From assembly GCF_000015205.1 (NCBI RefSeq), contig NC_008701.1:1-64000 (forward strand): a stretch of 64,000 nucleotides of DNA. Direction: 5' to 3'. A model generated the notes under the pieces. The model had not been told where the DNA came from. It worked only from the letters and a program-made list of their open reading frames with translations, and ran no database searches. Shown one piece after another: positions 1 through 64,000 of this stretch; position 1 is the first letter of the stretch; the number at the start of each line of letters is the position of its first letter. This stretch comes from Pyrobaculum islandicum DSM 4184. Lineage in GTDB: Archaea; Thermoproteota; Thermoprotei; Thermoproteales; Thermoproteaceae. The position numbers were made by a program, and so were the translations under genes.

Positions 1-33
1 AGCACCCCACAGACAAGCGTATCACACGTCAGA

Positions 34-1216
34 ATTCTTACTATCTTTTGATTTCTGGCCGTCGCACATCGAGACCGCCCTCCTTGACGTCATGAGAGTG
101 GCGTTTCTACTATCTTTTGATTTCTGGTTCCATGTTCTGTTGCCGTGTGAGATTCCAGCATCACAGCTGAGGTTTCTACTATCTTTTGATTTCTGGCGGC
201 GGGAAGTCCGCTGTCGAATTGCTGACCGGGGAATATGGTTTCTACTATCTTTTGATTTCTGGCGGCGGGAAGTCCGCTGTCGAATTGCTGACCGGGGAAT
301 ATGGTTTCTACTATCTTTTGATTTCTGGACCTCGTTAGTAAAGCAACGAAGAAAATGGCACAATAGAACCTATGTTTCTACTATCTTTTGATTTCTGGAC
401 GATTGTGTTTAACCCGGCGCCGTATCCAACAGAGCACATATGGTTTCTACTATCTTTTGATTTCTGGTTTAGGGTCGGTAGCGGAGCGGAGACGGGCGAC
501 GGCGATCAAGGTTTCTACTATCTTTTGATTTCTGGGTACCCGTGGGCAAGCGAATATTGGGCTATGGGGCTGTATAGAGTTTCTACCATCTTTTGATTTC
601 TGGCAAGAACTCCGCGGCAAATATGTAAAGTTGCATATCATTGATCTGTTTCTACTATCTTTTGATTTCTGGTCACACTGTCTGTGGTGAGAGTACTTTA
701 AGCCCCCCAATAGTTTCTACATATCTTTTGATTTCTGGGCCCTCAGGGCGGTTTCGGCGTCCATCATGGCGACCAGCTCGTCGTTTCTACTATCTTTTGA
801 TTTCTGGCTCTCTGCAGAGGACAGACCAAGGCTTGTCGCTCCAGATGCAACGTTTCTACTATCTTTTGATTTCTGGTTCGTGCGGACGCCGTGTAGCTTC
901 CTCGCGAGCGAGAAGTTTGTGTTTCTACTATCTTTTGATTTCTGGATGCTAAGGCGGGCGCCAGGTTTGCGGCCGGCGGCACCGTGGAGGTTTCTACTAT
1001 CTTTTGATTTCTGGCCTTAACCACGTGGCCCACGATGTCAGTCCCGATAATGTTGGTTTCTACTATCTTTTGATTTCTGGCGTGGCGGCCCTCCTCAGGG
1101 CCCTCCGCCATGAGATAGACATGTTTCTACTATCTTTTGATTTCTGGAAGAAGCGCGACGTCTGGCACAGATAGACGAGATAATACACTCAGTTTCTACT
1201 ATCTTTTGATTTCTGG
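34..1216 (-). CRISPR. CRISPR array 1 (18 repeats, 17 spacers)
   Basis: Eighteen copies of a 25-nt repeat, written on the + strand as GTTTCTAC...ATTTCTGG, start at 34, 103, 172, 238, 304, 374, 443, 511, 579, 648, 713, 783, 852, 921, 990, 1056, 1123 and 1192, with spacers of about 38-45 nt. In the likely transcribed sense the repeat ends GTAGAAAC, resembling the 8-nt crRNA 5' handle of archaeal type I/III systems, so the array should be transcribed leftward from the leader at 1217. The leftmost copy (34-58) has three mismatches, as expected at a trailer end. The copy at 579 has one substitution and the copy at 713 carries one extra A (26 nt). Two adjacent units (198-303) hold the same spacer. 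No cas gene is nearby. Confidence 0.97.
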
Positions 1217-1491
1217 GGCTTGTGTTTTTGGATCTTTTGGGTTTTTAAGTTTTTTCGTGGTTTTTTGTCTGGCCGGCGGTCGCTTTCCAACCCCTCTTTA
1301 CATTCATACATTCCTCTGTCTGAGAGACGGCGTACGCCATTCTTCGCCTTTACCATCATACACGCGCCTTAGAGATGGCGGAGACCCAGCGCCATTCTTC
1401 GCGTTTGGCTGTCTAGCCCCTTGTCTAAAGTATATTGTGTCCTTTACCGACATATATTGGAATGTTTTAATGCTTGTGGGATATCGTGGGC
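1217..1491 (-). promoter_or_regulatory. CRISPR leader 1
   Basis: Non-coding stretch between the last repeat of array 1 and the divergent gene at 1492. It is rich in T/A runs near the repeat. Reading toward the array, a TATA-like CTTAAAAA (1242-1249) lies about 25 nt before the first repeat, placing the crRNA precursor start at about 1220. Two copies of a motif like AGGCGAAGAATGGCG (1334-1349 and 1389-1404) lie 55 bp apart. A second TATA-like element (TTTTAA, 1465-1470) serves the opposite-strand gene at 1492. The whole block recurs, inverted, at 38592-38865 with long conserved stretches, which is why it is called a leader. Confidence 0.85.
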
Positions 1492-1857
1492 ATGTATCTC
1501 TACTTTGGCCGTATGAAGATAGGCCCTCTCGTGGGGTACCTCTGGCTTTTGGGCAGGCGGCTGTACCTCAAGCTGGGCTGGCGCCCTCGGGACACTGTCT
1601 ATCTCGGCTCTGTGGACGACCTTCTTGGCGTCGCCGTGAGGGTGAGGAGGCTCGTCCCGAGGCCTCTGCCCGTTAGGCAACTCGTCGCTGCGCTGGTGGA
1701 CGCCCTCAAAAAGGCCTACTACGTCGCCAGCCGGTGCCGGGACTCGCCGCGTTGGAAGATACGCGCCTGGGAGGCGGCAATGGCCATCGAATACGCCGCC
1801 TCTGCGCTGGCGATGTACTGGCCAAGCGCCGCCAAAAAGATACTAGACGACGGCTAG
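1492..1857 (+). CDS. CRISPR-leader-linked hypothetical protein, copy 1
   Basis: A 121-residue protein of unknown function. I chose ATG 1492 because the paralogue at 38226-38591 begins at the same place (GTG) and a TATA-like element lies about 25 nt upstream in both copies, indicating a leaderless mRNA. A TTG at 1474 is possible but its codons are not conserved. The protein is basic (many R and K in the first 60 residues) with a helical-looking alanine-rich C-terminus. I see no nuclease motif, zinc cluster or membrane segment. It is transcribed away from the array, with the leader between. The duplicate differs at only a few residues (for example Q/H and K/R), so both copies look maintained. 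Confidence 0.75.
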   Translation: MYLYFGRMKIGPLVGYLWLLGRRLYLKLGWRPRDTVYLGSVDDLLGVAVRVRRLVPRPLPVRQLVAALVDALKKAYYVASRCRDSPRWKIRAWEAAMAIEYAASALAMYWPSAAKKILDDG

Positions 1858-1886
1858 GGTTTTAATATGTGGGTTTTTGTTTTGTT

Positions 1887-2660
1887 GTGGCTGTTGTGGC
1901 TTTGTTAACGGATTTTGGGTTTAGGGACTATTTTGTGGCTGTTATGAAGGGGGTTATACTTTCTATAAATCCTGGGGCGCGTATCGTCGATATTACTCAC
2001 GAGGTGCCTCCGCAAGATGTTTTTACCGGCGCTTTTATCCTTAAGGCGGCTTATAGGTGGTTTCCGCCTGGCACGATTTTTGTCGCTGTGGTAGACCCTG
2101 GGGTTGGCACTGAGAGAGCTCCCCTTATTTTAAAGACGAGGAGGTATTTCTTCGTAGGTCCTGACAACGGCCTTTTGGCTCCTGCTGCTGAGGAAGACGG
2201 CGTGTTAGAGGCGTATAGGATTGAGGTGAGGCTTCCACAGCTCTCGTCGACGTTTCACGGCCGAGACGTTTTTGCGCCTGCGGCGGCCTATCTGTCGCTT
2301 GGCGTAGAGCCGCGCCTCATTGGGTCTCCTATTTCGCAGTGGAAGAGGTTGGAGATTCCAGAGGCGCGTGTTGTAGACGGCGTTGTGTACAGCCGCGTTG
2401 TGTATATAGATAGGTTTGGCAATGTATATACATCTGCGAGAAGTCTCCAGGGCGTGTCGTATGGAGAGGTTATGTGTGTAGAGACGCCTAGGGGCGTCCT
2501 CAGGGCTAGATATGTAGAGACCTATGGCAGAGTTTCGCCGGGGGAGGCGGTCTTGCTTATAAACAGCGAGGGGTATCTAGAGCTTGCGGTCGCAATGGGA
2601 AACGCCGCCGCTACATACGGCTTGAGGCCGGGAGATGAGATAAAAATCTACAGGTGTTAA
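1887..2660 (+). CDS. SAM hydroxide adenosyltransferase (DUF62 family)
   Basis: Member of the SAM-dependent chlorinase/fluorinase-like family, whose archaeal members hydrolyse S-adenosylmethionine to adenosine and methionine. Family signatures are visible: LLTDFGFRDYFV at the N-terminus with the SAM-contacting Asp, then DITHEVPPQDV, VDPGVGT, FVGPDNGL and STFHGRDVFAP. About 257 residues is normal for the family. An in-frame GTG exists at 1869, but a TATA-like TTTAATA at 1861-1867 puts the transcription start near 1887, so GTG 1887 (or 1896) is more likely. It follows the leader-linked gene directly, perhaps with its own promoter. Confidence 0.9.
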   Translation: MAVVALLTDFGFRDYFVAVMKGVILSINPGARIVDITHEVPPQDVFTGAFILKAAYRWFPPGTIFVAVVDPGVGTERAPLILKTRRYFFVGPDNGLLAPAAEEDGVLEAYRIEVRLPQLSSTFHGRDVFAPAAAYLSLGVEPRLIGSPISQWKRLEIPEARVVDGVVYSRVVYIDRFGNVYTSARSLQGVSYGEVMCVETPRGVLRARYVETYGRVSPGEAVLLINSEGYLELAVAMGNAAATYGLRPGDEIKIYRC

Positions 2661-2743
2661 AAAACGTGATGAACTTACGCCGCCGCACAGACAAGTGAAG
2701 AGGGGATAGAGACTGAACCTTCTGCCGGTTTTTAAAGATAACA

Positions 2744-2880
2744 AACGGCCCCCTCCCAGCACGGCGGTTTCCCGGGCCCTCGCGGAGCCCAGTACTCCCG
2801 TCCGCGGCGCCGGCCTTAACTTCCGGGTTCTGATGAGTCCGGGTGTAGCACCGGCGCCTATGGCCGGGTTAGGGGCCGGT
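2744..2880 (-). rRNA. rrf: 5S ribosomal RNA
   Basis: On the minus strand this GC-rich segment shows archaeal 5S features: a terminal helix pairing CGGCCCC near 2872-2878 with GGGGCCG near 2746-2752, the conserved loop A/helix III region CCCGGACTCATCAGA, the nearly universal GGAAGTTAAG, and GGGAGTACTGGG in the loop E region. A TATA box (TTTATAAA, minus strand, about 2899-2906) lies about 25 nt upstream of the 5' end. A T-rich stretch follows the 3' end. It stands alone, not next to 16S/23S genes, as is common in Crenarchaeota. Ends are placed to within a few nucleotides. Between 2881 and 2999 there is only this promoter and another TATA-like motif on the + strand near 2925 with no gene I can support. 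Confidence 0.93.
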
Positions 2881-2999
2881 GGCATAGTATCTGGCTGTTT
2901 ATAAATTTTTTGCCTTAATGTTTATAAAGGGGGGCGTCTATTGTGTTGGAGTTGAGCGGCCCGCCTGGGCCACTATGAAGACTCCGCGTACGCCAGTGG

Positions 3000-3623
3000 C
3001 TAAGGCGCGTTTTCCACTCTTACGCTAGTTATATAGTCTATTGTAATTTCATAATTCCAAGCTGTAGATGGGGCGCCGCGTTGTATAGAAAATTTTGTAG
3101 ACGCCGTCAGATAGCCTCCGCAGTATATATTGACTAGGTAGTCTGTGGCGGGGGCTTGGTATAGTCTTATAGAGCCGTCTGACGCAGTAGAGATAAACAC
3201 GTCGACCCATCTGCCTCTGGTGGCGGCATCTATAACTCTGGCGTAGCAACCCGCCGCCGGTCTCCCCCCGGCCTCTTTTACTACGACAGTGACGGGGTAG
3301 GCCCAAGTCCTAATTTTTCCGCCTGTCGGCTCGCCTAGCTCAACTATATCGCGTAACACAGCGCTGTCGTATATCCAAATCACCTGGCCGGCTGCTATCT
3401 CTCTAGGCGACGCGATCCCCCAGGCCACTCTAAGCACATATCCAGGCCGCCAGGGGAGGCCATATAGCGTCTCTCCGCCGAATATATAAGTTAGGGCGAC
3501 TAACGACCCCTCCTCGTCAAATACGGCCGCGGTGCCGTAGGCGAGAGGTCTGTCGTTCCAATCTCTAACTCCAAGAGCCGCCGCGGCTATGGCTAAAAAC
3601 AAGGCGGCTAGGAGATGTTTCAC
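3000..3623 (-). CDS. Secreted hypothetical protein
   Basis: A 207-residue protein that starts with a Sec-type signal: MKHLLAAL followed by an alanine/leucine-rich core ending near residue 17. The mature part is rich in Tyr, Trp, Thr and Val and reads like a beta-sandwich extracellular domain, with two Cys (in GCYAR and YCGGY) that could form a disulfide. I recognise no catalytic motif. It stands alone and is divergent from the epimerase-like gene at 3668. Confidence 0.7.
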   Translation of the reverse strand: MKHLLAALFLAIAAAALGVRDWNDRPLAYGTAAVFDEEGSLVALTYIFGGETLYGLPWRPGYVLRVAWGIASPREIAAGQVIWIYDSAVLRDIVELGEPTGGKIRTWAYPVTVVVKEAGGRPAAGCYARVIDAATRGRWVDVFISTASDGSIRLYQAPATDYLVNIYCGGYLTASTKFSIQRGAPSTAWNYEITIDYITSVRVENAP

Positions 3624-3667
3624 AACACCTCCCCGCCACTTTTTAAAATATCTTTCCGCTATGTGAC

Positions 3668-4570
3668 ATGCGTATTCTTATCTTCGGAGGCCTCGGCTTT
3701 ATAGGGGCGAACCTAGCCGAGGCTCTGTCGGAGTATGAGCTGTACGTAGCCCACAGGCCTGGGTCTAGAGAGGCTAAGCCGCAAGTAGCCCGCTTCGTGG
3801 CCCAGTACGCCACCCTTCTGGAGTATACTGACCCCGCGACGGCGTTTGAAAAGACAAGGCCCCACGTCGTTATAAACCTCGTGGGGCAGTACTACGGCAG
3901 GTCCCAGGAGCTGTGGCAGGCAAACGCCGAGTTCCCCCGCCTCCTCTGCGACGCCGCGAGGAGGGCGGGCTGGCGCGGCAAGGTGGTGCACTTCTCAGCG
4001 GCTACTGTCAGAGGGCCCGTGGGGGCCATAATCGAGGAGGAAGAGCTCCACCTCCACGGCGTGGTGCCAGACAACGACTTCGACCGGTCGAAGGCAGCCG
4101 GCGAGGAGGCCGTCGCAAATTGCTTCAACGACTGGGTGATAGTGCGCCCGGCCTTAGTATACGGCAGGTTTAACACACACCCCGAGTGGGTGACCCTCAC
4201 GCGGTTTGTCAAAAGGGGGGTCGCCCCCATGTTAAAGGCCAGGGTGTCTGCCATATCTGTCAGAGAGCTGGCCAAGGTGGTGAAGGCGTCGCTGGCCTTG
4301 GCCAGGCAGTACTTCTTCGCGACAGAGTGCCAGCCGAGGCCGCTGTCGGAGTTCGTAAGAGCTATCGCAAAGGCCTTGGGAAGGCGTGTGGTTCCAATCC
4401 CAATCCCCACCGCTGTATTGCACATAGCGGCGTCTCCCGAGTTTAAGAGACACCTCCCCTATCTAGACAAGGCCTTTAGTTGTGAAAAAATGAGGCGCCT
4501 ACTCGGCCTAGAGCCCAGGCCTAACTTCGAGACGGAGGTAAGGGAGATGGTAGAAAGTATCAATGTTTAA
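3668..4570 (+). CDS. NAD-dependent epimerase/dehydratase family protein (extended SDR)
   Basis: A 300-residue Rossmann protein. The nucleotide-binding motif GGLGFIGANLAEAL is at residues 7-20 and the NLVGQYYG region lies near residue 75. The usual YxxxK active site is not clear: the expected position reads DFDRSKAAGE, so Tyr is replaced and only the Lys remains. This resembles the atypical SDRs of the NDUFA9/complex-I-assembly type more than sugar epimerases. The substrate cannot be predicted. The start ATG 3668 has a TATA-like TTTTTAAAATA about 25 nt upstream. Confidence 0.8.
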   Translation: MRILIFGGLGFIGANLAEALSEYELYVAHRPGSREAKPQVARFVAQYATLLEYTDPATAFEKTRPHVVINLVGQYYGRSQELWQANAEFPRLLCDAARRAGWRGKVVHFSAATVRGPVGAIIEEEELHLHGVVPDNDFDRSKAAGEEAVANCFNDWVIVRPALVYGRFNTHPEWVTLTRFVKRGVAPMLKARVSAISVRELAKVVKASLALARQYFFATECQPRPLSEFVRAIAKALGRRVVPIPIPTAVLHIAASPEFKRHLPYLDKAFSCEKMRRLLGLEPRPNFETEVREMVESINV

Positions 4571-4683
4571 ATTGTAGTATATGTACTAAAGTATGGCTTT
4601 TCAAGTTGTTTTTATTTTTAAGAGATGTCCTCTCCCCGACCTCCTTAGACTTAAGTGGTGGGGCTGCGTCCCCCTATCTCTTT

Positions 4684-4818
4684 CTTGGCCCCTCCCTGGG
4701 GGACTTGGGGGCCCGCCCCGGGTACACCGGGGCGAGAGGGCGGGTCATACGGGGGACGTGGCGCCAAGTCATTAACTTTCCCCATCTTCGCGCCCCCGTC
4801 GGCCGCCCCGGGGCCAAG
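4684..4818 (-). ncRNA. Candidate omega RNA (reRNA) or other structured RNA next to TnpB
   Basis: A GC-rich non-coding block just downstream of the tnpB stop codon. On the minus strand it is closed by CTTGGCCCC/GGGGCCAAG (4810-4818 with 4684-4692). Inside are ACGGGGG pairing with CCCCCGT and a strong hairpin with arms CGCCCCGG and CCGGGGCG. A TATA-like element (4835-4842, minus strand) lies about 25 nt before the first stem. TnpB guide RNAs are known to arise from the 3' end and downstream flank of tnpB, so position and strand fit. The strand is inferred: a + strand TATA-like CTTAAGT at 4650-4656 would also fit a + strand transcript. Confidence 0.5.
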
Positions 4819-4828
4819 TAGATGTCGT

Positions 4829-6109
4829 TCATGAGTAAAAAGTAGTTACGAGATTAAAAGTGTGATGGTTCGGAGTGGGGAAAGTGGGTTGTTTTGTCTT
4901 CTCTATCAGCTCTTGATACTTCTTCTCTGCCCATATCATGGGGACGTTGTCTCTATGTGCCCCGAAACCGCAAGAGGGACAATGCATTCGCCTGTTCCTC
5001 AGCTCCTCCATCTTCGCACCGCACTTCGGACAGATGGTTGAATACAGCCGTTCCTCCACATACGGCAGTCCGTACCACTGCGCGAGCGCTTGCAAACGTC
5101 TCCTCAACTGCCCAAGCCCGTCTAGGAAGTGCTTCTTCACGCCGTTTCCGCCCCTCTCCTTCAACTCCCGGTAGGTGTCGTCCTCCACTGCGTCAACTAC
5201 GACGGCGGCTTGGTGCTCCCTCGCAAGCTTTATGATCTCGCGGGCGGCGTTTATAACGACGTCGCGGATTACGCCGTAGCGCTTTGTCTCAAGTTTCCAC
5301 AGTTGTCTCTGGATGTCCAACGCTCTACGCGGATCCCTGTCTTCATCTACACGTGCAAGAGCTCTGCTTAATTGACTTATGTGGGCGTGGATCTTCTCAA
5401 GCTTCCGTATCCGCTCTTTCTTGGGGAACTTCAATAGCTCCACGACACGACCGTCGGCCACGAGACCAACCTTTACGTAGTGGTCTAGGCGGTTGACGTC
5501 AACAACGACAAGCGCCTTGGGCTCCACCGGCGCCACCTCTCTAGCGAAGACTAGGGCGATGTACAAGCCGCCGTAAGTAGGATCCTTGCCCCTCCTTACG
5601 TCAACGCCCAAATATGCCAACTTGAGTTTGGCGCCTTCCTGTAGTCTCTCTCTTATCCAAGAGATGCTGCCCTTCTTCAACTCGACGGCAAAAGGCGGTA
5701 TGCCCAACTTCCGCACTCTGAGAACGCCGCTCTTTAGGTCGACGAAGACTGCCCTACTCATATCTTTCTCGTTTTCAACCCTAAGTTGGGTGCTCAACGG
5801 AATTGCCTGTTGAAACACTGTATCGTGCCAGAGGAACTTGGCATATCTCACAAGAGCTCTCCCAAGCCCGTATTTGGGGAATATCTCCTCGATAATCCGG
5901 TGCGCCAACTCCCGCCTGTCTGGCGTGAGGTGTCTGTCCAACTCCTCCGCCGTGAGTCTGGGCTCCTCTTGCCCCGTCAACTCTTTCAACAGTCTTTTGA
6001 CGTACTCCTCTGCCGCCAAGTGCATTCTTGTCACAAGGTCAAGGACGTCCGGCCGCTCTTCGATGAGTTTCCAGGGGATTTCCACCTTCAGTGTTCTGTA
6101 TGCGTACAT
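4829..6109 (-). CDS. tnpB: TnpB/OrfB-type RNA-guided nuclease (IS605/IS1341-like)
   Basis: A 426-residue TnpB-like protein. The split RuvC nuclease residues are visible: Asp in VVVDVNRLDHY, Glu in VVVDAVEDDTY and Asp in GAHRDNVPMIW. A four-Cys zinc ribbon (CPKCGAK...CPSCGFG) lies before the last Asp, as in the family. I chose ATG 6109 because the upstream extension of the frame is arginine-rich and non-homologous and a TATA box lies at 6145-6152. All catalytic positions are intact, so it may be active. There is no tnpA transposase next to it, so it is a solo IS1341-type copy. Its insertion ends could not be defined. Confidence 0.9.
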   Translation of the reverse strand: MYAYRTLKVEIPWKLIEERPDVLDLVTRMHLAAEEYVKRLLKELTGQEEPRLTAEELDRHLTPDRRELAHRIIEEIFPKYGLGRALVRYAKFLWHDTVFQQAIPLSTQLRVENEKDMSRAVFVDLKSGVLRVRKLGIPPFAVELKKGSISWIRERLQEGAKLKLAYLGVDVRRGKDPTYGGLYIALVFAREVAPVEPKALVVVDVNRLDHYVKVGLVADGRVVELLKFPKKERIRKLEKIHAHISQLSRALARVDEDRDPRRALDIQRQLWKLETKRYGVIRDVVINAAREIIKLAREHQAAVVVDAVEDDTYRELKERGGNGVKKHFLDGLGQLRRRLQALAQWYGLPYVEERLYSTICPKCGAKMEELRNRRMHCPSCGFGAHRDNVPMIWAEKKYQELIEKTKQPTFPTPNHHTFNLVTTFYS

Positions 6110-6215
6110 GGCCTTGTATGTGGTGGGGCTGAAATCTCTGTTGGTTATAAAAGGCGCATGGGGGCAAGCCGGAAGTTTTACAAGACAAACCCACGGCGTT
6201 GTGCCCCGCCTCTCC

Positions 6216-6419
6216 TCAGAGCCTGCGAAACACCGACCCCCCGCCCTTCTTCCCCGGCGTTGAGAGACGCGTGCCGGCCATGTTGCTAATCTTCGCCGCC
6301 ACAAGAGCAATCGTTGTCATAAGCAACGTGTTGACACCCGCCGGCGTTATACGCCGCTGTTGCCGCCCCCAAGTCCAATTCATACCGGCGATACCCACCG
6401 CCGTACCGACGGCGCTCAC
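6216..6419 (-). CDS. Small membrane protein (hypothetical)
   Basis: A 67-residue ORF with two hydrophobic stretches separated by a basic loop (WGRQQRRITP) and a basic C-terminus. I chose GTG 6419 because a TATA-like GTTAAAAAAC lies about 25 nt upstream (near 6442-6450). The open frame continues to 6506 without a better signal. It lies directly upstream of tnpB in the same direction. The two-helix hairpin form resembles small channel-like or pilin-like proteins, but no family is recognised. Confidence 0.45.
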   Translation of the reverse strand: MSAVGTAVGIAGMNWTWGRQQRRITPAGVNTLLMTTIALVAAKISNMAGTRLSTPGKKGGGSVFRRL

Positions 6420-6503
6420 GGCGATAATCGCCGTAAACCCGTTTTTTAACCCACCCACACCTCTAAACAACGCAACCACACACCACTTCCCACTCCCTCG
6501 GCT

Positions 6504-6536
6504 CACCTGCCTGACGTCGTCGCTGTCAGGCAGGTG
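6504..6536. promoter_or_regulatory. Perfect 12-bp inverted repeat (hairpin or operator)
   Basis: CACCTGCCTGAC at 6504-6515 and its exact reverse complement at 6525-6536, separated by 9 nt. It sits in the gap upstream of the small membrane protein and before the + strand gene at 6710. It could be an operator, an RNA hairpin or an insertion-element end. Confidence 0.55.
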
Positions 6537-6709
6537 TGTGAAAGGAGTTGAAAGGTTGTTTCTGACTTTTTGTATGGTCCGCTGTTATTTGTGGTTGGAC
6601 TCGCCGCTGTGGCGGTCAGTGACATTGCGTTGGCTCTGTCCAACCTCGTCGTGGTATATAAAGGGGCTTTGCCATCACCTCTCTTTCAGACTGCCCCGGC
6701 GTTGAGAGG

Positions 6710-6877
6710 GTGTTGGACCTACGGCGTTATATAGAGGGGAAGTTTGTAGTTTTAGTTGGCGATAGAGAGCTGGCCGAGAGACTCGGCGTGGCGCACGCCA
6801 CGGTAGAAGAGGTAGAGAGGTTTCTGGCTTGGCTCTCGCGGGAGGTGCCGCTGGTCTTTAAGCCATATCTCCAGTAA
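6710..6877 (+). CDS. Truncated paralogue of a small Rossmann-like protein
   Basis: About 55 residues from GTG 6710. The segment EGKFVVLVGDRELAERLGV is nearly the same as one in the 76-residue protein at 20302, and the C-terminal helix aligns with it and with the 72-residue protein at 24739. The N-terminal half of those relatives is missing: a TATA box at 6652-6663 and an in-frame stop at 6659 leave no room. It is probably a shortened, perhaps decaying, copy. Function is unknown. Confidence 0.45.
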   Translation: MLDLRRYIEGKFVVLVGDRELAERLGVAHATVEEVERFLAWLSREVPLVFKPYLQ

Positions 6878-6906
6878 CTTTTATATAGAGGTGGCTCCCG
6901 TGGGGC

Positions 6907-7482
6907 GTGAGTTTTGAGAAAAACCTCCTGGAGAGAATCGCCTCCTATATACCGGGGTACGCAGGGTATAAGGAGAAGGAGGTGAGGAGGGAGACAGACG
7001 CCCTTGTTAGACGACACGTCGCGTCTATACTGTCCGCCGCCGCGGCTCAACTGACGCTGGGCCCCGCCGAGGCTAGGGCCGTGGCGGCGAACCCAGAGGC
7101 GAGGTTCCTCTGGGACTCCGTAAAGGCGGCTCTCGACAGAGTGACTCAGAAGATAGACAAGGCGCAACACGGCTACTCTGGCTTCTTCGACCTGGCTAAG
7201 GTAGACGAGTCGGTCCTCGAGGAGGTCTACAGACACGACCTAACGCTTGTGGAGACGGCGAAGAAAGTGGCTGAGACAGTTTCCTCTCTAAAGGCGCTGA
7301 GGCCTCTCTCCCAGGAATGGCTCGACGCGCTTAGGCAGATCCTCGCCCAGCTCCAGAGTCTCGACTCGGCGGTGGACGAGCGCAATAGGATACTAGACGC
7401 CATAAAGACGCCTCCGCAGCCCCAGTGGGAGTCCGGCGGGAGGAAGAGGGGGCTTTTAGACAGGCTTTTTAAGAGGACATAG
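6907..7482 (+). CDS. Helical cytoplasmic protein (hypothetical)
   Basis: A 191-residue, almost entirely helical and charged protein with no signal peptide or membrane segment. The N-terminus reads YIPGYAGYKEKEVRRETD, and the C-terminus ends in a basic tail (RKRGLLDRLFKRT). A TATA-like TTTATATAG lies about 24 nt before GTG 6907, so the mRNA is probably leaderless. It overlaps the ZIP transporter tail to tail by 14 bp. Genes with this N-terminal YIPGYxGYK pattern occur near SPFH or phage-shock-like membrane proteins in other prokaryotes, and an SPFH gene begins at 8263. A role beside it is a guess. Confidence 0.7.
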   Translation: MSFEKNLLERIASYIPGYAGYKEKEVRRETDALVRRHVASILSAAAAQLTLGPAEARAVAANPEARFLWDSVKAALDRVTQKIDKAQHGYSGFFDLAKVDESVLEEVYRHDLTLVETAKKVAETVSSLKALRPLSQEWLDALRQILAQLQSLDSAVDERNRILDAIKTPPQPQWESGGRKRGLLDRLFKRT

Positions 7483-8215
7483 CCACGTCTAGGTATAACA
7501 TTGTGAGTACGCCTGCGACAAAGCCGTAGGTTGGGAGGTCTTTTCTCTTGTCTTCTGCATATATGTCTGGATATAGCTCAGCCGCCGTGACGTACATCAT
7601 GGCCCCTCCCGCAAGGCCCATAGCCGCCCCCATCGCCAGAGGTACGGCTGATAAAAAGAGGGCGGAGGCCAAGGCGGCGCCGCCCTCTACTACGGCGCTG
7701 ATTACGCCAATTAAAACTGCGGTTTTTAAAAGTCTGAATCTTAACAACGGCATTACCACCGCCGCCCCCTCTGGCACGTCTTGAATTGCTATAGCCAGGG
7801 CTGTGACAAAACCAAGTTCTGCGTTGTATATTGTCGAAACTCCGACGGCAAGTCCCTCTGGTATGTTGTGTATTGTAATGGCGAGGGCTATAAGCCAGCT
7901 CTTTTTCAACTTCCCCGCGAGGACAGCAGGCCCCTCATACCCCTTGACTAAGTGTTCATGTGGGAGTAAGACGTCTAGTAGACGTATAAACGCGACGCCT
8001 CCGGCAATGCCTAAGCCGACTTGCCAAAAGCCCCACCTCTCTACGGCGGGGAGTATTAAACTTGTAAAACTAGCCACAAGCATGACGCCGCCTGTAAAAC
8101 CAAGGCCGAGGTCCACAAGGCCCTCGCCCCATTTTCTAAAGGGTAGTACCCCCGCCGCCACGCCTGCCAGAGTGCCCATTATTAATATTAACGCATTTAG
8201 AACTAGAGGATCCAC
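7469..8215 (-). CDS. ZIP family metal transporter
   Basis: About 248 residues with roughly eight hydrophobic segments. The metal-binding motifs of ZIP transporters are present: HNIPEG in TM4 and QDVPEG in TM5, with a histidine-bearing loop (LLPHEHLVKG) before them. It should import zinc or a similar divalent metal across the cell membrane. I prefer GTG 8215 to the upstream TTG 8233 because a TATA box (TTTATATA, 8235-8242) lies about 24 nt upstream. The same TATA appears to serve the divergent SPFH gene at 8263. Confidence 0.9.
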   Translation of the reverse strand: MDPLVLNALILIMGTLAGVAAGVLPFRKWGEGLVDLGLGFTGGVMLVASFTSLILPAVERWGFWQVGLGIAGGVAFIRLLDVLLPHEHLVKGYEGPAVLAGKLKKSWLIALAITIHNIPEGLAVGVSTIYNAELGFVTALAIAIQDVPEGAAVVMPLLRFRLLKTAVLIGVISAVVEGGAALASALFLSAVPLAMGAAMGLAGGAMMYVTAAELYPDIYAEDKRKDLPTYGFVAGVLTMLYLDVAMSS

Positions 8216-8262
8216 GCCAGACGGCCGTTTCAACTTTATATACTAACGCGCTAACTTCTACA

Positions 8263-9234
8263 ATGCCACAAGTAATCCAATGGGTTAACCCCAAGGAGGG
8301 CGAGATCATATGGAGATACCCCGTGGACAGGATCGAATGGGGGGCCCAGCTCATCGTCGAGGAGTGGCAGGCAGCTGTCTTCATGAGGGACGGCAAGGTC
8401 TACGACGTGTTTAGGGCAGGGAGACACACCTTGACCACCCTCAACCTGCCCCTCCTCACCCAAGCCCTGAGTAGGGTCGCCGGCTTCGACAAATCGCCTT
8501 TTGTAGCCGTCGTTATATACGTCTCGCTGAAGCAACACCAGCTCCCCTTCGGCGGGCGGGGGCAGACGGCGGAGCTCGCCCCCATACAGTTCTACGGCTC
8601 CGCGTGGTTCCGCGTCGCCGACCCGGCCCTCTTTGTGACCCAGGTGGTGGGGGGCCAGAATATATACACCACGGAGGACCTCCAGAAGTTTCTCAGAGGC
8701 TACTTCAACGAGCTCCTAATGGCCGAGCTCTCCCGCCAGTCCATATTCACCATATACGGCAACCTCGACCAAGTCAGCTTTATCGTTAAAAACGCCATAG
8801 ACCCCCACTTCAGGAGGCTAGGCCTGGAGCTGGTAGACGTCAGGTTTGAAGGCCTAGACGTGACCGACCAGGTGTGGAGAGACCGCCTCTTCTTCATCAG
8901 AGCCACGGGGGTAAACCCCGCCGAGTATCTGAGGATGGAGACCGTGCAGAAGGCCGCGGCGGAGTTGGGCAAAAGCCCCGGGGCGGCCGCCGGGACGGGC
9001 ATAGTCCTCATACCGCCCCTCCTCTGGCCTCAGCAACAAGCCGCGCCGCCGCCCCAGCCGGCGCAGCCCGCCGCTCAGCAGGGCGTGGTCTGCCCCCAGT
9101 GTGGGTATGTCAACCCGCCGGGGGCTAAATACTGTATAAACTGCGGCTATATGCTGGGTAAGAAGTGCCCCCAGTGCGGCTACGTAAATCCGCCGGAGGC
9201 CAAGTTCTGTATGAACTGTGGAGCCAAGTTATGA
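8263..9234 (+). CDS. SPFH/band-7 domain protein with two C-terminal zinc ribbons
   Basis: A 323-residue protein. Residues 1-235 form a YdjI-like SPFH domain (VNPKEGEIIWRYP at the start, then TLTTLNLPLL and ADPALFVTQVVGG). After a proline/glutamine-rich linker come two four-Cys zinc ribbons with the same framework (CPQCGYVNPPGAKYCINCG and CPQCGYVNPPEAKFCMNCG). This layout matches the 'virion core protein'-type SPFH family. There is no signal peptide, so it probably scaffolds on the inner face of the membrane. It heads an operon joined by ATGA overlaps to the genes at 9231 and 9524. Confidence 0.88.
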   Translation: MPQVIQWVNPKEGEIIWRYPVDRIEWGAQLIVEEWQAAVFMRDGKVYDVFRAGRHTLTTLNLPLLTQALSRVAGFDKSPFVAVVIYVSLKQHQLPFGGRGQTAELAPIQFYGSAWFRVADPALFVTQVVGGQNIYTTEDLQKFLRGYFNELLMAELSRQSIFTIYGNLDQVSFIVKNAIDPHFRRLGLELVDVRFEGLDVTDQVWRDRLFFIRATGVNPAEYLRMETVQKAAAELGKSPGAAAGTGIVLIPPLLWPQQQAAPPPQPAQPAAQQGVVCPQCGYVNPPGAKYCINCGYMLGKKCPQCGYVNPPEAKFCMNCGAKL

Positions 9235-9527
9235 CGCCTGGCGAGAGGGCTGCCGCCTTGGCTACACTCGCCTTCGGCCTCTACCTAATAGCGGCGTCGC
9301 TAGGCGCCGCCCCGCTGGCTTTAAATATAGCCGTCGGGCTCCCTCTGGCCGTCTTTGGAGTAGTCTACGCCGCGTTTGGAGGAAGTAGAGAGGCCCTCCT
9401 CTGGGGCGGCGTGTTGGCCATAGCGGGGGTCGCCACGGCGGCTGGCGGAGCGGCCTCTCCCCTCTTAGTCGCTGGGGTGGCGCTTGTTTTTATCTCGCTT
9501 TTTGCACTTTTAGCCGGGCGGAGATGA
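9231..9527 (+). CDS. Small integral membrane protein
   Basis: A 98-residue protein of about four hydrophobic alanine/leucine-rich segments with a short polar start (MTPGERAA) and a C-terminal RR. The start ATG 9231 overlaps the stop of the SPFH gene (ATGA), and its own end overlaps the start at 9524 the same way, so the three are translationally coupled. It may be a membrane partner of the SPFH protein. No family is recognised. Confidence 0.75.
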   Translation: MTPGERAAALATLAFGLYLIAASLGAAPLALNIAVGLPLAVFGVVYAAFGGSREALLWGGVLAIAGVATAAGGAASPLLVAGVALVFISLFALLAGRR

Positions 9528-10444
9528 CGCTTTTCTTAGCTATTGGAGGCGGCGGAGATGTAATAATGGCGGCGGCTATCGCCGGAGACGACGCAGTTGG
9601 CCAAATACCCTGGGAGAGGTATGTAGTAGATCCCACGCCGGGGCCTGTGCCTCCAGACGCGTTGCGGGAGGTGGTTGAGTTAGGCGGGGGGCTTTACTTA
9701 GCTACGCCTAGGAGTTACGTAGAGAGAGGCGGCAGGAGGTTTAAAACCCAGGGCATGTGCGCCGCGGGGGCTCTGGGAAAATCTATCTATATTGTAGACC
9801 CGTATAGAAAACCCTCTGAGTTAGCCAAGGCCCTGGCGCGTTTTGGCAAAGTCGTGGGCGTAGACGTCGGCGGAGACGTACTGGGGGTCGGCTGTGAGGA
9901 GTCGTTGGGGAGCCCGCTGGCAGACGCCTATGGCTTGGCTGTGTTGGCTAAACTGGCTGAGGCCGGCGCCGCCGCCGAGCTGTTAGTGATGTCTCCTGGG
10001 GCAGACGGAGAGCTCGACAGGAGGTATATAATGCAGAGAGTTGCCGAAGTGGCAAGAGAAGGCGGCTTACTTGGCGTAGTTGGCCTCTCTAGAGAGCAAG
10101 CCGCGGTTTTAGAAAGACTTGTAGAGAGGTGTGTCACAGAGGCGTCGGCCGTCGCCCTGAGGGCTCTCCGCGGCGAGTATGGCGTTTATACATTGAGGGG
10201 CGGCCTTAGGAGAGTTGAAGTAGATATATGCGCCGCAGTGGGCCTCCGGCTTGAGCCTAGAGTCTTGTTGAAGTTTAACCGCGCGGCGAGGGTAATATAC
10301 GAGGGAGATCTGCCCATAGACAAGGCTGCAGACGTCCTTTTAGAAGAGGGGATCCCCACTGAGTTACATTTAGAGAGACTTTTGGCAAGCGGGCTTGAGC
10401 CCCGGCAGGCGATAGAGGAGTTGAGAAAATACAAGAGGTGTTAA
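9524..10444 (+). CDS. DUF1152 family protein
   Basis: A 306-residue protein of the archaeal DUF1152 family. The glycine-rich start (FLAIGGGGDVIMAAAIAG) looks like a nucleotide-binding loop, and the internal VDVGGDVLG and MSPGADGELD motifs suit that family. Its biochemical role is not established. It is the last gene of the operon begun at 8263 and overlaps the following gene tail to tail by 4 bp. Confidence 0.8.
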   Translation: MTLFLAIGGGGDVIMAAAIAGDDAVGQIPWERYVVDPTPGPVPPDALREVVELGGGLYLATPRSYVERGGRRFKTQGMCAAGALGKSIYIVDPYRKPSELAKALARFGKVVGVDVGGDVLGVGCEESLGSPLADAYGLAVLAKLAEAGAAAELLVMSPGADGELDRRYIMQRVAEVAREGGLLGVVGLSREQAAVLERLVERCVTEASAVALRALRGEYGVYTLRGGLRRVEVDICAAVGLRLEPRVLLKFNRAARVIYEGDLPIDKAADVLLEEGIPTELHLERLLASGLEPRQAIEELRKYKRC

Positions 10445-11241
10445 GCCTTGGCGGTCTGGGCGGCTTTTGTCTCTCTAAGCACTTGTCTATATCTATCTTC
10501 GTTAAAGGGGCCTGCGGAGACGGCGGCGGACTCTATAGAAACTGTGAGCGCTAGCCTCTGGCCGTATACAGTGATATTTAAATAGGCGGTTCCCGCCGTC
10601 TTTAAAGGCACTCCATTTACTTCACATATCTTTGTCGTATATACGCCTGTGCCATTCCCAGCGAGATTTCCCAAAATCTGGGCCACGGCCTCTTGTGATA
10701 TACGGCCGCGCTCCTCTACTTCAACCCCGCCGTAGCCTAAATATGTACAAGGCCCCTTCTCAACTCTAGACGTTTCAACTCCCCTCAGTAGATAAATCGT
10801 AGAGTAATTGGCCGGCCTGACTTCAGTTTGACACTGCCCCCCTGCGCAAGTTACAATATAGGCGACCCTCCCCTCTGTTGCAACTTTAAACACAAGTTTG
10901 ATGGGGCCGTGCGGCGGGACAGTTGCATAAAGCTCGCCGAAGCTATAATTGCCGAGAGCCCCAGAGCCCTCTACAGACCAGCCCCTCATACTTATCGACA
11001 CGTCGCCTACTGCCACAGTGATTACAACAGTGTAGTTAACCTCGTAGTTTTTAATGTCGAATGACGGCCGCACGGCGCCGACGGCAGGCGTGTTGACCGC
11101 CGGGCTTGTCTGCGTCGTAGTTGTAGTAGGCAGTTGTGACGTCGAAATTGTCTCAAGCCCGTGTCTCGGCGCTGTGTGTATAAAATAGAGCGCCGCCCCT
11201 ATGATTAAAACTGCCAACACTATATACGCTGCTTTTCTCAT
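10441..11241 (-). CDS. Membrane-anchored extracellular protein (hypothetical)
   Basis: About 266 residues. One N-terminal membrane anchor (AAYIVLAVLIIGAALYFI) is followed by a Thr/Ser/Pro linker and a beta-rich outer domain with two Cys pairs (ICAGGQC-like and PCTY...KICEV). ATG 11241 is chosen because a TATA-like CTTATATA lies about 25 nt upstream. No known domain is recognised. Confidence 0.65.
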   Translation of the reverse strand: MRKAAYIVLAVLIIGAALYFIHTAPRHGLETISTSQLPTTTTTQTSPAVNTPAVGAVRPSFDIKNYEVNYTVVITVAVGDVSISMRGWSVEGSGALGNYSFGELYATVPPHGPIKLVFKVATEGRVAYIVTCAGGQCQTEVRPANYSTIYLLRGVETSRVEKGPCTYLGYGGVEVEERGRISQEAVAQILGNLAGNGTGVYTTKICEVNGVPLKTAGTAYLNITVYGQRLALTVSIESAAVSAGPFNEDRYRQVLRETKAAQTAKA

Positions 11242-11279
11242 ATAGACGACTGAGGCCACATATATAAGGGTAACTAGAC

Positions 11280-12122
11280 CTATAGCCTCGTCTCTCCCTC
11301 ATACTGGCCTTTTCTTGCGGCGGCGAAAGTAGTTAGTCTAATAAACGCACCAAGCCCCGCGAGCCCCCCGCCAAACGCCCCCGGCTCCGGCGGGAGGCCT
11401 AGGAAGAAGGCGGCGAGGGCGCCCACGGCCGCGGAGCCAGAAGCCGCGGCTAGGCCTAGGGCCAGGCCCCCAGCCCTTCCCCTCTTAGAGAGGGGGTACT
11501 CTAGATAGAGGAGAGAGCCCTCGGCGCCGTCTACTAAAGCGCTGTAGCTCCTCCCGCCGTATTGATATATGAGTAGCCAGAAGGGGTAGTAGACAATGCC
11601 CTCGAAGCTCCAATTTATCTCTACCCTAGTCTTAAAGACAGAGGCGTAGGTCTTCGCCTCGTCTACAACCTCATCGAGAGATCTAAAGGCCTCCTCAGGC
11701 TCTAGGTCTGGCTGGTGGAAGACCCCCGCCCTCTCTAGAGAGGGCTTGAAGGGAGTCCTCCACCTGGCCGGGAAGACGTAGCCTTTGGGCAATCTGAAAG
11801 GCGGCTTTGACAGAGCGAGAGCGGCGGCGTAGGTCTCTAACTCTGGGAGAGGCTCGAAAGTTATGTGGTAGAGGTAGAGGGGGAGGAAGTGTAGCTCGGC
11901 GCCAGTCGGCGAGGCTGTGGGGAGGTCCTCCGGCGCCCCCACAGGCCTGAAGTTTAGCGCAGTGCGGAAGGCCGCGGTTTTGTCTACAGAGGGCTTGAAT
12001 ATATAGACCCTCTCGTAGGTTCTCCCCTCGCTGACAACAGTGCCGCAGTAGGGGCAGACGTAGAACTTCCTCCCCGGGGGAGCCTCGTACCTAGCCCCGC
12101 AGTAGGGGCACTGGACAATCAT
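11280..12122 (-). CDS. Zinc-ribbon membrane protein, paralogue B
   Basis: A 280-residue protein. A zinc ribbon at the N-terminus (CPYCGARY...CPYCGTVV) is followed by a beta-rich domain with the pattern FLPLYLYHI and YYPFWLLIYQYGGR, and by two glycine/alanine-rich membrane helices near residues 210-265. The gene just upstream (12119-13117) has the same order of parts, so the two are tandem paralogues and probably form a heteromer. Their coding regions overlap by 4 bp. Function unknown. Confidence 0.7.
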   Translation of the reverse strand: MIVQCPYCGARYEAPPGRKFYVCPYCGTVVSEGRTYERVYIFKPSVDKTAAFRTALNFRPVGAPEDLPTASPTGAELHFLPLYLYHITFEPLPELETYAAALALSKPPFRLPKGYVFPARWRTPFKPSLERAGVFHQPDLEPEEAFRSLDEVVDEAKTYASVFKTRVEINWSFEGIVYYPFWLLIYQYGGRSYSALVDGAEGSLLYLEYPLSKRGRAGGLALGLAAASGSAAVGALAAFFLGLPPEPGAFGGGLAGLGAFIRLTTFAAARKGQYEGETRL

Positions 12123-13117
12123 TTCTCCACCCTACGGCTCTTGAGGAAGCCCCCCGCCGCCATGTAGGAGAGGGCGCCGCCGGCTGCCACTACGGCTGCC
12201 CCCACATAGGGGTCTACCCCCAGCGCCGCGTAGCCGAGCCCCCCGGCGAGACCTCCGGCGGCAGCTGCAGCCAGTAGGCTCGCCGCTTTATGCTCGACGA
12301 AGACAGGCTCCTCCGCCAACACAACCTCGCCGTCCCAACCCGCTATGTAGTAGCGGAAGCTAGAGCCGCGGTAGAAATACGGCATGACCCACAGAGGGAG
12401 GTAGGTCAGGGGGGAGGCCACAAGTCTCTCCACCTCGTAGTCGACTGTCTTATCTCTCACATAGGCCGCCGCAGTGAATACGCCGACGGCAGCCCTGGCC
12501 CTCTCTTCAGCGTCTCGGTCGACGGCGGCGAGGAGCCGGGGGATGAGGGCTCTAACCGCCTTGGCCTTAGCCCGCTCTGCCGTAAACTCGCCAGCCATGA
12601 AGGCAGAGGCCTGGCCCCCCGAGGCAACCTCGGCGAGGGGCTTGGGCTCGGGCCCAGTCTTAAAGAAGTGGCTTGTAAGTCTGTCTACGGAGAGACCCCA
12701 AGCCGCCCTCCTCGCCAAGACGGCCACTACGTCTGCCAGAGCCACTCTGCCTCCCACTCTCACCACCTTAGTCACGATCTGAGTCCGCGGCTGCCCCCTC
12801 ATGTACACAGTCTTAGTGTATGTTACCACCACCGTAGCCTGATACGTTGCGGAGAGCTTGACGTCTACGAGGTAGAAGGGGAGGTAGTAGAGGTCTGGGC
12901 TTGCGAAGTTTATCTCAGAGATCCTCCACCTGAGGTTGAGGTCACGCCGCGTCCTCTCAACGGCCCTCCGCACTATTTCAGACGCCGGGAGTGTGGGCAC
13001 AGCCAGCACGTCCCGGGGCTCCCCAGCGAGGAAGTTGGCCCTCCCGCAGTATCTACACACCACGACGACTGAGTCGGGAGTGACGTCTAGGGGGGCTCCG
13101 CAGTAGCTACATCTCAC
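12119..13117 (-). CDS. Zinc-ribbon membrane protein, paralogue A
   Basis: A 332-residue protein starting at GTG 13117. It has an N-terminal zinc ribbon (CSYCGAPL...CRYCGRAN), then YYLPFYLVDVK and YLPLWVMPYFYRGSSFRYYI, which match the equivalent places in paralogue B, and two C-terminal hydrophobic helices. The zinc ribbon should face the cytoplasm. It is the first gene of a two-gene operon and is divergent from the aminotransferase at 13170. Confidence 0.7.
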   Translation of the reverse strand: MRCSYCGAPLDVTPDSVVVVCRYCGRANFLAGEPRDVLAVPTLPASEIVRRAVERTRRDLNLRWRISEINFASPDLYYLPFYLVDVKLSATYQATVVVTYTKTVYMRGQPRTQIVTKVVRVGGRVALADVVAVLARRAAWGLSVDRLTSHFFKTGPEPKPLAEVASGGQASAFMAGEFTAERAKAKAVRALIPRLLAAVDRDAEERARAAVGVFTAAAYVRDKTVDYEVERLVASPLTYLPLWVMPYFYRGSSFRYYIAGWDGEVVLAEEPVFVEHKAASLLAAAAAGGLAGGLGYAALGVDPYVGAAVVAAGGALSYMAAGGFLKSRRVEK

Positions 13118-13169
13118 GAAATCTCACAGAGACAACTTAATAAATATACAACGCAGCCCCGTCGTGGAG

Positions 13170-14108
13170 ATGTTTAAATGGATTAGAGAGAGACCCGCCG
13201 AGTACGACCTCGCCAGTAGCGGCGTGGCGAAGATAGAGGTCAAGCCGGCGGACGAGCCCCCCGTAGAAGAGATCCTCACCTCGCTCTACAAGATATCCCC
13301 CCGGGAGCTTGCTCTCACGGCAGGCGCCCAGGAGGGCCTCTTCCTGGCCTTCCACGCCGTGAGGCCGAAGGCCGTAGTGACAGTGGCCCCCGAGTATGAG
13401 CCAATATGGAGACTACCCGGCGCCATGGGAGTGAGGCACGTGGAGGTTAGAGACGTCTGGGAGGCCCCCCTCGGGCCGGAGACAGTCCTCGTGTTCTCAA
13501 ACCCCAACAACCCCACGGGGAGGTTCCTCGGCCGGGGGGAGCTCTGGGAGCTCGCCGACGAGGCCAGGAGGCGGGGCGCCGTCCTTATTGTGGACATCAT
13601 ATTCTCCGACTTCGTCACAGACGACCTCGGCGGCCTCCCCCTTGAGAACGCCGTCTACGTCCACAGCACGGATAAATTCTACACAAGCGACTACAGACTC
13701 GGCTGGGCCTTCGGCGACTCTCGCATCGTGGAGAAGATACGCGTCTTCAAGGACTTGGCAAACCCGGGCCCCCGCGACTTGGAGAAAAAAGCCGCGGCGG
13801 CTCTTCTATCAAGGAGGGAGGAGGTGAAGAAGAGGAACCTCGCCGTGATAGATAAAAACGCCGCGGCTCTGCTCTCTGCGTTTCCAAACGCCATCTACAA
13901 CCCCCACATGCCCATAGCCCTAGTGGAGGTGGGATGCGACGACGTCGCCTTCGCCGAGGGGCTTCTAAAACGGGGGGTCAGGGTCATGCCGGGGACCTTT
14001 ATGAAGGCCCCCCGGGCTGTGAGAGTTGGACTAGGCGTAGAGCCTCCGCCCCGCTTCGCGCAAGCTCTGGGAATCTTTGGCGAGGCTTTTGGCAACTGCC
14101 GCACGTAG
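13170..14108 (+). CDS. PLP-dependent aminotransferase class I/II-like
   Basis: About 312 residues, somewhat short for fold-type I aminotransferases. Visible motifs are the substrate region SNPNNPTGRFL, the cofactor Asp in VDIIFSDF and the candidate PLP lysine in STDKFYTSDYRLGWAFG, followed by the Arg of the RLGW pattern. The substrate is not predictable. ATG 13170 is preferred over GTG 13164 because the TATA-like TTAATAAATA sits about 25 nt upstream. Its 3' end overlaps the convergent gene at 14031 by 78 bp, an unusually long overlap. Confidence 0.8.
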   Translation: MFKWIRERPAEYDLASSGVAKIEVKPADEPPVEEILTSLYKISPRELALTAGAQEGLFLAFHAVRPKAVVTVAPEYEPIWRLPGAMGVRHVEVRDVWEAPLGPETVLVFSNPNNPTGRFLGRGELWELADEARRRGAVLIVDIIFSDFVTDDLGGLPLENAVYVHSTDKFYTSDYRLGWAFGDSRIVEKIRVFKDLANPGPRDLEKKAAAALLSRREEVKKRNLAVIDKNAAALLSAFPNAIYNPHMPIALVEVGCDDVAFAEGLLKRGVRVMPGTFMKAPRAVRVGLGVEPPPRFAQALGIFGEAFGNCRT

Positions 14109-14945
14109 TTTACACACGGCGCATATCTCGCCGCTGGCCGGCTCGCCGCAGATCTTACACTTGTGTAACTGCTCCACCTCCGCCCTTCCAAACTTCATGT
14201 TGAAGTCCACAACTCCCCCAATCAGCTTTAAGTCGAAGTCTGGGTCTCTCCTCCTGGCTGCCGCCAGCATTTCGTATACCTCGGCGTGGGCCGCGCCGCA
14301 GAGGCCGTATTCACAACAAACGGCGCTGACCGGGAGGCCCCGCCGCCTGCAGTACTCCTCGTTTTCCTCCGGCCGCGCGAAGATCAAAGGCCTGATTTTA
14401 GTCACTAGGAGGCCTCCGCCCTCCACTCTGGGCAGAATTTTGAAATTCCAGAGGTGGTTACGCCCAACTAAGTTCTTGATGTAGTACGTCAGGAAGTCGT
14501 AGGCGTGGTGGCCAGTCGCCACTTTAGTAGCGCCGAGTTCTCTCGGCACTTTGTTCATAAGGTAGCGCTTGACGGCGCCGCATACAGAACATATAGGCCG
14601 CCCCGTGGCTCTCGCCGCCGCCTCGATGTCTAAGTAGTCCCGGGCGTAAACCACGTGGATACCCACGCCGAGGGCTTCTGCAAGCGTTCTAACGGCCTCC
14701 TCGATCTTTGCAGAAGTCCTAAAGCCGAGGTTTATGTGAAACGCCCTCACCTCGGCGTCTATTCTATACTCCTCTATGTACTCCTTCAAGAGGGCCAAGG
14801 CGGCACAACTGTCTTTCCCCCCAGACACAGCCACATATATTACGTCTCTTATCTCGACAAGTCTATACCTCCTAATTGTTTCAAACACTCTCCTCCTATA
14901 TGTGTCTAAGTCGACTTCGCGCGTTGGAACTCTAATAGAAATCAC
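14031..14945 (-). CDS. TtuA/NcsA-type tRNA thiolation ATP pyrophosphatase
   Basis: A 304-residue member of the TtcA/TtuA group, which adenylates a tRNA uridine or cytidine before sulfur transfer. The PP-loop SGGKDS lies near residue 41, the conserved CSVCG of GRPICSVCGAVKR near residue 118, and ATGHHAYD follows. A C-terminal zinc module (CKICGEPASGEICAVC) is present, as in TtuA proteins, although the usual second N-terminal zinc finger is absent. The start is GTG 14945. Thiolated tRNA bases typically stabilise tRNA in thermophiles. Confidence 0.85.
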   Translation of the reverse strand: MISIRVPTREVDLDTYRRRVFETIRRYRLVEIRDVIYVAVSGGKDSCAALALLKEYIEEYRIDAEVRAFHINLGFRTSAKIEEAVRTLAEALGVGIHVVYARDYLDIEAAARATGRPICSVCGAVKRYLMNKVPRELGATKVATGHHAYDFLTYYIKNLVGRNHLWNFKILPRVEGGGLLVTKIRPLIFARPEENEEYCRRRGLPVSAVCCEYGLCGAAHAEVYEMLAAARRRDPDFDLKLIGGVVDFNMKFGRAEVEQLHKCKICGEPASGEICAVCKLRAAVAKSLAKDSQSLREAGRRLYA

Positions 14946-14983
14946 AGAGAGTGAGATATAAGAATTAAAAAATCTGTATCTCT

Positions 14984-15613
14984 ATGCGCGACATCAGGCG
15001 TTGCGCCGTCTGCGGAGCTTACGTAGAGGAGGAAGTCCACTGCGGGGCGCCGACGGCGGTTGTGTTAGACGGCGCCACACGCCTCAAGATCTCCAAACTC
15101 CTATCCCTCGCCCTGCGCCACAGCCCCCACGTCTTAGGCATAACGCTAGATGTAGAAGGCTGGGCAGACATAAACGCAGTGGTGGAGGGCTTGCGGAGGG
15201 CCGGCCTCCCCGCAAGCCCACAGGTGCTGAAGGCCGTGGCCCAGCTAGACGACAAAGGCCGCTTCGAGATTAGAGACGGCCGGGTGAGGGCGCGCTACGG
15301 CCACACTATAAAGGTGCAGATCAGATACGAGGTCGACTTAGACACGCGGCTTCTCTACCACGGAACCGCCCTATACGTCCTGCCCTCTATCCTAAGCCAA
15401 GGCATCCTCCCCATGAGAAGACTCTACGTCCATCTGGCAGTGGACGTGGAGACGGCTTGTCTCAACGCAAGAAGAAGACAAAACCCGGCGGTGGTGGAGG
15501 TCGACGCAGACTGCGTCCGGAAGAGCGGCAACCCCATCTACAAAGCCACAGAAAAAATAAGGCTCACCCCCTACGTGCCCCCCACCTGCGTGAAGAAGTG
15601 GGCCATTTGCTAA
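14984..15613 (+). CDS. kptA: RNA 2'-phosphotransferase (Tpt1/KptA)
   Basis: A 209-residue protein. The family motifs are SKLLSLALRHSPHVLGITLD with the catalytic Arg-His, then LYHGTALYVLPSILSQG, RLYVHLA and an Arg region near the C-terminus. The enzyme uses NAD to remove a 2'-phosphate from RNA. An N-terminal extension carries a small cysteine cluster (RRCAVCGAYVEEEVHC) that bacterial KptA lacks. It is divergent from the thiolation gene, so two RNA-processing genes share a promoter region. Confidence 0.92.
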   Translation: MRDIRRCAVCGAYVEEEVHCGAPTAVVLDGATRLKISKLLSLALRHSPHVLGITLDVEGWADINAVVEGLRRAGLPASPQVLKAVAQLDDKGRFEIRDGRVRARYGHTIKVQIRYEVDLDTRLLYHGTALYVLPSILSQGILPMRRLYVHLAVDVETACLNARRRQNPAVVEVDADCVRKSGNPIYKATEKIRLTPYVPPTCVKKWAIC

Positions 15614-15700
15614 CGCAGAACCAGACTGTATACACCGCGCCGGCCCCCACCTCTCTATCCTTCCCCCTGAGCCTCCAGTTTCTACAATCCGGCGGAGCCA

Positions 15701-15905
15701 CTACAACCTCCTAAGCCTATTAAACAAAAGACCCAACAGGTAGGCCAACAACGCGGCGAGGACAACTGCAAGAGACGTCGATGGAACCAACGCCAATGCA
15801 AGAACCGTTGAGAAGATATACAAGAGGTCTTTGAGGATGAGCCTTCCAGATACAGCCAGCTATCGTGTATACAACCCTTCTTGTAAGTAAGGGAGGCCTT
15901 GGAAT
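15701..15905 (-). pseudogene. Probable remnant of a membrane-protein gene
   Basis: On the minus strand the frame ending at TAG 15701 encodes about 50 residues with two hydrophobic stretches (YIFSTVLALALVP and LAVVLAALLAYLLGLLF) and a basic end. Going upstream it meets a stop near 15865, while another frame there reads RVVYTIAGCIW, suggesting a frameshifted membrane protein. The rest of the long gap (15614-16177) holds no gene I can support, only a short ORF ending at 15915 on the minus strand and AT-rich sequence near 16110-16135. Confidence 0.35.
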
Positions 15906-16177
15906 TCCAAAGGGTCACTTCTTAAAAAGCTCAAACTCAAGGCGTATATTACCAAAGCGGATTTTAACTCTCTCCATATTTAGTTCTACACGCGGCCGGT
16001 ATAGCGCCGACAAGCAAAGCGGATATGGTCGGAAATGCGGCCAAAGCCGGAAGATGTAGCCGGGCACTATAATCAACGAGATGAATACATGACCTACCAA
16101 AACTTTACAAATAAAAAATTATTTAATCCCTATGAGTTAGGCATGTTGAAAAAGAGAGTAGGAAAAAGATAGGTTGT

Positions 16178-17203
16178 TTATCTGCCTCTTCCGCCGCCGC
16201 CCCAATTGCCCTGTCCGCTTCCAGAGCCGCCGCCGGATCCTTGGCCGCCGCTCCAGCCTCCGCTACCACCGCCGCTAGCCTGTCCGCCCGCCCCACCTTG
16301 TCCGCCTCCACTGCTCTGTCCGCTGCCTCCGGCCTCTCCGCTGGCTCCTCCTATGGGAGCTTTACGTTGTTTTATAATTTCTTTAATTATCTCACGTATC
16401 TCCGCCCCCCTCTGTGATGCAATTTTACTGACGACCTTGCCTCTCTCTTCTGGAGTTAGGGTCTTTAACTCCTGGAGTATAGATATTGTCTCGTTGATTA
16501 TACGAGCGCGTAGGGCTAGGATTTGAGACAGCTGGGCCATTTTCATTTTTTCGAGGTGGCTCTGTAGCTCTCTGAGACGTTCCATTACTTTCTCAAGGCG
16601 GTCGATGGCTTTGTCTAACTCAGACATATTCATATTTCTCACTAGATCTGAGACGTTGGCCCATCTATATACTTCACGTAATAGCTTAAGTCTCTCTATA
16701 TTTCTATCTATTGCGCCAATTGCTGTACGAGAGGCATTTACAAGGCCAAGCAAGGCTCTAACTCTCATCAGAGTCCTAAGGCCCCTCTCTGTGGCGTTGT
16801 CTATGTCGGCGGAGGCGTTGATGTGTGCATAGACCCGATCCACGGTTCTGTTTAAATGCTTGCCCAGCTCCTTTATGGCGGCTAGCCTAATCTCCCTAAT
16901 CTGTTGAAACACCGCCTTGGGGTCTGACACATTTAGCATCTTTAGCTCTCCCACGCCGATCATGGGGAGCGGCCGCGCCGTGGGCGTCGTAATTATAAAT
17001 GTCTTATTTAACTGAGATAGTAACACGTCGCACTGTGGCAAGGTGAAGTTTGCCCCAGTTACATTTACATATAGTTCTATAGCTTTACATTTTAGCCATA
17101 GGTGGAAGTCCGACGCATTTACCGAAGCCGCCTGGGCCAGGGCGGCCAGTGCCGCCAGCGCAATTACCGGGATTAGTTTCTTTTCCATGGCTTTTTTAGA
17201 CAT
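16178..17203 (-). CDS. Secreted coiled-coil protein with Gly-rich tail
   Basis: A 341-residue protein with a signal peptide (KKLIPVIALAALAALAQA). A helical, coiled-coil middle (residues 100-270) is rich in Arg, Leu and Glu, with several N-glycosylation sequons. The tail from about residue 275 is almost only Gly, Ser, Gln and Ala with few aromatic residues. Gly-rich tails of this type occur in surface adhesins and filament proteins. It is divergent from the membrane-tethered wHTH gene at 17273, so the two may be linked. Confidence 0.7.
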   Translation of the reverse strand: MSKKAMEKKLIPVIALAALAALAQAASVNASDFHLWLKCKAIELYVNVTGANFTLPQCDVLLSQLNKTFIITTPTARPLPMIGVGELKMLNVSDPKAVFQQIREIRLAAIKELGKHLNRTVDRVYAHINASADIDNATERGLRTLMRVRALLGLVNASRTAIGAIDRNIERLKLLREVYRWANVSDLVRNMNMSELDKAIDRLEKVMERLRELQSHLEKMKMAQLSQILALRARIINETISILQELKTLTPEERGKVVSKIASQRGAEIREIIKEIIKQRKAPIGGASGEAGGSGQSSGGGQGGAGGQASGGGSGGWSGGQGSGGGSGSGQGNWGGGGRGR

Positions 17204-17272
17204 AGGGGGGATAAATAGTCCCGCCGCGGAACTACGCGCGAAACTTTAAAATAGACAGGCGGAACAACAGCC

Positions 17273-18145
17273 ATGCTGGTGATATTAAACCTCACCGCGC
17301 CTCCAGTCCTCATACTCCTCCTCCCAGCCGCCATGTTTGGAAACTACACGCTTCCCGCGCCTCCCGCCTCCGACGTGGCGGCCTTTACGCCGAGCGGCGC
17401 CGCCTTGCCCACCTGGGTAGTCGGCGGCAACCTGTATATACTACAGGGAGGAGACCCCGCCGTAGCTATATACGTCCCCCGGTTTGAAAACTCCAGTGGT
17501 GTGTATAAAGTAAGCCTAGGCAGGGGCGACATCATAATCCAAGCGCCTCCCGGGGTAATGATACAAGACGTAAACCCCCTGCCTAGACAGACGAAGCTGA
17601 ACAAGACAGGCCTATATCTCTACCTCACAGGCCCCGCCACAGTCACGTACTACTTCTTCAAGGTAGAGATAAAGCCGCCCCCAACCCCGCCGCCTCCGAC
17701 AACTCCAGCCACGCCAACGGCTACAACTCCTCCTGTAACTACGCCACCTGCCACAACGCCCCCGGCGACCACGCCTACGCCTCAGCCTACGCCGACTGCT
17801 ACAGCAACTCCCACGCCGCCTTCTGGCGCCGGGGCGCAGGTGCCTATGTGGCTTGTTGGCGTGGCTGTTGTGGCGGTGGCGGCTGTGGCGGTTGTGGCTT
17901 ATCTGTTGACTAGGAGGGGGGGCGGCGGGGGCGACTGCGGCGATTTACACGAGACGGATATAGCCATCCTCAAGGAGCTTGAGAAGAGGGGCGGCTCTGC
18001 CGAGAGGGGGGAGCTCCAGGAGGCTCTCGGCCTTCCGAAGACCACCCTCCACAGGCACCTCCACAAGCTCTCCAAATACGGCTTCGTGAGGCTGGTGCAG
18101 TTGGGCGGGTCCCAGAGGGTTGAGCTGGTTAGGGGCTGTAGGTGA
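17273..18145 (+). CDS. Membrane-tethered winged-HTH regulator
   Basis: A 290-residue protein in four parts: a hydrophobic N-terminus acting as a signal, an outer beta-rich domain (residues 20-130), a Pro/Thr linker (about 135-185), one transmembrane helix (about 190-215) and a cytoplasmic winged helix-turn-helix (about 225-285; LKELEKRGGSAERGELQEAL then KTTLHRHLHKLSKYGFV). The wHTH resembles MarR/ArsR-type domains. ATG 17273 has a TATA-like TTTAAAATA 25 nt upstream. It probably senses something outside the cell and acts on DNA directly. The neighbouring secreted protein gene is a plausible target. Confidence 0.8.
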   Translation: MLVILNLTAPPVLILLLPAAMFGNYTLPAPPASDVAAFTPSGAALPTWVVGGNLYILQGGDPAVAIYVPRFENSSGVYKVSLGRGDIIIQAPPGVMIQDVNPLPRQTKLNKTGLYLYLTGPATVTYYFFKVEIKPPPTPPPPTTPATPTATTPPVTTPPATTPPATTPTPQPTPTATATPTPPSGAGAQVPMWLVGVAVVAVAAVAVVAYLLTRRGGGGGDCGDLHETDIAILKELEKRGGSAERGELQEALGLPKTTLHRHLHKLSKYGFVRLVQLGGSQRVELVRGCR

Positions 18146-19062
18146 TGGATTTTTCCCCGGTGGGGGAGGAGTCCCTCGGGGTTAGGTCGATGTGTTTCTA
18201 TGTCGAGACTCGCGACGTGAGGATACTCTTCGACGCGGGGGTGTCCCTAGCGCCGAGGCGCTTCGGGCTGCCGCCGCACCCCCGGGAGTTGGAGAGGGCC
18301 CGGGCGGTGAGGGCTGAGATACTGCGGCTTGCAGAGGCCGCCGACGTGGTCACTGTCAGCCATTACCACCGAGACCACTTCACCCCCTGGTACCCCAGCG
18401 TTTATATGGCTACAGACGGCGAAATGTACAAGAGAGTGTACAGGGGGAAGAAGGTCCTCATGAAGAGCCCCCAAGACCTGAACTGGTCCCAGAGGAGGAG
18501 ACACTACGGTCTCTCCAAGGCCCTCCAGGAGACGGGGGCGGAGGCGGTTTACGCAGACGGCGGCGAGTGGACCTTCGGGGAGACGAGGGTCGCCGCCTCC
18601 CCGCCCCTCTGGCACGGCCCCGCCGGGTCGAAGACGGGGCGTGTCGTCGGCTTTGCCGTCAGCGACGGCGAGGAGAGGCTTGTGTTTCTCCCAGACGTAG
18701 AGGGGCCTCTGGAGCCGGAGCCCATCGCCTTCGCCAGAGAGGCGAGGCCCACCGTGGTAGTCGTCGGGGGGCCGCCCACCTACCTCGGCTGGGATCTCGA
18801 GAAGGCGATTAAGAACCTCGCCGAGCTAGTGGAGCTGAGACCCCACACCCTAGTCCTCGCCCACCACCTCCTCCGGGATATGCAGTGGAGAGAGAAAGTG
18901 GCGCCTCTCTTTGAGCTGGCCGAGAGGAGGGGGGTGGAGGTGGCCACCTACGCCAGTCTCGCCGGGAGGCCCGAGGAGCTTTTGGAGGCCAGGAGGAGGG
19001 AGCTCTATGCCAAAGAGCCCGCCGCGGCTGTGGAGACGGGGGAGGGGGAAGAGGAGGACTAG
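18145..19062 (+). CDS. UPF0282-type metallo-beta-lactamase-fold hydrolase
   Basis: A 305-residue MBL-fold protein. The start EESLGVRSMCFYVETRDVRILFDAGV matches the UPF0282 family, and the metal motif is SHYHRDHFTPW. A later aspartate (FLPDVEGP) and histidine (LAHHLLRD) complete a likely metal site. The substrate is unknown. Its ATG overlaps the stop of the wHTH gene by one base (TGATG), so the two are coupled. It overlaps the convergent radical SAM gene by 4 bp. Confidence 0.85.
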   Translation: MDFSPVGEESLGVRSMCFYVETRDVRILFDAGVSLAPRRFGLPPHPRELERARAVRAEILRLAEAADVVTVSHYHRDHFTPWYPSVYMATDGEMYKRVYRGKKVLMKSPQDLNWSQRRRHYGLSKALQETGAEAVYADGGEWTFGETRVAASPPLWHGPAGSKTGRVVGFAVSDGEERLVFLPDVEGPLEPEPIAFAREARPTVVVVGGPPTYLGWDLEKAIKNLAELVELRPHTLVLAHHLLRDMQWREKVAPLFELAERRGVEVATYASLAGRPEELLEARRRELYAKEPAAAVETGEGEEED

Positions 19063-20153
19063 AGATAGGCGCGGTAGAGGTTGCCATAGCGGCCTGGCCT
19101 ACCTCTGACGGGGATTTCGTGGCCACATCTGGGGCACCTCCCCTCTCTTAGCTCTATTCTTACAGCTCTGTCGCCGTATCTCTTGACGACGGGGTATCCG
19201 CACTTGGGGCAGTAGGTGTGTTGCCCCGGGTGCCCAGGTACGTTGCCCACGTATACGTAGTCTAGCTCTCTCCTCGCCCTGCGCCATATAGATTCGAGAA
19301 GGTCGGGCGGGGTGGGCGGGTTGTAGAGCCTGTGCGCCGGGTGGTAGGCCGTGATATGTAGCGGGGTTTCTCGGCCGAAAGAGGCCACGGCGTTTACTAC
19401 TTCGTCTGCCTCGTCGTCGTTTACCCCCGGGATCACCAAGTACGTGAATTCTATGTAGATGCCGAGTCTCTTTGCCGCTCTGGCCGTGGAGAGCATCTTG
19501 TCTAAATCCGCCCCGAGCCACCTTTTATACGTCTGCCTGCCCCCCTTTATGTCTATGTTCATGCCCTCCATGCCGGCAGAGGCTAGTCGCGCCAGAACTT
19601 CCTCAGTGAGGTAGCCATTGGTATTTATAGAGGTATGTAGCCCAGCGGCCCTCGCCAGCTTGAACAAATCCTCTGCGTATTCCGCCAGAAGGGTGGGCTC
19701 GTTGAAGCTTATGTTTACGCCAGAGTCTCCGTTTTCCACAGCCCACTTAACTACCTCCTCTGGTTGGACGTAGCGGCCCACGGGAGACGCCACTTTGCTT
19801 ATATGCCAGTTTTGACACCAGGCGCAGGGGAAGTTACAGCCCCACGTGCTTATGGTCATGGCCGAAGTGCCGGGGTAGAAGTGGTAGAGAGGCTTTATCT
19901 CCATGGGCCTAGATTCAGCCGCCGTCAGTAAGCCATATGCCGCTGTGTAGAGCCTGCCCCCGAGACTAAATCTCATGCCGCAGGCCCCCATGGCGCCGTC
20001 TCTCAGCCTACAGCGGCGGTGGCAGAGCTTACATACGACAGCCCCGCCGGCAGTCTCAAAGTAGGGAGAGGGCCTCACGTTGGGCAGGCGGAGGAGACTC
20101 TCGTCGACTTTATAGACAACCTCCGGCCAAGAGTATATCACATATAGCCCCAT
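19059..20153 (-). CDS. amrS: AmmeMemoRadiSam system radical SAM enzyme (AmrS-like)
   Basis: A 364-residue radical SAM protein. The cluster motif is WGCNFPCAWCQNW near residue 100, preceded by a cysteine set CKLCHRRC and followed by the SFNEPT glycine/glutamate region. A C-terminal zinc ribbon (CPKCGYPV...CPRCGHEI) is typical of the AmrS group of pyruvate-formate-lyase-activating-like proteins. The AmrA/AmrB partners (AMMECR1, MEMO) are not in this window. Its physiological reaction is not settled. Confidence 0.88.
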   Translation of the reverse strand: MGLYVIYSWPEVVYKVDESLLRLPNVRPSPYFETAGGAVVCKLCHRRCRLRDGAMGACGMRFSLGGRLYTAAYGLLTAAESRPMEIKPLYHFYPGTSAMTISTWGCNFPCAWCQNWHISKVASPVGRYVQPEEVVKWAVENGDSGVNISFNEPTLLAEYAEDLFKLARAAGLHTSINTNGYLTEEVLARLASAGMEGMNIDIKGGRQTYKRWLGADLDKMLSTARAAKRLGIYIEFTYLVIPGVNDDEADEVVNAVASFGRETPLHITAYHPAHRLYNPPTPPDLLESIWRRARRELDYVYVGNVPGHPGQHTYCPKCGYPVVKRYGDRAVRIELREGRCPRCGHEIPVRGRPGRYGNLYRAYL

Positions 20154-20301
20154 GTAAAAGTTTTAAGTAGGTTTCTAAGCCAGAGTGAGGATCTGTGACT
20201 GGCGAGGGCGAGTCCGACCGGTGGCGACGCCGGGCCGGTTGTACGCAATGGCTCTCCTAAAAACGACGTAATGTTTAAATACCCCAGGATTTTGACAAGG
20301 C

Positions 20302-20532
20302 ATGTCGCTATTGATTCTTTTTAAAGGCGATGTGCCGCCGCATTGGAAAAGCCTAAAGGCAGAGGGGCTGGAGGTGAAGTCGTTGAAAGAGGGCCTCCCT
20401 CCGTTGGAGGGGAAGTTTGTAGTGGTTGTGGGAGATAGAGAACTAGCCGAGAGGTTAAAAGTTGGATATATGACAGAGGAGGAGGCAGAAGACTTCTACA
20501 AGTTCCTCATCCAGAGGCTTTCCTCCTCTTGA
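20302..20532 (+). CDS. Small Rossmann-like protein (paralogue family)
   Basis: A 76-residue protein with an alternating beta/alpha pattern: LLILFKGDVP, then GKFVVVVGDRELAERL, then an acidic C-terminal helix (EEEAEDFYKFL). Its second half matches the shorter copy at 6710, and the whole pattern matches the 72-residue protein at 24739. TATA-like TTTAAATA lies about 25 nt before ATG 20302. It overlaps the convergent gene by 26 bp. Function unknown. The preceding 148-bp gap (20154-20301) is GC-rich and could encode a small RNA, but I see no diagnostic motif. Confidence 0.65.
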   Translation: MSLLILFKGDVPPHWKSLKAEGLEVKSLKEGLPPLEGKFVVVVGDRELAERLKVGYMTEEEAEDFYKFLIQRLSSS

Positions 20533-22588
20533 TATATAGATACCCGCCTGCAGTTGCTACAGCTGTTGCTATTGCAATAACGTAGGCGGCCGGCGGCGCG
20601 GCTGTCTCTTGTTGTAGAGACTCGCGAGTTGGGGGTGGCCGTTTCGTAGAGTTTGTCACAGATACCGTCACTATATATGGCATAGTGTAGAGATTGCCGT
20701 ATTGATCTGTGTAGCTCAGCAAGAGCTGTATGTCGTAATTGCCGGGCGCCGTGGCGTTAAAGCTGAGGGGTATGGTGGCGGTCTGTTGCGGGTCTAGCTG
20801 TCCCGCGAAATATATCGGCGCAGTTATCGGCCTAATGCCACGCGGCGGTTTCGCCTCTACCTGGAGGTTTGTAACTGGGGCGAAGCCCTTGTTGACTACA
20901 GTGATAGAGATATAGAAGGTCCTCCTCGGCTCTACTATCTGGGGGACGACAGATATGCTTGTGATGTTGACAACAGGCGTCTGGAGGGCTTGGAGGTAGA
21001 AGTTTCCCTGCGCCGTGCCTGCGGTCCCCAGCTCGGTGGTGTATATAATGTTGTAGGTAAAGGCTATTGCGCCACTGTAGGTGGCGGGCACTATAAAAGA
21101 GATGGGTAGCTGGGCGCTTTCCAGGGGGGCAAGTCTGCCTATCTGGAAGGTGTAGGTCGGCGCCAGGAGGGCTGACGTCGCTGGCGATATTGTCACCACT
21201 GCCTTCTGTACTACTACGTCTCCACTGTTGATAATTGTAACGACAACTGTCCTATTGCCGCCGGATTTGACGAGAGAGGGGCTCGGCACTACTGTAAATA
21301 TGGAAGACGAGGGAACAGGGAGACTTACCATATACTGGTCTGTGCCCTGTCTGTGGTAGATTATGACGGCGATGACGACGGGCTGGTTGGAGAGGGGCAT
21401 CACGACGAGGTTAGCAGCCGCCTTGTCCACTCCGCCGAAGGTATATGGCATGGGCTTGTCTACGGCGGCGTTAGACATAGATACCGTGGCGTTAAAGGGC
21501 CCCGGCGCCGAGACGTAGAGAGTTACGTTGTTGGCAACGCCCGCGATTAGGCGGGTCGGCCTTACGTCAAGCCTAGAGGCGCCGCCCGCCGGCTGTTGTA
21601 CGGCGGCGGAGGCCAACACTTGGTCTATCTTCGACACGCCGGCGATTTGGTACATCACCTGTGCCGTGAAAGTGACGACGGAGGAGACGGGGTAGACGTC
21701 TAGCGACGCGGAGCCGCGACCGCCTCTGATGGGAATCGACACACTTGACTGAGGCATAACCGCCCCCGACGCCGTTATAACTGCTTGGCCGTCGGCAGGC
21801 GTTGGCAAGACGACTGTGAGATTCACGCGGTTATACCTATTTGCATAGAGTACGGTTGGGGTTATATAGAGGAGGGGCGGTGGGGGAGGCGTGACGGACA
21901 ACGGCACAGCGTAGGCTAAAACCACAGGGTTCCCCAGCCAGTCTCTCGTCTGGATTGTCGCTTGTAGAGAGGCGCTGGGGCTGTCGGCCGCGACGACTAC
22001 AGACACGACCGCCTGTCTGCCGCTGATAGCCACAGGGCCCGTTGGGGATACAACCCTGGCGCCCTGTCCTTGTATGGTCAAAACACCCACAAGGGCGTAG
22101 GGACTGGAGATAGTTAGGTTAATCTGGCTGGGGAGACCTAAGTATGTAACTCCTGCGGCTGTCACATTAGCCGTTGGATAGGGCGGTATGTAAACCTCGG
22201 CGTATTCCAGCTTCTCTATGCCGGTGGTGAGACTTGAGCCGACTGTCTTATATGTGGCGCGTATCGCCACGTTTACGGGGCACGTCACGTTGAGGGCCGA
22301 GGCCGAGGCCCGGAGCGCTATAGTGACTACGCCAGGCCCTGCCGACGGCAGAGAGACTGTCTCAAGCGGGGCGAGGTAGGGGCACCGGGGCGTCAGAGAG
22401 ACAGAAACGTCGACGTACTGTGCCGAGAGGTAGAAAGAGAGGCTCAACACGCCTACGTCACCTGGGAATTTGGGCAATTGCGTCCACCTAGCGCCGAGCC
22501 AGAGGTAGTCTACCGTGGGGCTTGCCACCGTCGTCTGGCCATAGGCGATGAGAGCTAGGGCGGCGGCCAGGAAAACCCTCTTGTCCAT
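20507..22588 (-). CDS. Large exported surface protein with C-terminal anchor
   Basis: About 693 residues. A signal peptide (RVFLAAALALIAYGQTTVA) is followed by repeated Ig/CARDB-like beta-sandwich modules, recognisable by patterns like VNKGFAPVTNLQVEAKPP and IINSGDVVVQKAVVTISP. The end has a transmembrane helix plus a KRRK stop-transfer signal. No catalytic motif is seen, so it is probably structural, or a binding module of the cell surface. ATG 22588 is preferred because a TATA-like TATATATA lies about 25 nt upstream. It is divergent from the permease at 22660. Confidence 0.75.
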   Translation of the reverse strand: MDKRVFLAAALALIAYGQTTVASPTVDYLWLGARWTQLPKFPGDVGVLSLSFYLSAQYVDVSVSLTPRCPYLAPLETVSLPSAGPGVVTIALRASASALNVTCPVNVAIRATYKTVGSSLTTGIEKLEYAEVYIPPYPTANVTAAGVTYLGLPSQINLTISSPYALVGVLTIQGQGARVVSPTGPVAISGRQAVVSVVVAADSPSASLQATIQTRDWLGNPVVLAYAVPLSVTPPPPPLLYITPTVLYANRYNRVNLTVVLPTPADGQAVITASGAVMPQSSVSIPIRGGRGSASLDVYPVSSVVTFTAQVMYQIAGVSKIDQVLASAAVQQPAGGASRLDVRPTRLIAGVANNVTLYVSAPGPFNATVSMSNAAVDKPMPYTFGGVDKAAANLVVMPLSNQPVVIAVIIYHRQGTDQYMVSLPVPSSSIFTVVPSPSLVKSGGNRTVVVTIINSGDVVVQKAVVTISPATSALLAPTYTFQIGRLAPLESAQLPISFIVPATYSGAIAFTYNIIYTTELGTAGTAQGNFYLQALQTPVVNITSISVVPQIVEPRRTFYISITVVNKGFAPVTNLQVEAKPPRGIRPITAPIYFAGQLDPQQTATIPLSFNATAPGNYDIQLLLSYTDQYGNLYTMPYIVTVSVTNSTKRPPPTRESLQQETAAPPAAYVIAIATAVATAGGYLYIKRRKASG

Positions 22589-22659
22589 AGTCGAGAGGGG
22601 CACCTCCTATATATATAAAACTCACGGTCTAGTGAGTTAACTTTATTACCTACACGGCC

Positions 22660-23862
22660 GTGGTGGGTGTGTTGTTGGAGATCTTGAGGCTGTCTTGGCA
22701 AGCCCTCTGGGAGAGGAAGGGGAGGACGGTGGGGGCTATCGTCGGCGTCGTCATTGCCTTCTCGGCGCTGAGCTACGCCTTGCTCCTCGGCCAGACCTTT
22801 AAGGACTATACCACGCGGTATTTCACCTCTAACTTCCAGACCAATGTGGTGTATGTCACAGGGACGCAGTTTACAGACGCAGACGTCGGCACTCTGTCGA
22901 CTATCGACGGCGTGGAGGCGGCTATCCCCATAGCCAGCGCCAGAGGCGTCGTCAGGATCTCGGGCCAGGCCGCGCCTATCCCAGTCACCGTATACGGCGT
23001 TGACCCTGCCCTCTTGAGACAACTCTTGCCGTCTAATGTAGTATACGATGGGGAGATGGTCGTTGGCTCTAGCATGGTGTTAATTGGATATTACGTAGCC
23101 TTCGACAGATCTACGGGACAACAGAGGATTTCCGTCGGGTCGCCCCTCTCCCTCTCCATAGGCCGGAGGTCGATAAACGCCATCGCCTCGGGGATATTGG
23201 CCACCGGGGCCCTGGGCTATATAGACACCGCCAGGGGGGTGGTGATGGACATCTCGTCCTTCCGCCAAGCCACTGGCGTGACGACGTACAGCGTGGTTGT
23301 GCTCGTGCTTAGAGACCCCTCTCTCGTGGAGCAAGTGGCTAACGACGTGAGAGCCGCCTTCCCCAACGTAGACGTGATATCCCCCCAGACGGTGCTCCAG
23401 ACTATAAACAGCTTCTTGACCTCCTTCCAACTCTTCCTCGGCCTAATAGCTGGGGTGAGTACAATCATCACCGCCCTCTGGCTCTACGACACTATGTCCA
23501 TAGGCGTAGTCCAGAGGACCAAGGAGATAGGAGTTCTGAGGGCCCTCGGCTACAAGAGGAGACACGTGCTGGCCATGTTCCTCGGGGAGGCCGCCATAGT
23601 TGCCCTCCTCGGCGTCGCCATTGGGGTCGCTCTGCTATTCCCCCTCTCGCAGATGGGGTTGCCCTTCGGTAGCCAAAGCGCCTCTGCCGCCACGCCCCGC
23701 ACGGCTCCCCACCCCACCTTCAACATATCTCACATTGAAGTAGATCCGCTTATTGTCGCAGCAACAGCCGCGCTTGTCATTGGGATAAACCTACTGGGCG
23801 CCCTTCTCCCAGCTTATAGAGCCAGTAGAATAAACATAGTGGCTGCCCTCCGTTACGAATGA
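22660..23862 (+). CDS. FtsX/MacB-type ABC transporter permease
   Basis: A 400-residue protein with the FtsX/MacB layout: one N-terminal membrane helix (GAIVGVVIAFSALSYALLL), a large outer domain (about residues 45-240), then three helices, with the conserved QRTKEIGVLRALGYKRRHVLAMFLGEA between the second and third. This group works with an ATPase for lipoprotein export, efflux or cell-wall regulation. No ATPase gene lies nearby. Instead it sits between a surface protein and a small membrane protein (ATGA overlap with 23859). The start is GTG 22660, with GTG 22669 as an alternative. Confidence 0.85.
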   Translation: MVGVLLEILRLSWQALWERKGRTVGAIVGVVIAFSALSYALLLGQTFKDYTTRYFTSNFQTNVVYVTGTQFTDADVGTLSTIDGVEAAIPIASARGVVRISGQAAPIPVTVYGVDPALLRQLLPSNVVYDGEMVVGSSMVLIGYYVAFDRSTGQQRISVGSPLSLSIGRRSINAIASGILATGALGYIDTARGVVMDISSFRQATGVTTYSVVVLVLRDPSLVEQVANDVRAAFPNVDVISPQTVLQTINSFLTSFQLFLGLIAGVSTIITALWLYDTMSIGVVQRTKEIGVLRALGYKRRHVLAMFLGEAAIVALLGVAIGVALLFPLSQMGLPFGSQSASAATPRTAPHPTFNISHIEVDPLIVAATAALVIGINLLGALLPAYRASRINIVAALRYE

Positions 23863-24401
23863 TATTATTCGTGGCAGATCTAACTACAGCAGCTCTTGCT
23901 ACATACATAGCATATCGCGTATTTCAAGCGTGGCAATCTCTCTACGACCGCAGACTCTCTCTATATTTCTTTGGCATGATCCTCCTGGCGGCCGCCTTGG
24001 TATTAGAAGCTGTAGTCGATATATATCTAGGCCTACTTAGAGAGACAGAGCCAGGCAGATTTGTGGCGAGACAAGAAGCGGTGTTTAGAGCCGTCGTAAA
24101 CCTTCTTCTCCTAGCCGCATTAACGCCGATTGCAATAGCGGTGACCCCCGCCATGTTTTATGCCATAGCGCCGTTGTTTATACTAGCGCCGGTAAACGCA
24201 ATTCTCGCCATCTATATCGCTGCCGTAATGTTTATCAAAACGGCAGAGCGGAAGGCCCCGCCGTATGTACCACTTGCCTTTACAGCTCTAACTATCTCTC
24301 TGTTATTCCCAATCTCAAGCAATATAGCCACCGTCTCTAGGCTACTAACTGCAGTTTTCCTCGCGTTGGGCATATGGCACGGAAGAGGCGCACCAGGCTA
24401 G
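23859..24401 (+). CDS. Polytopic membrane protein (hypothetical)
   Basis: A 180-residue protein with about six hydrophobic segments and no recognised motif. Its ATG overlaps the stop of the FtsX-type permease (ATGA) and its 3' end overlaps the wHTH gene at 24374, so the three are one transcript. It could be an auxiliary subunit or a membrane sensor for the regulator. Confidence 0.65.
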   Translation: MILFVADLTTAALATYIAYRVFQAWQSLYDRRLSLYFFGMILLAAALVLEAVVDIYLGLLRETEPGRFVARQEAVFRAVVNLLLLAALTPIAIAVTPAMFYAIAPLFILAPVNAILAIYIAAVMFIKTAERKAPPYVPLAFTALTISLLFPISSNIATVSRLLTAVFLALGIWHGRGAPG

Positions 24402-24631
24402 AGATAATTGCCGACATACTAGAGATTTTATCCACAGGCTGTAGACCGCCGACGCGGCTGGCCACAGAGGCCAACTTGGCATATGACCGTATGGCAAAGA
24501 TAGTAGAGGCTCTCGTCAAAAAGGGCCTAGTCAAAGAAGACTACGGAGTTTTCTGTATTACACAAGAGGGGTATAGACTGCTAGAGACTTACCGACAGTG
24601 GAGATGTTTTCTAGACACACTTGGCATATAA
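24374..24631 (+). CDS. Small winged-HTH regulator
   Basis: An 85-residue winged-helix protein of the archaeal HTH_45 type: IIADILEILSTG, then TRLATEANLAYDRMAKIVEALVKKGLV, the recognition helix region, and YRLLETYRQW at the end. It is the last gene after the permease (22660) and membrane protein (23859), overlapping the latter by 28 bp, and probably regulates that transcript. Confidence 0.8.
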   Translation: MARKRRTRLEIIADILEILSTGCRPPTRLATEANLAYDRMAKIVEALVKKGLVKEDYGVFCITQEGYRLLETYRQWRCFLDTLGI

Positions 24632-24738
24632 AGTACAATGAGAACCCCATAGCGGAGTTTATGTCTACAGAATAAAACTCGGCGTCGATCACCGGCGGAA
24701 ACAAATGGAGTCTCTCAAAGTCAAGCCCCCTGGAGACA

Positions 24739-24957
24739 TCACATGGGGGAGGGGGTTGAAAAAAGGAAGTTTATAAAGTCTTCAAATTCTTCTTTTGTAA
24801 AACAGCTGTACCCCATTTTTCTAGCTGTTTCACAATCTTCATAAAATACGACAATGTCAGAGCTCTCTAAAGGAGGTGTTTCAGAGATTTCAAACCCAAA
24901 TCTCTTAAGAACTTCGACGTAGCGTTCTGGCACCCTGCCTACAAAAACAACTCTCAC
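24739..24957 (-). CDS. Small Rossmann-like protein (paralogue family)
   Basis: A 72-residue protein starting at GTG 24957. The order RVVFVGRVPERYVEVLKRFG, a short linker, DIVVFYEDCETARKMGY and an acidic C-terminal helix (EEFEDFINFL) matches the protein at 20302 part for part. Two Cys are present. The gap to the wHTH gene is about 100 bp and holds nothing I recognise. Confidence 0.6.
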   Translation of the reverse strand: MRVVFVGRVPERYVEVLKRFGFEISETPPLESSDIVVFYEDCETARKMGYSCFTKEEFEDFINFLFSTPSPM

Positions 24958-25002
24958 GTTGTATTAAATGTTGTATAATAAAAATTTTATGTAGTGTCGA
25001 AA

Positions 25003-26415
25003 TTAAGTTCTTCTCCTCTTTATTAAAAAGAGCGCTACGGCTAGTATAACTACAACGGCCGCCGCCAGTGTTGTAATTGCTATAGACTGTTCAGGCGGCG
25101 TGGCTTGAGTCTGCGTAAGTAGCTTTTCTAACTCGGCCTCTACTCTCTGATATTTCGCCCTGGCGGCCTCTCTCCATGCCTGGACAAGTCTATCTCTATA
25201 GGTGGGGTCTCCCGCTATTTTGTCGTTTATTGCGACGGCGTCTTGATATGTAAAGGCCCTAGTCTGGCCTGTGGCGGGGTCTGTGTAGTTCACTGGCGCT
25301 CCCAAGAGGCGCCACAGTCTTTCAAACTGTTGTCTAGATATTCTGCCGGAGTAGTAGGCGTCTACTAGCTTCGCCCAGACGGAGGTGAGCTGGTCTTGGA
25401 GATCTACTAGAGTGGCCTCGTAGTAGTAGATAAAGGAGTAGTAATACGACGCGCTTTTTTCAGGCGGCACTGCCAATACCTTTGCCTTCATGAGCTTGTC
25501 TAAATGGCGTTTTAAAACTGCGGCTTTAGTCTGGTTTACGTCTGGGGAGTCTAACAGAGCTAGATTGCCGGGCAGTATATACCTATCTATAAGTCTCTTC
25601 TCTAACTCGGTGAGGAAGACTCTGGTTAATAAAGCCGCTGCTGTGGCATTGGCGCCCCGAGGCACGGCGATGGGGTCAAAGAGTATGTCTGTGCCGTCTG
25701 CCGGAATACAGTAGTCAAGCCCTGCGATAAAGACGTAGTAGTCAACCATGGGGCCGAAGAGAGCCTCGCCTCTCTTTACGACGTCTCGCACTGCGCCACT
25801 TGAGTCAACAAATCTAGAGTGAGCCGCCATGGCGGTGAGGAGTCTCCAGCCCTCCTCCCAGCCGTATATCTCTGTCACCAGTTGCATCATCGCGGCTGTG
25901 GAGGTGGACTTGGTAGGCCGCGCGAGGACGACGGGCTTAGCGCCTGTCTGTAGGTAGTATTTAGTGAGATTCGGCGAGGCGAGGGCCGCCCAGCTACACG
26001 CAAGCTGAACTCCCGCCTTGGCGAGGGCCTCGTTGCTATAGCCAATTACATAGCCTAAGAGACCGTAGACCACGTAGTACGTCTTCCCATCTGGCCCCAT
26101 CCGCTTGAGTAAAATACCCCCCGCCCTCTCTGGCATTTGTCTAAGCTCTGGGACATCTGGCATGGGGGCTAGGTAGCCCTCCCGCAGGAGGGCTTCGTAA
26201 AGCACCGGCGCGCCGGCCCAGAGGAAGTCTACGTCTCCCCTCTCTATGAGCCCCCTCCATTGGGTGGGGTCTGCGGGGATTATCCTAATGTCTGGTATAT
26301 ACTTCCGTAGTATTGGATACGCCGCGTCAATAGAGAGTTGGTCTGCTCTAGTCAACACCGTGGCGGAGGAGACAGATAAAGCCAGGAGTAATAGCGACGC
26401 CGCCAGCCGCCACAT
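25003..26415 (-). CDS. Membrane-anchored ABC substrate-binding protein (orphan)
   Basis: A 470-residue protein with an N-terminal signal, a periplasmic-binding fold (GDVDFLWAGAP, GYVIGYSNEAL, VLARPTKSTSTAAMM and VDSSGAVRD), and a C-terminal transmembrane helix with a KRRRT tail. It resembles the iron(III)/thiamine type of extracellular binding protein. No permease or ATPase is adjacent, so the partners are elsewhere. The carboxy-terminal anchor is typical of archaeal binding proteins. The ligand is not predictable. Confidence 0.8.
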   Translation of the reverse strand: MWRLAASLLLLALSVSSATVLTRADQLSIDAAYPILRKYIPDIRIIPADPTQWRGLIERGDVDFLWAGAPVLYEALLREGYLAPMPDVPELRQMPERAGGILLKRMGPDGKTYYVVYGLLGYVIGYSNEALAKAGVQLACSWAALASPNLTKYYLQTGAKPVVLARPTKSTSTAAMMQLVTEIYGWEEGWRLLTAMAAHSRFVDSSGAVRDVVKRGEALFGPMVDYYVFIAGLDYCIPADGTDILFDPIAVPRGANATAAALLTRVFLTELEKRLIDRYILPGNLALLDSPDVNQTKAAVLKRHLDKLMKAKVLAVPPEKSASYYYSFIYYYEATLVDLQDQLTSVWAKLVDAYYSGRISRQQFERLWRLLGAPVNYTDPATGQTRAFTYQDAVAINDKIAGDPTYRDRLVQAWREAARAKYQRVEAELEKLLTQTQATPPEQSIAITTLAAAVVVILAVALFLIKRRRT

Positions 26416-26444
26416 AATGGGCTTGTTTGTAGTTTATTAAAAAC

Positions 26445-27653
26445 TTATACTCTTTCTAAAACTACGGCGGCGCCTTGCCCACCGCCGACGCAAAGAGTAG
26501 CCACGCCGTAGTCAACGCCGTCTATCTGCATCTGTCTAGCCAACGTGCCTATTATCCTCGCGCCTGTGGCCCCCAGCGGGTGGCCTATGGCGATGGCGCC
26601 GCCTCTTGTGTTAACAATCTCGGGGTCTAGGCCGAGTTGTTTAATTGCATATAGCGTAACTACGGCAAAAGCCTCATTTATCTCCCACCTCCCTATCTGT
26701 TTGACCGTAAGTCCGGCCTTCTCAAGCGCTTTTTTCGACGCAGGCACGGGGCCCATGCCCATAACCTCAGGCGGCACTCCGGCGAAAGCCACAGCCCTAA
26801 TCTTAGCCAGAGGTTGAAGGCCGTGTTTTTTCACAACTTCGCCAGAGACAAGCATTATATATGCAGCGCCGGAGTTTAAAGGCGAGGAGTTGCCCGCAGT
26901 TATTACGCCATCTGGCTTAAACACAGGCGGGAGTTTGGCAAGCGCCTCGAGGCTTGTGTCTGGCCTAACAGACTGGTCTCTATCTACAACTTTCCTCTGG
27001 CCGTCTTTTTCCACCGCGACGGGCACTATCTCGTCTTTGAAATAGCCCTTTTCATACGCCTCTGCCGCCCTCCTGTGGCTTCTAAGAGACCACATGTCCA
27101 TCTCCTCCCTCTTTATGCCCGAGACCTCGGCTAGTCTCTCGGCGGTGAGCCCCATGACGTAGCCAATTGGCAGATTGTATAGTCTTACATACTCCTCGTC
27201 TGTAAGAAATTTAGGATTTATCTCAATATGTGGGTTTTCATACATAGGGGTCTTAGACATTTTTTCGACGCCGCCAGCTATTACCACGTCGGCCATACCC
27301 GTTGCCACTTCCATAGCTCCAAAAGCCACTGTAGTAATTGAAGAGGCGCACTGTCTATCTATATGCGCCGCCGGAATTGTGTAAGGCAGTTTGGCGGCGA
27401 AAACAACATGGCGGCCGCCGTAGAGCCACTGCTCGCCTACCGGCAGAGCTGTCCCTGTCAAGAGATCTTCTACATCTTCCGGCTTGACGCCAGTTTTTTC
27501 TAAAATCGCCCTCACAGGCACCGCCGCCAACTCCTCCGGTCTTACGTCCCAAAAGTCGTCTTTCTGAGGCTCCTTCCTAGAAAATCTCGTAAAGGCAGTT
27601 CTTGCAAACGCCACTATATAGACATTTTCAAGTCTTTTACCTACTGCAGACAT
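26445..27653 (-). CDS. Acetyl-CoA acetyltransferase (thiolase family)
   Basis: A 402-residue thiolase. The nucleophilic Cys is in DRQCASS (about residue 102), with NEAFAV, GHPLGATGAR and CVGGGQG giving the remaining catalytic residues. It joins or splits acyl-CoA chains, feeding either beta-oxidation or the mevalonate route. No DUF35 or HMG-CoA synthase gene is nearby, which argues for beta-oxidation-type or acetoacetyl-CoA chemistry. A TATA-like element lies about 24 nt before ATG 27653. Confidence 0.93.
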   Translation of the reverse strand: MSAVGKRLENVYIVAFARTAFTRFSRKEPQKDDFWDVRPEELAAVPVRAILEKTGVKPEDVEDLLTGTALPVGEQWLYGGRHVVFAAKLPYTIPAAHIDRQCASSITTVAFGAMEVATGMADVVIAGGVEKMSKTPMYENPHIEINPKFLTDEEYVRLYNLPIGYVMGLTAERLAEVSGIKREEMDMWSLRSHRRAAEAYEKGYFKDEIVPVAVEKDGQRKVVDRDQSVRPDTSLEALAKLPPVFKPDGVITAGNSSPLNSGAAYIMLVSGEVVKKHGLQPLAKIRAVAFAGVPPEVMGMGPVPASKKALEKAGLTVKQIGRWEINEAFAVVTLYAIKQLGLDPEIVNTRGGAIAIGHPLGATGARIIGTLARQMQIDGVDYGVATLCVGGGQGAAVVLERV

Positions 27654-27723
27654 AGGGGAGCGGATTTCCTAAGTTAATAATTATTACTTCAAAATTTTTA
27701 TAGAGGTCTTTTGCATCTCACTA

Positions 27724-28878
27724 ATGTCGTTGCCAAGGGCGTTTATAACATCAGTAGTGGGCTCTTGGCCTAGGCCAACTTGGCTAATAGAGGCCTTCGA
27801 GAAGTTCGAAAAGGGCCAGATGGACCAACAGACCTTCAACCAATACCTTGACGATGCCGTCAAACTCGCCATAAAAGACCAAGAGGAGGCGGGCCTAGAC
27901 GTGATCACAGATGGAGAGCAGCGGAGAACCTCCTTCGTGGCGTTCGTCGGTCAGAAGATAAGGGGGTTCAAGATCGTGAGGGTGGAGGAGCTACACCCCA
28001 ACGCCAAGGAGATCATGAAGAGATACAAAGCCCCCCTCACCCTCTGGAGGCCTGTCATTGCGGGCTATATAGAAGACAGCGTACTCGCCGTAGATGAAGT
28101 GCAATACGCCAAGAAGGTCACCCAGAAGCCTCTCAAGGTCACCCTCCCCTCCCCCTACCTCATAATGTGGGAGGCGTGGCACGCCAAGATCTCCGCCCCC
28201 TACTACCCTAGGCCGGAGGACGCCGCGGAGGCCTACGTCAAAGTGCTGAGGAACGAGATAGCACGGCTTATAGACGCCGGCGTGGCCTTCATACAGCTGG
28301 ACGAGCCCATGCTCGGCGACTTAATCGAGGCGGAGCAAGACAAGCCGGATAGGTACAAACAGGTGGCCTCTGAGCTCTACGGCCAGAAGTACAGAGGCCT
28401 AAAAGACGAGATACAGCTGGCGGTTGACCTCGTCAACGAGACGGTAAAGGGCTACACCACCTCTGTGAGGATAGGCATGCACCTAGACCGCTGGCCCACC
28501 GAGGAGTCCCCCATAGTTGGCTACGAACGCCTGGCCCCCCAGCTCTTCGACGTGAAAGTAAAGCAGTACGTAGTCGAGTACAAACACCCGAGGATGGGCA
28601 ACCCCGAGGAGTTCGCCAAGATACTCCCCACAGACAAGGAGATAGGGCTGGGCTCCATCGACGTCCGGGACCCCAAGAGGGTAGAGACCGTCGACGAGGT
28701 GGTGGCGCACGTAGAGAAGATTGTCAAATACGTCGACCCCACCAGGATATGGCTAAACCCAGACTGCGGCTTCGCCCCCGGCATGTACCGCGCCTTCCCG
28801 CGCGCCGTCGCCATAGAAAAGCTAAAGGTGATGGTAAAAGCCGCCCAGATTCTACGCCAGCGCTACTGGTGGGCTTAG
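27724..28878 (+). CDS. metE: Cobalamin-independent methionine synthase, catalytic-domain type
   Basis: A 384-residue protein matching the C-terminal catalytic half of MetE only, as in archaea. The start is TSVVGSWPRP. DGEQRR, FIQLDEP, a His in GMHLDRW and the zinc Cys in NPDCGFAPG are visible. The usual N-terminal domain of bacterial MetE is absent, so the methyl donor is probably not tetrahydrofolate polyglutamate. It stands alone, divergent from the thiolase. Confidence 0.9.
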   Translation: MSLPRAFITSVVGSWPRPTWLIEAFEKFEKGQMDQQTFNQYLDDAVKLAIKDQEEAGLDVITDGEQRRTSFVAFVGQKIRGFKIVRVEELHPNAKEIMKRYKAPLTLWRPVIAGYIEDSVLAVDEVQYAKKVTQKPLKVTLPSPYLIMWEAWHAKISAPYYPRPEDAAEAYVKVLRNEIARLIDAGVAFIQLDEPMLGDLIEAEQDKPDRYKQVASELYGQKYRGLKDEIQLAVDLVNETVKGYTTSVRIGMHLDRWPTEESPIVGYERLAPQLFDVKVKQYVVEYKHPRMGNPEEFAKILPTDKEIGLGSIDVRDPKRVETVDEVVAHVEKIVKYVDPTRIWLNPDCGFAPGMYRAFPRAVAIEKLKVMVKAAQILRQRYWWA

Positions 28879-28924
28879 GAACATACAATTTTTGTCGCAA
28901 CTCCTACAAACAGACGTCAGATCT

Positions 28925-29170
28925 CTAGTAACATCTTCTGCATGTCGTCTATACAGGCATCCTCTTGGCTAGGCTTTTTATAAGTGCGTTGTCGTTAACG
29001 AACCAATCTGCTTGTTTAGGCCGTCTGCCGCCAGTCTATTGGCGTCGTCAACCCTCTCTAGCCGCGCTACTCCTAATGTCGAGGTATAGGAAGACGTCCT
29101 CGGTGGAGAGCTCTCTCCCTAAGCTTCTCCACCACCCTATCCGCCGCCACACTGAGGGCCTTCTGTAGGG
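28925..29170 (-). pseudogene. Frameshifted helical-protein remnant
   Basis: On the minus strand three frames give pieces that join into one helical protein: VAADRVVEKLRER, ELSTEDVFLYLDIRSSAAREG, ANRLAADGLNKQ and FVNDNALIKSLAKRM. Stops and at least two frameshifts separate them. The alpha-helical, charge-alternating character resembles Pyrobaculum paREP/HEPN-like proteins, but that is only a resemblance. This explains the otherwise empty 28879-29212 gap. Confidence 0.45.
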
Positions 29171-29212
29171 GACGTGTTTTCAAGTTTTTATGTTGGGCTT
29201 GTTTGAAATGGC

Positions 29213-30181
29213 GTGGTGACTCCGCTTTGGAAGATATTTTTCCAGTTCTTAGCCCAGAGGGGGGTGGACTCTCTGTGTCTCCCTCTGCACTTTAAATGTA
29301 GGTGGGAGATTCCCCAGTGTGTGGCTGTGGGAGTACTTGTGGGGAGATACGCCGTGTGTAGGTGGGAGGGACGGGGGGAGTTCCTGGGGAGGTGGGAGGG
29401 GGTGGAGGTTTTGAGAGGCCGCGGCGTGGGAGTCTGCCGTTGGGTTTTGGCAAAGCGGTGCGTGGGGGAGCGGCTGGAGGTCGGTTTTTCGCCGCCGGAG
29501 AGGCCGCGGATTGTTGTCGACCTATCGCTGTGGGGAGAGCACACGCCGGGGGAGAAGCACGAGCTGGTGGAGCAGATCCTCGCGACGTTGGACGCAGTCC
29601 GTAGGGTGCTCTGGGACGGCAACCTCTGGGTGACGAACGCCCCTGGGGAGTTCCTGGAGTTGCTCGGCCTACACGCCAGGGGGCTTGTCCACCGGATGAA
29701 CATCTCGGGCGGCCCCCCGCCTCTGGAGAAGCCGGTGGTTCTCGACCCCGAGGGAGACTGTCTCTTCACAGAGGAGACAGCGCGGTCCCATTCAGAGTTT
29801 ATCATCGGTGGGATTGTGGACAAGGAGAGGACGGCTAAGTCGGGCACCAGGAGGCTGGCGGAGTTGCTCGGCGTGGAGAAGAGGTGTAGGATAGAGCTGA
29901 GGGGGTCTCTCGTGGGGGTGCCAGACAGGATAAACAAAATAGCCGAGATCGTGCTGTCGGTTCTCGCCGGCGTACCCCTGGAGGAGGCCATCCTCAGGGC
30001 CCAGGCCAAGAGAGACAGAGTCTACAGACTCATGTGGGAGATCCAGAAAAGGGCCCGCCGGCTCCCAGACGGCAGACTGGCGATCACGAGAGACGCCCTC
30101 GCCGAGGCCAACTGGCTGGGGGCGCCCCCCGGTGAGGTGGAGCTAGCCCTCAGGAAGACCCATGCTGTGGTTCTAGGGTAA
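29213..30181 (+). CDS. Trm10-type tRNA (purine-N1)-methyltransferase
   Basis: A 322-residue protein of the archaeal Trm10 (SPOUT-like) group, which methylates position 9 of tRNA. The SAM-knot signature is EFIIGGIVDKERTAKSGT near residues 195-215, with VVDLSLW earlier and LRGSLVGVPDRINKIAEIVL after it. The N-terminal 90 residues are Cys/Arg/Trp-rich and variable, as in other Trm10 proteins. The start is GTG 29213 (TATA-like GTTTTTATG about 25 nt before). It overlaps the convergent dipeptidase by 9 bp. Confidence 0.82.
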   Translation: MVTPLWKIFFQFLAQRGVDSLCLPLHFKCRWEIPQCVAVGVLVGRYAVCRWEGRGEFLGRWEGVEVLRGRGVGVCRWVLAKRCVGERLEVGFSPPERPRIVVDLSLWGEHTPGEKHELVEQILATLDAVRRVLWDGNLWVTNAPGEFLELLGLHARGLVHRMNISGGPPPLEKPVVLDPEGDCLFTEETARSHSEFIIGGIVDKERTAKSGTRRLAELLGVEKRCRIELRGSLVGVPDRINKIAEIVLSVLAGVPLEEAILRAQAKRDRVYRLMWEIQKRARRLPDGRLAITRDALAEANWLGAPPGEVELALRKTHAVVLG

Positions 30182-31096
30182 GACCTCTCTGAGCACTCTG
30201 GCGGCGTTTCTCCACATGACTGCCTCCACCTCCTCACGTCTGAAGCCGGCCTCTATCAGCGCCTCTGCCAGGCGGGGGATCTTATCCACCGACTCCAAGC
30301 CCTGGGGCGTTGTAGATATGCCGAGGTAGTCTGTGCCTATGGCTAAAATCTCCACGCCGAATTTATCCCTTATGTATCTCGCGTGTTTCGCCAAATCTCT
30401 AGGGGTCGGGTCGCTGGATATAGTAGACGGTATAAAGGTGAGGCCTATCACTCCGCCTACGTCGCGCAGCTTCTTAAGCACCTCGTCTCCGACGTTTCTC
30501 CTATGGCTATACACCGCGACGGCGTTGGCGTGGCTCACCACTACCGGCCTCCTCGCCGCCTCTAGGACATCCAAGGCGGTCCTCTCCCCAGCGTGCGCCA
30601 GATCCACCAAGACCCCCATCCTCTGCGCCGTCTCCACAAGCCCGTAGCCCTCTTCGGAAAGGCCGCGGTCTCTCCCCCCGCAACACGACCCTCCCCACCG
30701 GTTGCTAAGATTCCATGTCAAGCCCAAGGCCCGTAGCCCCAGCCTGTAGAAGAGCCTTAGGTCGTCCGCCGACGAGAGGACGTCGGCTCCCTCAAGTACA
30801 ATGAGGAACTTCAGCCCCGGCGCGGCTAAATCGCCCCTTCTCTCCACGATCTTTATGCCGTGGGTCTCAGACAGAGCGTAATACACCTTGAACCCCTCCA
30901 GCGCCAGCTGGAGACTCGGCGACCAGCCGCTGTAGGAGTTGACAAATGGGAAGACAGCCGCGACCACGAGTTCTGCCCCCGCCCTCCTCAGCTTCGGCAA
31001 ATCGCTCTGTCTCCACTCTGCGTCTACGTCGAAGGGCTGGGGGCTGAGAGAGGTGAGAAAATAGTGGGCTATGTCTTCGTGTAGATCTATAAACAT
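30173..31096 (-). CDS. Membrane dipeptidase family protein (peptidase M19)
   Basis: About 307 residues. DLHED at the N-terminus supplies the first metal ligands, with VSHAN, SHRRN and GTDYLG later, the usual zinc set of M19 dipeptidases. It cleaves dipeptides or beta-lactam-like bonds. I place the start at ATG 31096, because TGATG joins it by one base to the stop of the small gene at 31096-31230. Confidence 0.88.
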   Translation of the reverse strand: MFIDLHEDIAHYFLTSLSPQPFDVDAEWRQSDLPKLRRAGAELVVAAVFPFVNSYSGWSPSLQLALEGFKVYYALSETHGIKIVERRGDLAAPGLKFLIVLEGADVLSSADDLRLFYRLGLRALGLTWNLSNRWGGSCCGGRDRGLSEEGYGLVETAQRMGVLVDLAHAGERTALDVLEAARRPVVVSHANAVAVYSHRRNVGDEVLKKLRDVGGVIGLTFIPSTISSDPTPRDLAKHARYIRDKFGVEILAIGTDYLGISTTPQGLESVDKIPRLAEALIEAGFRREEVEAVMWRNAARVLREVLP

Positions 31097-31230
31097 CACT
31101 CTTCTAACTCATCGATTATACTACGGAGTTCGTCTATCGCCTCTTCAACTAGTTTACAATCGCCCTCCTCTACGGCAGACTCTAAGAGATCTACTACTTC
31201 GCGAAGCCGTCTAGCCAATTTTTCAGACAT
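31096..31230 (-). CDS. Short acidic helical protein (44 aa)
   Basis: A 44-residue ORF, too short for most gene finders. It starts MSEKLARRLREVVDLLES and ends in IDELEE. It is strongly charged and amphipathic, so likely a coiled coil. Its stop overlaps the start of the dipeptidase (TGATG), and a TATA-like GTTATAAGG lies about 21 nt upstream, so it looks like the first gene of that transcript. No relative is known to me. Confidence 0.6.
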   Translation of the reverse strand: MSEKLARRLREVVDLLESAVEEGDCKLVEEAIDELRSIIDELEE

Positions 31231-31258
31231 ACGTCCAAGTTCTCACAGCCTTATAACA

Positions 31259-31909
31259 CTACCTACCTCTGACATTGCCCCACGCCTCTACGTGGAGCCT
31301 GGGGGTGACGCGGAGCTTGTGTTTAACCGCGGCGTCCCATATGCGGCGGAGCACCTCGGCGTGTTGCTCCGGCGTCTCGGCGAGCGGCATTAGGAAAACT
31401 CTCTCGCGTGGTATGCCGTGTTTCTCAACGTAACGGACTGCCTCCTCCACGTCCTCTTCGCCCCCCACCACGAACTTAAACCATGCCTTGGGGCTCCTTG
31501 GGTAATGGGGATGGAGGAGGGCGTCTACTCTTGCGTTAGAGAGCTTAGGCGACACGTCGTAGAAATCAACACAAGCGTCTAACTGTGGAGTGGGCGGGTA
31601 GACGCCGCTGGTCTCGACTTCAACAGTGCCCAGCCGCCGGAGGGGGCAGGCCAACTCGTGGAGGTTGCGCCAGATCAACGGTTCCCCTCCCGTGATGACG
31701 ACATGACCCAGCTGGCCGTATGCCGCAGCCCTCTGGACGACCTCTTCGGCGTCTATCTCAACTCCGCCTAGAGGGTCCCAGCTGTATTTCGTATCGCAGT
31801 ACCGACACCGTATTGGACAGCCCGCCAGCCTTATGAAGACGGCAGGTTTGCCGAGGTTCACCCCCTCGCCTTGGAGAGAGGCGAAGATCTCAACTACGCG
31901 GAATTTCAC
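31259..31909 (-). CDS. queE: 7-carboxy-7-deazaguanine synthase
   Basis: A 216-residue radical SAM enzyme that makes 7-carboxy-7-deazaguanine, a step toward archaeosine in tRNA. EIFASLQGEG at the N-terminus is the QueE signature, followed by the cluster motif CPIRCRYCDTKY, VVITGGEPL and VETSGVYPP. The C-terminal part is normal. It follows the 150-residue gene at 31906 with an ATGA overlap. Other queuosine/archaeosine genes are not in the window. Confidence 0.93.
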   Translation of the reverse strand: MKFRVVEIFASLQGEGVNLGKPAVFIRLAGCPIRCRYCDTKYSWDPLGGVEIDAEEVVQRAAAYGQLGHVVITGGEPLIWRNLHELACPLRRLGTVEVETSGVYPPTPQLDACVDFYDVSPKLSNARVDALLHPHYPRSPKAWFKFVVGGEEDVEEAVRYVEKHGIPRERVFLMPLAETPEQHAEVLRRIWDAAVKHKLRVTPRLHVEAWGNVRGR

Positions 31910-32358
31910 GGAGGAGAATACTCCAATTGCATTTGGGCCAGTTGTTTTAACACGGCGTCTATATACCGCTCTGCCTCAGCTCTATTGATAGCCCTCTCTG
32001 TGTATATATGGCGGAGGACTTCTTCATATTTTTTATACTGCTCGTTTAACTTCCTCCAGGGGATTGTCTTTAGTTTTTCCGCGAGCTGCGGGTCTGTCGG
32101 CAGTCTGCCCTCCGCCATTAGACAGGCAATTATTGGATAGCCCACATACCCCCTATACACAGTGCCGTTATCATCGCTATATACACGTCTGCCGGAGATT
32201 TCAACGTGATACACTCTGTCTCCCTCTGAAGACAATACTTCACAACGGCCTGGCCCCAACATTTTCACTCTGCCATCTGCCACAGCGCCGAGGGCCTCAA
32301 GCACTTTTATCCTAGGCGGCAGTTTAAGTTTCATAGTCCGTCCATTAACCCGACTCAT
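31906..32358 (-). CDS. Conserved hypothetical protein upstream of queE
   Basis: A 150-residue protein with a basic beta-rich N-terminal half (KVLEALGAVADGRVKML and VYHVEISGRRVYSDD) and a helical C-terminal half. An SWIM-like or PUA-like role is possible but nothing is diagnostic. The TATA-like TTAAATAA (32378-32385) lies about 24 nt before ATG 32358. An ATGA overlap with queE means the two are translated together, which suggests a link to deazapurine or tRNA modification. Confidence 0.75.
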   Translation of the reverse strand: MSRVNGRTMKLKLPPRIKVLEALGAVADGRVKMLGPGRCEVLSSEGDRVYHVEISGRRVYSDDNGTVYRGYVGYPIIACLMAEGRLPTDPQLAEKLKTIPWRKLNEQYKKYEEVLRHIYTERAINRAEAERYIDAVLKQLAQMQLEYSPP

Positions 32359-32439
32359 CTAGTCAATAAAAAAGGGGTTATTTAATCCATACACACTCTC
32401 TACGTTAGTTGTTACAACGTCGGGATGCAAAGACAACAC

Positions 32440-32565
32440 ATCGCGCTATCGGTCAGGGCTGTTGCGTCTGTCGAGCCCGTCCGCCTGGGCGCGGCCGGCC
32501 CGCCTGCCAGGGCGTCTGGCAGGGGCGGGCCCCGAGCCCCCGGGGGAAGGCCGGCGTGACATTAA
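32440..32565. ncRNA. GC-rich structured RNA candidate
   Basis: Within the 219-bp gap after the gene starting at 32358, about 120 bp are very GC-rich. They hold a strong hairpin with arms GCCCGCCTGCCAG and CTGGCAGGGGCGGGC, flanked by GGCCGG/CCGGCC pairs. A TATA-like element (32378-32385) near-palindromic enough to work both ways lies upstream on the + strand. High GC outside genes is a known sign of RNA genes in hyperthermophiles. No RNase P, SRP or H/ACA signature is clear and the strand is unknown. Confidence 0.35.
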
Positions 32566-32577
32566 GGGAGCCAAGTT

Positions 32578-33774
32578 TCACATTGCCTTCTCAACTATAA
32601 CCTTTTCAATACTCTCTACATACCGCCTTGCTTGCTCTGGCAGATATCTGTGTATATCTGTAGTGACAAACCCCCTCACTAATAGAGACACAGCCTCTTC
32701 GTAGGTAAAGCCCTTGGCCTGTAGATAGTTTATCTCCTCCTCAGCCAGTCTCCCAATAGAGGCTTCGTGTGTCAACATCGCGTCTTGGTGATAAGCCGCC
32801 AGCTGTGGGATGGTGACTATGTTGGCACTGCCGGAGAGTAAAAGGCCGCTACACTCAACATGGCCTCTAGAGAGCTTATGCGCCTCGACTAAAGCCCTCA
32901 TGGTGATGTTAGATCTGTCTGTCGCAAGCGCCCTCGTGGTCAACTCAACTGCAGCCCCGTCGCCTTCCAATACAGCCGTCGTCCCCACGTCAATCTGCGC
33001 ACTCCCCAGCCCCAGGAGTATAGAAGTCGCGTGGGCTCTCGCCCCCTCTCTCAACACAATCCTCGGACTCGTCTGGAGGGAGTTCACCTCTTGGAGATTG
33101 GCATAATATCCGACGTACTCTCCGCCCTCCTCTACGAGAACCCCCGTGCGAGGTCTTACATGCGCCGCCTTCGTCCAGTTATGTACCATTATATAACGGA
33201 GTTTGGCCCCCCTTAATACGTAAAACTCAGAAATCCCCACGTGTAGCCCCACGACCTCCGGTGCAATTACACACCCAGTGTAGACCACCGCCTCAGCCCC
33301 CTCTTCTACAATAACGACGTTGTGCGGCGCCTGGAGACCCCCCCGGACGATAGAAAGACAGGCGAGGATAGGATCTCTCACCTTAGCCCCCGCCTTGACT
33401 CTAATCACATATCCCCCAACCCCCCTTAGAGCTGCTACAGCTGTATATTTATCAAGGTCAGGCGGCACAAGACGCCAGAGGTACTCCCTGGCGAGGTCTG
33501 GATATGCGTCGGCAAACTCCTCTACTCTATACACCTCGACCCCCGGGATCCTACTTAAGTATCTGAAATATGCACTATCTCCCTGTATGTAGTAAGCCGG
33601 CGCTCCCATAGACACGCCGACTTTATTCGCGACTGCAACCACAGCCTCCTCACTAGTGGGCGTCCTCCCGTCGCCAAACTGTGTAACATCGACATCTGGG
33701 CCGTGGGGAGCCGGCTTGTTTAACGCCGCTTTAGCTCTCTCTCTTATTTTTTCAAACCAGCCCTGCGAAGCCAT
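32578..33774 (-). CDS. SufB/SufD-family Fe-S cluster assembly protein
   Basis: A 398-residue SufB/SufD scaffold protein. The right-handed beta-helix core is visible in the middle (VVIVEEGAEAVVYTGC, VGISEFYVLRGAKLRYI), and the end has the HEASIGRLAEEEINYLQAKGF pattern common to SufB and SufD. It lies after sufC with a 23-bp overlap. Only one such gene is here, so the scaffold may be a homodimer, or a second subunit lies elsewhere. Confidence 0.88.
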   Translation of the reverse strand: MASQGWFEKIRERAKAALNKPAPHGPDVDVTQFGDGRTPTSEEAVVAVANKVGVSMGAPAYYIQGDSAYFRYLSRIPGVEVYRVEEFADAYPDLAREYLWRLVPPDLDKYTAVAALRGVGGYVIRVKAGAKVRDPILACLSIVRGGLQAPHNVVIVEEGAEAVVYTGCVIAPEVVGLHVGISEFYVLRGAKLRYIMVHNWTKAAHVRPRTGVLVEEGGEYVGYYANLQEVNSLQTSPRIVLREGARAHATSILLGLGSAQIDVGTTAVLEGDGAAVELTTRALATDRSNITMRALVEAHKLSRGHVECSGLLLSGSANIVTIPQLAAYHQDAMLTHEASIGRLAEEEINYLQAKGFTYEEAVSLLVRGFVTTDIHRYLPEQARRYVESIEKVIVEKAM

Positions 33775-34438
33775 AGGTAAACACAGCGTCTAAAACCTCT
33801 CTACCCCCACATTTTTTAAACCCGCCGCCGTAGAGAACACAGACTTTATCCGGGGGGAGATGTCTAGCTATATGTGCGCCATGTGTTACAATAATTAACG
33901 CAGCGTCTTTTACAAGCTCTTTCAACGCCCTAGCCACAATTACAAGACTTTCTACATCTACGCCGCTGTCTGGCTCATCTATAAGAGCGACTCTAGGCCT
34001 CTGGGCTAAAACGGTGGCGAGCTCTACCCTCTTCCCCTCGCCGCCGGAGAGCTTTCCTATTTCTCTATCAAGAAGATGATCTACCTCGACGACCTTAGCC
34101 ACCTCTCTATAGTCACACTTAGTCTTCCTACATATATTCGACAGAAGTACGCCTACGCGAACGCCCTGTAGCCGCGGCGGGATTTGAAAAGCGAGGGCTA
34201 GGCCCCGGCTGGCTTTTTCAAACGGCTTTAGTTTTGTAATATCTTCGCCATCTAAAAGGACTCTGCCCCCCACGACTTCATACCCCGGGATCCCCATTAT
34301 CGCCTTGAGAAGACTTGATTTGCCAACGCCGTTGGGCCCCAAGATGTAAAACACCTCCCCCGGCGAAATAGAAAAAGAGACTCCGCCGAGGAGAGCCCGC
34401 CCGCCTACAGCCACCGAGAGATTTTCTACAGTAAACAC
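33752..34438 (-). CDS. sufC: SufC ATPase of Fe-S cluster assembly
   Basis: A 228-residue ABC-type ATPase: Walker A GPNGVGKSS near residue 34, signature LSGGEGKRVELA, Walker B VALIDEPDSG and the switch His in VTHGAH. The LSGGEGKR motif and the DEPDSGVD segment point to SufC rather than a transporter ATPase. It overlaps and drives the SufB/D gene downstream. SufC supplies energy for cluster assembly on the scaffold. Confidence 0.92.
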   Translation of the reverse strand: MFTVENLSVAVGGRALLGGVSFSISPGEVFYILGPNGVGKSSLLKAIMGIPGYEVVGGRVLLDGEDITKLKPFEKASRGLALAFQIPPRLQGVRVGVLLSNICRKTKCDYREVAKVVEVDHLLDREIGKLSGGEGKRVELATVLAQRPRVALIDEPDSGVDVESLVIVARALKELVKDAALIIVTHGAHIARHLPPDKVCVLYGGGFKKCGGREVLDAVFTYGFAGLV

Positions 34439-34481
34439 ATGTGTAAAAAATAAACTAGTTTTAATTCTCTTGGTGCAAAAT

Positions 34482-34907
34482 CTACACCTTTTGGAGAATC
34501 TCAGCTATCTTTCTAATACGCTCTCTATACGGCGCTATTCTATCAGGCTCTGTAGTAGCGACGTCGGCGAGATACATCGACCAGCTCTCCAACTCTTCGA
34601 CAACTTCTTCGATATTCCGCGGGGCGCCGGGCCTAGGTATTTTAGCCCAGGGTATGAGCTTGACGGCGCGTCTGCCGGCCTCCGTCAGCTCGTACCGCCC
34701 GTCTTCTCTCCTCTTGGCCAGACCCTCCGCCTCGAGTTGTTTCAACAGCGGGTAGACCGAGCCGGGAGACGGCTTCCAAAAGCCCCACGTGAGCTCTTCC
34801 ACAGCTCTTATAACCTCGGCGCCGTTCATAGGCTTGTCTGAGAGCAACCAGAGCACTACCTCCCTCAGCCCCCTCCTCGATATAAACGCCCAGGGCGGAG
34901 GTGCCAT
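34482..34907 (-). CDS. PadR-family transcriptional regulator
   Basis: A 141-residue winged-helix protein of the PadR family: LREVVLWLLSDKPMNGAEVI, then GSVYPLLKQLEAEGLAKRREDGRYELTEAGRRAV, and a helical dimerisation tail. A TATA-like GTTTAAAAATA lies about 25 nt before ATG 34907. Just beyond it is a 26-bp near-perfect palindrome (34937-34962) that should be its operator, shared with the divergent FAH gene. Confidence 0.9.
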   Translation of the reverse strand: MAPPPWAFISRRGLREVVLWLLSDKPMNGAEVIRAVEELTWGFWKPSPGSVYPLLKQLEAEGLAKRREDGRYELTEAGRRAVKLIPWAKIPRPGAPRNIEEVVEELESWSMYLADVATTEPDRIAPYRERIRKIAEILQKV

Positions 34908-34936
34908 GTGTATAACATCTCTCGTATTTTTAAACT

Positions 34937-34962
34937 TTTCGATTCCGATATCGAAATCGAAA
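34937..34962. promoter_or_regulatory. PadR-type operator palindrome between divergent promoters
   Basis: A 26-bp palindrome with 12 of 13 base pairs: TTTCGATT at 34937-34944 mirrored by AATCGAAA at 34955-34962, with CGATATCG in the centre. It lies between the TATA element of the PadR gene (34927-34936) and the TATA element TATATAAAC (34971-34979) of the FAH gene, in the right place to control both. Confidence 0.75.
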
Positions 34963-34997
34963 TGCTAATGTATATAAACGACGGCCAACGTCATGTT

Positions 34998-35900
34998 GTG
35001 AAACTACTTACATTTAGAAGGGGGGAGGTTAGAAAAGTTGGGCTTTTTAAAAACGGCAGGATTTTAGACTTGCCCGAGGCGTACAAAGCGGTGTTTAACA
35101 CAGAGGAGGCGCCAGATTTTCTATACGACATGAGACGCCTTATTGCACTAGGCGAGCCTGCGCTTGAGATAGTTAAGAAGTTAGACGAGAGAGCCAGAGG
35201 GCCGTTTTACAAGCCAGAGGAGATAAAGTGGGAGCCGCCTGTGCCAAACCCAGAGAAAATACTCTGCGTAGCCGTCAACTACAGAGAACACGGCGCCGAG
35301 ACTGGGATAGAGCCCCCCGACAAGCCCTACTTCTTCCCCAAGTTTCCAAATGCCCTAGTGGGCCACGAGGGCTATGTAGTGAAGCACAGGGTGGTACAGA
35401 AGCTAGACTGGGAGGTAGAGCTCGTCGTCGTAATGGGGCGCCCCGGCAAATACATAGAGCCAGAGAGGGCGCTGGACTACGTCTTCGGCTACACCGTCGG
35501 GCTAGACATGTCTATGCGCGACTGGCAGAACCCAGACGAGAAGACCGCCAGACAGTACGGAAAGAACTGGATATGGGGCAAGACTATGGACACCGCCGCG
35601 CCTGTGGGCCCGTACATTGCGACAAGAGACGAGGTGCCAGACCCCAACAGACTGGGGCTGAGGCTTTGGGTAAACGGCCAGCTAGAACAGGAGGGAAACA
35701 CCTCCCAGCTCATCTTCAATATCCAACAGTTGATATACTGGGCATCCCAAGGCATAACCCTCCGCCCCGGCGACCTCATTTTCACAGGGACGCCGCCCGG
35801 GGTGGGCTGGGCCAAGGGGAAGTTCTTAAAGGGGGGAGACATCGTAGAGGCCGAGGTGGAGTCTATAGGCCGTCTCAGAGCGTATATAATTGAGGAGTAG
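34998..35900 (+). CDS. Fumarylacetoacetate hydrolase (FAH) family protein
   Basis: A 300-residue FAH-fold protein. Metal ligands of the fold are seen in NALVGHEGYV, DWEVELVVVMG, the TVGLDMSMRDWQ region and FTGTPPGVGW. GTG 34998 is chosen over the upstream ATG 34908 because TATATAAAC lies about 25 nt upstream and family proteins start like KLLTFRR. Members include 2-keto-3-deoxyarabinonate dehydratase, fumarylpyruvate hydrolase and acylpyruvases, and the exact substrate is open. It is divergent from and probably controlled by the PadR gene. Confidence 0.88.
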   Translation: MKLLTFRRGEVRKVGLFKNGRILDLPEAYKAVFNTEEAPDFLYDMRRLIALGEPALEIVKKLDERARGPFYKPEEIKWEPPVPNPEKILCVAVNYREHGAETGIEPPDKPYFFPKFPNALVGHEGYVVKHRVVQKLDWEVELVVVMGRPGKYIEPERALDYVFGYTVGLDMSMRDWQNPDEKTARQYGKNWIWGKTMDTAAPVGPYIATRDEVPDPNRLGLRLWVNGQLEQEGNTSQLIFNIQQLIYWASQGITLRPGDLIFTGTPPGVGWAKGKFLKGGDIVEAEVESIGRLRAYIIEE

Positions 35901-36635
35901 CTACAACACGACAATTTTCCTCACTACCTCAGGCCGGTCGATTCTAACTCCGCCAAACTTAGAGGCCAAGATAAACACCCTGCCGCCCACTTCTACTCCA
36001 GACAAATCGAGACGGCCTCCCTCCGACTCTACAAGCACTATATCTCCAGTAGTACGCGCCCCCGACAGATCTACATCTCCCCTAGACCCACATATTGTTA
36101 TAGAGTAGGCCCCCGCCCTAGCTACAACACCCCCTCTGAACCTCTCGACAATAATTTCGCCGACCACCCCCGCCCCAGTTAAATCAAGACGCCCCGAGGA
36201 CTCTACCACTTGTAGATGGCCCCCAATTTTTGCGCCGGCCGCCGAGATTTCGCCACGTACTGAAAACACGGCGAAGAGCTCAGCTCTCCCCCCTCTAAAA
36301 TCTACATCGCCGACGACTTGGTCTATGTATATATGGCGGAATCTAGCCCCCTCGAGATATATATTCCCCCTCACGCTGTAGATAAAAAGATCTATGCCCC
36401 CAGCCCCACGGAGGTCTACGTCGCCAGTTACATAGTATATAAAGAGCGGGCCGTGGACTCTAGCCTCCCTCAGCCTAGGCGCGACATCTGACACCTCGCC
36501 CCCCGGCAGGTGGCACCTCTCGCAGTCGGCTGTAAAAACTAACTTCCGCCGGCAAGCCAGGTCTTTAACACAGTTGGGGTCGTGGTATGGACAAAAGCCG
36601 CTCTCTCTTGCAGGCCTCCCACAGAAACACCTCAC
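35901..36635 (-). CDS. Beta-solenoid protein with N-terminal cysteine cluster
   Basis: A 244-residue protein. The first ~42 residues carry seven Cys and a His (CFCG, FCPYH, NCV, AC, DCERCH), consistent with a zinc- or cluster-binding module. The rest is a regular repeat of about 20 residues with the theme G-D-V-D-L-x-G-A, as in bactofilin-like or pentapeptide-like beta-helices. No enzyme motif is visible. It ends one base after the FAH gene (convergent). Function unknown. Confidence 0.7.
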   Translation of the reverse strand: MRCFCGRPARESGFCPYHDPNCVKDLACRRKLVFTADCERCHLPGGEVSDVAPRLREARVHGPLFIYYVTGDVDLRGAGGIDLFIYSVRGNIYLEGARFRHIYIDQVVGDVDFRGGRAELFAVFSVRGEISAAGAKIGGHLQVVESSGRLDLTGAGVVGEIIVERFRGGVVARAGAYSITICGSRGDVDLSGARTTGDIVLVESEGGRLDLSGVEVGGRVFILASKFGGVRIDRPEVVRKIVVL

Positions 36636-36772
36636 AGCCGCCTCATCTACGTGGCTTTAAAAAATATAAGCAAGTGGGCAGATCTATACGTCAGATAGGT
36701 GAAGAGCCGGAGTACCCCCGACTGTTGAGGAACACCCGCCCCACCTTTATAACCTAGAGGCCGATGTTATTT

Positions 36773-37198
36773 ATGGCAGTGTATCTCATGTCTATCAAGC
36801 CGAAATTTGGCGAAGAGATACTCGGCGGGGCGAAAAAATGTGAATTGAGGAAGCTAGTGGGGCCTTTGATACAGCCAGACGACGTGGTGTATCTATACTT
36901 TACAAAACCCACGGCGGCTGTAGTTGGATATTTCACCGCAGGCCTAGTCTTCATAGTCCCCACCCACAACCTATCCAAACTACTCTCCGAGCTGGGGGGC
37001 TGTGGCGTTGGAGAAGAAGATTTAAAATACGTCGAGGGCGCCCGCTACTCTATGTTAATAGAGGCCAGAGGCCCAGCCCGCTGTCTAACGCCTGTCAAAC
37101 TGACAGAGATAGGCCTGAGGCCGCCCCCCAGCTATAGAAAATTAGACGGAAAGACAGCGGCTAAACTCAAAGCGCTTTGCGAAGGCAAAAAGATATAA
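36773..37198 (+). CDS. ASCH/PUA-like domain protein
   Basis: About 141 residues. LMSIKPKFGEEILGGAKKCELRKLVGP is the ASCH-domain start, shared with RNA-binding PUA-like proteins. The remainder fits a single small domain with a helical C-terminus. ATG 36773 is preferred because the TATA-like TTTATAA lies about 25 nt upstream, though ATG 36764 is close. It probably binds RNA. It runs into the HemB gene, whose own promoter lies inside its end. Confidence 0.8.
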   Translation: MAVYLMSIKPKFGEEILGGAKKCELRKLVGPLIQPDDVVYLYFTKPTAAVVGYFTAGLVFIVPTHNLSKLLSELGGCGVGEEDLKYVEGARYSMLIEARGPARCLTPVKLTEIGLRPPPSYRKLDGKTAAKLKALCEGKKI

Positions 37199-37218
37199 GG
37201 CAGCACGCCGTTTACGAT

Positions 37219-38229
37219 ATGAAATTCCCAACTGTCAGACCCCGCCGCCTCAGGACAAACAAAATCATTAGAGACGCCGTTGCCGAAACTGCCCTCGACC
37301 CCAGCGACTTCATCTACCCCATCTTCGTCAAGGAGGGCCCCGGCCGAGAGGCCATACCCACCATGCCCGGCCAACACCGGTGGCCCGTCGGCGAGGAGCT
37401 AATTAAACACGTAGAGGAGGCCCTCGCCCTAGGAGTCAACAAGTTCATCCTATTCGGCGTGGTGCCAGAGGAGCAGAAAGACCCCCACGGCTCCAGGGGC
37501 TACGACCCAGAGGGCCCCGTCCCCAAGGCCCTCCGCCTCCTAAAAGAGACCTTCGGCGACAAGATACTCCTCTTCGCAGACGTCTGCCTCTGCGAATACA
37601 CAGACCACGGACACTGCGGCGTGGTAAAGACCACCGGCGGCAGGTGGCACATTGACAACGACGAAACTATAAAGCTATACGCCAAGGAGGCCCTCGTGTA
37701 CGCAGACGCCGGCGCTGACTTCGTCGCCCCAAGCGGCATGATGGACGGCCAAGTGGCCGAGATCAGAAAAGCCCTAGACGCCCACGGCTTCCACCACGTG
37801 GGCATCATGGCATACAGCGCCAAATACGCCTCAGCCTTCTACGGCCCCTTCCGCACAGCCGCCGCCTCAGCCCCCAAATTCGGCGACAGGAGGACATACC
37901 AGATGGACCCCAGAAACGCCCACGAAGCCCTCAAAGAAGTCGCCATGGATCTGGAGGAGGGCGCAGACATAGTCATGGTAAAGCCAGCCCTCGCATACCT
38001 AGACGTAATCCGCCTAGTAAAACAGCACTACCCCTGGGCCCCCCTAGCCGCCTACAACGTCTCCGGAGAATACGCCATGGTAAAAGCCGCCGCAGCCGCC
38101 GGATATATAGACGAGAGGGTCGTCACACTAGAAATCCTAACCGCAATAAAAAGAGCAGGCGCAGACCTAATCCTCACCTACCACGCCCCAGAAGCCGCAA
38201 AATGGCTAAAAGACGGCACCCCATTCTAG
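37219..38229 (+). CDS. hemB: Porphobilinogen synthase (delta-aminolevulinate dehydratase)
   Basis: A 336-residue HemB. It condenses two 5-aminolevulinate molecules to porphobilinogen. The zinc cysteines are in DVCLCEYTDHGHCG, and the two Schiff-base lysines in YSAKYASAFYGPF and MVKPAL. ATG 37219 is chosen because a TATA-like GATATAAG sits about 25 nt upstream. Its stop overlaps the stop of the leader-linked gene at 38226 by three bases, so the inverted repeat starts exactly at the HemB end. HemC and AhbC-like genes lie 6-8 kb to the right. Confidence 0.95.
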   Translation: MKFPTVRPRRLRTNKIIRDAVAETALDPSDFIYPIFVKEGPGREAIPTMPGQHRWPVGEELIKHVEEALALGVNKFILFGVVPEEQKDPHGSRGYDPEGPVPKALRLLKETFGDKILLFADVCLCEYTDHGHCGVVKTTGGRWHIDNDETIKLYAKEALVYADAGADFVAPSGMMDGQVAEIRKALDAHGFHHVGIMAYSAKYASAFYGPFRTAAASAPKFGDRRTYQMDPRNAHEALKEVAMDLEEGADIVMVKPALAYLDVIRLVKQHYPWAPLAAYNVSGEYAMVKAAAAAGYIDERVVTLEILTAIKRAGADLILTYHAPEAAKWLKDGTPF

Positions 38230-38591
38230 CCGTCGTCTAGTATTTTCTTCGCCGCGCTTGGCCAGTACATGGCGAGGGCGGAGGCGGCGTATTCTATGGC
38301 CATTGCCGCCTCCCAGGCGCGTATCTTCCAACGCGGCGAGTCGCGGCAGCGGCTGGCGACGTAGTAGGCCTTCCTGAGGGCGTCCACCAGCGCAGCCACG
38401 AGGTGCCTTACGGGCAGGGGCCTCGGGACGAGCCTCCTAACCCTCACGGCGACGCCAAGAAGATCGTCCACACTGCCGAGGTATACCGTATCACGCGGAC
38501 GCCACCCCAACTTCAGATAAAGCCGACGGCCCAAAAGCCACAGGTACCCAACGAGAGGGCCTATCTTCATACGGCCAAAGTAGAGATACAC
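38226..38591 (-). CDS. CRISPR-leader-linked hypothetical protein, copy 2
   Basis: The 121-residue paralogue of the gene at 1492-1857, starting at GTG 38591, with the same TATA distance. Nearly the whole sequence matches, including the tail WPSAAKKILDDG and its stop codon. It shares its stop with hemB. Conservation of the reading frame in both copies argues that the protein is used. Its only constant neighbour is the CRISPR leader. Confidence 0.75.
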   Translation of the reverse strand: MYLYFGRMKIGPLVGYLWLLGRRLYLKLGWRPRDTVYLGSVDDLLGVAVRVRRLVPRPLPVRHLVAALVDALRKAYYVASRCRDSPRWKIRAWEAAMAIEYAASALAMYWPSAAKKILDDG

Positions 38592-38865
38592 ACCAGCCAC
38601 AAAACCCACACATTAAAACATTCCCATATATGTCGGTAAAGGACACAATAGACATTTGGAAAACGGTTGTGAGGGTAGAGGCGAAGAACGGCGCTGGGTT
38701 CTCCCTTCGGCTAGGCGTAGTTACGATCGTAAAGGCGAAGAACGGCGCACGCCGTCTCTCAGACAGGAGAATATATGAATGTAAAGGGCGGTGGAAAAGC
38801 GACCCCCGGACAAACAAAAAACCACGAAAAAACTTAAAAACCCAAAAGATCCACACAAACAAGCC
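38592..38865 (+). promoter_or_regulatory. CRISPR leader 2
   Basis: Non-coding A-rich stretch before array 2. The TATA-like CTTAAAAA (38833-38840) lies about 25 nt before the first repeat. Two exact copies of AGGCGAAGAACGGCGC (38679-38694 and 38733-38748) are 54 bp apart, about five helical turns, and match the two motifs in leader 1. Opposite-strand promoter elements for the small gene lie near 38610-38620. Confidence 0.85.
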
Positions 38866-39903
38866 CCAGAAATCAAAAGATAGTAGAAAGCTCCTGCTCG
38901 GATGCAGAAGGGACTCGGACGGGCGTGTCGTCTCCAGAAATCAAAAGATAGTAGAAAGTATGCTCCGGGCTAGACGGCCTCCCCGAGCCCGTGCGGGCGA
39001 GCCAGAAATCAAAAGATAGTAGAAAGTCGCGGTAGCACTGGACGACTGTGTCCCACCCACGCTCCTCAGCCAGAAATCAAAAGATAGTAGAAAGCAATCG
39101 CGTCCATAACCGCCCGCCAGTCCTCGTCGCACCCAGAAATCAAAAGATAGTAGAAACGCCGCCATCGCGATAGCGTACTACGCAGGCGTCAAGAGGGGCG
39201 CCAGAAATCAAAAGATAGTAGAAACATAAACAGACGCCGCCCTTCTGGTGGCTCCCCGTCGACCTCTGGCCAGAAATCAAAAGATAGTAGAAACTCTGTA
39301 ATCAACTCCTCCAGACCATACCTCCTCAGCAATCTGTAGCCAGAAATCAAAAGATAGTAGAAACTACGTCTCGTGGAGCGGGGCGAAGCTAGGCACATAC
39401 GTCGTCACCAGAAATCAAAAGATAGTAGAAACCTCCAACAGGTGGGGAGGTGGGAGAGGGACATGAACAACCAGAAATCAAAAGATAGTAGAAACTTAAT
39501 ATAGAGAACTCCCCTGTCCACAGGGGCGAAACGTTTATTCCAGAAATCAAAAGATAGTAGAAACGCAAACGTAGTGAAGACCGCGGTCATCGGGAATGGC
39601 GGTCATGCTTGCGCTCCAGAAATCAAAAGATAGTAGAAACCCTCTTCTAGCTCTCTGTCTAGGTCTTGAAGAAATTCGGCCCAGAAATCAAAAGATAGTA
39701 GAAATGCCCACTCCATAGACCATATCAGTTGTCTTTCCGCCATTATCTGCCAGAAATCAAAAGATAGTAGAAACGGGGCGTCTGAGACGTCTATCACGAC
39801 GGGGACAGACGTAATGTCCAGAAATCAAAAGATAGTAGAAACATGTATATGCATAGGAGGTGCGCTTCAAGGAGTTTTTCCCTAAACGCCCAGAAATCTA
39901 AAG
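38866..39903 (+). CRISPR. CRISPR array 2 (15 full repeats, 15 spacers)
   Basis: The same 25-nt repeat as array 1, here reading CCAGAAATC...GTAGAAAC on the + strand, starting at 38866, 38934, 39002, 39070, 39133, 39201, 39270, 39340, 39408, 39471, 39540, 39616, 39681, 39750 and 39818, with a decayed copy at 39890-39903. The first four repeats next to the leader end in AAAG instead of AAAC. The repeat at 39681 ends in T. The 3' copy keeps only about 14 nt, marking the trailer. Transcription should run rightward from leader 2. No spacer is shared with array 1 by eye. Confidence 0.97.
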
Positions 39904-39969
39904 TGTGGGCTTGTTGGTGTGGTGGGGGTTGTCGGGTTGATGTTTTTATGTGCCAGTGGTTTTTCTGGT

Positions 39970-40938
39970 ATGGATTCTCGGTTAGTGGATGTGTTGATGG
40001 AGGTTCAGTATGACTTTCCTCTGGTGGAGCGGCCTTTTGCTGTGGTGGGTGAGAGGGTTGGGCTTGGGGAGGGGGAGGTGGTTGAGGTTCTGCGGGGGGC
40101 TGTGAGGGCTGGGGTGCTTAAGAGGATTGGGGCGATTTTGAACTACAGGGCGAGGGGGATGGAGGCGGCTTTGGTGGGGATGGCTGTGCCGGAGGACGTC
40201 ATCGAGGTGGTGGCGGCGGAGGTGAATAGGGACCCGTACGTGAGCCACAACTTCCAGCGGGATTTCAAGCCGTACAACCTGTGGTTTGTGACTAAGGCGC
40301 GTAGTAGGGAGGAGCTGGAGGGGAAGGTGGCGGCTGTGGCTGGGAGGTTCGGCCTGGACTACGTGATCCTCTACTCGCTTAGGTCCTACAAGGTGGATGT
40401 GAGGTTTGACTTGAGGAGGGGGGTGTCGTGGACGAAGGGCGAGGTCATGCCGGAGTCGCCTCCCTCTGTGGAGTCGCTTGGGGTGCCGCAGGCCTTCTTC
40501 TCCAGGGTGAAGTCTCTGCCGCTGGTGCCCGAGCCGTTTAGGGAGGTGGCCGAGGCGCTGGGCACCTCCGTGGGGGAGGCGCTGGCGAAGATCAGGGAGC
40601 TCATTAGGCTGGGGGTGCTCCGGGACCTCCACGGCACTCTGGACGGGGAGGCGGTTGGGTTTAGGGAGAACGCCATGGTGGTGGTTAGGGAGCCGGTCTG
40701 CGAGGCGGCGGCTAGGCTCAACATCACCACCCACGTGGTTTTGAGAAACACGGTGCCGGGGAAGTGGGAGTATCCCTGCTACTTTATGGTCCACGGCGTG
40801 TCTAGACAAGTGCTTGAGGACTATATTAGAGACGCGGTTAGGAAACTGGGCGTCTCTGACTACCGCGTTTTATATAGTGTGCGGGGTTTTTTGAGTGGGC
40901 GGGAGATGGGGAGGAGGGTGGAACAAGTGGCGGACTAG
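39970..40938 (+). CDS. Fused AhbA/AhbB-like siroheme decarboxylase (NirDL-type)
   Basis: About 322 residues made of two Lrp/AsnC-like halves: an HTH start (VDVLMEVQYDFPLVERPFAVVGERVGL) with SHNFQRDFKPYNLWFV, then a second unit from about residue 165 (QAFFSRVKSLPLVPEPFREVAEAL...THVVLRN...YPCYFMVHG). Siroheme decarboxylase normally consists of two such subunits, AhbA and AhbB (NirD/L/G/H in heme d1 synthesis). It removes two carboxylates from siroheme. ATG 39970 has TATA-like TTTTTATG about 25 nt upstream. It starts just after the array 2 trailer. Confidence 0.85.
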   Translation: MDSRLVDVLMEVQYDFPLVERPFAVVGERVGLGEGEVVEVLRGAVRAGVLKRIGAILNYRARGMEAALVGMAVPEDVIEVVAAEVNRDPYVSHNFQRDFKPYNLWFVTKARSREELEGKVAAVAGRFGLDYVILYSLRSYKVDVRFDLRRGVSWTKGEVMPESPPSVESLGVPQAFFSRVKSLPLVPEPFREVAEALGTSVGEALAKIRELIRLGVLRDLHGTLDGEAVGFRENAMVVVREPVCEAAARLNITTHVVLRNTVPGKWEYPCYFMVHGVSRQVLEDYIRDAVRKLGVSDYRVLYSVRGFLSGREMGRRVEQVAD

Positions 40939-41828
40939 GGGCAGACCACGCGGCCTATATTTTCCTTCGCCTGGCTTCCAGAACCTAGCTTGAGATTGGC
41001 GGCGAAGTTTGCCGTCTTGCCGCAAGCCTCTGGCTTGCAGACAAAGTCGAAGTCCTCCTCCCAGAGCTTCTTGAAGTGTAGGCCGTATCTCTCCGCCGTC
41101 GATCTCGTCGTCACTGTGTACTCTGCCTCACCGGCGGCTACCTTGGCGGCGGCCTCGTCGTGTGTTAAGGCGATGTTGTAATAGCCGGGGGCCTCCCTAG
41201 GGGCGAGGCCCAGCTGGCGGAGTAGCCTATCTATGTGTATCCTAGTGCCGGCGCCTGGCGGTCTGTTCACCAGCCTCATGTTCGCCAGCTGGGAGAGGTC
41301 GGCGATGGGGCGTCTCGTGGCCACCCCCACCTCCCTCCTGAAGCCCTGGACTAGGCAGAGGTGTGGGGCGTAGGCGGCGACGGCCTGGAGGTTGTCGCCT
41401 AGGTGGACCCCGCCGAAGTGGGCCAGCCCCCCGGCTACCATCAGAAGTCCCTGTAGCGACCCGACGAAGTAGGCTTCGCCGCCGCGGAGAGCCTCCTCTA
41501 CCGCGGGGTCGTGGCTACCGGCGTATATAAAGTCGGAGAGACCCAGCACTATCCCCCTCCTAGCCGCCTCTGCCATATAGAGGCGGAGGGACCTCCGGCC
41601 CTCCTCCGTGAGCTTTGTCCCGCCTTTTCTTGACGTCTCCACCAGCCTCGCCCCCAGGGCCCTCTCGGCGCGGGCTACCAGATTCCAGAGGGTGGTGTAG
41701 GGCATCCCCAGCGTCTGGGCGGCCCTCTTCATAGAGGCCGTCATGTCTATAGCGAGGAGCGCCTTAAATACGTCTACCCCCAACGAAGCGTCTCCCACCT
41801 CTACCCTCAGCTCGGTCACAAAACGCAC
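40935..41828 (-). CDS. ModE-like regulator with C-terminal oxyanion-binding-protein-like domain
   Basis: A 297-residue protein. Residues 1-95 are a ModE-type winged helix (MKRAAQTLGMPYTTLWNLVARAERALGARLVE). The rest resembles periplasmic-binding proteins (NRPPGAGTRIHIDRLLRQLGL and HDEAAAKVAAGEAEYTVTTRSTAERYGLHF) as in the COG1910-type regulators. It is divergent from tupA and should sense tungstate or molybdate and control it. It overlaps the siroheme decarboxylase by 4 bp at the far end. Confidence 0.82.
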   Translation of the reverse strand: MRFVTELRVEVGDASLGVDVFKALLAIDMTASMKRAAQTLGMPYTTLWNLVARAERALGARLVETSRKGGTKLTEEGRRSLRLYMAEAARRGIVLGLSDFIYAGSHDPAVEEALRGGEAYFVGSLQGLLMVAGGLAHFGGVHLGDNLQAVAAYAPHLCLVQGFRREVGVATRRPIADLSQLANMRLVNRPPGAGTRIHIDRLLRQLGLAPREAPGYYNIALTHDEAAAKVAAGEAEYTVTTRSTAERYGLHFKKLWEEDFDFVCKPEACGKTANFAANLKLGSGSQAKENIGRVVCP

Positions 41829-41860
41829 AACAGTTATAAAGCTCAGTTATATAGCTTCTT

Positions 41861-42790
41861 ATGTCCAAAATTGGATATCTGATAATTGTAGTAGTGTTAA
41901 TTGCCGCGGCGGCGCTCTTCATTGCCAGCCAGCGGCCGCAGGCCGCCGCGCCGCAACAGACGGCGACTGCAATCGCGGCGCCTAGGCAGCACGTCGTCCT
42001 CTACATGGCCACTACCACCAGCGTCAAAGACACGGGTCTCCTCGACGTATTGATTCCAGACTTCGAGAGGTGGGCGGCGGAGAGGGGGTACGACGTGGAG
42101 GTTAGGTACTCCGCAGTCGGCACGGGGCAAGCCCTCCTCATGGCGGCTAGGGGGGATGTGGACGTGGTGCTCGTGCACGCCCCCGCCCTCGAGAGGAGGT
42201 ATCTGGAGAACGGCACCCTAAAGTGCCGAGACGTCGTAGCCTACAATTTCTTCATCGTGGTTGGGCCCAGGGGCGACCCCGCAGGCGCAAGGGGGACTTC
42301 CGCGGCTGAGGCCTTCAAGAAGATTGCGGAGGCGAAGGCGCCCTTCGTGTCGAGGGGCGACAGATCGGGCACCCACCTTAAGGAGCTGTCTCTCTGGCGC
42401 GAGGCCATAGGGAGGGAGCCTGACCCCAAGGTGGACACGTGGTACATCTCGGCGGGGGCCGGCATGGGGCAGACACTGCTTCTCGCCAACGAGAAGAGGG
42501 CCTACGCCCTAACCGACGTGGGGACTTGGCTGAGGTACAGAGATAAGCTAGACCAGCTAGAGGTGGTGGTGCCGGCGGCGCCCGACCTGATAAACATATA
42601 CAGCTTCGCGATTGTCAAGCCCTCCCCCGCCGCAAGACTCATGGCTCAGTACATGCTGACGAGAGGCCAGGAGGTCATCGGCAATCTGACGGTGGCAGGC
42701 CAGCCCCTCTTCACCCCCATCTCCAGAGCTGACCCCAAGGCTCTGGAGTGGATAAAGCCGGCCATCTTCGGCCCCAGCTGTGTCGGCTGA
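41861..42790 (+). CDS. tupA: Tungstate ABC transporter substrate-binding protein
   Basis: A 309-residue TupA-like protein. An N-terminal membrane anchor (GYLIIVVVLIAAAALFIA) precedes the TupA signature ATTTSVKDTGLLDVLIPDFE, in which the Thr/Ser run contacts the oxyanion. VSRGDRSGTH follows later. TupA proteins prefer tungstate over molybdate. First gene of tupABC, divergent from the ModE-like gene, with TATA-like elements in the short gap. Confidence 0.92.
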   Translation: MSKIGYLIIVVVLIAAAALFIASQRPQAAAPQQTATAIAAPRQHVVLYMATTTSVKDTGLLDVLIPDFERWAAERGYDVEVRYSAVGTGQALLMAARGDVDVVLVHAPALERRYLENGTLKCRDVVAYNFFIVVGPRGDPAGARGTSAAEAFKKIAEAKAPFVSRGDRSGTHLKELSLWREAIGREPDPKVDTWYISAGAGMGQTLLLANEKRAYALTDVGTWLRYRDKLDQLEVVVPAAPDLINIYSFAIVKPSPAARLMAQYMLTRGQEVIGNLTVAGQPLFTPISRADPKALEWIKPAIFGPSCVG

Positions 42791-43424
42791 GCTAGTCGGC
42801 ATAGTGCTGAACTCGGTCTACGTCTCCGCCGTCCCAGCCCTCATCTCAGCTGTCGTGGGCACCCCAGCCGCCCTGTGGCTACACATGAGGGGCGGGCGGC
42901 TGGCGGCCGCACTTAAGGCCCTCTTCAACGGCCTCGTGGGGGTCCCCACCGTCCTCCTCGGCCTACTCCTCTACCTCCTCTTGGCTAGGTCCGGCCCCCT
43001 AGGCGGCCTGGGCATCCTCTACACCCTAGAGGCGGTGGTGGTGGGCCACACCCTCCTGGTTCTCCCCCTCTACCTTTCCTACGCCCTAACTGCGCTTGAG
43101 GGCGTCGACCCAAGGGTGAGAGAGCTGGCAGAGATGTTTGGCCTTGGGAAGGCGACTCTGCTCAAGATATATCTCAGAGAGGCGGCGGGGGGCTTGGCCG
43201 GCGCGGTCGCCGCGTCGTATGGAAGGGCGCTGGGGGAGCTGGGGATAGCCCTCATGTTGGGCGGCGACATTAGATATAAGACGCGGGTTCTCACCACGGC
43301 GGTGGCCCACGAGACTATGTTGGGAAACTGGGACGTGGCCATACAGCTGGGGGTCATCCTCTTGGTCATGGCTGTCGCAGTAAGTGCTGTCGTAACGGCC
43401 CTGGGCTTTAAATACAGGGGATGA
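42780..43424 (+). CDS. tupB: Tungstate ABC transporter permease
   Basis: A 214-residue permease with about five helices and the coupling-loop motif ALGELGIALMLGGDIRYKTRV. It overlaps tupA by 11 bp (GTG start) and tupC by 4 bp, so the three are tightly coupled. The EAA-like region is EMFGLGKATLLKIYLREAAGGL. Works as a homodimer with TupC. Confidence 0.9.
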   Translation: MSAELVGIVLNSVYVSAVPALISAVVGTPAALWLHMRGGRLAAALKALFNGLVGVPTVLLGLLLYLLLARSGPLGGLGILYTLEAVVVGHTLLVLPLYLSYALTALEGVDPRVRELAEMFGLGKATLLKIYLREAAGGLAGAVAASYGRALGELGIALMLGGDIRYKTRVLTTAVAHETMLGNWDVAIQLGVILLVMAVAVSAVVTALGFKYRG

Positions 43425-44020
43425 TAAAGGCCGTCCGTCTCGGCAAAAAATACGGCGGTGTGTGGGTCTTCCGTGGGGTAGATCTGGAGCTTCCAGAGGT
43501 CGGCATGGCGGTTGTCGTGGGGCCAAACGGCTCTGGCAAAACCACTCTTCTTAAAATTCTAGCCGGCTTGTTGGAGCCAGACGAGGGGGAGGTGTATATA
43601 ATGGGGATGCCGCCGGCTGTAGCAATACGGCGTATGAGACGCGCCGTGCTTTATGCACACCAAGAGCCGCTTGTGCTCGCGGGCGCGGTGGAAGACAACT
43701 TGTTCTGTCGTAACGACGAGGTATTTGACGCGCTGGGGCTAGGGGGGCTTCTGGGTAGAAAGGCGAGAGAGCTCTCTGGCGGTTATAAAAAGCTTCTTAC
43801 AATTGCCAGAGTGTTGTCTTGCCGGCCGAAGGTCGCGCTTTTAGACGAGCCGACGGCATATTTAGACGCGGAAAAGAGAAAGGCGCTTATGGAATACCTA
43901 TGGCAATACTCCAAGAGAGCTCTCGTTGTTTGGACTACGCATTATATAGCTGAGGTGCCGCCTGGAGTGCCGCTTTATGAATTGAGAGATGGGCGCTTGA
44001 GGAATTTAGCCACGCCCTAG
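43421..44020 (+). CDS. tupC: Tungstate ABC transporter ATPase
   Basis: A 199-residue ABC ATPase: Walker A GPNGSGKTT near residue 39, signature LSGGYKKLLTIARVL, Walker B VALLDEPTAYLD and H-loop TTHYIAEVP. It is short, without a C-terminal regulatory domain. The ATG overlaps the stop of tupB, and its end overlaps the convergent HEPN-like gene by 15 bp. Confidence 0.9.
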   Translation: MIKAVRLGKKYGGVWVFRGVDLELPEVGMAVVVGPNGSGKTTLLKILAGLLEPDEGEVYIMGMPPAVAIRRMRRAVLYAHQEPLVLAGAVEDNLFCRNDEVFDALGLGGLLGRKARELSGGYKKLLTIARVLSCRPKVALLDEPTAYLDAEKRKALMEYLWQYSKRALVVWTTHYIAEVPPGVPLYELRDGRLRNLATP

Positions 44021-44341
44021 CAATTGGTATATTGCCTCACTTATCAACTCGGCGCATTTTATACAAGTTGCGCCGTCTCCAGAAAACGCTTGTCTCTCGA
44101 GACAGTAGGCGCATTTTTCCACATCTCTAGGCGGCTGGCCTCTAAACGCCTCTCTTACAAGAGCGGGGAGTCGCTTGACGTTATGAACTTCGCCGTATGG
44201 GTCAAATCCGAGGGCTCCCTTTATAAGAGCCTCTATAGAAACATAGGCGTTATAACACGCGGCGGCTTCATCGCCAGTTTCAAAAGCGGCTAGCGCCTGT
44301 TGGAAATGTCTAGTATGTCTCTCAAGCCATTTTATATGCAT
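44006..44341 (-). CDS. HEPN-like domain protein with zinc knuckle
   Basis: A 111-residue, mainly helical protein. The N-terminal part (HFQQALAAFETGDEAAACYNAYVSIEALIKGALG) resembles HEPN domains, which often work with nucleotidyltransferases or as ribonucleases, but the usual RxxxxH motif is not clear. A CxxC...CxxC set (CAYCLERQ...CIKCAEL) follows. It is not paired with a nucleotidyltransferase gene. Confidence 0.6.
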   Translation of the reverse strand: MHIKWLERHTRHFQQALAAFETGDEAAACYNAYVSIEALIKGALGFDPYGEVHNVKRLPALVREAFRGQPPRDVEKCAYCLERQAFSGDGATCIKCAELISEAIYQLLGRG

Positions 44342-44349
44342 AAATGCCG

Positions 44350-45255
44350 TTAGTCTCTCTGTTTAAATTTTTGACGCACTTCGGCAATCAGCTGTGCGGC
44401 CCTCTTCCCCACCTCGACGGGATCCTCTCCGAATACCTTCACCACATATTTAGCTCCGCCTGCGGCGTATCCTGCGGTAAACTCCAGAGACCCCTGGGGG
44501 GTGAGTTTCGCCACGCCGCCGATTGCGACGTGGCAGCCGGCGCCTACCCCCGCCAAGAAGGCTCTCTCTGCAGTTGCCTCAATTGCCGCAGTTTTGTCAC
44601 TAGCTTTTTTCAAAAGGTCTATCAGCCAGCTATCTTCCTCTTTCACTACAGCGACGACAATGCCTTGGCCGGGGGGCGGCGGCACCTCCTCTACGCGGAG
44701 CGGCACTATAGAGACGGGGGGAGAGCTCCCATATAGCCTTTGGAGCCCCGCAGCTGCCATAACAGCTGCGTCGTATTGACCAGACAACACCTTCCCCACT
44801 CTTGTATCTACATTCCCCCGGAGGGGTTTAACTTCTACGTCAGGTCTCACAGCCTTTAAAAACTCTGCCCTCCTAACGCTAGAGGTCCCCACCACCGCGC
44901 CTTTCGGCAGAGTCTCCAGCGTGTAGCCCCCGCGGCTTATAAGTACGTCATGCGGCGGAGCTCTCTTAGAGAAGCCAGCTAAGACGAGGCCTGGGGTGAG
45001 CTCAGAGGGGAGGTCCTTTAGACTGTGTACTGCCATGTCAGCCTCGCCCCTCAAGACGGCGAGGTTCACCTCTTTTTCGAAGATGCCCTTGACCCCTATC
45101 TGGAAGAGGGGCTTGTCTTGTATCAAGTCGCCAGTGGTCTTCACCACCACGATCTCGAACTGGACGTCTGGCTCCACCGCCTTTATCTGCGCCAAGAGCT
45201 CCTCCGTCTGGATAAGGCTGAGCTTCGACCCCCTAGTCGCAACTCGGATCTTCAT
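44350..45255 (-). CDS. hemC: Hydroxymethylbilane synthase (porphobilinogen deaminase)
   Basis: A 301-residue HemC that joins four porphobilinogens to hydroxymethylbilane. The N-terminal [33 protein letters not shown] and the dipyrromethane-bearing Cys in [12 protein letters not shown] are visible. It follows the AhbC/NirJ-like gene with an ATGA overlap, linking the early and late steps of tetrapyrrole synthesis in one transcript. Confidence 0.95.
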
Positions 45256-46385
45256 TTAAACAGGTGGGGGATGGGGCAGAGAGGGTCGTCGCCAAACATA
45301 TCGCCAGATAGATAATAGGCCCTCGCCCTATCGCCGCCTTTACAATACTGTTTAAACTTACACGTCGAGCACTTCGGCCCTCTGAGGTACCTCTCCGTGT
45401 TTATAAACGGCTCTAGCTTCTCGGGGGTGAGGATCTCTCTGAGGGGCTTCTCTCTGACGTTGCCAAGCTTGTAGAAGTCTATGAACTGGCAGGGATATAC
45501 GTCGCCGTTTGGGTAAATGGAGATTATCTTCCTCCCGCATCCGCCTGTCGACTCTACGAACTTTAGGTATCTCTCGTCCCCCCCGCCGACCGTCTGGGCG
45601 ATGTATATGCCGTCGTAGGGAGCTAGGGTGGTCTCTATCTCCAGTTTCCCGGCGTACTGCCTGGCCTTGGAGATGAGCGTCTCTATGAACTCTCTGTACT
45701 GCTGGGGGGTGTACCACCAGTCGGGGGGGAGCTTCTGGGCTCTGCCGGCGGCGGAGAGGTGGTAGAAAGTTATCCTCTTGACTCCCAGCGAGGCGGCGAA
45801 GTCCACGTAGGCCCCCACCTCGTGTATGTTCTTGGCGGTTACAGTGAAGCGGAGCCCCACGTCGAGGCCGGCCGCGATGGCGTTTTTTATCCCGGCGAGC
45901 GCTGCGGCGAAGCTACCCGGCGTCCCCCTGAACTGGTCGTGGAAGGCGGGGTCTATAGAGTCTAGGCTGACTCCCACGTAGACTATCCTCACCTCCTTCA
46001 GCCTCCTGGCGACCTCGGGGGTGATCAAGGTCCCGTTTGTGGAGAGGACGAGCTTAATCCCGGCGTCTCTAGCCCTCTCGGCGATTTCGAAGAAGTCCTG
46101 CCGGACGAGGGGCTCGCCTCCGGTGAAGAGGATGAGGGGTACCCCCACCTCGGCCATCTGATCGACGAGGGCTAGGGCCTCGGCGGTGGTGAGCTCGCGG
46201 GGGTCTTCGGCGCCGGCGTCTATGTAGCAATGTAGACACTTTAGGTTGCACCTCCTGGTTATGTTCCAGCTGACGATGGGCCTGAGGGGGGCCGAGAAGT
46301 TGCTTGGCTTGTCTATGCCAAATCTGCCCTTGACCTTGAAGGAGGTGGTTCCCACGCCGGCTACCATCACGCTGATGGGGATCAT
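45252..46385 (-). CDS. Radical SAM/SPASM protein, AhbC or NirJ-like
   Basis: About 377 residues. The radical SAM motif is CNLKCLHCY (with the [11 protein letters not shown] lead-in typical of NirJ/AhbC), then TGGEPL and VSLDS. The C-terminal SPASM cysteine set is [14 protein letters not shown] and [10 protein letters not shown]. AhbC removes two acetate groups during archaeal heme formation and NirJ makes heme d1. ATG 46385 is preferred because GATATATAC (46404-46412) lies about 23 nt upstream, though the frame extends to 46421. It shares an operon with hemC. Confidence 0.85.
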
Positions 46386-46475
46386 AGAGAATGGGGCGTT
46401 TCCGTATATATCATTTTTCATCAGCGGAAGGACTCATCAAGAGTCAGTCTTTTAAAATTGGCTCTATCTATATAA

Positions 46476-47822
46476 GTGTTTAAGGCGAGGATAAGAGGTA
46501 TCTATGCCACAGCACTTACAAAACTCGCCCTTGACTGGGGCTTTGAAATTGTACAACCGACTCAACAAATTATAAACCGCTTTGGCCTAAAGCCAGACTA
46601 CTCACCGCCAGACATCACAGTAAAAGACCACGAGTCAAAGACAGGAGTTGTGACAATTGGGGAATGCCAAGCCGTCGACTACTTTTTGGAGAGACTTAGG
46701 CAATATGTAGACCCGGTGATAGCTAAGGCGTCGGCTGGGTTGCACGACGTTTTTATAGGCCGCGTAGTTGGAGAGGGGCTTGTGGAGGCCCCTGGCGGCC
46801 AGCTTATGGAAGTGCCAAGGCGCTATGTAGTCCAGCCAGGTAGTACGTCTGTCTTTACAGTTGTAAAACCTCCCATGGGCCCCTTCCGGGGCGTCGCCGT
46901 TCCGGAGATAGTCGTCGAGGGGAAGCTTTTGGAGCTCAACACCACGGGGAGGGTCTCCTACAGTAGACATATTGCAGAGCAGGAGAGACTCAGACTGAGG
47001 ATACTGGCCGAGACGAAGTTAAAAAACTACGCCTCGATAGGCCTACGTTTTAAATCTTCGGCAAAATACGCCAGTGAAGATGAGTTGGCCAAAGAGGCAG
47101 AGGAGCTTTACAAAGAGATGCTTAAGATATCGCAGGGAGGGCCCCCCGGCACCTTGTTGAGGAGAGGCAAATGCATAGCCGTGGTGTTATTTGACAGACA
47201 GGCGAAGTTTAAACTTGACGAGGCCAGGGCGGCAGTTGTGCCGACGATACGGGGCCACCACGCATTGAGAGGGCAGGGCCTTGGCAAATGTCTAGATCTG
47301 CTAGACTACGCAGGAGCTGACGTCTATGAGAAAGCCGTAGAGTTCTTAGCCAGGGGAAGAGTCGTCATCTACCACGTCAAGCCCTGGGGCGAGGTGATCA
47401 AAATGCGGGGGGAGGTGGTAAAAATATCTGACGACGTCCTCGTGGTGAAGAGGCCGCTGAGACCCGGCGGCGTCCTCGACGGGATCGGCGCTAAGATCGA
47501 GCCGGGGACCTACGCCCTCACTTGTGTGCCGAAGTCCGGCGGGTATGTGGTACACAGTTACTACAGCGCCTCCGGCGTCTATCTGGGGACCTACGTGAAC
47601 ATAAATACAGATCCCGAGTGGGGCCGCCGCATTATATACATAGACCTCCTAGTGGACAAGGCCTATGGTCTCGACGGCGTTGAGAGAGTACTAGACGCTG
47701 ACGAGCTCCAGCGCTACGCCCACATGCTCCCTGAGAGACTGAGGAGGCCCGAGGCCCCCGGCGGAAAAATATGTACTTCCGAGGGACTTACCTCAGCTCT
47801 TCCTCAGTCTTCCTCCGCTTAA
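46476..47822 (+). CDS. fau1: FAU-1 family RNA-binding protein (RNase E/G-like)
   Basis: A 448-residue protein of the archaeal AU-1/FAU-1 group, which binds AU-rich RNA and includes a DUF402 domain. Seen are the N-terminal RIRGIYATALTKLALD, the S1-like segment (about residues 90-125) and the C-terminal DUF402 part around RIIYIDLLVDKAYGLDG. GTG 46476 has a TATA-like TTTAAAATT about 24 nt upstream. The last ~12 codons overlap the convergent ATP-cone gene by 35 bp. Confidence 0.85.
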   Translation: MFKARIRGIYATALTKLALDWGFEIVQPTQQIINRFGLKPDYSPPDITVKDHESKTGVVTIGECQAVDYFLERLRQYVDPVIAKASAGLHDVFIGRVVGEGLVEAPGGQLMEVPRRYVVQPGSTSVFTVVKPPMGPFRGVAVPEIVVEGKLLELNTTGRVSYSRHIAEQERLRLRILAETKLKNYASIGLRFKSSAKYASEDELAKEAEELYKEMLKISQGGPPGTLLRRGKCIAVVLFDRQAKFKLDEARAAVVPTIRGHHALRGQGLGKCLDLLDYAGADVYEKAVEFLARGRVVIYHVKPWGEVIKMRGEVVKISDDVLVVKRPLRPGGVLDGIGAKIEPGTYALTCVPKSGGYVVHSYYSASGVYLGTYVNINTDPEWGRRIIYIDLLVDKAYGLDGVERVLDADELQRYAHMLPERLRRPEAPGGKICTSEGLTSALPQSSSA

Positions 47823-48063
47823 CCGCCTGGTCGAAGATTATCCAATTCCTGTACCACTGTTCATTTATCTTCTTGAGCTCCGCCAGTATCATCCTCGTCA
47901 GCTCTTGGGCTGTCACGTTTTCCCTGTCCATCACGGCGCACTCTACTTTCTTCGCGATTTTCCTCGCCACGTCTGCTGGCGCGCCTGCCTTCAAGACGCT
48001 GACGACAACTTTCTCAGGGATAAACTCCTCTACTCTCCCATCTCTCTTTACAACCTTAACCAT
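47788..48063 (-). CDS. Stand-alone ATP-cone domain protein
   Basis: A 91-residue protein that is one ATP-cone: VVKRDGRVEEFIPEKVVVSVLKAGAP and the following helices. ATP-cones usually sense ATP/dATP at the front of ribonucleotide reductases or in NrdR. Here no partner is fused or adjacent, and no zinc ribbon is present, so it is not NrdR. It overlaps FAU-1 tail to tail. Confidence 0.85.
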   Translation of the reverse strand: MVKVVKRDGRVEEFIPEKVVVSVLKAGAPADVARKIAKKVECAVMDRENVTAQELTRMILAELKKINEQWYRNWIIFDQAVKRRKTEEELR

Positions 48064-48081
48064 GTATCTACTGGAGAGGTG

Positions 48082-48978
48082 TTATATATTTTGCGCCAGA
48101 GCGCCCTCTGTTATTGATGCCACCTTGACCTCTGCTCTCAAGCCCTCCTCTATGTAAGCCCTCTCTACAGCTGCCTTTACTACGTCGCTATTTTTCTCTT
48201 CCACAAGGGCGATTATAGAGGGGCCGGCCCCCGATATGGACACGGCCAGCGCCCCGGCCTCTAGCGCATACCTCTTGACTCTGCCGTAGGCTGGTACATA
48301 AGGCGCTCTAGCCGGCTCGACTACTTCGTCACTCATTCCGAGGGCCACAAGTCTTGGATCTGATTTTGCAAAGCCGGCGACTAGCGCAGAGACTCTTGCC
48401 AACTGCGCCACGTAGGTTCTAAAAGACACCTCTCTGGGGAGGACGCTCCTCATGACTTTTGTCTTCTCTGGCATAGGGGGGACGTCTGGCACGCCGATTA
48501 CAAATATGAGCTTTGGCATAAATTTAACCAACTCCAGAGGCTTGACGGAGGCGATAACTACAGCGCCGCCCAGCGCCGCCGCCGCCACGTTGTCAAAATG
48601 CGGACTGCCGGCCGCCGCGACCTCCCCCAGCCCAGCTGCTTCTACCACAACGGCGGGCTCCACCCTAAGGCCGGCCTCCCGTATAAAAGCCGCCAAAGCC
48701 GCCACCGCCGACGCACCGCTACTCCCCAAACCTCTGGCGATGGGGATGTTATTTACCACCTCCGCCTCAACTCCCCAACATCTGCCCAGTCTCTCGAAGA
48801 GGTGTTGGAAGGCCCTCTTCACTGTGTTGTCACTCCCTGGGTTAAACCCCCGGAACTTTATATCTACGCCGCATCCAGACGTCAGTTTTATATACGCCTC
48901 GGCGAAATATGCGTCGTGAGCCACAGCCACTACATCAAATCCAGAGCCTAGATTTGCGCTTGTAGACGGCGCCCTCAT
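48082..48978 (-). CDS. thrB: Homoserine kinase
   Basis: A 298-residue GHMP kinase. The start [18 protein letters not shown] and the phosphate loop [17 protein letters not shown] match ThrB, which phosphorylates homoserine in threonine synthesis, with SISGAGPSI near the end. A 32-codon ORF lies directly upstream with a 3-nt gap. Threonine synthase is not in the window. Confidence 0.92.
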
Positions 48979-48981
48979 ACG

Positions 48982-49080
48982 TCATAACTGTTTGAGACTC
49001 ATCTCAGGGGTCGCATCGCCGCTGCTGTAGTTCTTTTGCCAAGTCGGGTAGAGAGATAGCGCCGCGCCCACTATGTACAT
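48982..49080 (-). CDS. Very short ORF upstream of thrB (32 aa)
   Basis: A 32-residue ORF (MYIVGAALSLYPTW...) that ends 3 nt before the thrB start codon. A TATA-like CTTATATAC lies about 25 nt before its ATG, so the leaderless transcript begins at this ORF rather than at thrB. It is not Thr-rich, so it is not an obvious attenuator peptide. It may be a real small protein or only set up thrB translation. Confidence 0.45.
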   Translation of the reverse strand: MYIVGAALSLYPTWQKNYSSGDATPEMSLKQL

Positions 49081-49224
49081 ACTCCCGCGGTTGTATATGT
49101 ATATAAGCTTGGCGGCTCTAGCGCCAGAGGTATTTATATATAGACACTTTACAAATATTAAAGCAATAAATATTACATAAATATTGCGAAGTTACTGTTA
49201 AATTTATGTAGACCTATAGCTACA

Positions 49225-49368
49225 GCCCACGGCGTCTAACCGCCCCCAGGGCCCAAGTCCCCGGAGGCCCCACCTCCGGGGGCTCGGGGGATAAACCGAC
49301 GGCGCTGGACGGGCCACCCCGCCCGGCGCTGTCGGCCAAATCGGCGCCGACGGTTAGACGCCGTGGGC
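49225..49368 (+). ncRNA. Structured RNA closed by an 18-bp perfect stem
   Basis: GCCCACGGCGTCTAACCG (49225-49242) pairs exactly with 49351-49368. Inside are a hairpin with arms CCCCGGAGG/CCTCCGGGG, an outer CCCCC/GGGGG pair, and a second arm CCGACGGCGC/GCGCTGTCGG capped by CGGGC/GCCCG. On the + strand a TATA-like GTTAAATTTA lies about 25 nt before the first base of the stem. This exact spacing and the very high GC against AT-rich flanks make a small RNA gene likely. The gap 48979-49390 otherwise holds only the short ORF before thrB and AT-rich sequence. A MITE-like element with terminal inverted repeats is the main alternative. Confidence 0.6.
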
Positions 49369-49390
49369 CCCTTCTCTTCAATAATAAGGT

Positions 49391-50677
49391 CTACCTCCTC
49401 TTTCTAAAGTAGAGTAGGGCCAGGCCTGCCGCTAGCCACAAGAGCAACGCCCATAGATATCTATACTTCTCTAATATTGTAAGGCCTATGCCCACAGGGA
49501 GGAGGGCCATGGCTATGGCAGAAGACAGGGGGACGCCGGCTACGACTGGAGTTTTAAACGCGCTGTAGAGAGTGCCACTTCTAGAAAACTTAGCCAGCGC
49601 CACGGCGACCATGAGGTAGTTTATTAAAGAGCCGACGGCGTATATGGCTAGGATTATCTCTATTTCTCCCGGCGCTATTAGAACTAGAGATATTATATAG
49701 ACCAGGAGGAGAGAGAGATGTGGAGTTCTAAACCTCTTGTGTAGTCTTCTAAATACTCCAGGGAGGAGGCCCTCCTCAGCTAACATATATGTCAGTCTCG
49801 AGAAGGACACATAACCTGCGAGAGCCGCCGTAATCATTACGAGAAATAGGTTTATAGCCACGGCGTATGTCAAAGCCGGGTTTATCTCCGCCGCGAGATA
49901 CAGCGGCGCAATAGCTGGGTCGACAAGTTCCTCTGGCCTCAGCGCCGACATTAAAGCAGCTGTGAGGCCCAGGCCGAAGAAGGCTCCTATGGCGACGACA
50001 AGCGCAGTCGCCTTGGGCACTTGCACAAGGGGCTCCCTGGCCTCTCCAGCCAGCTGTCCGATGGCGTCTACGCCTGTAAAGCCGCGGGAGAGGAGAGAAA
50101 AGGCGAAGAGGAGACTCGCCCCCTCGACGCCGGCCCAGTTGAAGTAGGGCGGCCAGGAGGGGTGGGTGGCTAGAGCCCAGATTATCAACGCCGGCATCAC
50201 TACGAGGTCGACCACGGCCACAGCCTTTGCGAAGTTCGCTGACTCTCTTATCCCCAGGACTGTCAAGACGAAGAGAGCTGTGGTGATGGCGGCGGCTAGG
50301 GCAACTTCCTGTATCCCAAGCCCAAGCGTCTTGTTTATAATTTTGGCGGCGTCTATTGCGCCATATGCAACCATGACAATTTGGTCAAAGGCAATTAGCC
50401 ACGCCGATATATACGCCAGCGTAGAGCCGAAGGCCGATTTAACATATAGATAAGAGCCGCCTGTCTCGGGGAATCTAGACCCCATCTCGCCATATGTGAC
50501 AGCTATTGCCGCCATTAACAACACGCCGTATATAGCGCCGAAGAAAGCGTACTGCCCGGCATAGAGGGCAATAAAGCCAAGGAGGAAGTAGTAGGTGCTC
50601 TGGGAGTCAGAATGCACCAGGGCATACATGTCGAACACCCCAAGTCTCCGCCTCAGCCACGCTCTAGTAAGTACCAC
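49391..50677 (-). CDS. APC-family amino acid/polyamine permease
   Basis: A 428-residue transporter with about 12 hydrophobic segments. APC signatures are GEMGSRFPETGGSYLYVK in TM2/loop and FSLLSRGFTGVDAIGQLAGEAREPLVQVP in the middle. The substrate is probably an amino acid or polyamine. GTG 50677 has TATA-like TTATATAC about 23 nt upstream. The 3' end is close to the convergent structured RNA at 49225-49368. Confidence 0.9.
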   Translation of the reverse strand: MVLTRAWLRRRLGVFDMYALVHSDSQSTYYFLLGFIALYAGQYAFFGAIYGVLLMAAIAVTYGEMGSRFPETGGSYLYVKSAFGSTLAYISAWLIAFDQIVMVAYGAIDAAKIINKTLGLGIQEVALAAAITTALFVLTVLGIRESANFAKAVAVVDLVVMPALIIWALATHPSWPPYFNWAGVEGASLLFAFSLLSRGFTGVDAIGQLAGEAREPLVQVPKATALVVAIGAFFGLGLTAALMSALRPEELVDPAIAPLYLAAEINPALTYAVAINLFLVMITAALAGYVSFSRLTYMLAEEGLLPGVFRRLHKRFRTPHLSLLLVYIISLVLIAPGEIEIILAIYAVGSLINYLMVAVALAKFSRSGTLYSAFKTPVVAGVPLSSAIAMALLPVGIGLTILEKYRYLWALLLWLAAGLALLYFRKRR

Positions 50678-50736
50678 GGCAAAAAAGTGGCAAGGGTATA
50701 TAAGGCATTTTTAAAAACCCAAAATCCTGCATAGAC

Positions 50737-51762
50737 ATGTTCGACTTGGCCTACCTAATTCTCAATACAATAGGCGGCATCTATCTTTTTATCCTCGCCC
50801 TTGGCGCAGTTAAAAAGCCTGGGGGCCGCCCGGCGGGGCCTATAGATAACTACCTCGTAGTAGTCGTCACAGTAGGCAACGAGAGAGTCCTCCCGGCTCT
50901 TCGCGAAACTGTGGCACAGTTAGAACGCCTCGGTCTCCGCTACGTCGTCGTCTCCTCAAACCCCCTCAACATGAGAAACGTCCTCGTCGTGCCGCGGGAG
51001 GAAGACGGCACGAAGTACAAAGCCATCAGGTGGTTTGTCCTCAACTACGCCCGGCCCGACACATGGTACATATTTCTCGACGACGACTCCTACCCCCTTG
51101 ACACGGAGTTCCTCAGGGACATCGCCTACTACGGCGCCAGAGGCTATGTCGCCGGCAACGGCGTGATTGTGCCTAGGCCCGGCCGCTCTAAGTTGGCCTA
51201 CGCCCTAGATTGGATTAGACACTTCGACGACCTCACCCGCTACCGCTTCGCCCTAGAGGTGCTGAGGAGGCCCATCTTCGGCATGCACGGCGAGCTCCTC
51301 ATAGTAAGGGGAGACGTCCTCAGGGAGATATGGCCCGCCATGGGCGACACCATCACCGAGGACTTCCGCTTCGCCATGGAGCTCCTCAAGCGGCGCTACA
51401 AGACCTTCCAGACCAAGACGAGGGTCTCTATCAGAAGTCCCAACTCTCTGCTAGACTTCATCAGGCAGAGGGCGAGGTGGGCCGCCGCCCTCGGCGAAGC
51501 CGTGAGATACAGAAACCCCATCCCGCCGGCCTCAGCAGCCGTCGCCATTTTCCTCGCCGCCGCCGGCCCCCTAACCGCACTCTACGGCCCCACCCTCGCC
51601 ACTGCAGTAGCCGCCGTCTACGCTGCCGTGTATATATATGGTAGCCTAAGGGCGAGGAGATACATAATAGACGTCCTCCTGGCGTCTACACTTGAGCTAT
51701 TAGCCATGGCGGCAGGCGTGTTCCACAGACAGAGACACTTCTACATAATAGACAAGACCTAA
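50737..51762 (+). CDS. Family 2 glycosyltransferase (egghead/beta-mannosyltransferase-like)
   Basis: A 341-residue protein with an N-terminal membrane helix, a GT-A domain and two C-terminal helices. The DXD motif is FLDDDSY (about residue 122), with GMHGELLIVRGD, TITEDFRFAMEL and QRARWAAALGE giving the acceptor and QxxRW motifs. It should work at the inner face of the cell membrane, building a glycolipid or exported glycan. The overall plan resembles the egghead/BRE-3 type. Confidence 0.85.
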   Translation: MFDLAYLILNTIGGIYLFILALGAVKKPGGRPAGPIDNYLVVVVTVGNERVLPALRETVAQLERLGLRYVVVSSNPLNMRNVLVVPREEDGTKYKAIRWFVLNYARPDTWYIFLDDDSYPLDTEFLRDIAYYGARGYVAGNGVIVPRPGRSKLAYALDWIRHFDDLTRYRFALEVLRRPIFGMHGELLIVRGDVLREIWPAMGDTITEDFRFAMELLKRRYKTFQTKTRVSIRSPNSLLDFIRQRARWAAALGEAVRYRNPIPPASAAVAIFLAAAGPLTALYGPTLATAVAAVYAAVYIYGSLRARRYIIDVLLASTLELLAMAAGVFHRQRHFYIIDKT

Positions 51763-51820
51763 AGAGCCGTCTCCCGTCGTGACAACCCCAGGGCTGGAGT
51801 AGAGGAATATATAGCTAAAG

Positions 51821-51892
51821 GGCCGCCGCCGGGATTTGAACCCGGGTCAACGGGACCACAACCCGCCATCCTAACCGCTAGACTACGGCGGC
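51821..51892 (-). tRNA. tRNA-His (GTG)
   Basis: The minus strand folds as a tRNA: acceptor GCCGCCG/CGGCGGC, D arm GTCT...GGAT, anticodon stem GCGGG/CCCGT around TT-GTG-GT, and T arm with GGTTCAAATCC. The anticodon is GTG. Base 73 is C, the archaeal His discriminator. The base before G1 is A, so the extra G at -1 of tRNA-His is not encoded. No intron is seen. A TATA box (GTTTATAAAC, about 51913-51922) lies about 25 nt upstream, so transcription should begin at or next to G1. Confidence 0.95.
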
Positions 51893-51964
51893 TTGACACA
51901 TCAACAGCCGGAGTTTATAAACTTTAGCTACACAGGCGACGATGTAGTACGCGGTTTATGACCG

Positions 51965-51978
51965 CGCCCTAAAGGGCG
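51965..51978. repeat. Short GC hairpin CGCCCT/AGGGCG
   Basis: A 6-bp inverted repeat with a 2-nt centre, followed by GGGCTTTC. This CGCCCTAAAGGGCG pattern is familiar from the 3' ends of IS200/IS605-type elements in Crenarchaeota, so it may be a remnant end. It may equally be a terminator-like hairpin after the ATPase gene or part of the gap between it and tRNA-His. Confidence 0.35.
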
Positions 51979-52004
51979 GGGCTTTCAGTTGTAACGCCAC
52001 ATCT

Positions 52005-52658
52005 CTAGCTGAACAGCTTTTTCACCACGGGCTCGGCCAAGTCGGCTGGCTTGTTCTCTATGCACTTCTTCAAGCGGCCCCCCTCTATGACGCATATGAC
52101 GTCGCCTATATAGGCGGCTTCATAGGGGTCGTGGGTTACGTAGAGGACGGGCTTGCCCAGCCGCCTGACGGCATCGTCCACAAGCCGCTTGTTGAACCAG
52201 TCCAGGTGGGAGGTGGGCTCGTCCATGAGGAAGCCGCAGGCCCCCGCCAGGAGGCCAGCCGCGATGTTGACAAGCTGCTTCTGGCCGGTGGAGAGGCCTC
52301 CCCTGTCCAGCAGCTCCCTTATGCCCAGGAGGCCGGCCACCTCCTCCACATCCCGCTCCCCCCGGCCCCACCTCGCCGCCACCCACTTCAGGAACCTCCT
52401 CGGGCCGCCGGGCGGGTCCACCGGCGTGGACTGTATATATACGAGCCCCCTCTCCTCCGGCGGGAGGCGCGACACCTCTCTCCCACACGCCGTCACCGAC
52501 CCCTCCGCCGGTATGGCGCCGGCTATCGCGTCCAGTAGCGTCGTCTTCCCGCTGCCGTTTCTCCCAAGCACCACTGTGACAGAGTTGACGGAGAGGCGCT
52601 CCACCTCCAGCTGGAACCTCCCTCTCCTGGCCCTAAGCCCCCTCACCTCGATAGCCAT
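52005..52658 (-). CDS. Oxyanion (molybdate/tungstate-type) ABC transporter ATPase
   Basis: A 217-residue ABC ATPase: Walker A LGRNGSGKTT, signature LSTGQKQLVNIAAGLL (with LSTGQ in place of LSGGQ), Walker B GFLMDEPTSHLD and H-loop YVTHDPYEA. It lacks the C-terminal regulatory (TOBE) domain of ModC. It overlaps the permease by 16 bp. The divergent binding protein at 53569 and ModD at 55655 suggest tungstate or molybdate as substrate. Confidence 0.85.
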   Translation of the reverse strand: MAIEVRGLRARRGRFQLEVERLSVNSVTVVLGRNGSGKTTLLDAIAGAIPAEGSVTACGREVSRLPPEERGLVYIQSTPVDPPGGPRRFLKWVAARWGRGERDVEEVAGLLGIRELLDRGGLSTGQKQLVNIAAGLLAGACGFLMDEPTSHLDWFNKRLVDDAVRRLGKPVLYVTHDPYEAAYIGDVICVIEGGRLKKCIENKPADLAEPVVKKLFS

Positions 52659-53344
52659 AGCCTCAGTAGGTACGCCGTGGAGACCCCCAGAGCCGCAACA
52701 GCCATGGAGGCCGCCACCGTGGCGCCCAGCCCCTCCTGGAGGAAGGCCTGGTATATGTAGATAGACATGGTGGGCGGGTAGGAGGCGAAGATGAGGAGCA
52801 CCCCCAGCTCCCCAAAGCCCCGGAGGAAGGACAGCAGGAAAGCAGCCGCGGTAGCCCTCTTTAGCGAGAGGAGGAGAGCCACCAGAAGCCTAAGCCCCCC
52901 AAGCCCCAGCGACCTGAAGTAGAGCTCCGCCCTGACGTCCTTAAGCGCTCCGTCGAAAACTGCGTAAGACACCGGCAGAGCCATGACGAACATGGCCAGG
53001 AGGACCCCTGCCGCCTTGTTTACAAAAAAGCCGTAGAGCCACTCCGGCAGGAGGGGGTTCCTAAAGGCCGCCAGGAGGAGAACCCCCACCGCCGTAGGCG
53101 GCACGACGGCAGGCGCGTAGAGGATCTGCGCCACAGCCGCCTGCCAGCCCCCACGCCCCCAGACGGCCACAGCCAGCCCCGGTAGCAGGCCGAGACCGGC
53201 CGCCGCCCCGCTAAACAGAGCAGTAAGGAGAAACGCCTCCCCGAACCCCGGCGGAGGCGCCCCCAGGTAGGCAATCGGCAGTATAAATAGTAGAAGCGCC
53301 ACAAACACGACGGCGGCCAATGCCAGAGCCACAGAAAACAACAC
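52643..53344 (-). CDS. Oxyanion ABC transporter permease (ModB/WtpB-like)
   Basis: A 233-residue permease with about six helices. The coupling-loop region is RSLGLGGLRLLVALLLSLKRATAAAFLLSFLRGFGELGVLLIF, with FLRGFGELG equivalent to the EAA motif of ModB/WtpB. It is the first gene of a two-gene transcript with the ATPase and is divergent from the fused binding protein at 53569. Confidence 0.87.
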   Translation of the reverse strand: MLFSVALALAAVVFVALLLFILPIAYLGAPPPGFGEAFLLTALFSGAAAGLGLLPGLAVAVWGRGGWQAAVAQILYAPAVVPPTAVGVLLLAAFRNPLLPEWLYGFFVNKAAGVLLAMFVMALPVSYAVFDGALKDVRAELYFRSLGLGGLRLLVALLLSLKRATAAAFLLSFLRGFGELGVLLIFASYPPTMSIYIYQAFLQEGLGATVAASMAVAALGVSTAYLLRLWLSR

Positions 53345-53568
53345 AGCCAGGGATTTAGGCTTTACCTACACAAAAAATAAATAATGGAAAACTACATAAA
53401 CTAGTTCAAATAAAAGACAAAAACAAACAAAATATACATAAACAAAGTAATAAGACAAAAAATTAAAAGAAGACCATTTATATAATACAAAAGCACAAAA
53501 CTTTAAAAAATTTAAACTTGATATTTCGTATGTAAGTTATATAGATAAGCCACGGCTTTCATACAGAC
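53345..53568. promoter_or_regulatory. AT-rich divergent promoter region of the oxyanion locus
   Basis: A 224-bp gap with very low GC between permease and binding-protein genes. It holds many A runs (such as AAAATTAAAAG and TTTAAAAAATTTAAAC) and TATA-like stretches, the last (TTATATAG, about 53536-53543) about 25 nt before ATG 53569. I find no clear operator palindrome. A ModE-like site could be present but cannot be assigned by eye. Confidence 0.5.
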
Positions 53569-55635
53569 ATGCGGCGGGCGGTCCTAATCGGAGCTCTAAT
53601 CTTGGTAACAATAGCATTTTTGTTGCAAATCCAACAGCCGCCGCAGAAGATGCAAGAGACGGCGGCTACAACGGCGACTCCTCCTTTGAAGTCTCCGGAG
53701 GCGGCGGCACCCGGCGCCACGGCGACTAAAGCGTGCTCGGGCTCGCCTCTTGGGTACGTGGCGCCTACGTTGGTTAAGGTGGTTAAAGACGCGGCGGCGG
53801 CTGCGGGCCTCGGCACGGAGGGGATACAGTCTGTGGGGTCTGTGGAGGGGCTTAGGAGGATACAGGGCGGCGCCAAGCCGGACCTCTTCGGGTCGGTGGA
53901 TATAGAGCTGAGGCCAGACGCCGAGAGGGCGGGAGCCCTCCAGACCTACTCTCTGGGGAGGTTCAAGCTGGCCCTCGTCTGCAGAGCCCCCACGACGCTT
54001 GAGGAGCTGGCCTCCGCCAAGACGGTCTTCCCGGACCCCAACAAGGCCCCTATCGGCTATAGGGAGCTCGCCGCCGCGTGGATGCTGTCTCGGGACCTCG
54101 GCGTCAACCTCACGGCGAAGTACACCGCCCTGGGGGTGAGGTTTGTATACAACGGCACTCTCTACGTCTACATACCCAGCTCCCTCCCCAACACCGAGGC
54201 GGTAGACGTGGCCCCCAACCTAGACGGCTCCTGGGCTAAGTTCGAGGCGGGGGCGGGCCGCTGCATGTTCGCCTACGTCCCCTTCCTCCTCGGCAAAGGC
54301 CTCCAGCTTAGGCCCGCCGGCGGCGGCACCAGCTACTGGGAGCCATACACGGCCGAGGCGGGCGGGAGGACCTACTACGTGTACGTCTTCAAGCCGCCCT
54401 ACGACTTCGCCGAGGACCCGCCCATCAAAGCCGTGGCCGTCCTCCTCGGCCCGCCGGTCAAAACTATAAGGGTGGGCCACTTCGAGGCCTTTGTGGCCTC
54501 CTACACGGAGCTGGGCAACTGCGTCATAGAGTCACTGAAGAAGATGGATTTGTCGAAGTACGGGTTTATAACCACGGCCCGGGCTACGGCCGGCGCGTCT
54601 AAGTCAGCTGTTGTAGAGGTGGTGGATGTGTTGGGGCGGCGGGTGTCTGTGAAGGCGCCTGTGTCTAGAGTTGTGGCTTTGGGGCCGGGGGCGCTTAGGC
54701 TCGTGGTATATCTCAACGCCACAGACAAACTAGCCGGGATAGAAGAGATAGAGAAGAGGCCACCGCGGGGTAGAGACTACGGCTACATCCTCTGGACAAA
54801 AAACCTCACCTCGCTCCCAGTGGTTGGGCGGGGTGGGCCTGGTAGCCCTGTTGACTACGAGAGGATACTATCTGTGAGGCCGGACGTGATTATCATGTCG
54901 CCTTTAGTGGCCGACGCCCCCGACAAGATCCAGGAGAAAACCGGCATACCCGTGGTGGTTGTGTCGGCTTTTATCGACAGCGGCGAGGGCTGGGTCAACT
55001 TCACTAGTTTGTACAAGTCTCTTAGGACCGTCGGCGTTTTGTTGGGTAGAGAGGAGAGGGCTGAGGAGCTGGTTAGATACATGGAGGGTTTGATCAAAGA
55101 TCTCAAGAGGCGCACCGCCAACATAACCCAAAGGCCAAAGGTGTACGTAGGCGCAATCTCTTACAAAGGCGGCCAGCCCTTTGAAGCGACTCAGTCGTAC
55201 TTCCCCCCTCTGGTCTTGCTGAACACGCCGGGGGTCGCAGATAGATATGGAATAAAAGGGGTCGCTAAGATCGACTGGGAGGCGCTCTTGAAGGAGCAGC
55301 CTGACGTGATCTTCATCGACTTGGGGAACTACATGTTTGTAGTGCAGGACTTTAACAAGAGCCGGGATAAGTACTGCGCTCTTAAGGCCTTTAGAGAGGG
55401 GAGGGTATACGGCATTTTGATGTACAACTGGTATGGAACCAATATCGCTACGCTTTTTGCTGACGCCTATTTTATGGGTAAGGTGCTTTATCCTGAGGCG
55501 TTTAGGGATGTGGATCCTGTGGCTAAGGCTGACGAGATCTATAGGGAGTTCCTCGGCACGCCCCTCTACACGGCAATAGCCAAAGACTTCAAAGGAGGAT
55601 TTAGACAGCTGACAGAATTCAAATGCGGGTCCTGA
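53569..55635 (+). CDS. Fused ABC substrate-binding protein: ModA/WtpA-like plus BtuF/MolA-like
   Basis: A 688-residue protein with an N-terminal membrane anchor (AVLIGALILVTIAFLL), a Thr/Pro linker and two binding domains. Domain 1 (about 55-335) resembles ModA/WtpA: GSVEGLRRIQGGAKPDLFGSVD, LGRFKLALVCR and FPDPNKAPIGYRELAA. Domain 2 (about 345-688) resembles the TroA/BtuF/FepB class: VVDVLGRRVSVKAPVSRVVALG, YERILSVRPDVIIMSPL and EALLKEQPDVIFIDLGNYMF. MolA of Haemophilus, a BtuF-class protein, binds molybdate, so both halves may bind the same oxyanion. There is no stop or frameshift at the junction. Domain order and fusion are unusual. Confidence 0.82.
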   Translation: MRRAVLIGALILVTIAFLLQIQQPPQKMQETAATTATPPLKSPEAAAPGATATKACSGSPLGYVAPTLVKVVKDAAAAAGLGTEGIQSVGSVEGLRRIQGGAKPDLFGSVDIELRPDAERAGALQTYSLGRFKLALVCRAPTTLEELASAKTVFPDPNKAPIGYRELAAAWMLSRDLGVNLTAKYTALGVRFVYNGTLYVYIPSSLPNTEAVDVAPNLDGSWAKFEAGAGRCMFAYVPFLLGKGLQLRPAGGGTSYWEPYTAEAGGRTYYVYVFKPPYDFAEDPPIKAVAVLLGPPVKTIRVGHFEAFVASYTELGNCVIESLKKMDLSKYGFITTARATAGASKSAVVEVVDVLGRRVSVKAPVSRVVALGPGALRLVVYLNATDKLAGIEEIEKRPPRGRDYGYILWTKNLTSLPVVGRGGPGSPVDYERILSVRPDVIIMSPLVADAPDKIQEKTGIPVVVVSAFIDSGEGWVNFTSLYKSLRTVGVLLGREERAEELVRYMEGLIKDLKRRTANITQRPKVYVGAISYKGGQPFEATQSYFPPLVLLNTPGVADRYGIKGVAKIDWEALLKEQPDVIFIDLGNYMFVVQDFNKSRDKYCALKAFREGRVYGILMYNWYGTNIATLFADAYFMGKVLYPEAFRDVDPVAKADEIYREFLGTPLYTAIAKDFKGGFRQLTEFKCGS

Positions 55636-55654
55636 GCCCACTAGTTTTTCTGGC

Positions 55655-56473
55655 ATGAGGAGCCGGTTGGAGGCTTGGCTTTTGGAGGATCTGGGGAGCT
55701 ACGACTTGACTACTGAGGTTCTAGGCATCGGGGGTCTGAGGGGGGTTGCCCAGCTCTTCGCCAGGGAGGAGGCGGTGGTGGCTGGGTCTGAGGAGGCGGC
55801 TGAGGTGTATAGGCTGGCGGGCTGCGGGGAGGTGGAGGTGGTTAAGAGGAGCGGCCAGCTGGCACGGAGGGGCGACGTCGTGTTGCGGGCGGTGGGGGAG
55901 GCCCGGTGTCTACACGCCGCCTGGAGGACGGCGCAGGAGGTCGTTGCTTGGGCCTCGGGGGTCGCCACGAAGACGAGGAGGCTGGTGGAGCTGGCGCGGC
56001 GGGTCAACCCAAGGGTCGTGGTGGCGGCTACGCGGAAGACGCCGCCCGGCCTGAGGGCGCTGTATCACAAGGCGGTGCTGGCGGGAGGGGGTATGGTCCA
56101 CAGGTGTTGTCTCTCCGACGGCGTACTCGTCTTTAGAAACCACCTGGTCTTCCTGGGAGAGGGGGCTCTGCAAAAGGCCGCAAAGGCGGCTGCGGTTAGG
56201 CCAGCCGGCGTGGAGGTGTCCACCGTCGAGGAGGCCGTTGAGGCGGCGAAGGCGGGTTTTAGCTATATCCAGCTGGAGCGGATGACCCCGGAGGAGGTGG
56301 CGGAGGCGGCGGCGAGGGTCAGGTCGGTGAACCCCCGCGTGGTCGTGGGGGCGTCGGGGGGCATAGACGAGCACAACATCGCGTCTTATGCCCCACATGT
56401 CGACGTGGTGGTTACCTCTGCCCCCTACCGCGCGCCGCCTATAGACTTGGGAACTGAGATGACGCCTTTATAA
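55655..56473 (+). CDS. modD: ModD-like protein (quinolinate phosphoribosyltransferase homologue)
   Basis: A 272-residue NadC-fold protein. LLEDLGSYDLTTEVLGI, the SGVATKTRRLVELAR segment, ATRKTPPGLRALYHKAVLAGGG and the barrel end VVVGASGGIDEHNIASYAPHVDVVV match ModD, found in molybdate/tungstate loci, rather than true NadC, which has a longer H/R-rich active site. Its reaction is not established. It follows the fused binding protein in the same direction with a 19-bp gap. After it, 56474-56645 contains only a promoter (TTTATATATAAC) for the next gene. Confidence 0.85.
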   Translation: MRSRLEAWLLEDLGSYDLTTEVLGIGGLRGVAQLFAREEAVVAGSEEAAEVYRLAGCGEVEVVKRSGQLARRGDVVLRAVGEARCLHAAWRTAQEVVAWASGVATKTRRLVELARRVNPRVVVAATRKTPPGLRALYHKAVLAGGGMVHRCCLSDGVLVFRNHLVFLGEGALQKAAKAAAVRPAGVEVSTVEEAVEAAKAGFSYIQLERMTPEEVAEAAARVRSVNPRVVVGASGGIDEHNIASYAPHVDVVVTSAPYRAPPIDLGTEMTPL

Positions 56474-56645
56474 AAAACCCTTTGTACGTCTTGACAAGAG
56501 TAGCTGAGGACTAGTACAGAAGCCATAGCTGCAAGTCTCGAAAGCCGCATGTACCAGGATGTAAAAACCATCTATAACACCTCGGCGTTGAGTATCTCCC
56601 GATGGTTTACAACTTAAAGTTTATATATAACGTGTAGGTTTTGAT

Positions 56646-57761
56646 ATGCGTTGGTTGTTTGTTTTAGTGGTGCTTGCCGCGGCACTTTACGCCCAACAGG
56701 TTGTCCGCGTGGTTTATCCCCTGCAACTCCCACCTGCAGACATTTTCTCTCTGTATGTGGATTTCAAAAAGGCGGTACCTATATGTCCCCCATACTGCAA
56801 CAATACTGAGATTGTATCCGTAACTCTAAATGGGGTACTTGACGTGAGAAGCGGAGGCGGCTACAGCGTTGTGCTTTACTACGACAGAGGAGGGGGGTGG
56901 AGAGCCTTGTGTACTCTGCCGGTTGTGCACAACGCCTTCTCTGGCTCATGCGCCGTGCCAAGCGACGCCAAGAGCTTAGGCATAGCCCTCTGGCAAGGCG
57001 GCAGGTGGCTCCAGAGCGTCGATATACACAACCTGAGGTTTTGGACAGCATGTCTATGTGTCCCAAGGCCGCCTACTATAGAGGGCGTGGATCACCCGTC
57101 TGTGGCTAAGGTGGGCGAGGACGTCAGATTCCACGTCTGGCTAAACTGGTGCGGCAACCGCCAGGAGGAGGTCAGACTCCAAATCGGCGGCGTCGAAGTT
57201 GTTAAAAAGGCGAGCATAAATTACACATGCCCATTGAGAGTCAGAGTCGACTTCGGGCCCTTCCGCTTTGAAAAACCGGGCGTATACAACTGGACGGTGA
57301 GGACACAAGCCGACGTACGCTCTGGCTCTATTAAGATAGAGGATGTTAAGGTCTGTCCCCCAATCCTGTGGCCGCCGAGGATAATTAACTACTCCGTCCC
57401 CAGCGTTGTGTACGTCGGCGAGCCGTTCGACGTCAAAGCCGTTGTTGAGGGGAATGTGCCAGCCCTCGTCGTGTTTAGGCTTGGTAATACCACGACAAGC
57501 CGCTATGTAGAGTTGGGAAAGGACGGATGTGTAGAGAAGAGGGAGATAGTCTTCAAGCCGCCTCCCCTCAGCAGGCCGGGGACAGAGTCGTGGACGATAG
57601 AGGTGTGGATGAATAGAACGAAAACCGACGAGAAGCGGGGGGTGCTTGAGGTGAGGAGTAGGTGTAGCCCGAGGGTCTCGGTGGAGGGCCCACAGCGCGT
57701 CTACCTCGGGTCGTCTTTTAACATGACCCCGGCAACTGTGGAGTTAGCGGCGGCGAGCTGA
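56646..57761 (+). CDS. Exported beta-sandwich protein, N-terminal part (frameshifted)
   Basis: A 371-residue frame with a signal peptide (WLFVLVVLAAALYAQQ) and repeated Ig-like modules with several Cys. It ends at TGA 57761 just as a cohesin-like segment begins (VSVEGPQRVYLGSSFN). The missing rest continues in the -1 frame from 57722 onward as GGELRMSFSPFEFVDVRPG. The shift occurs between 57722 and 57758, near a run of four C. So the intact gene would be 56646-58216, about 520 residues, anchored at both ends. Confidence 0.75.
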   Translation: MRWLFVLVVLAAALYAQQVVRVVYPLQLPPADIFSLYVDFKKAVPICPPYCNNTEIVSVTLNGVLDVRSGGGYSVVLYYDRGGGWRALCTLPVVHNAFSGSCAVPSDAKSLGIALWQGGRWLQSVDIHNLRFWTACLCVPRPPTIEGVDHPSVAKVGEDVRFHVWLNWCGNRQEEVRLQIGGVEVVKKASINYTCPLRVRVDFGPFRFEKPGVYNWTVRTQADVRSGSIKIEDVKVCPPILWPPRIINYSVPSVVYVGEPFDVKAVVEGNVPALVVFRLGNTTTSRYVELGKDGCVEKREIVFKPPPLSRPGTESWTIEVWMNRTKTDEKRGVLEVRSRCSPRVSVEGPQRVYLGSSFNMTPATVELAAAS

Positions 57762-57763
57762 GG

Positions 57764-58216
57764 ATGTCTTTTTCGCCTTTTGAATTTGTGGACGTTAGGC
57801 CTGGGGATCTGCTTGGCAGAGACCCGCTGGTGGGGAAGAGGGAGGTGTCCGGCGGCAGCTTGATATATGCCGTAGCTAGAGTGGGGCCGACTCAAGCCCC
57901 CACGCCCCCCGGCGTATTTATCGCTATTAGATTCAAGGCTGTGGCCCCCGGCGAGGCTGAGACCAGAGTAGAAAAGGCCAGCTTCGCAGACGAGAAGTTC
58001 AACGACGCGGCGGTCTTGGCAAAAAATGCAAAAGTGGTAGTGACGGCGCAGGTCACAACACCCACAACACCCGCCCCCACGACGCCCTCCAAGCCGCAGC
58101 AAGAAACTGCGACCACCACGGCGCACTACCAGATCCCGCCGGAGGCGGCGGCGCTTGCAGCCCTCGCCGCAGTCAGCGCGGCAGTAGTCGTCCTAATGGC
58201 GAGAAGGAAAACTTAG
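57764..58216 (+). CDS. Exported beta-sandwich protein, C-terminal part (frameshifted)
   Basis: Continues the gene at 56646 in another frame. The cohesin-like domain (FEFVDVRPGDLL, then FIAIRFKAVAPGEAETRVEKA) is followed by a Thr/Pro linker and a C-terminal transmembrane helix with the ARRKT tail. ATG 57764 is only an internal Met; the frame is open from 57722. Alone it has no signal peptide, so it would not be exported, which is why I read it as the broken end of one gene. Confidence 0.7.
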   Translation: MSFSPFEFVDVRPGDLLGRDPLVGKREVSGGSLIYAVARVGPTQAPTPPGVFIAIRFKAVAPGEAETRVEKASFADEKFNDAAVLAKNAKVVVTAQVTTPTTPAPTTPSKPQQETATTTAHYQIPPEAAALAALAAVSAAVVVLMARRKT

Positions 58217-58230
58217 CGATCTGCTTGACG

Positions 58231-58517
58231 CTATGGGACATATTTTGCCTTACGATAGAGGAGTATTATGCCGGCTACTGCCACCGTGGCGGTTGCTATT
58301 AAGGCTATTTTTACAATAGCCCCCCTCTCTGACTGCCAAGCTCCTCTGTGAGCTTTTTCCTTTCTTCCGCATACGTGGCTTTTAGTTTTTCAAGCTCCGT
58401 AGACAGCTCGTTTAGCTTTCTCCCCAGTTCTACAGCTCTTCTAGTCCATGTGTCAACCTCTTCACGACATATGCTTAATTCGCCTTTCATTTGAGCCCTG
58501 TCTTTAGGCACTAACAA
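58231..58517 (-). pseudogene. Coiled-coil protein with C-terminal TM, frameshifted at a G6 run
   Basis: The frame from 58517 gives a 68-residue coiled coil (charged heptads such as LNELSTELEKLKATYAEERKKL) and stops at 58311. Beyond the six G of 58320-58325 another frame continues with IVKIALIATATVAVAGIILLYRK, a clear transmembrane helix, to TAG 58231. A one-base slip in the G6 run would join them into a membrane-anchored coiled coil of about 95 residues. It could be a real mutation, a slippage-switched gene or an assembly error. Confidence 0.55.
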
Positions 58518-58582
58518 TCATAAACTTCTTTTATTGCTGTCGGAGCTTAGCAATTGCTGTAGCCGGAGTATAGCCTGTGAAA

Positions 58583-59317
58583 CTAGCCAAATTTGATAAC
58601 GATCTCATACCCCCCGACTATCCCCGTCCTTATGTGGAGCCGCTCTGGTCTCTCGCCGGTTGGTATTTGGAAAAGCACGTCGCCTTCGGCGGCGGAGCCG
58701 GGAGCCACACGCGCCGTGGTGTCTAACGCTCTAAATTCGACGGCAGATTTTACAACCTCGTCGGAGACTCTCCACACGAAGTCTAGGCTGAAGGGGTATA
58801 TCCTCTCATAGCTCCTCCTGGCGTCTGTAACAAGCACAAAGCCGTATATAGGCGGCGAGTTAGTTTCTCTACCCACGTTTTCAACTCTCAACCTGACGAC
58901 CACGAGCTTGTGGCCTTCCTTCGCCTTGTAGTAACTACTATCGCTTCTAATATACGCCGCCTCTCTCACATCCACTGCAGTGATAACCCAGTCCCCAGCT
59001 TTCACCCCCCGGCCTAGAGTCCCCGTCAGATTCACAACCTTTGACGCCTCTCTGGCGGCCTCAGCCAGAGACCATAGAGCGATGTGTACGATAAAAGTGC
59101 CTAATAACGCCAGGAGAGAAAATATCATCAACACCACGCCCAATATCAATGGCAGTTTTGCAGACTCTCTCTTTGCTACCATATACGCCCCAATGACTAT
59201 GCCGGCGATTGCAAAGAGATACCCCAACAAAGCAGACGTAGCCCACGCCACTGGAAACGCAAACAGAGCTAGAAAAAATCCCAGGAGAAACAACACAACA
59301 GCCTTCCACACTCTCAT
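58583..59317 (-). CDS. Membrane protein with DUF4352-like outer domain
   Basis: About 244 residues from ATG 59317. Four hydrophobic segments span residues 1-95. The C-terminal domain (about 115-244) has the DUF4352/telokin-like pattern (KAGDWVITAVDVREA, GHKLVVVRLRVENVGRET, VAPGSAAEGDVLFQIPTGERPERL). That fold is common in secreted or membrane-displayed proteins of unknown role. The frame is open further up to 59410 but without promoter support. Confidence 0.75.
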   Translation of the reverse strand: MRVWKAVVLFLLGFFLALFAFPVAWATSALLGYLFAIAGIVIGAYMVAKRESAKLPLILGVVLMIFSLLALLGTFIVHIALWSLAEAAREASKVVNLTGTLGRGVKAGDWVITAVDVREAAYIRSDSSYYKAKEGHKLVVVRLRVENVGRETNSPPIYGFVLVTDARRSYERIYPFSLDFVWRVSDEVVKSAVEFRALDTTARVAPGSAAEGDVLFQIPTGERPERLHIRTGIVGGYEIVIKFG

Positions 59318-59410
59318 AATACCTACAGACCAACATAGATTTGTACTTTTTGAGACTACAACTGTTGTAAAGTCGAGCTCCAAGACGTCATGGAAACCTA
59401 TAGTGGCCAC

Positions 59411-59899
59411 TGCAGCGGAACCGCTCGCCTACGCTATCTTGGGGGCCGAGAGACGTGTACGAGAGACGTGGGAGCTCGTTGACAAAGGCAAGGTCATACA
59501 AGCCAGAAAAGTTCTATAAAGTTGGCAGAGACGGCCCTGGCCGAACTACATAACCCTAGGAAAACCATGCGAAGTCGGGGAGGTAGAGCGCGCTAAGGCT
59601 ATATAACGCGGCTAAAGAGCTGGTCTTAATATATGACGGCGTCTACAGGTCTTAGAATATATGACGTGTTGCACATACGCAGATTCCGGGCTCACAGCTG
59701 AAGACGTCAAACGCAACATAGGCCCTAGAGGACATCGTTGCAATACTCTGGAACAAAGTCAGAAAGACATAACCCACAACTTAATCGCCGTTGTACAAGC
59801 TGCTTTTAACGTACGCCGCTCTCCTATTGAGTCTGTATTACAGGCCCTATCGACTTGGCCGGTGGCCGCCGCCTCCCACAGCCTAGTCTCTCTATGCCC
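59411..59899. other. Eroded intergenic region with gene remnants
   Basis: On the + strand about 30 codons ending at 59519 read like a C-terminal helix (YAILGAERRVRETWELVDKG) of a lost gene. Further right about 15 codons near 59727-59777 (ALEDIVAILWNKVRKT) look like another helical remnant. No start, promoter pair or full-length gene is visible between 59520 and 59899. Confidence 0.35.
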
Positions 59900-59929
59900 T
59901 GCCGCGTCCCGCCGGGGTCTAGCGGGGGC

Positions 59930-60650
59930 TTTGCTGATGTCCCTGCTTCGTCTCCCTACATGCTCCTACGGCTTCGCAGAGGGCCTCGGCGTCTCCGGCC
60001 AGGAGTATGCCGCTGGCGATCTCCTCGGCGAACCTGGTGCCCGCCATCTTTCTGAACTCCTCCACCGTGTAGACCCGGGCTCTAGGTCGATGGGGAACGA
60101 CGAGTCGAGGAAGTCCGGTATCCTGTCCATAGGCCTCCTCCCGTCCTCTCTAAGCACTATCACCACGTCGGCGTCTGAAAACGCCGTGTAGTCCCCCCTC
60201 GCCAGAGAGCCGATCAGAACCACCGCCAGGGCCCCCGCTCCACAGCCCACCTAGCGCACCGGAAAAGCTCCCTAAACACCCTCTCCACATCTAGTCTCTC
60301 ACCGACATACCTCACAATCCTCTCGACGGCGCCCTCCGCATCCCCCTGGTGAAGTAGTCCATCGGAGTTCTCTCGGGGTGCGCGTTAGGGTATCTAGACG
60401 GTATGTAGAATTTGTCAAGCCCCTTCGCCGCATCGACGAGGTCGCCGGGCGGCTTGACGTGCGCCGGGAGGCCGGCCAGAAGATAGAGCTGCCCCACGTC
60501 TCCACCCCCCAGACATTGGTAGAGAGCCTTAACCGCCTTCTCCGCGGCTTGATGCGCGGCGAAACACGCCTACTCGTAGTCTCCAAACTCTAGAGACCTC
60601 CTCGCGTGCTTCAGGTCGCGGAGGGCTTGCCTAAACCAGTCACGCGCCCT
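59930..60650 (-). pseudogene. Broken HEPN-MNT toxin-antitoxin pair
   Basis: On the minus strand the pieces join as a HEPN domain followed by a minimal nucleotidyltransferase. HEPN: LRDLKHARRSLEFGDYE, an in-frame TAG where Trp is expected, then ACFAAHQAAEKAVKALYQ and RYPNAHPERTPMDYFTRG. A frame change at a G5 run leads to DAEGAVERIVRYVGERLD, and another at the G5 run in GCGGGGGCC leads to ALAVVLIGSLARGDYTAFSDADVVIVL, which holds the nucleotidyltransferase GSxxxGxxxxxSDxD motif. A third change near CCCGGG leads to RVYTVEEFRKMAGTRFAEEI. One nonsense and at least three frameshifts, so it is dead. Confidence 0.75.
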
Positions 60651-60660
60651 AGAGACCACA

Positions 60661-60982
60661 CAGCTGCGTGCACACCGCTTTTTCAAAATCTTGTCGCTGT
60701 GTACAAACATCGACGAGTTGCCTCCGAACCTGCAAATAGACGGAAAGCTATTGCAACTCCTCAGCGTTCCTCACCCCCAGCTCTCTATACACGGAGCGCT
60801 TTATCCTCCCACCTCGACCAAGCCCCATGCAGAAGAGCCACTTCCCCAGCTCCACAACTCCTTAGAATTTGTAGACGTCAACCTAAATCGATGGTCGCGG
60901 TGTCAGAGATGGCGGCCTCCGGAGTCGTCGGCAGGATGGATCTCGCCCCGAAAGGCTTATATAGGGGGGTGGCGGATTGAAT
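60661..60982. other. Intergenic region with a minor remnant
   Basis: On the minus strand near 60765-60875 one frame reads VVELGKWLFCMGLGRGGRIKRSVYRELGVRNAEELQ in pieces, perhaps the end of a small DNA-binding protein. It has no start codon in context. The last 25 bp hold the TATA box (TTATATA, 60958-60964) of the next gene. Confidence 0.3.
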
Positions 60983-61315
60983 GTGGCTGAGAACTTGATT
61001 GCGGCCGTTCTGGGCAAGGCCGCCGAGGAGGCCCTAGAGACCGCTGTGCAGGCCTATCTGCAGAAGAAGATCTCGAGGGAGGACTTCCAGACGGCCCTCC
61101 TCCTCGTCATCGTCAAGATGATGGGCGACATGAATAAAAAGTTGGACGACACGAACAAAAAGCTAGATGATGTAGATAGAAAGCTGGACAACATCGGGAA
61201 AGACCTCGCAGAGGTCAAACAGATACTCGCCGCTCTAAACGAGAATGTGGCCCAGACCTATGAAGAGCTGGCGAAACTCATGGCCAACCTAATGAGGAGG
61301 AGCGTCCGGATATAG
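60983..61315 (+). CDS. Coiled-coil protein (hypothetical)
   Basis: A 110-residue protein. The middle has a short heptad repeat (NKKLDDTNKKLDDVDRKLDN) predicting a coiled coil, flanked by helices. GTG 60983 is chosen from the TATA box at 60958-60964. Pyrobaculum has many similar short coiled-coil proteins of unknown role. It is intact among broken genes, so perhaps recent or selected. Between 61316 and 61685 I find no feature. Confidence 0.6.
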   Translation: MAENLIAAVLGKAAEEALETAVQAYLQKKISREDFQTALLLVIVKMMGDMNKKLDDTNKKLDDVDRKLDNIGKDLAEVKQILAALNENVAQTYEELAKLMANLMRRSVRI

Positions 61316-61700
61316 CGTCTCGGGCTCAACATCCGACGAGAAGGCGGCGGCCAGCAGACGCTATACGAAACACCGCACAGCGGTCTATGACGCCGTTTAC
61401 GCAACGGTCAAGCAACTATTTTCCAACATCCACTCTCTGGGCGGGTCCGCGTTGTTGAAAGCGGCCGTCCGTAGCTGTGCGCAGTTGACCGCTATGCAGG
61501 ACGCGAGTTAAGAGCCCTTCAGAAGGCAGCCATGTGACGCAGTCTGTTGCGCATGTCTGCGCGGGCATCCCTACGCTCGGGGCTACGGCTTCGGGCGCGC
61601 CCTCCCAGCGCTACAGTACGGAGGCCGAGACCCCACGGCGGAGCTAAGTTGCCTATGTGGAGCAAAGGCGGAGATAGGTTTAATTTTGGCGCATCTAGAC

Positions 61701-62360
61701 GTGAGTCTCGACTTGAAGAGGGAGTTCTTAAGGCTGTTGAGGGAAGACGAGGAGTTTAGATACGCCGTGATGGGGCTACTAGGCGTTGCGGACTTGAGGA
61801 CCTCACTGGATAACCTAATCAAGGCCGGGGCCAAACACGGCGAAGTAATTGACAAGCTGAGGAGCTCTGTTAAAGAACTGAGGAAAACCATAGAGGCGCT
61901 GGCGAGACCCATCAAGGAGTTGAGAAAGGACGCGCTGAGCGAAGACGTAAGAGACACAGCGAAGCTGTACTCGTAATGCGGAACAGCATTGAGAGGTTAA
62001 CATCATTGGCAACGGCGCTGGGCTACGGGCTGTTCACCGAGGAGGCCTTTAGGGACTTCATCAAGTAGCTAGTCAACGATTTGCTCAAGGTTTACCAAAC
62101 TAGGCGTTGGACCCACTACGACAGCGAGGGCTTCGGCCGCCCACTTTTGGCCATCGACGTCGACGTTCTCGCTAGAGATAACGAACACGTTCTCGTCGGG
62201 TAAGCCCGGCGTCGACCGCGGAGACGTGGCCGAATTATACAGAGAGGGCCTCCTCTACGAGAGAGTTGATAAGGCAATGCCGAGGTTGCTCATTGTAAGC
62301 CCCGGCGATTAGGAAGAGGGTTCTCAAGCTGGCTGGAGAACTGGGCGTCGAGGGGGTCTC
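61701..62360 (+). pseudogene. Broken DUF3782-type PD-(D/E)XK nuclease-like gene
   Basis: The first 91 residues (from GTG 61701, TATA-like TTTAATT upstream) are intact: DLKREFLRLLREDEEFRYAV then heptad-rich sequence, stopping at 61976. The rest continues in other frames: SIERLTSLATALGYGLFTEEAFRDFIK, a TAG near 62066, VDVLARDNEHVLVG, then RGDVAELYREGLLYERVDKAMPRLLIVS. This order matches the archaeal DUF3782 family of nuclease-like proteins. At least two stops and two frameshifts are present. Confidence 0.65.
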
Positions 62361-62388
62361 CAAGTCATATAACACCGCCACCACGTAA

Positions 62389-62718
62389 TGGGTCTCCGAC
62401 ATTGTTGTGTCTAACGGCTTAACCAGAGGCTACGTTACCTGGGGCGAGCTACATAAGTTAACGAAAGCGAACCAGCTGGCGCTCCTTGTTGAAGTGAAGA
62501 CTGGACTTGAGGCGGTTGGGTGGCACAAGCTGGAGTACGTAATTGACTAGATAAGGGAGTACGTAAATGTGCTAAAGCTCAAGTACGCAGCTTTCAACGA
62601 GTTTAAAGACGGGGCGCTTAGGAGCAAGCTTAGAAGAAACGGTATCGAAATCTTCGAAAACTTACTAGGACGCGCCAAGAAATTCCAAGCCTACGTAATC
62701 AACGCATTATCCACGTGA
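62389..62718 (+). pseudogene. Second broken nuclease-like gene fragment
   Basis: A + strand frame starting near 62389 reads RGYVTWGELHKLTKANQLALLVEVKTG, a PD-(D/E)XK-like LVEVKTG motif, then EAVGWHKLEYVID, an in-frame TAG near 62548, and then about 55 more codons to a TGA at 62716. The start is missing. It lies downstream of the DUF3782-like pseudogene, possibly a tandem relative. Confidence 0.5.
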
Positions 62719-62930
62719 TAAAAAGCGTAGCTCAGCCTTATGTACAGCGTAACTGCAATGTCTGGGCGTGGGGCTTTATCCATAATTGGGGCGATAAACT
62801 CTCGATGTTGATTAGCGATTCCCTAGCTGCTTATCCAATTTTCGTGTTATGTCAAAACGAGAGCTTGTTGTTGGCACTATCACTGAAATAAATACGAGTA
62901 TAATGCACAAAATTTTTACCTTTAAAGCCG

Positions 62931-63833
62931 TTAATATGTCTGGTTCTTTGTTTGTGGCGCGAAGCAATGTTTACACTTTTCGCATGTCGTATTTACGCCT
63001 AGCTCGTTTGGACAGATGTACTGGCTGTATTTCTCCAGGGCTTGTCTCAGCTGTGAAAGCCTTCTGTGTTCTAGGAATATGATGAGTCTCTTGCCGTTTT
63101 TGGCGGCCCACTTAGCCAGGGCTTCTATCGCGGGGATCTGGCTCTTTACGTCTTCGCCAGCGGCTAGATATGTGATGTGGTCGAAGTAGGCGCCGTATTT
63201 TTCATAGGCCTTGTAGTTGGCCCCGTCTAGAGACATGAGGACTACCAAGTTGCGCGGCCGCTCTGGCGACGCCGCCACTATGGGGAACGACCGCGTGTAT
63301 AGGTAGAACGTCACGTGGTGGAAGTCGGACGCCAGCTTCTTGAGGTAGCCCCAGTACCAGTCTGAGAATACGTCTCCGCCTACGTGAAACCTAATTATCT
63401 CCGCCCCCCTAAACTCCACGATGAAGCGGGTCCAGTCTCTAAGCCAGCTGTACCCTTCCCTCACGACGTGGATGAAGTTGATGTACTCCCTCAGGAGGTG
63501 CAGTGGGTTGTACCTGGCGATGTTTATGTCGTAGCACACAAGCCCCCTCCCGCGGTAGAGCCCGGCGGACCCCGGCCTCCCGCAGAAGGTGGCGTAGGGG
63601 CATGTCAGAACCGGCGGGAGGTCGAAGGTCCATATCCTCCCCACCTTCCTATTGCCGGGGACATACGGCATTTTGGGCACCGGCACGCCCCCCGAGATCC
63701 TCCTCTGGATTTGAACCAGCTGGGCGAGCTCCAGCTCGGAGCGCGGCGGCCTGTAGGCCCCACCTCTGTAGAGCTCCCAGGCAAGCTCCCTCAACGTCCA
63801 TCTGCCAATGCGTCTGTCGAACAACGTTAACAT
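62931..63833 (-). CDS. gp88-family protein (virus/plasmid-like)
   Basis: A 300-residue protein that resembles phage Gp88-like proteins. The motif FDLPPVLTCPYATFCGRPGSAGLYRGRGLVCYDI gives a set of Cys, IIRFHVGGDVFS and the late cluster CEKCKHCFAP suit the family, found mostly in viruses and plasmids and possibly related to radical SAM-like folds. The reaction is unknown. It lies at the edge of a decayed area, so it may come from a mobile element. A small + strand frame at 62849 overlaps its end and looks like a shadow. Confidence 0.7.
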   Translation of the reverse strand: MLTLFDRRIGRWTLRELAWELYRGGAYRPPRSELELAQLVQIQRRISGGVPVPKMPYVPGNRKVGRIWTFDLPPVLTCPYATFCGRPGSAGLYRGRGLVCYDINIARYNPLHLLREYINFIHVVREGYSWLRDWTRFIVEFRGAEIIRFHVGGDVFSDWYWGYLKKLASDFHHVTFYLYTRSFPIVAASPERPRNLVVLMSLDGANYKAYEKYGAYFDHITYLAAGEDVKSQIPAIEALAKWAAKNGKRLIIFLEHRRLSQLRQALEKYSQYICPNELGVNTTCEKCKHCFAPQTKNQTY

Positions 63834-63861
63834 ATAATAACAGCGGTTTAATAGCTACTTA

Positions 63862-64000
63862 ATGAGTATTTCTCAGGAGAGATGTTATGTCATATTAGGA
63901 TCTCCGGAAAATTGGCATTATGCAATATCGGAAATATCAAAAGAGAACGAATTAACCCCTAAATACTCTGGTGAATGCGATCCACAATGCCTAATGGTGT
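63862..64000 (+). CDS. Start of an unknown gene, cut by the window edge
   Basis: Forty-six codons of an open frame from ATG 63862, reaching the window edge without a stop. TATA-like CATATAATA lies about 25 nt upstream, and the gene is divergent from the gp88-like gene. The sequence is more AT-rich than its neighbours and has three Cys. No family can be assigned from the part seen. Confidence 0.55.
   Translation, partial: MSISQERCYVILGSPENWHYAISEISKENELTPKYSGECDPQCLMV

Follow-up and report, generated by a model that had tools for sequence, protein, structure and literature searches.

X, a conserved and so far unnamed CRISPR-linked gene family of the Thermoproteaceae with a possible role at array leaders

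Beside the leader of each of the two CRISPR arrays in the window considered here (the whole stretch of DNA that was analysed, namely the first 64,000 nucleotides of contig NC_008701.1 of Pyrobaculum islandicum DSM 4184), a small gene pointing away from the array encodes a basic protein of 121 residues, referred to below as X. The locus raises the question of whether such a gene takes part in the CRISPR system or is merely carried along with the leader. X is a real, conserved and so far unnamed CRISPR-linked gene family of the Thermoproteaceae; no description of it was found in the openly accessible literature. The relevant features of the window are as follows.

34–1216, minus strand: CRISPR array 1, with the repeat CCAGAAATCAAAAGATAGTAGAAAC; same coordinates as P. 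islandicum crispr1 in PMC3396285
1242–1254, minus strand: promoter-like leader element AAAAACTTAAAAA of array 1, an element described in PMC3396285
1335–1402, minus strand: twin boxes GCGAAGAATGGCG in the array 1 leader, with starts 55 bp apart
1465–1472, plus strand: putative TATA-like element TTTTAATG of X, shared by the copies of P. islandicum and of P. neutrophilum, from sequence comparison
1492–1857, plus strand: X gene copy 1, basic protein of 121 residues, divergent from the array 1 leader; from the ORF and the family alignment
38226–38591, minus strand: X gene copy 2, 121 residues, GTG start, 98% identical to copy 1
38681–38747, plus strand: twin leader boxes GCGAAGAACGGCG in the leader of array 2, 54 bp start to start
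38828–38840, plus strand: promoter-like leader element AAAAACTTAAAAA of array 2, from sequence comparison with other leaders
38866–39895, plus strand: CRISPR array 2, equivalent to crispr2 in PMC3396285

The array coordinates agree with those published for P. islandicum in the genus CRISPR paper (PMC3396285), which comprise crispr1 at 34–1216, crispr2 at 38866–39842 and additionally crispr3–5. The four leader-proximal repeats of array 2 (window 38866–39100) end in GAAAG, not GAAAC, and are accompanied by differing spacers; the variant has been copied over several successive acquisitions, so that array 2 has grown since that mutation occurred. In array 1, one spacer–repeat unit is present twice in tandem (window 171–302, 66 bp identical), and an ORF with what appears to be a TnpB/OrfB-like zinc-ribbon motif (CPKCG...CPSCG) is located near this array at 4829–6310 on the minus strand.

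Copy 1 of X starts with ATG and comprises 121 codons and a TAG stop, and the stop of copy 2 overlaps by 4 bp the 3' end of a convergent hemB-like gene. A six-frame search of the P. islandicum genome returned four intact copies (at 1492, 38229, 1403395 and 1759731) with 92–100% identity, as well as one remnant away from the CRISPR loci at 395697. Each of the four intact copies has its start some 275 bp from the first repeat and is read away from the array, and the fifth leader (1414014) retains the X promoter and the first X codons before the sequences diverge, so that it carries a truncated X. Since only about 0.8% of the genome is located within 1 kb of any array, this linkage to leaders is far from chance. 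The original prediction of a 121-residue ORF divergent from the leader at both arrays is therefore confirmed and is joined by two more intact leader-linked copies; the protein is basic, as had been claimed, with a pI of 10.2–10.3 here and 10.2–11.5 across the family, which is compatible with the putative binding of leader DNA. Likewise, a conserved stop with differing flanks had been proposed, and the homology between copies 1 and 2 indeed runs up to the stop codon and ends there. The start context, which had also been described as conserved, is so only in part: the TATA-like element TTTTAATG and the sequence above it are shared, whereas the last 20 nucleotides are not, and copy 1 begins with ATG but copy 2 with GTG.

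Relatives of X were found in 11 of 19 Thermoproteaceae genomes in a family-level search, and the 17 uninterrupted copies, from eight genomes, have 28 invariant positions in common. These copies are tied to one class of array, termed alpha in this analysis, which has 25-nt repeats and twin-box leaders and is served by csa1–cas1–cas2–cas4. All 17 intact genes are located at alpha CRISPR loci, several of them in or adjoining the csa1–cas1–cas2–cas4 operon, whereas none of the five off-locus copies is intact (G000:395697, G001:861483, G004:1512070, G006:1904009 and G015:244061). A Fisher test of 17 intact and four broken on-locus copies against zero intact and five broken off-locus copies, which left out an X, interrupted near residue 92, on a metagenome-assembled (MAG) contig, gave p = 0.002, a value that is only a guide because related copies are not fully independent. 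A search for homologues next to leaders, the check put forward with the original prediction, placed every intact copy in the searched genomes at CRISPR loci of a single class; linkage to arrays or cas operons is far above chance, as expected of a Cas accessory gene, and the off-locus copies are all remnants.

The association was also examined from the side of the leaders, which were collected as AAAAACTTAAAAA followed by an alpha-type repeat. In this pattern-based count of 30 alpha leaders in Thermoproteaceae genomes, which may be incomplete, 16 have a divergent X alongside (13 intact, one truncated and two frameshifted), and for another ten X is located in or beside the csa1–cas1–cas2–cas4 operon or at the far end of the array (WP30 and G007). 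The remaining four have no visible X (one leader in P. calidifontis, one in P. oguniense, that of G014 and that of G012, the contig of which ends inside csa1). X is not indispensable, because some related leaders and one neighbour species are without a working copy.

No convincing X was found outside the Thermoproteaceae among 81 genomes in a class-level search, and a phylum sample of 397 genomes gave a single outside match, on a 3.85 kb MAG contig assigned to another class (G254, L153 1–3850). This contig, an independent instance of the linkage, carries an X fragment akin to that of P. aerophilum beside a twin-box leader and an array of the Pyrobaculum type; its assignment to that class is probably due to a binning error. 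A viral origin was rejected, as no relative of X was present among IMG/VR contigs.

The coding sequence of X is under purifying selection, as expected of a Cas accessory gene. Pairwise comparison of the P. islandicum copies by the NG86 method gave dN values of 0.02–0.05 and dS values of 0.29–0.47, with dN/dS of about 0.05–0.16, so that the dN/dS check suggested with the original prediction came out in favour of a maintained gene; broken copies are a minority (five at CRISPR loci and five off-locus). Among eight P. islandicum and P. neutrophilum copies, 819 of 1062 differences fall at third codon positions. Furthermore, the recent changes private to one P. islandicum copy comprise 17 synonymous and four non-synonymous substitutions, where neutrality predicts 25% synonymous (p = 1.4e-7); selection on X therefore continued in the lineage of P. 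islandicum. The proposal of an undescribed accessory gene tied to leaders is supported, and neither a scatter of homologues without a link to CRISPR nor neutral evolution with stops in most strains was seen.

Most of the divergence between the paralogues appears to be older than the split of P. islandicum and P. neutrophilum, because the hemB-like neighbour, the one gene compared, has a dS of only 0.17 between these species. This gene adjoins copy 2 in P. islandicum, and in P. neutrophilum it is found about 1.3 kb away from copy N4, a common neighbour which suggests that the solitary locus of copy 2 and N4 predates both species. Copies N3 and N4 are identical but for two sites, and copies A1 and A2 but for 10 of 366; copies within one genome therefore exchange sequence.

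The position of X in other species connects it to spacer acquisition. In P. aerophilum and in genome G003, which we take to be P. ferrireducens (hereafter probable P. ferrireducens), the genes are arranged in the order csa1–cas1–cas2–cas4–X, with X in last place (families TIGR01896 for Csa1, TIGR00287 for Cas1, TIGR01573 for Cas2 and TIGR00372 for Cas4). The order is the same in P. oguniense, but cas4 and X are both broken there (L048 9191–9715 and 9700–12042): three in-frame stops disrupt cas4, and the reading frame of X is interrupted after about 65 codons, while csa1, cas1 and cas2 are still open. In all three species X begins within the 3' end of cas4, its ATG preceding the end of the cas4 stop codon by 15 bp. 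The roughly 2 kb that interrupt the P. oguniense X include an ORF of 298 residues, presumably resembling manganese catalase. In P. neutrophilum, X has a leader on one side and on the other the 3' end of cas4, to which it is convergent; in G018, which belongs to another genus, X accompanies the leader of the array that directly follows cas4. The gene table of PMC3396285 has no entry between PAE0077 and PAE0079 of P. aerophilum.

X tracks the alpha clade of Cas1 and its repeats and is absent from the beta and gamma adaptation modules of the same genomes, the Cas1 proteins of which are about 38–45% identical and which have other repeats. It is kept without an intact alpha Cas1 in WP30, G007 and P. 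calidifontis, where a beta Cas1 is present. The alpha loci of Pyrobaculum also hold a Csa3-like CARF gene, although its profile match is below the cut-off.

That X is retained in its own right is indicated most strongly by deletions that spared it. The solitary leaders L041 and L043 of probable P. ferrireducens agree with the csa1 leader up to and including the csa1 promoter and the first csa1 codons, beyond which a short linker and the last bases of cas4 are followed by an intact X; the resulting short frame of csa1', linker and cas4' stops at the same stop codon that overlaps the X start. WP30 has a different junction, with a csa1' frame of 43 codons that ends a few bases before X, which is intact here too. 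Thus csa1, cas1, cas2 and cas4 were deleted at least two times while X and a promoter were kept. Operon structure, clade specificity and this selective retention support the assignment of X to one class of type I-A-like adaptation module.

Searches with X and with its alignment gave no significant match in Pfam, NCBIfam, PADLOC, PHROGs or PDB sequences, the sole NCBIfam match being ribosomal L1 at E = 0.07; the earlier remark that no matching Cas family was known has stood up against Pfam, NCBIfam and PADLOC. An AlphaFold model, for which an alignment of five sequences was the input, shows four strands and then four helices (pLDDT 80, pTM 0.71), and Foldseek returned no match at E below 0.001 (best E of 1.4 in the PDB and 0.2 in a viral structure library). 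Several known classes were considered and set aside, including Csa3-type CARF–HTH regulators (no profile match for CARF or wHTH) and IHF/HU-like leader-bending factors (no Pfam match and no significant fold match). The paREP families are numerous in Pyrobaculum, but X has no PaREP1 Pfam match.

In our judgement there is about an even chance that X is a leader-acting accessory protein of the alpha adaptation module. A small basic protein, with its predicted four strands and subsequent helices, would bind leader DNA or, alternatively, an assembly of Csa1/Cas4–Cas1–Cas2 (and Csa3) bound to the leader, and would thereby help to direct or license spacer integration at the leader–repeat junction; with a copy kept at each solitary array, its supply or its control would be local. 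An adaptation role is favoured because X is part of the csa1–cas1–cas2–cas4 operon, and the joint loss of cas4 and X in P. oguniense, together with the frameshifted X and broken Cas1 of Thermoproteus tenax, counts on the same side. Against it stand the four intact copies in P. islandicum, which lacks Cas1, the retention of X without an intact alpha Cas1 in WP30, G007 and P. calidifontis, the alpha leaders without X and the lack of any match that suggests an activity.

These two species without a working Cas1 point in opposite directions. No Cas1 was detected in the P. islandicum genome, and PMC3396285 gives the organism a lone type III-A module without cas1 or cas2, an annotation from which cas2 and cas4 are missing, and crRNA from all five arrays. 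If X served Cas1–Cas2 only, it should decay; as four intact copies remain, either the loss of cas1 is recent or X also acts in another way, which could be leader transcription or array upkeep. In T. tenax, the sole Cas1 gene is interrupted and both copies of X are frameshifted (L037 9123–9475 and L038 9479–9807), by different deletions of about 10 and 16 bp, as judged by eye, in one stretch of short repeats. A programmed frameshift was rejected, as the two copies carry different deletions. The genome paper of T. tenax describes 'type II cluster leaders' of 613–624 bp (PMC3189178), a length that would accommodate the X pseudogene in addition to a leader of about 275 bp; the pseudogene was therefore probably counted as leader DNA, X not having been recognized as a gene there. 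P. islandicum (X without Cas1), P. oguniense (broken cas4 and X) and T. tenax (two broken copies of X) are natural comparisons for the role of X.

The main rival explanation, which we hold to be possible if somewhat unlikely, is that X works at the leader as a transcription factor or architectural protein, namely an autoregulated, divergent repressor or activator of pre-crRNA (and of the csa1 operon where present) that is needed for array expression or maintenance and not for spacer integration. It owes its standing to P. islandicum, where X remains under selection without Cas1 while all five arrays make crRNA, according to PMC3396285, and X and the leader diverge over a common control region of about 270 bp, as is typical of autoregulation. 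A regulator would, however, less usually be the last gene of a csa1–cas4 operon, and no HTH or RHH family was recognized in X by profile searches.

The structure of the leaders bears on this rival in both directions. Two copies of GCGAAGAAYGGCG or close variants are located upstream of TATATGAATGTAAAG and the promoter-like element in all alpha leaders examined, and an exact search returned 21 twin-box pairs in Thermoproteaceae genomes against none with a reversed control, the inspected pairs all being in alpha leaders. The twin box does not appear in the accessible part of the genus CRISPR paper (PMC3396285). Its spacing, start to start, is 53–55 bp in most leaders; P. calidifontis and G018 have 43–44 bp, and a single T. 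tenax leader, the X of which is broken, has 48 bp. The main spacing classes differ by about one helical turn, which suggests protein binding on one face of the DNA, and the twin box is likely, from its sequence pattern, to be a protein-binding site. The near-constant spacing looks like the cooperative binding that a transcription factor would show. However, the gene diverging from a twin-box leader may be X, csa1, csa3 or cas6, and the protein that binds them therefore need not be X; they are also kept in genomes without an intact X (P. oguniense and G014), so that X is not required for the boxes. X as the twin-box binder is accordingly possible but not favoured, since the boxes persist where X has been lost.

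We regard it as unlikely that X is a passenger of a recombining leader segment, homogenized by gene conversion, with a non-CRISPR or selfish function. Leader and X do recombine as a block, with homology ending at the stop codon and N3 and N4 nearly identical, and the T. tenax X is 90% identical to that of P. islandicum whereas the hemB-like gene is only 66% identical at the DNA level. Against this, X is under strong purifying selection, copies away from CRISPR loci have decayed, other species have X in the adaptation operon with no leader directly beside it, and two deletions spared exactly X. More doubtful still is a cofactor of Cas4 that takes part in prespacer capture or processing and not in events at the leader: X overlaps cas4, and P. 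oguniense has lost both while csa1, cas1 and cas2 are open, but X, unlike cas4, has been duplicated to solitary leaders and is still present in P. islandicum, a genome in which no Cas1 was detected and for which PMC3396285 annotates neither cas2 nor cas4.

Bernick et al. reportedly raised the alternative of Cas1-independent spacer uptake, and a reading in which, as one part, X serves such an uptake by an unknown route in P. islandicum is very improbable. Returning to the accessory role at the leader, X is well suited as a candidate for a component still missing from the formation of CRISPR memory or from the control of arrays. Being found both in the adaptation operon and at solitary leaders, it is a direct candidate for a factor in the delivery of spacers to the leader end in archaeal type I-A systems.

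In type I-E and I-F adaptation, IHF directs Cas1–Cas2 to the leader–repeat junction. Integration in the type I-A system of Sulfolobus solfataricus needs a long leader and unidentified host factors, Cas1–Cas2 alone not being specific (PMC5815122). X may have a comparable task, namely directing Cas1–Cas2 to this junction, but it is no homologue of IHF/HU. In Sulfolobus type I-A this task falls to Csa3a as well as to the host factors. The Csa3a of Sulfolobus islandicus, an accessory factor, recognizes a leader-distal motif (−143 to −94) and modulates Cas1, with which it acts (PMC9456107). Like Csa3a, X is a non-integrase that is encoded by csa1 or leaders and is proposed to act at the leader; unlike Csa3a, it has neither CARF nor a recognizable wHTH, is half the size and is unrelated in sequence. 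The nurA–csm6–herA cluster, proposed to be CRISPR-specific in Pyrobaculum in PMC3396285, resembles X in being genus-specific, CRISPR-linked and proposed for adaptation, but X is an unrelated gene at other loci and is absent from the gene table of that paper. Compared with the type I-A adaptation module itself, X differs in matching no Cas family model and in also occurring alone at leaders, whereas within the csa1–cas1–cas2–cas4 module of Pyrobaculum it is the fifth gene.
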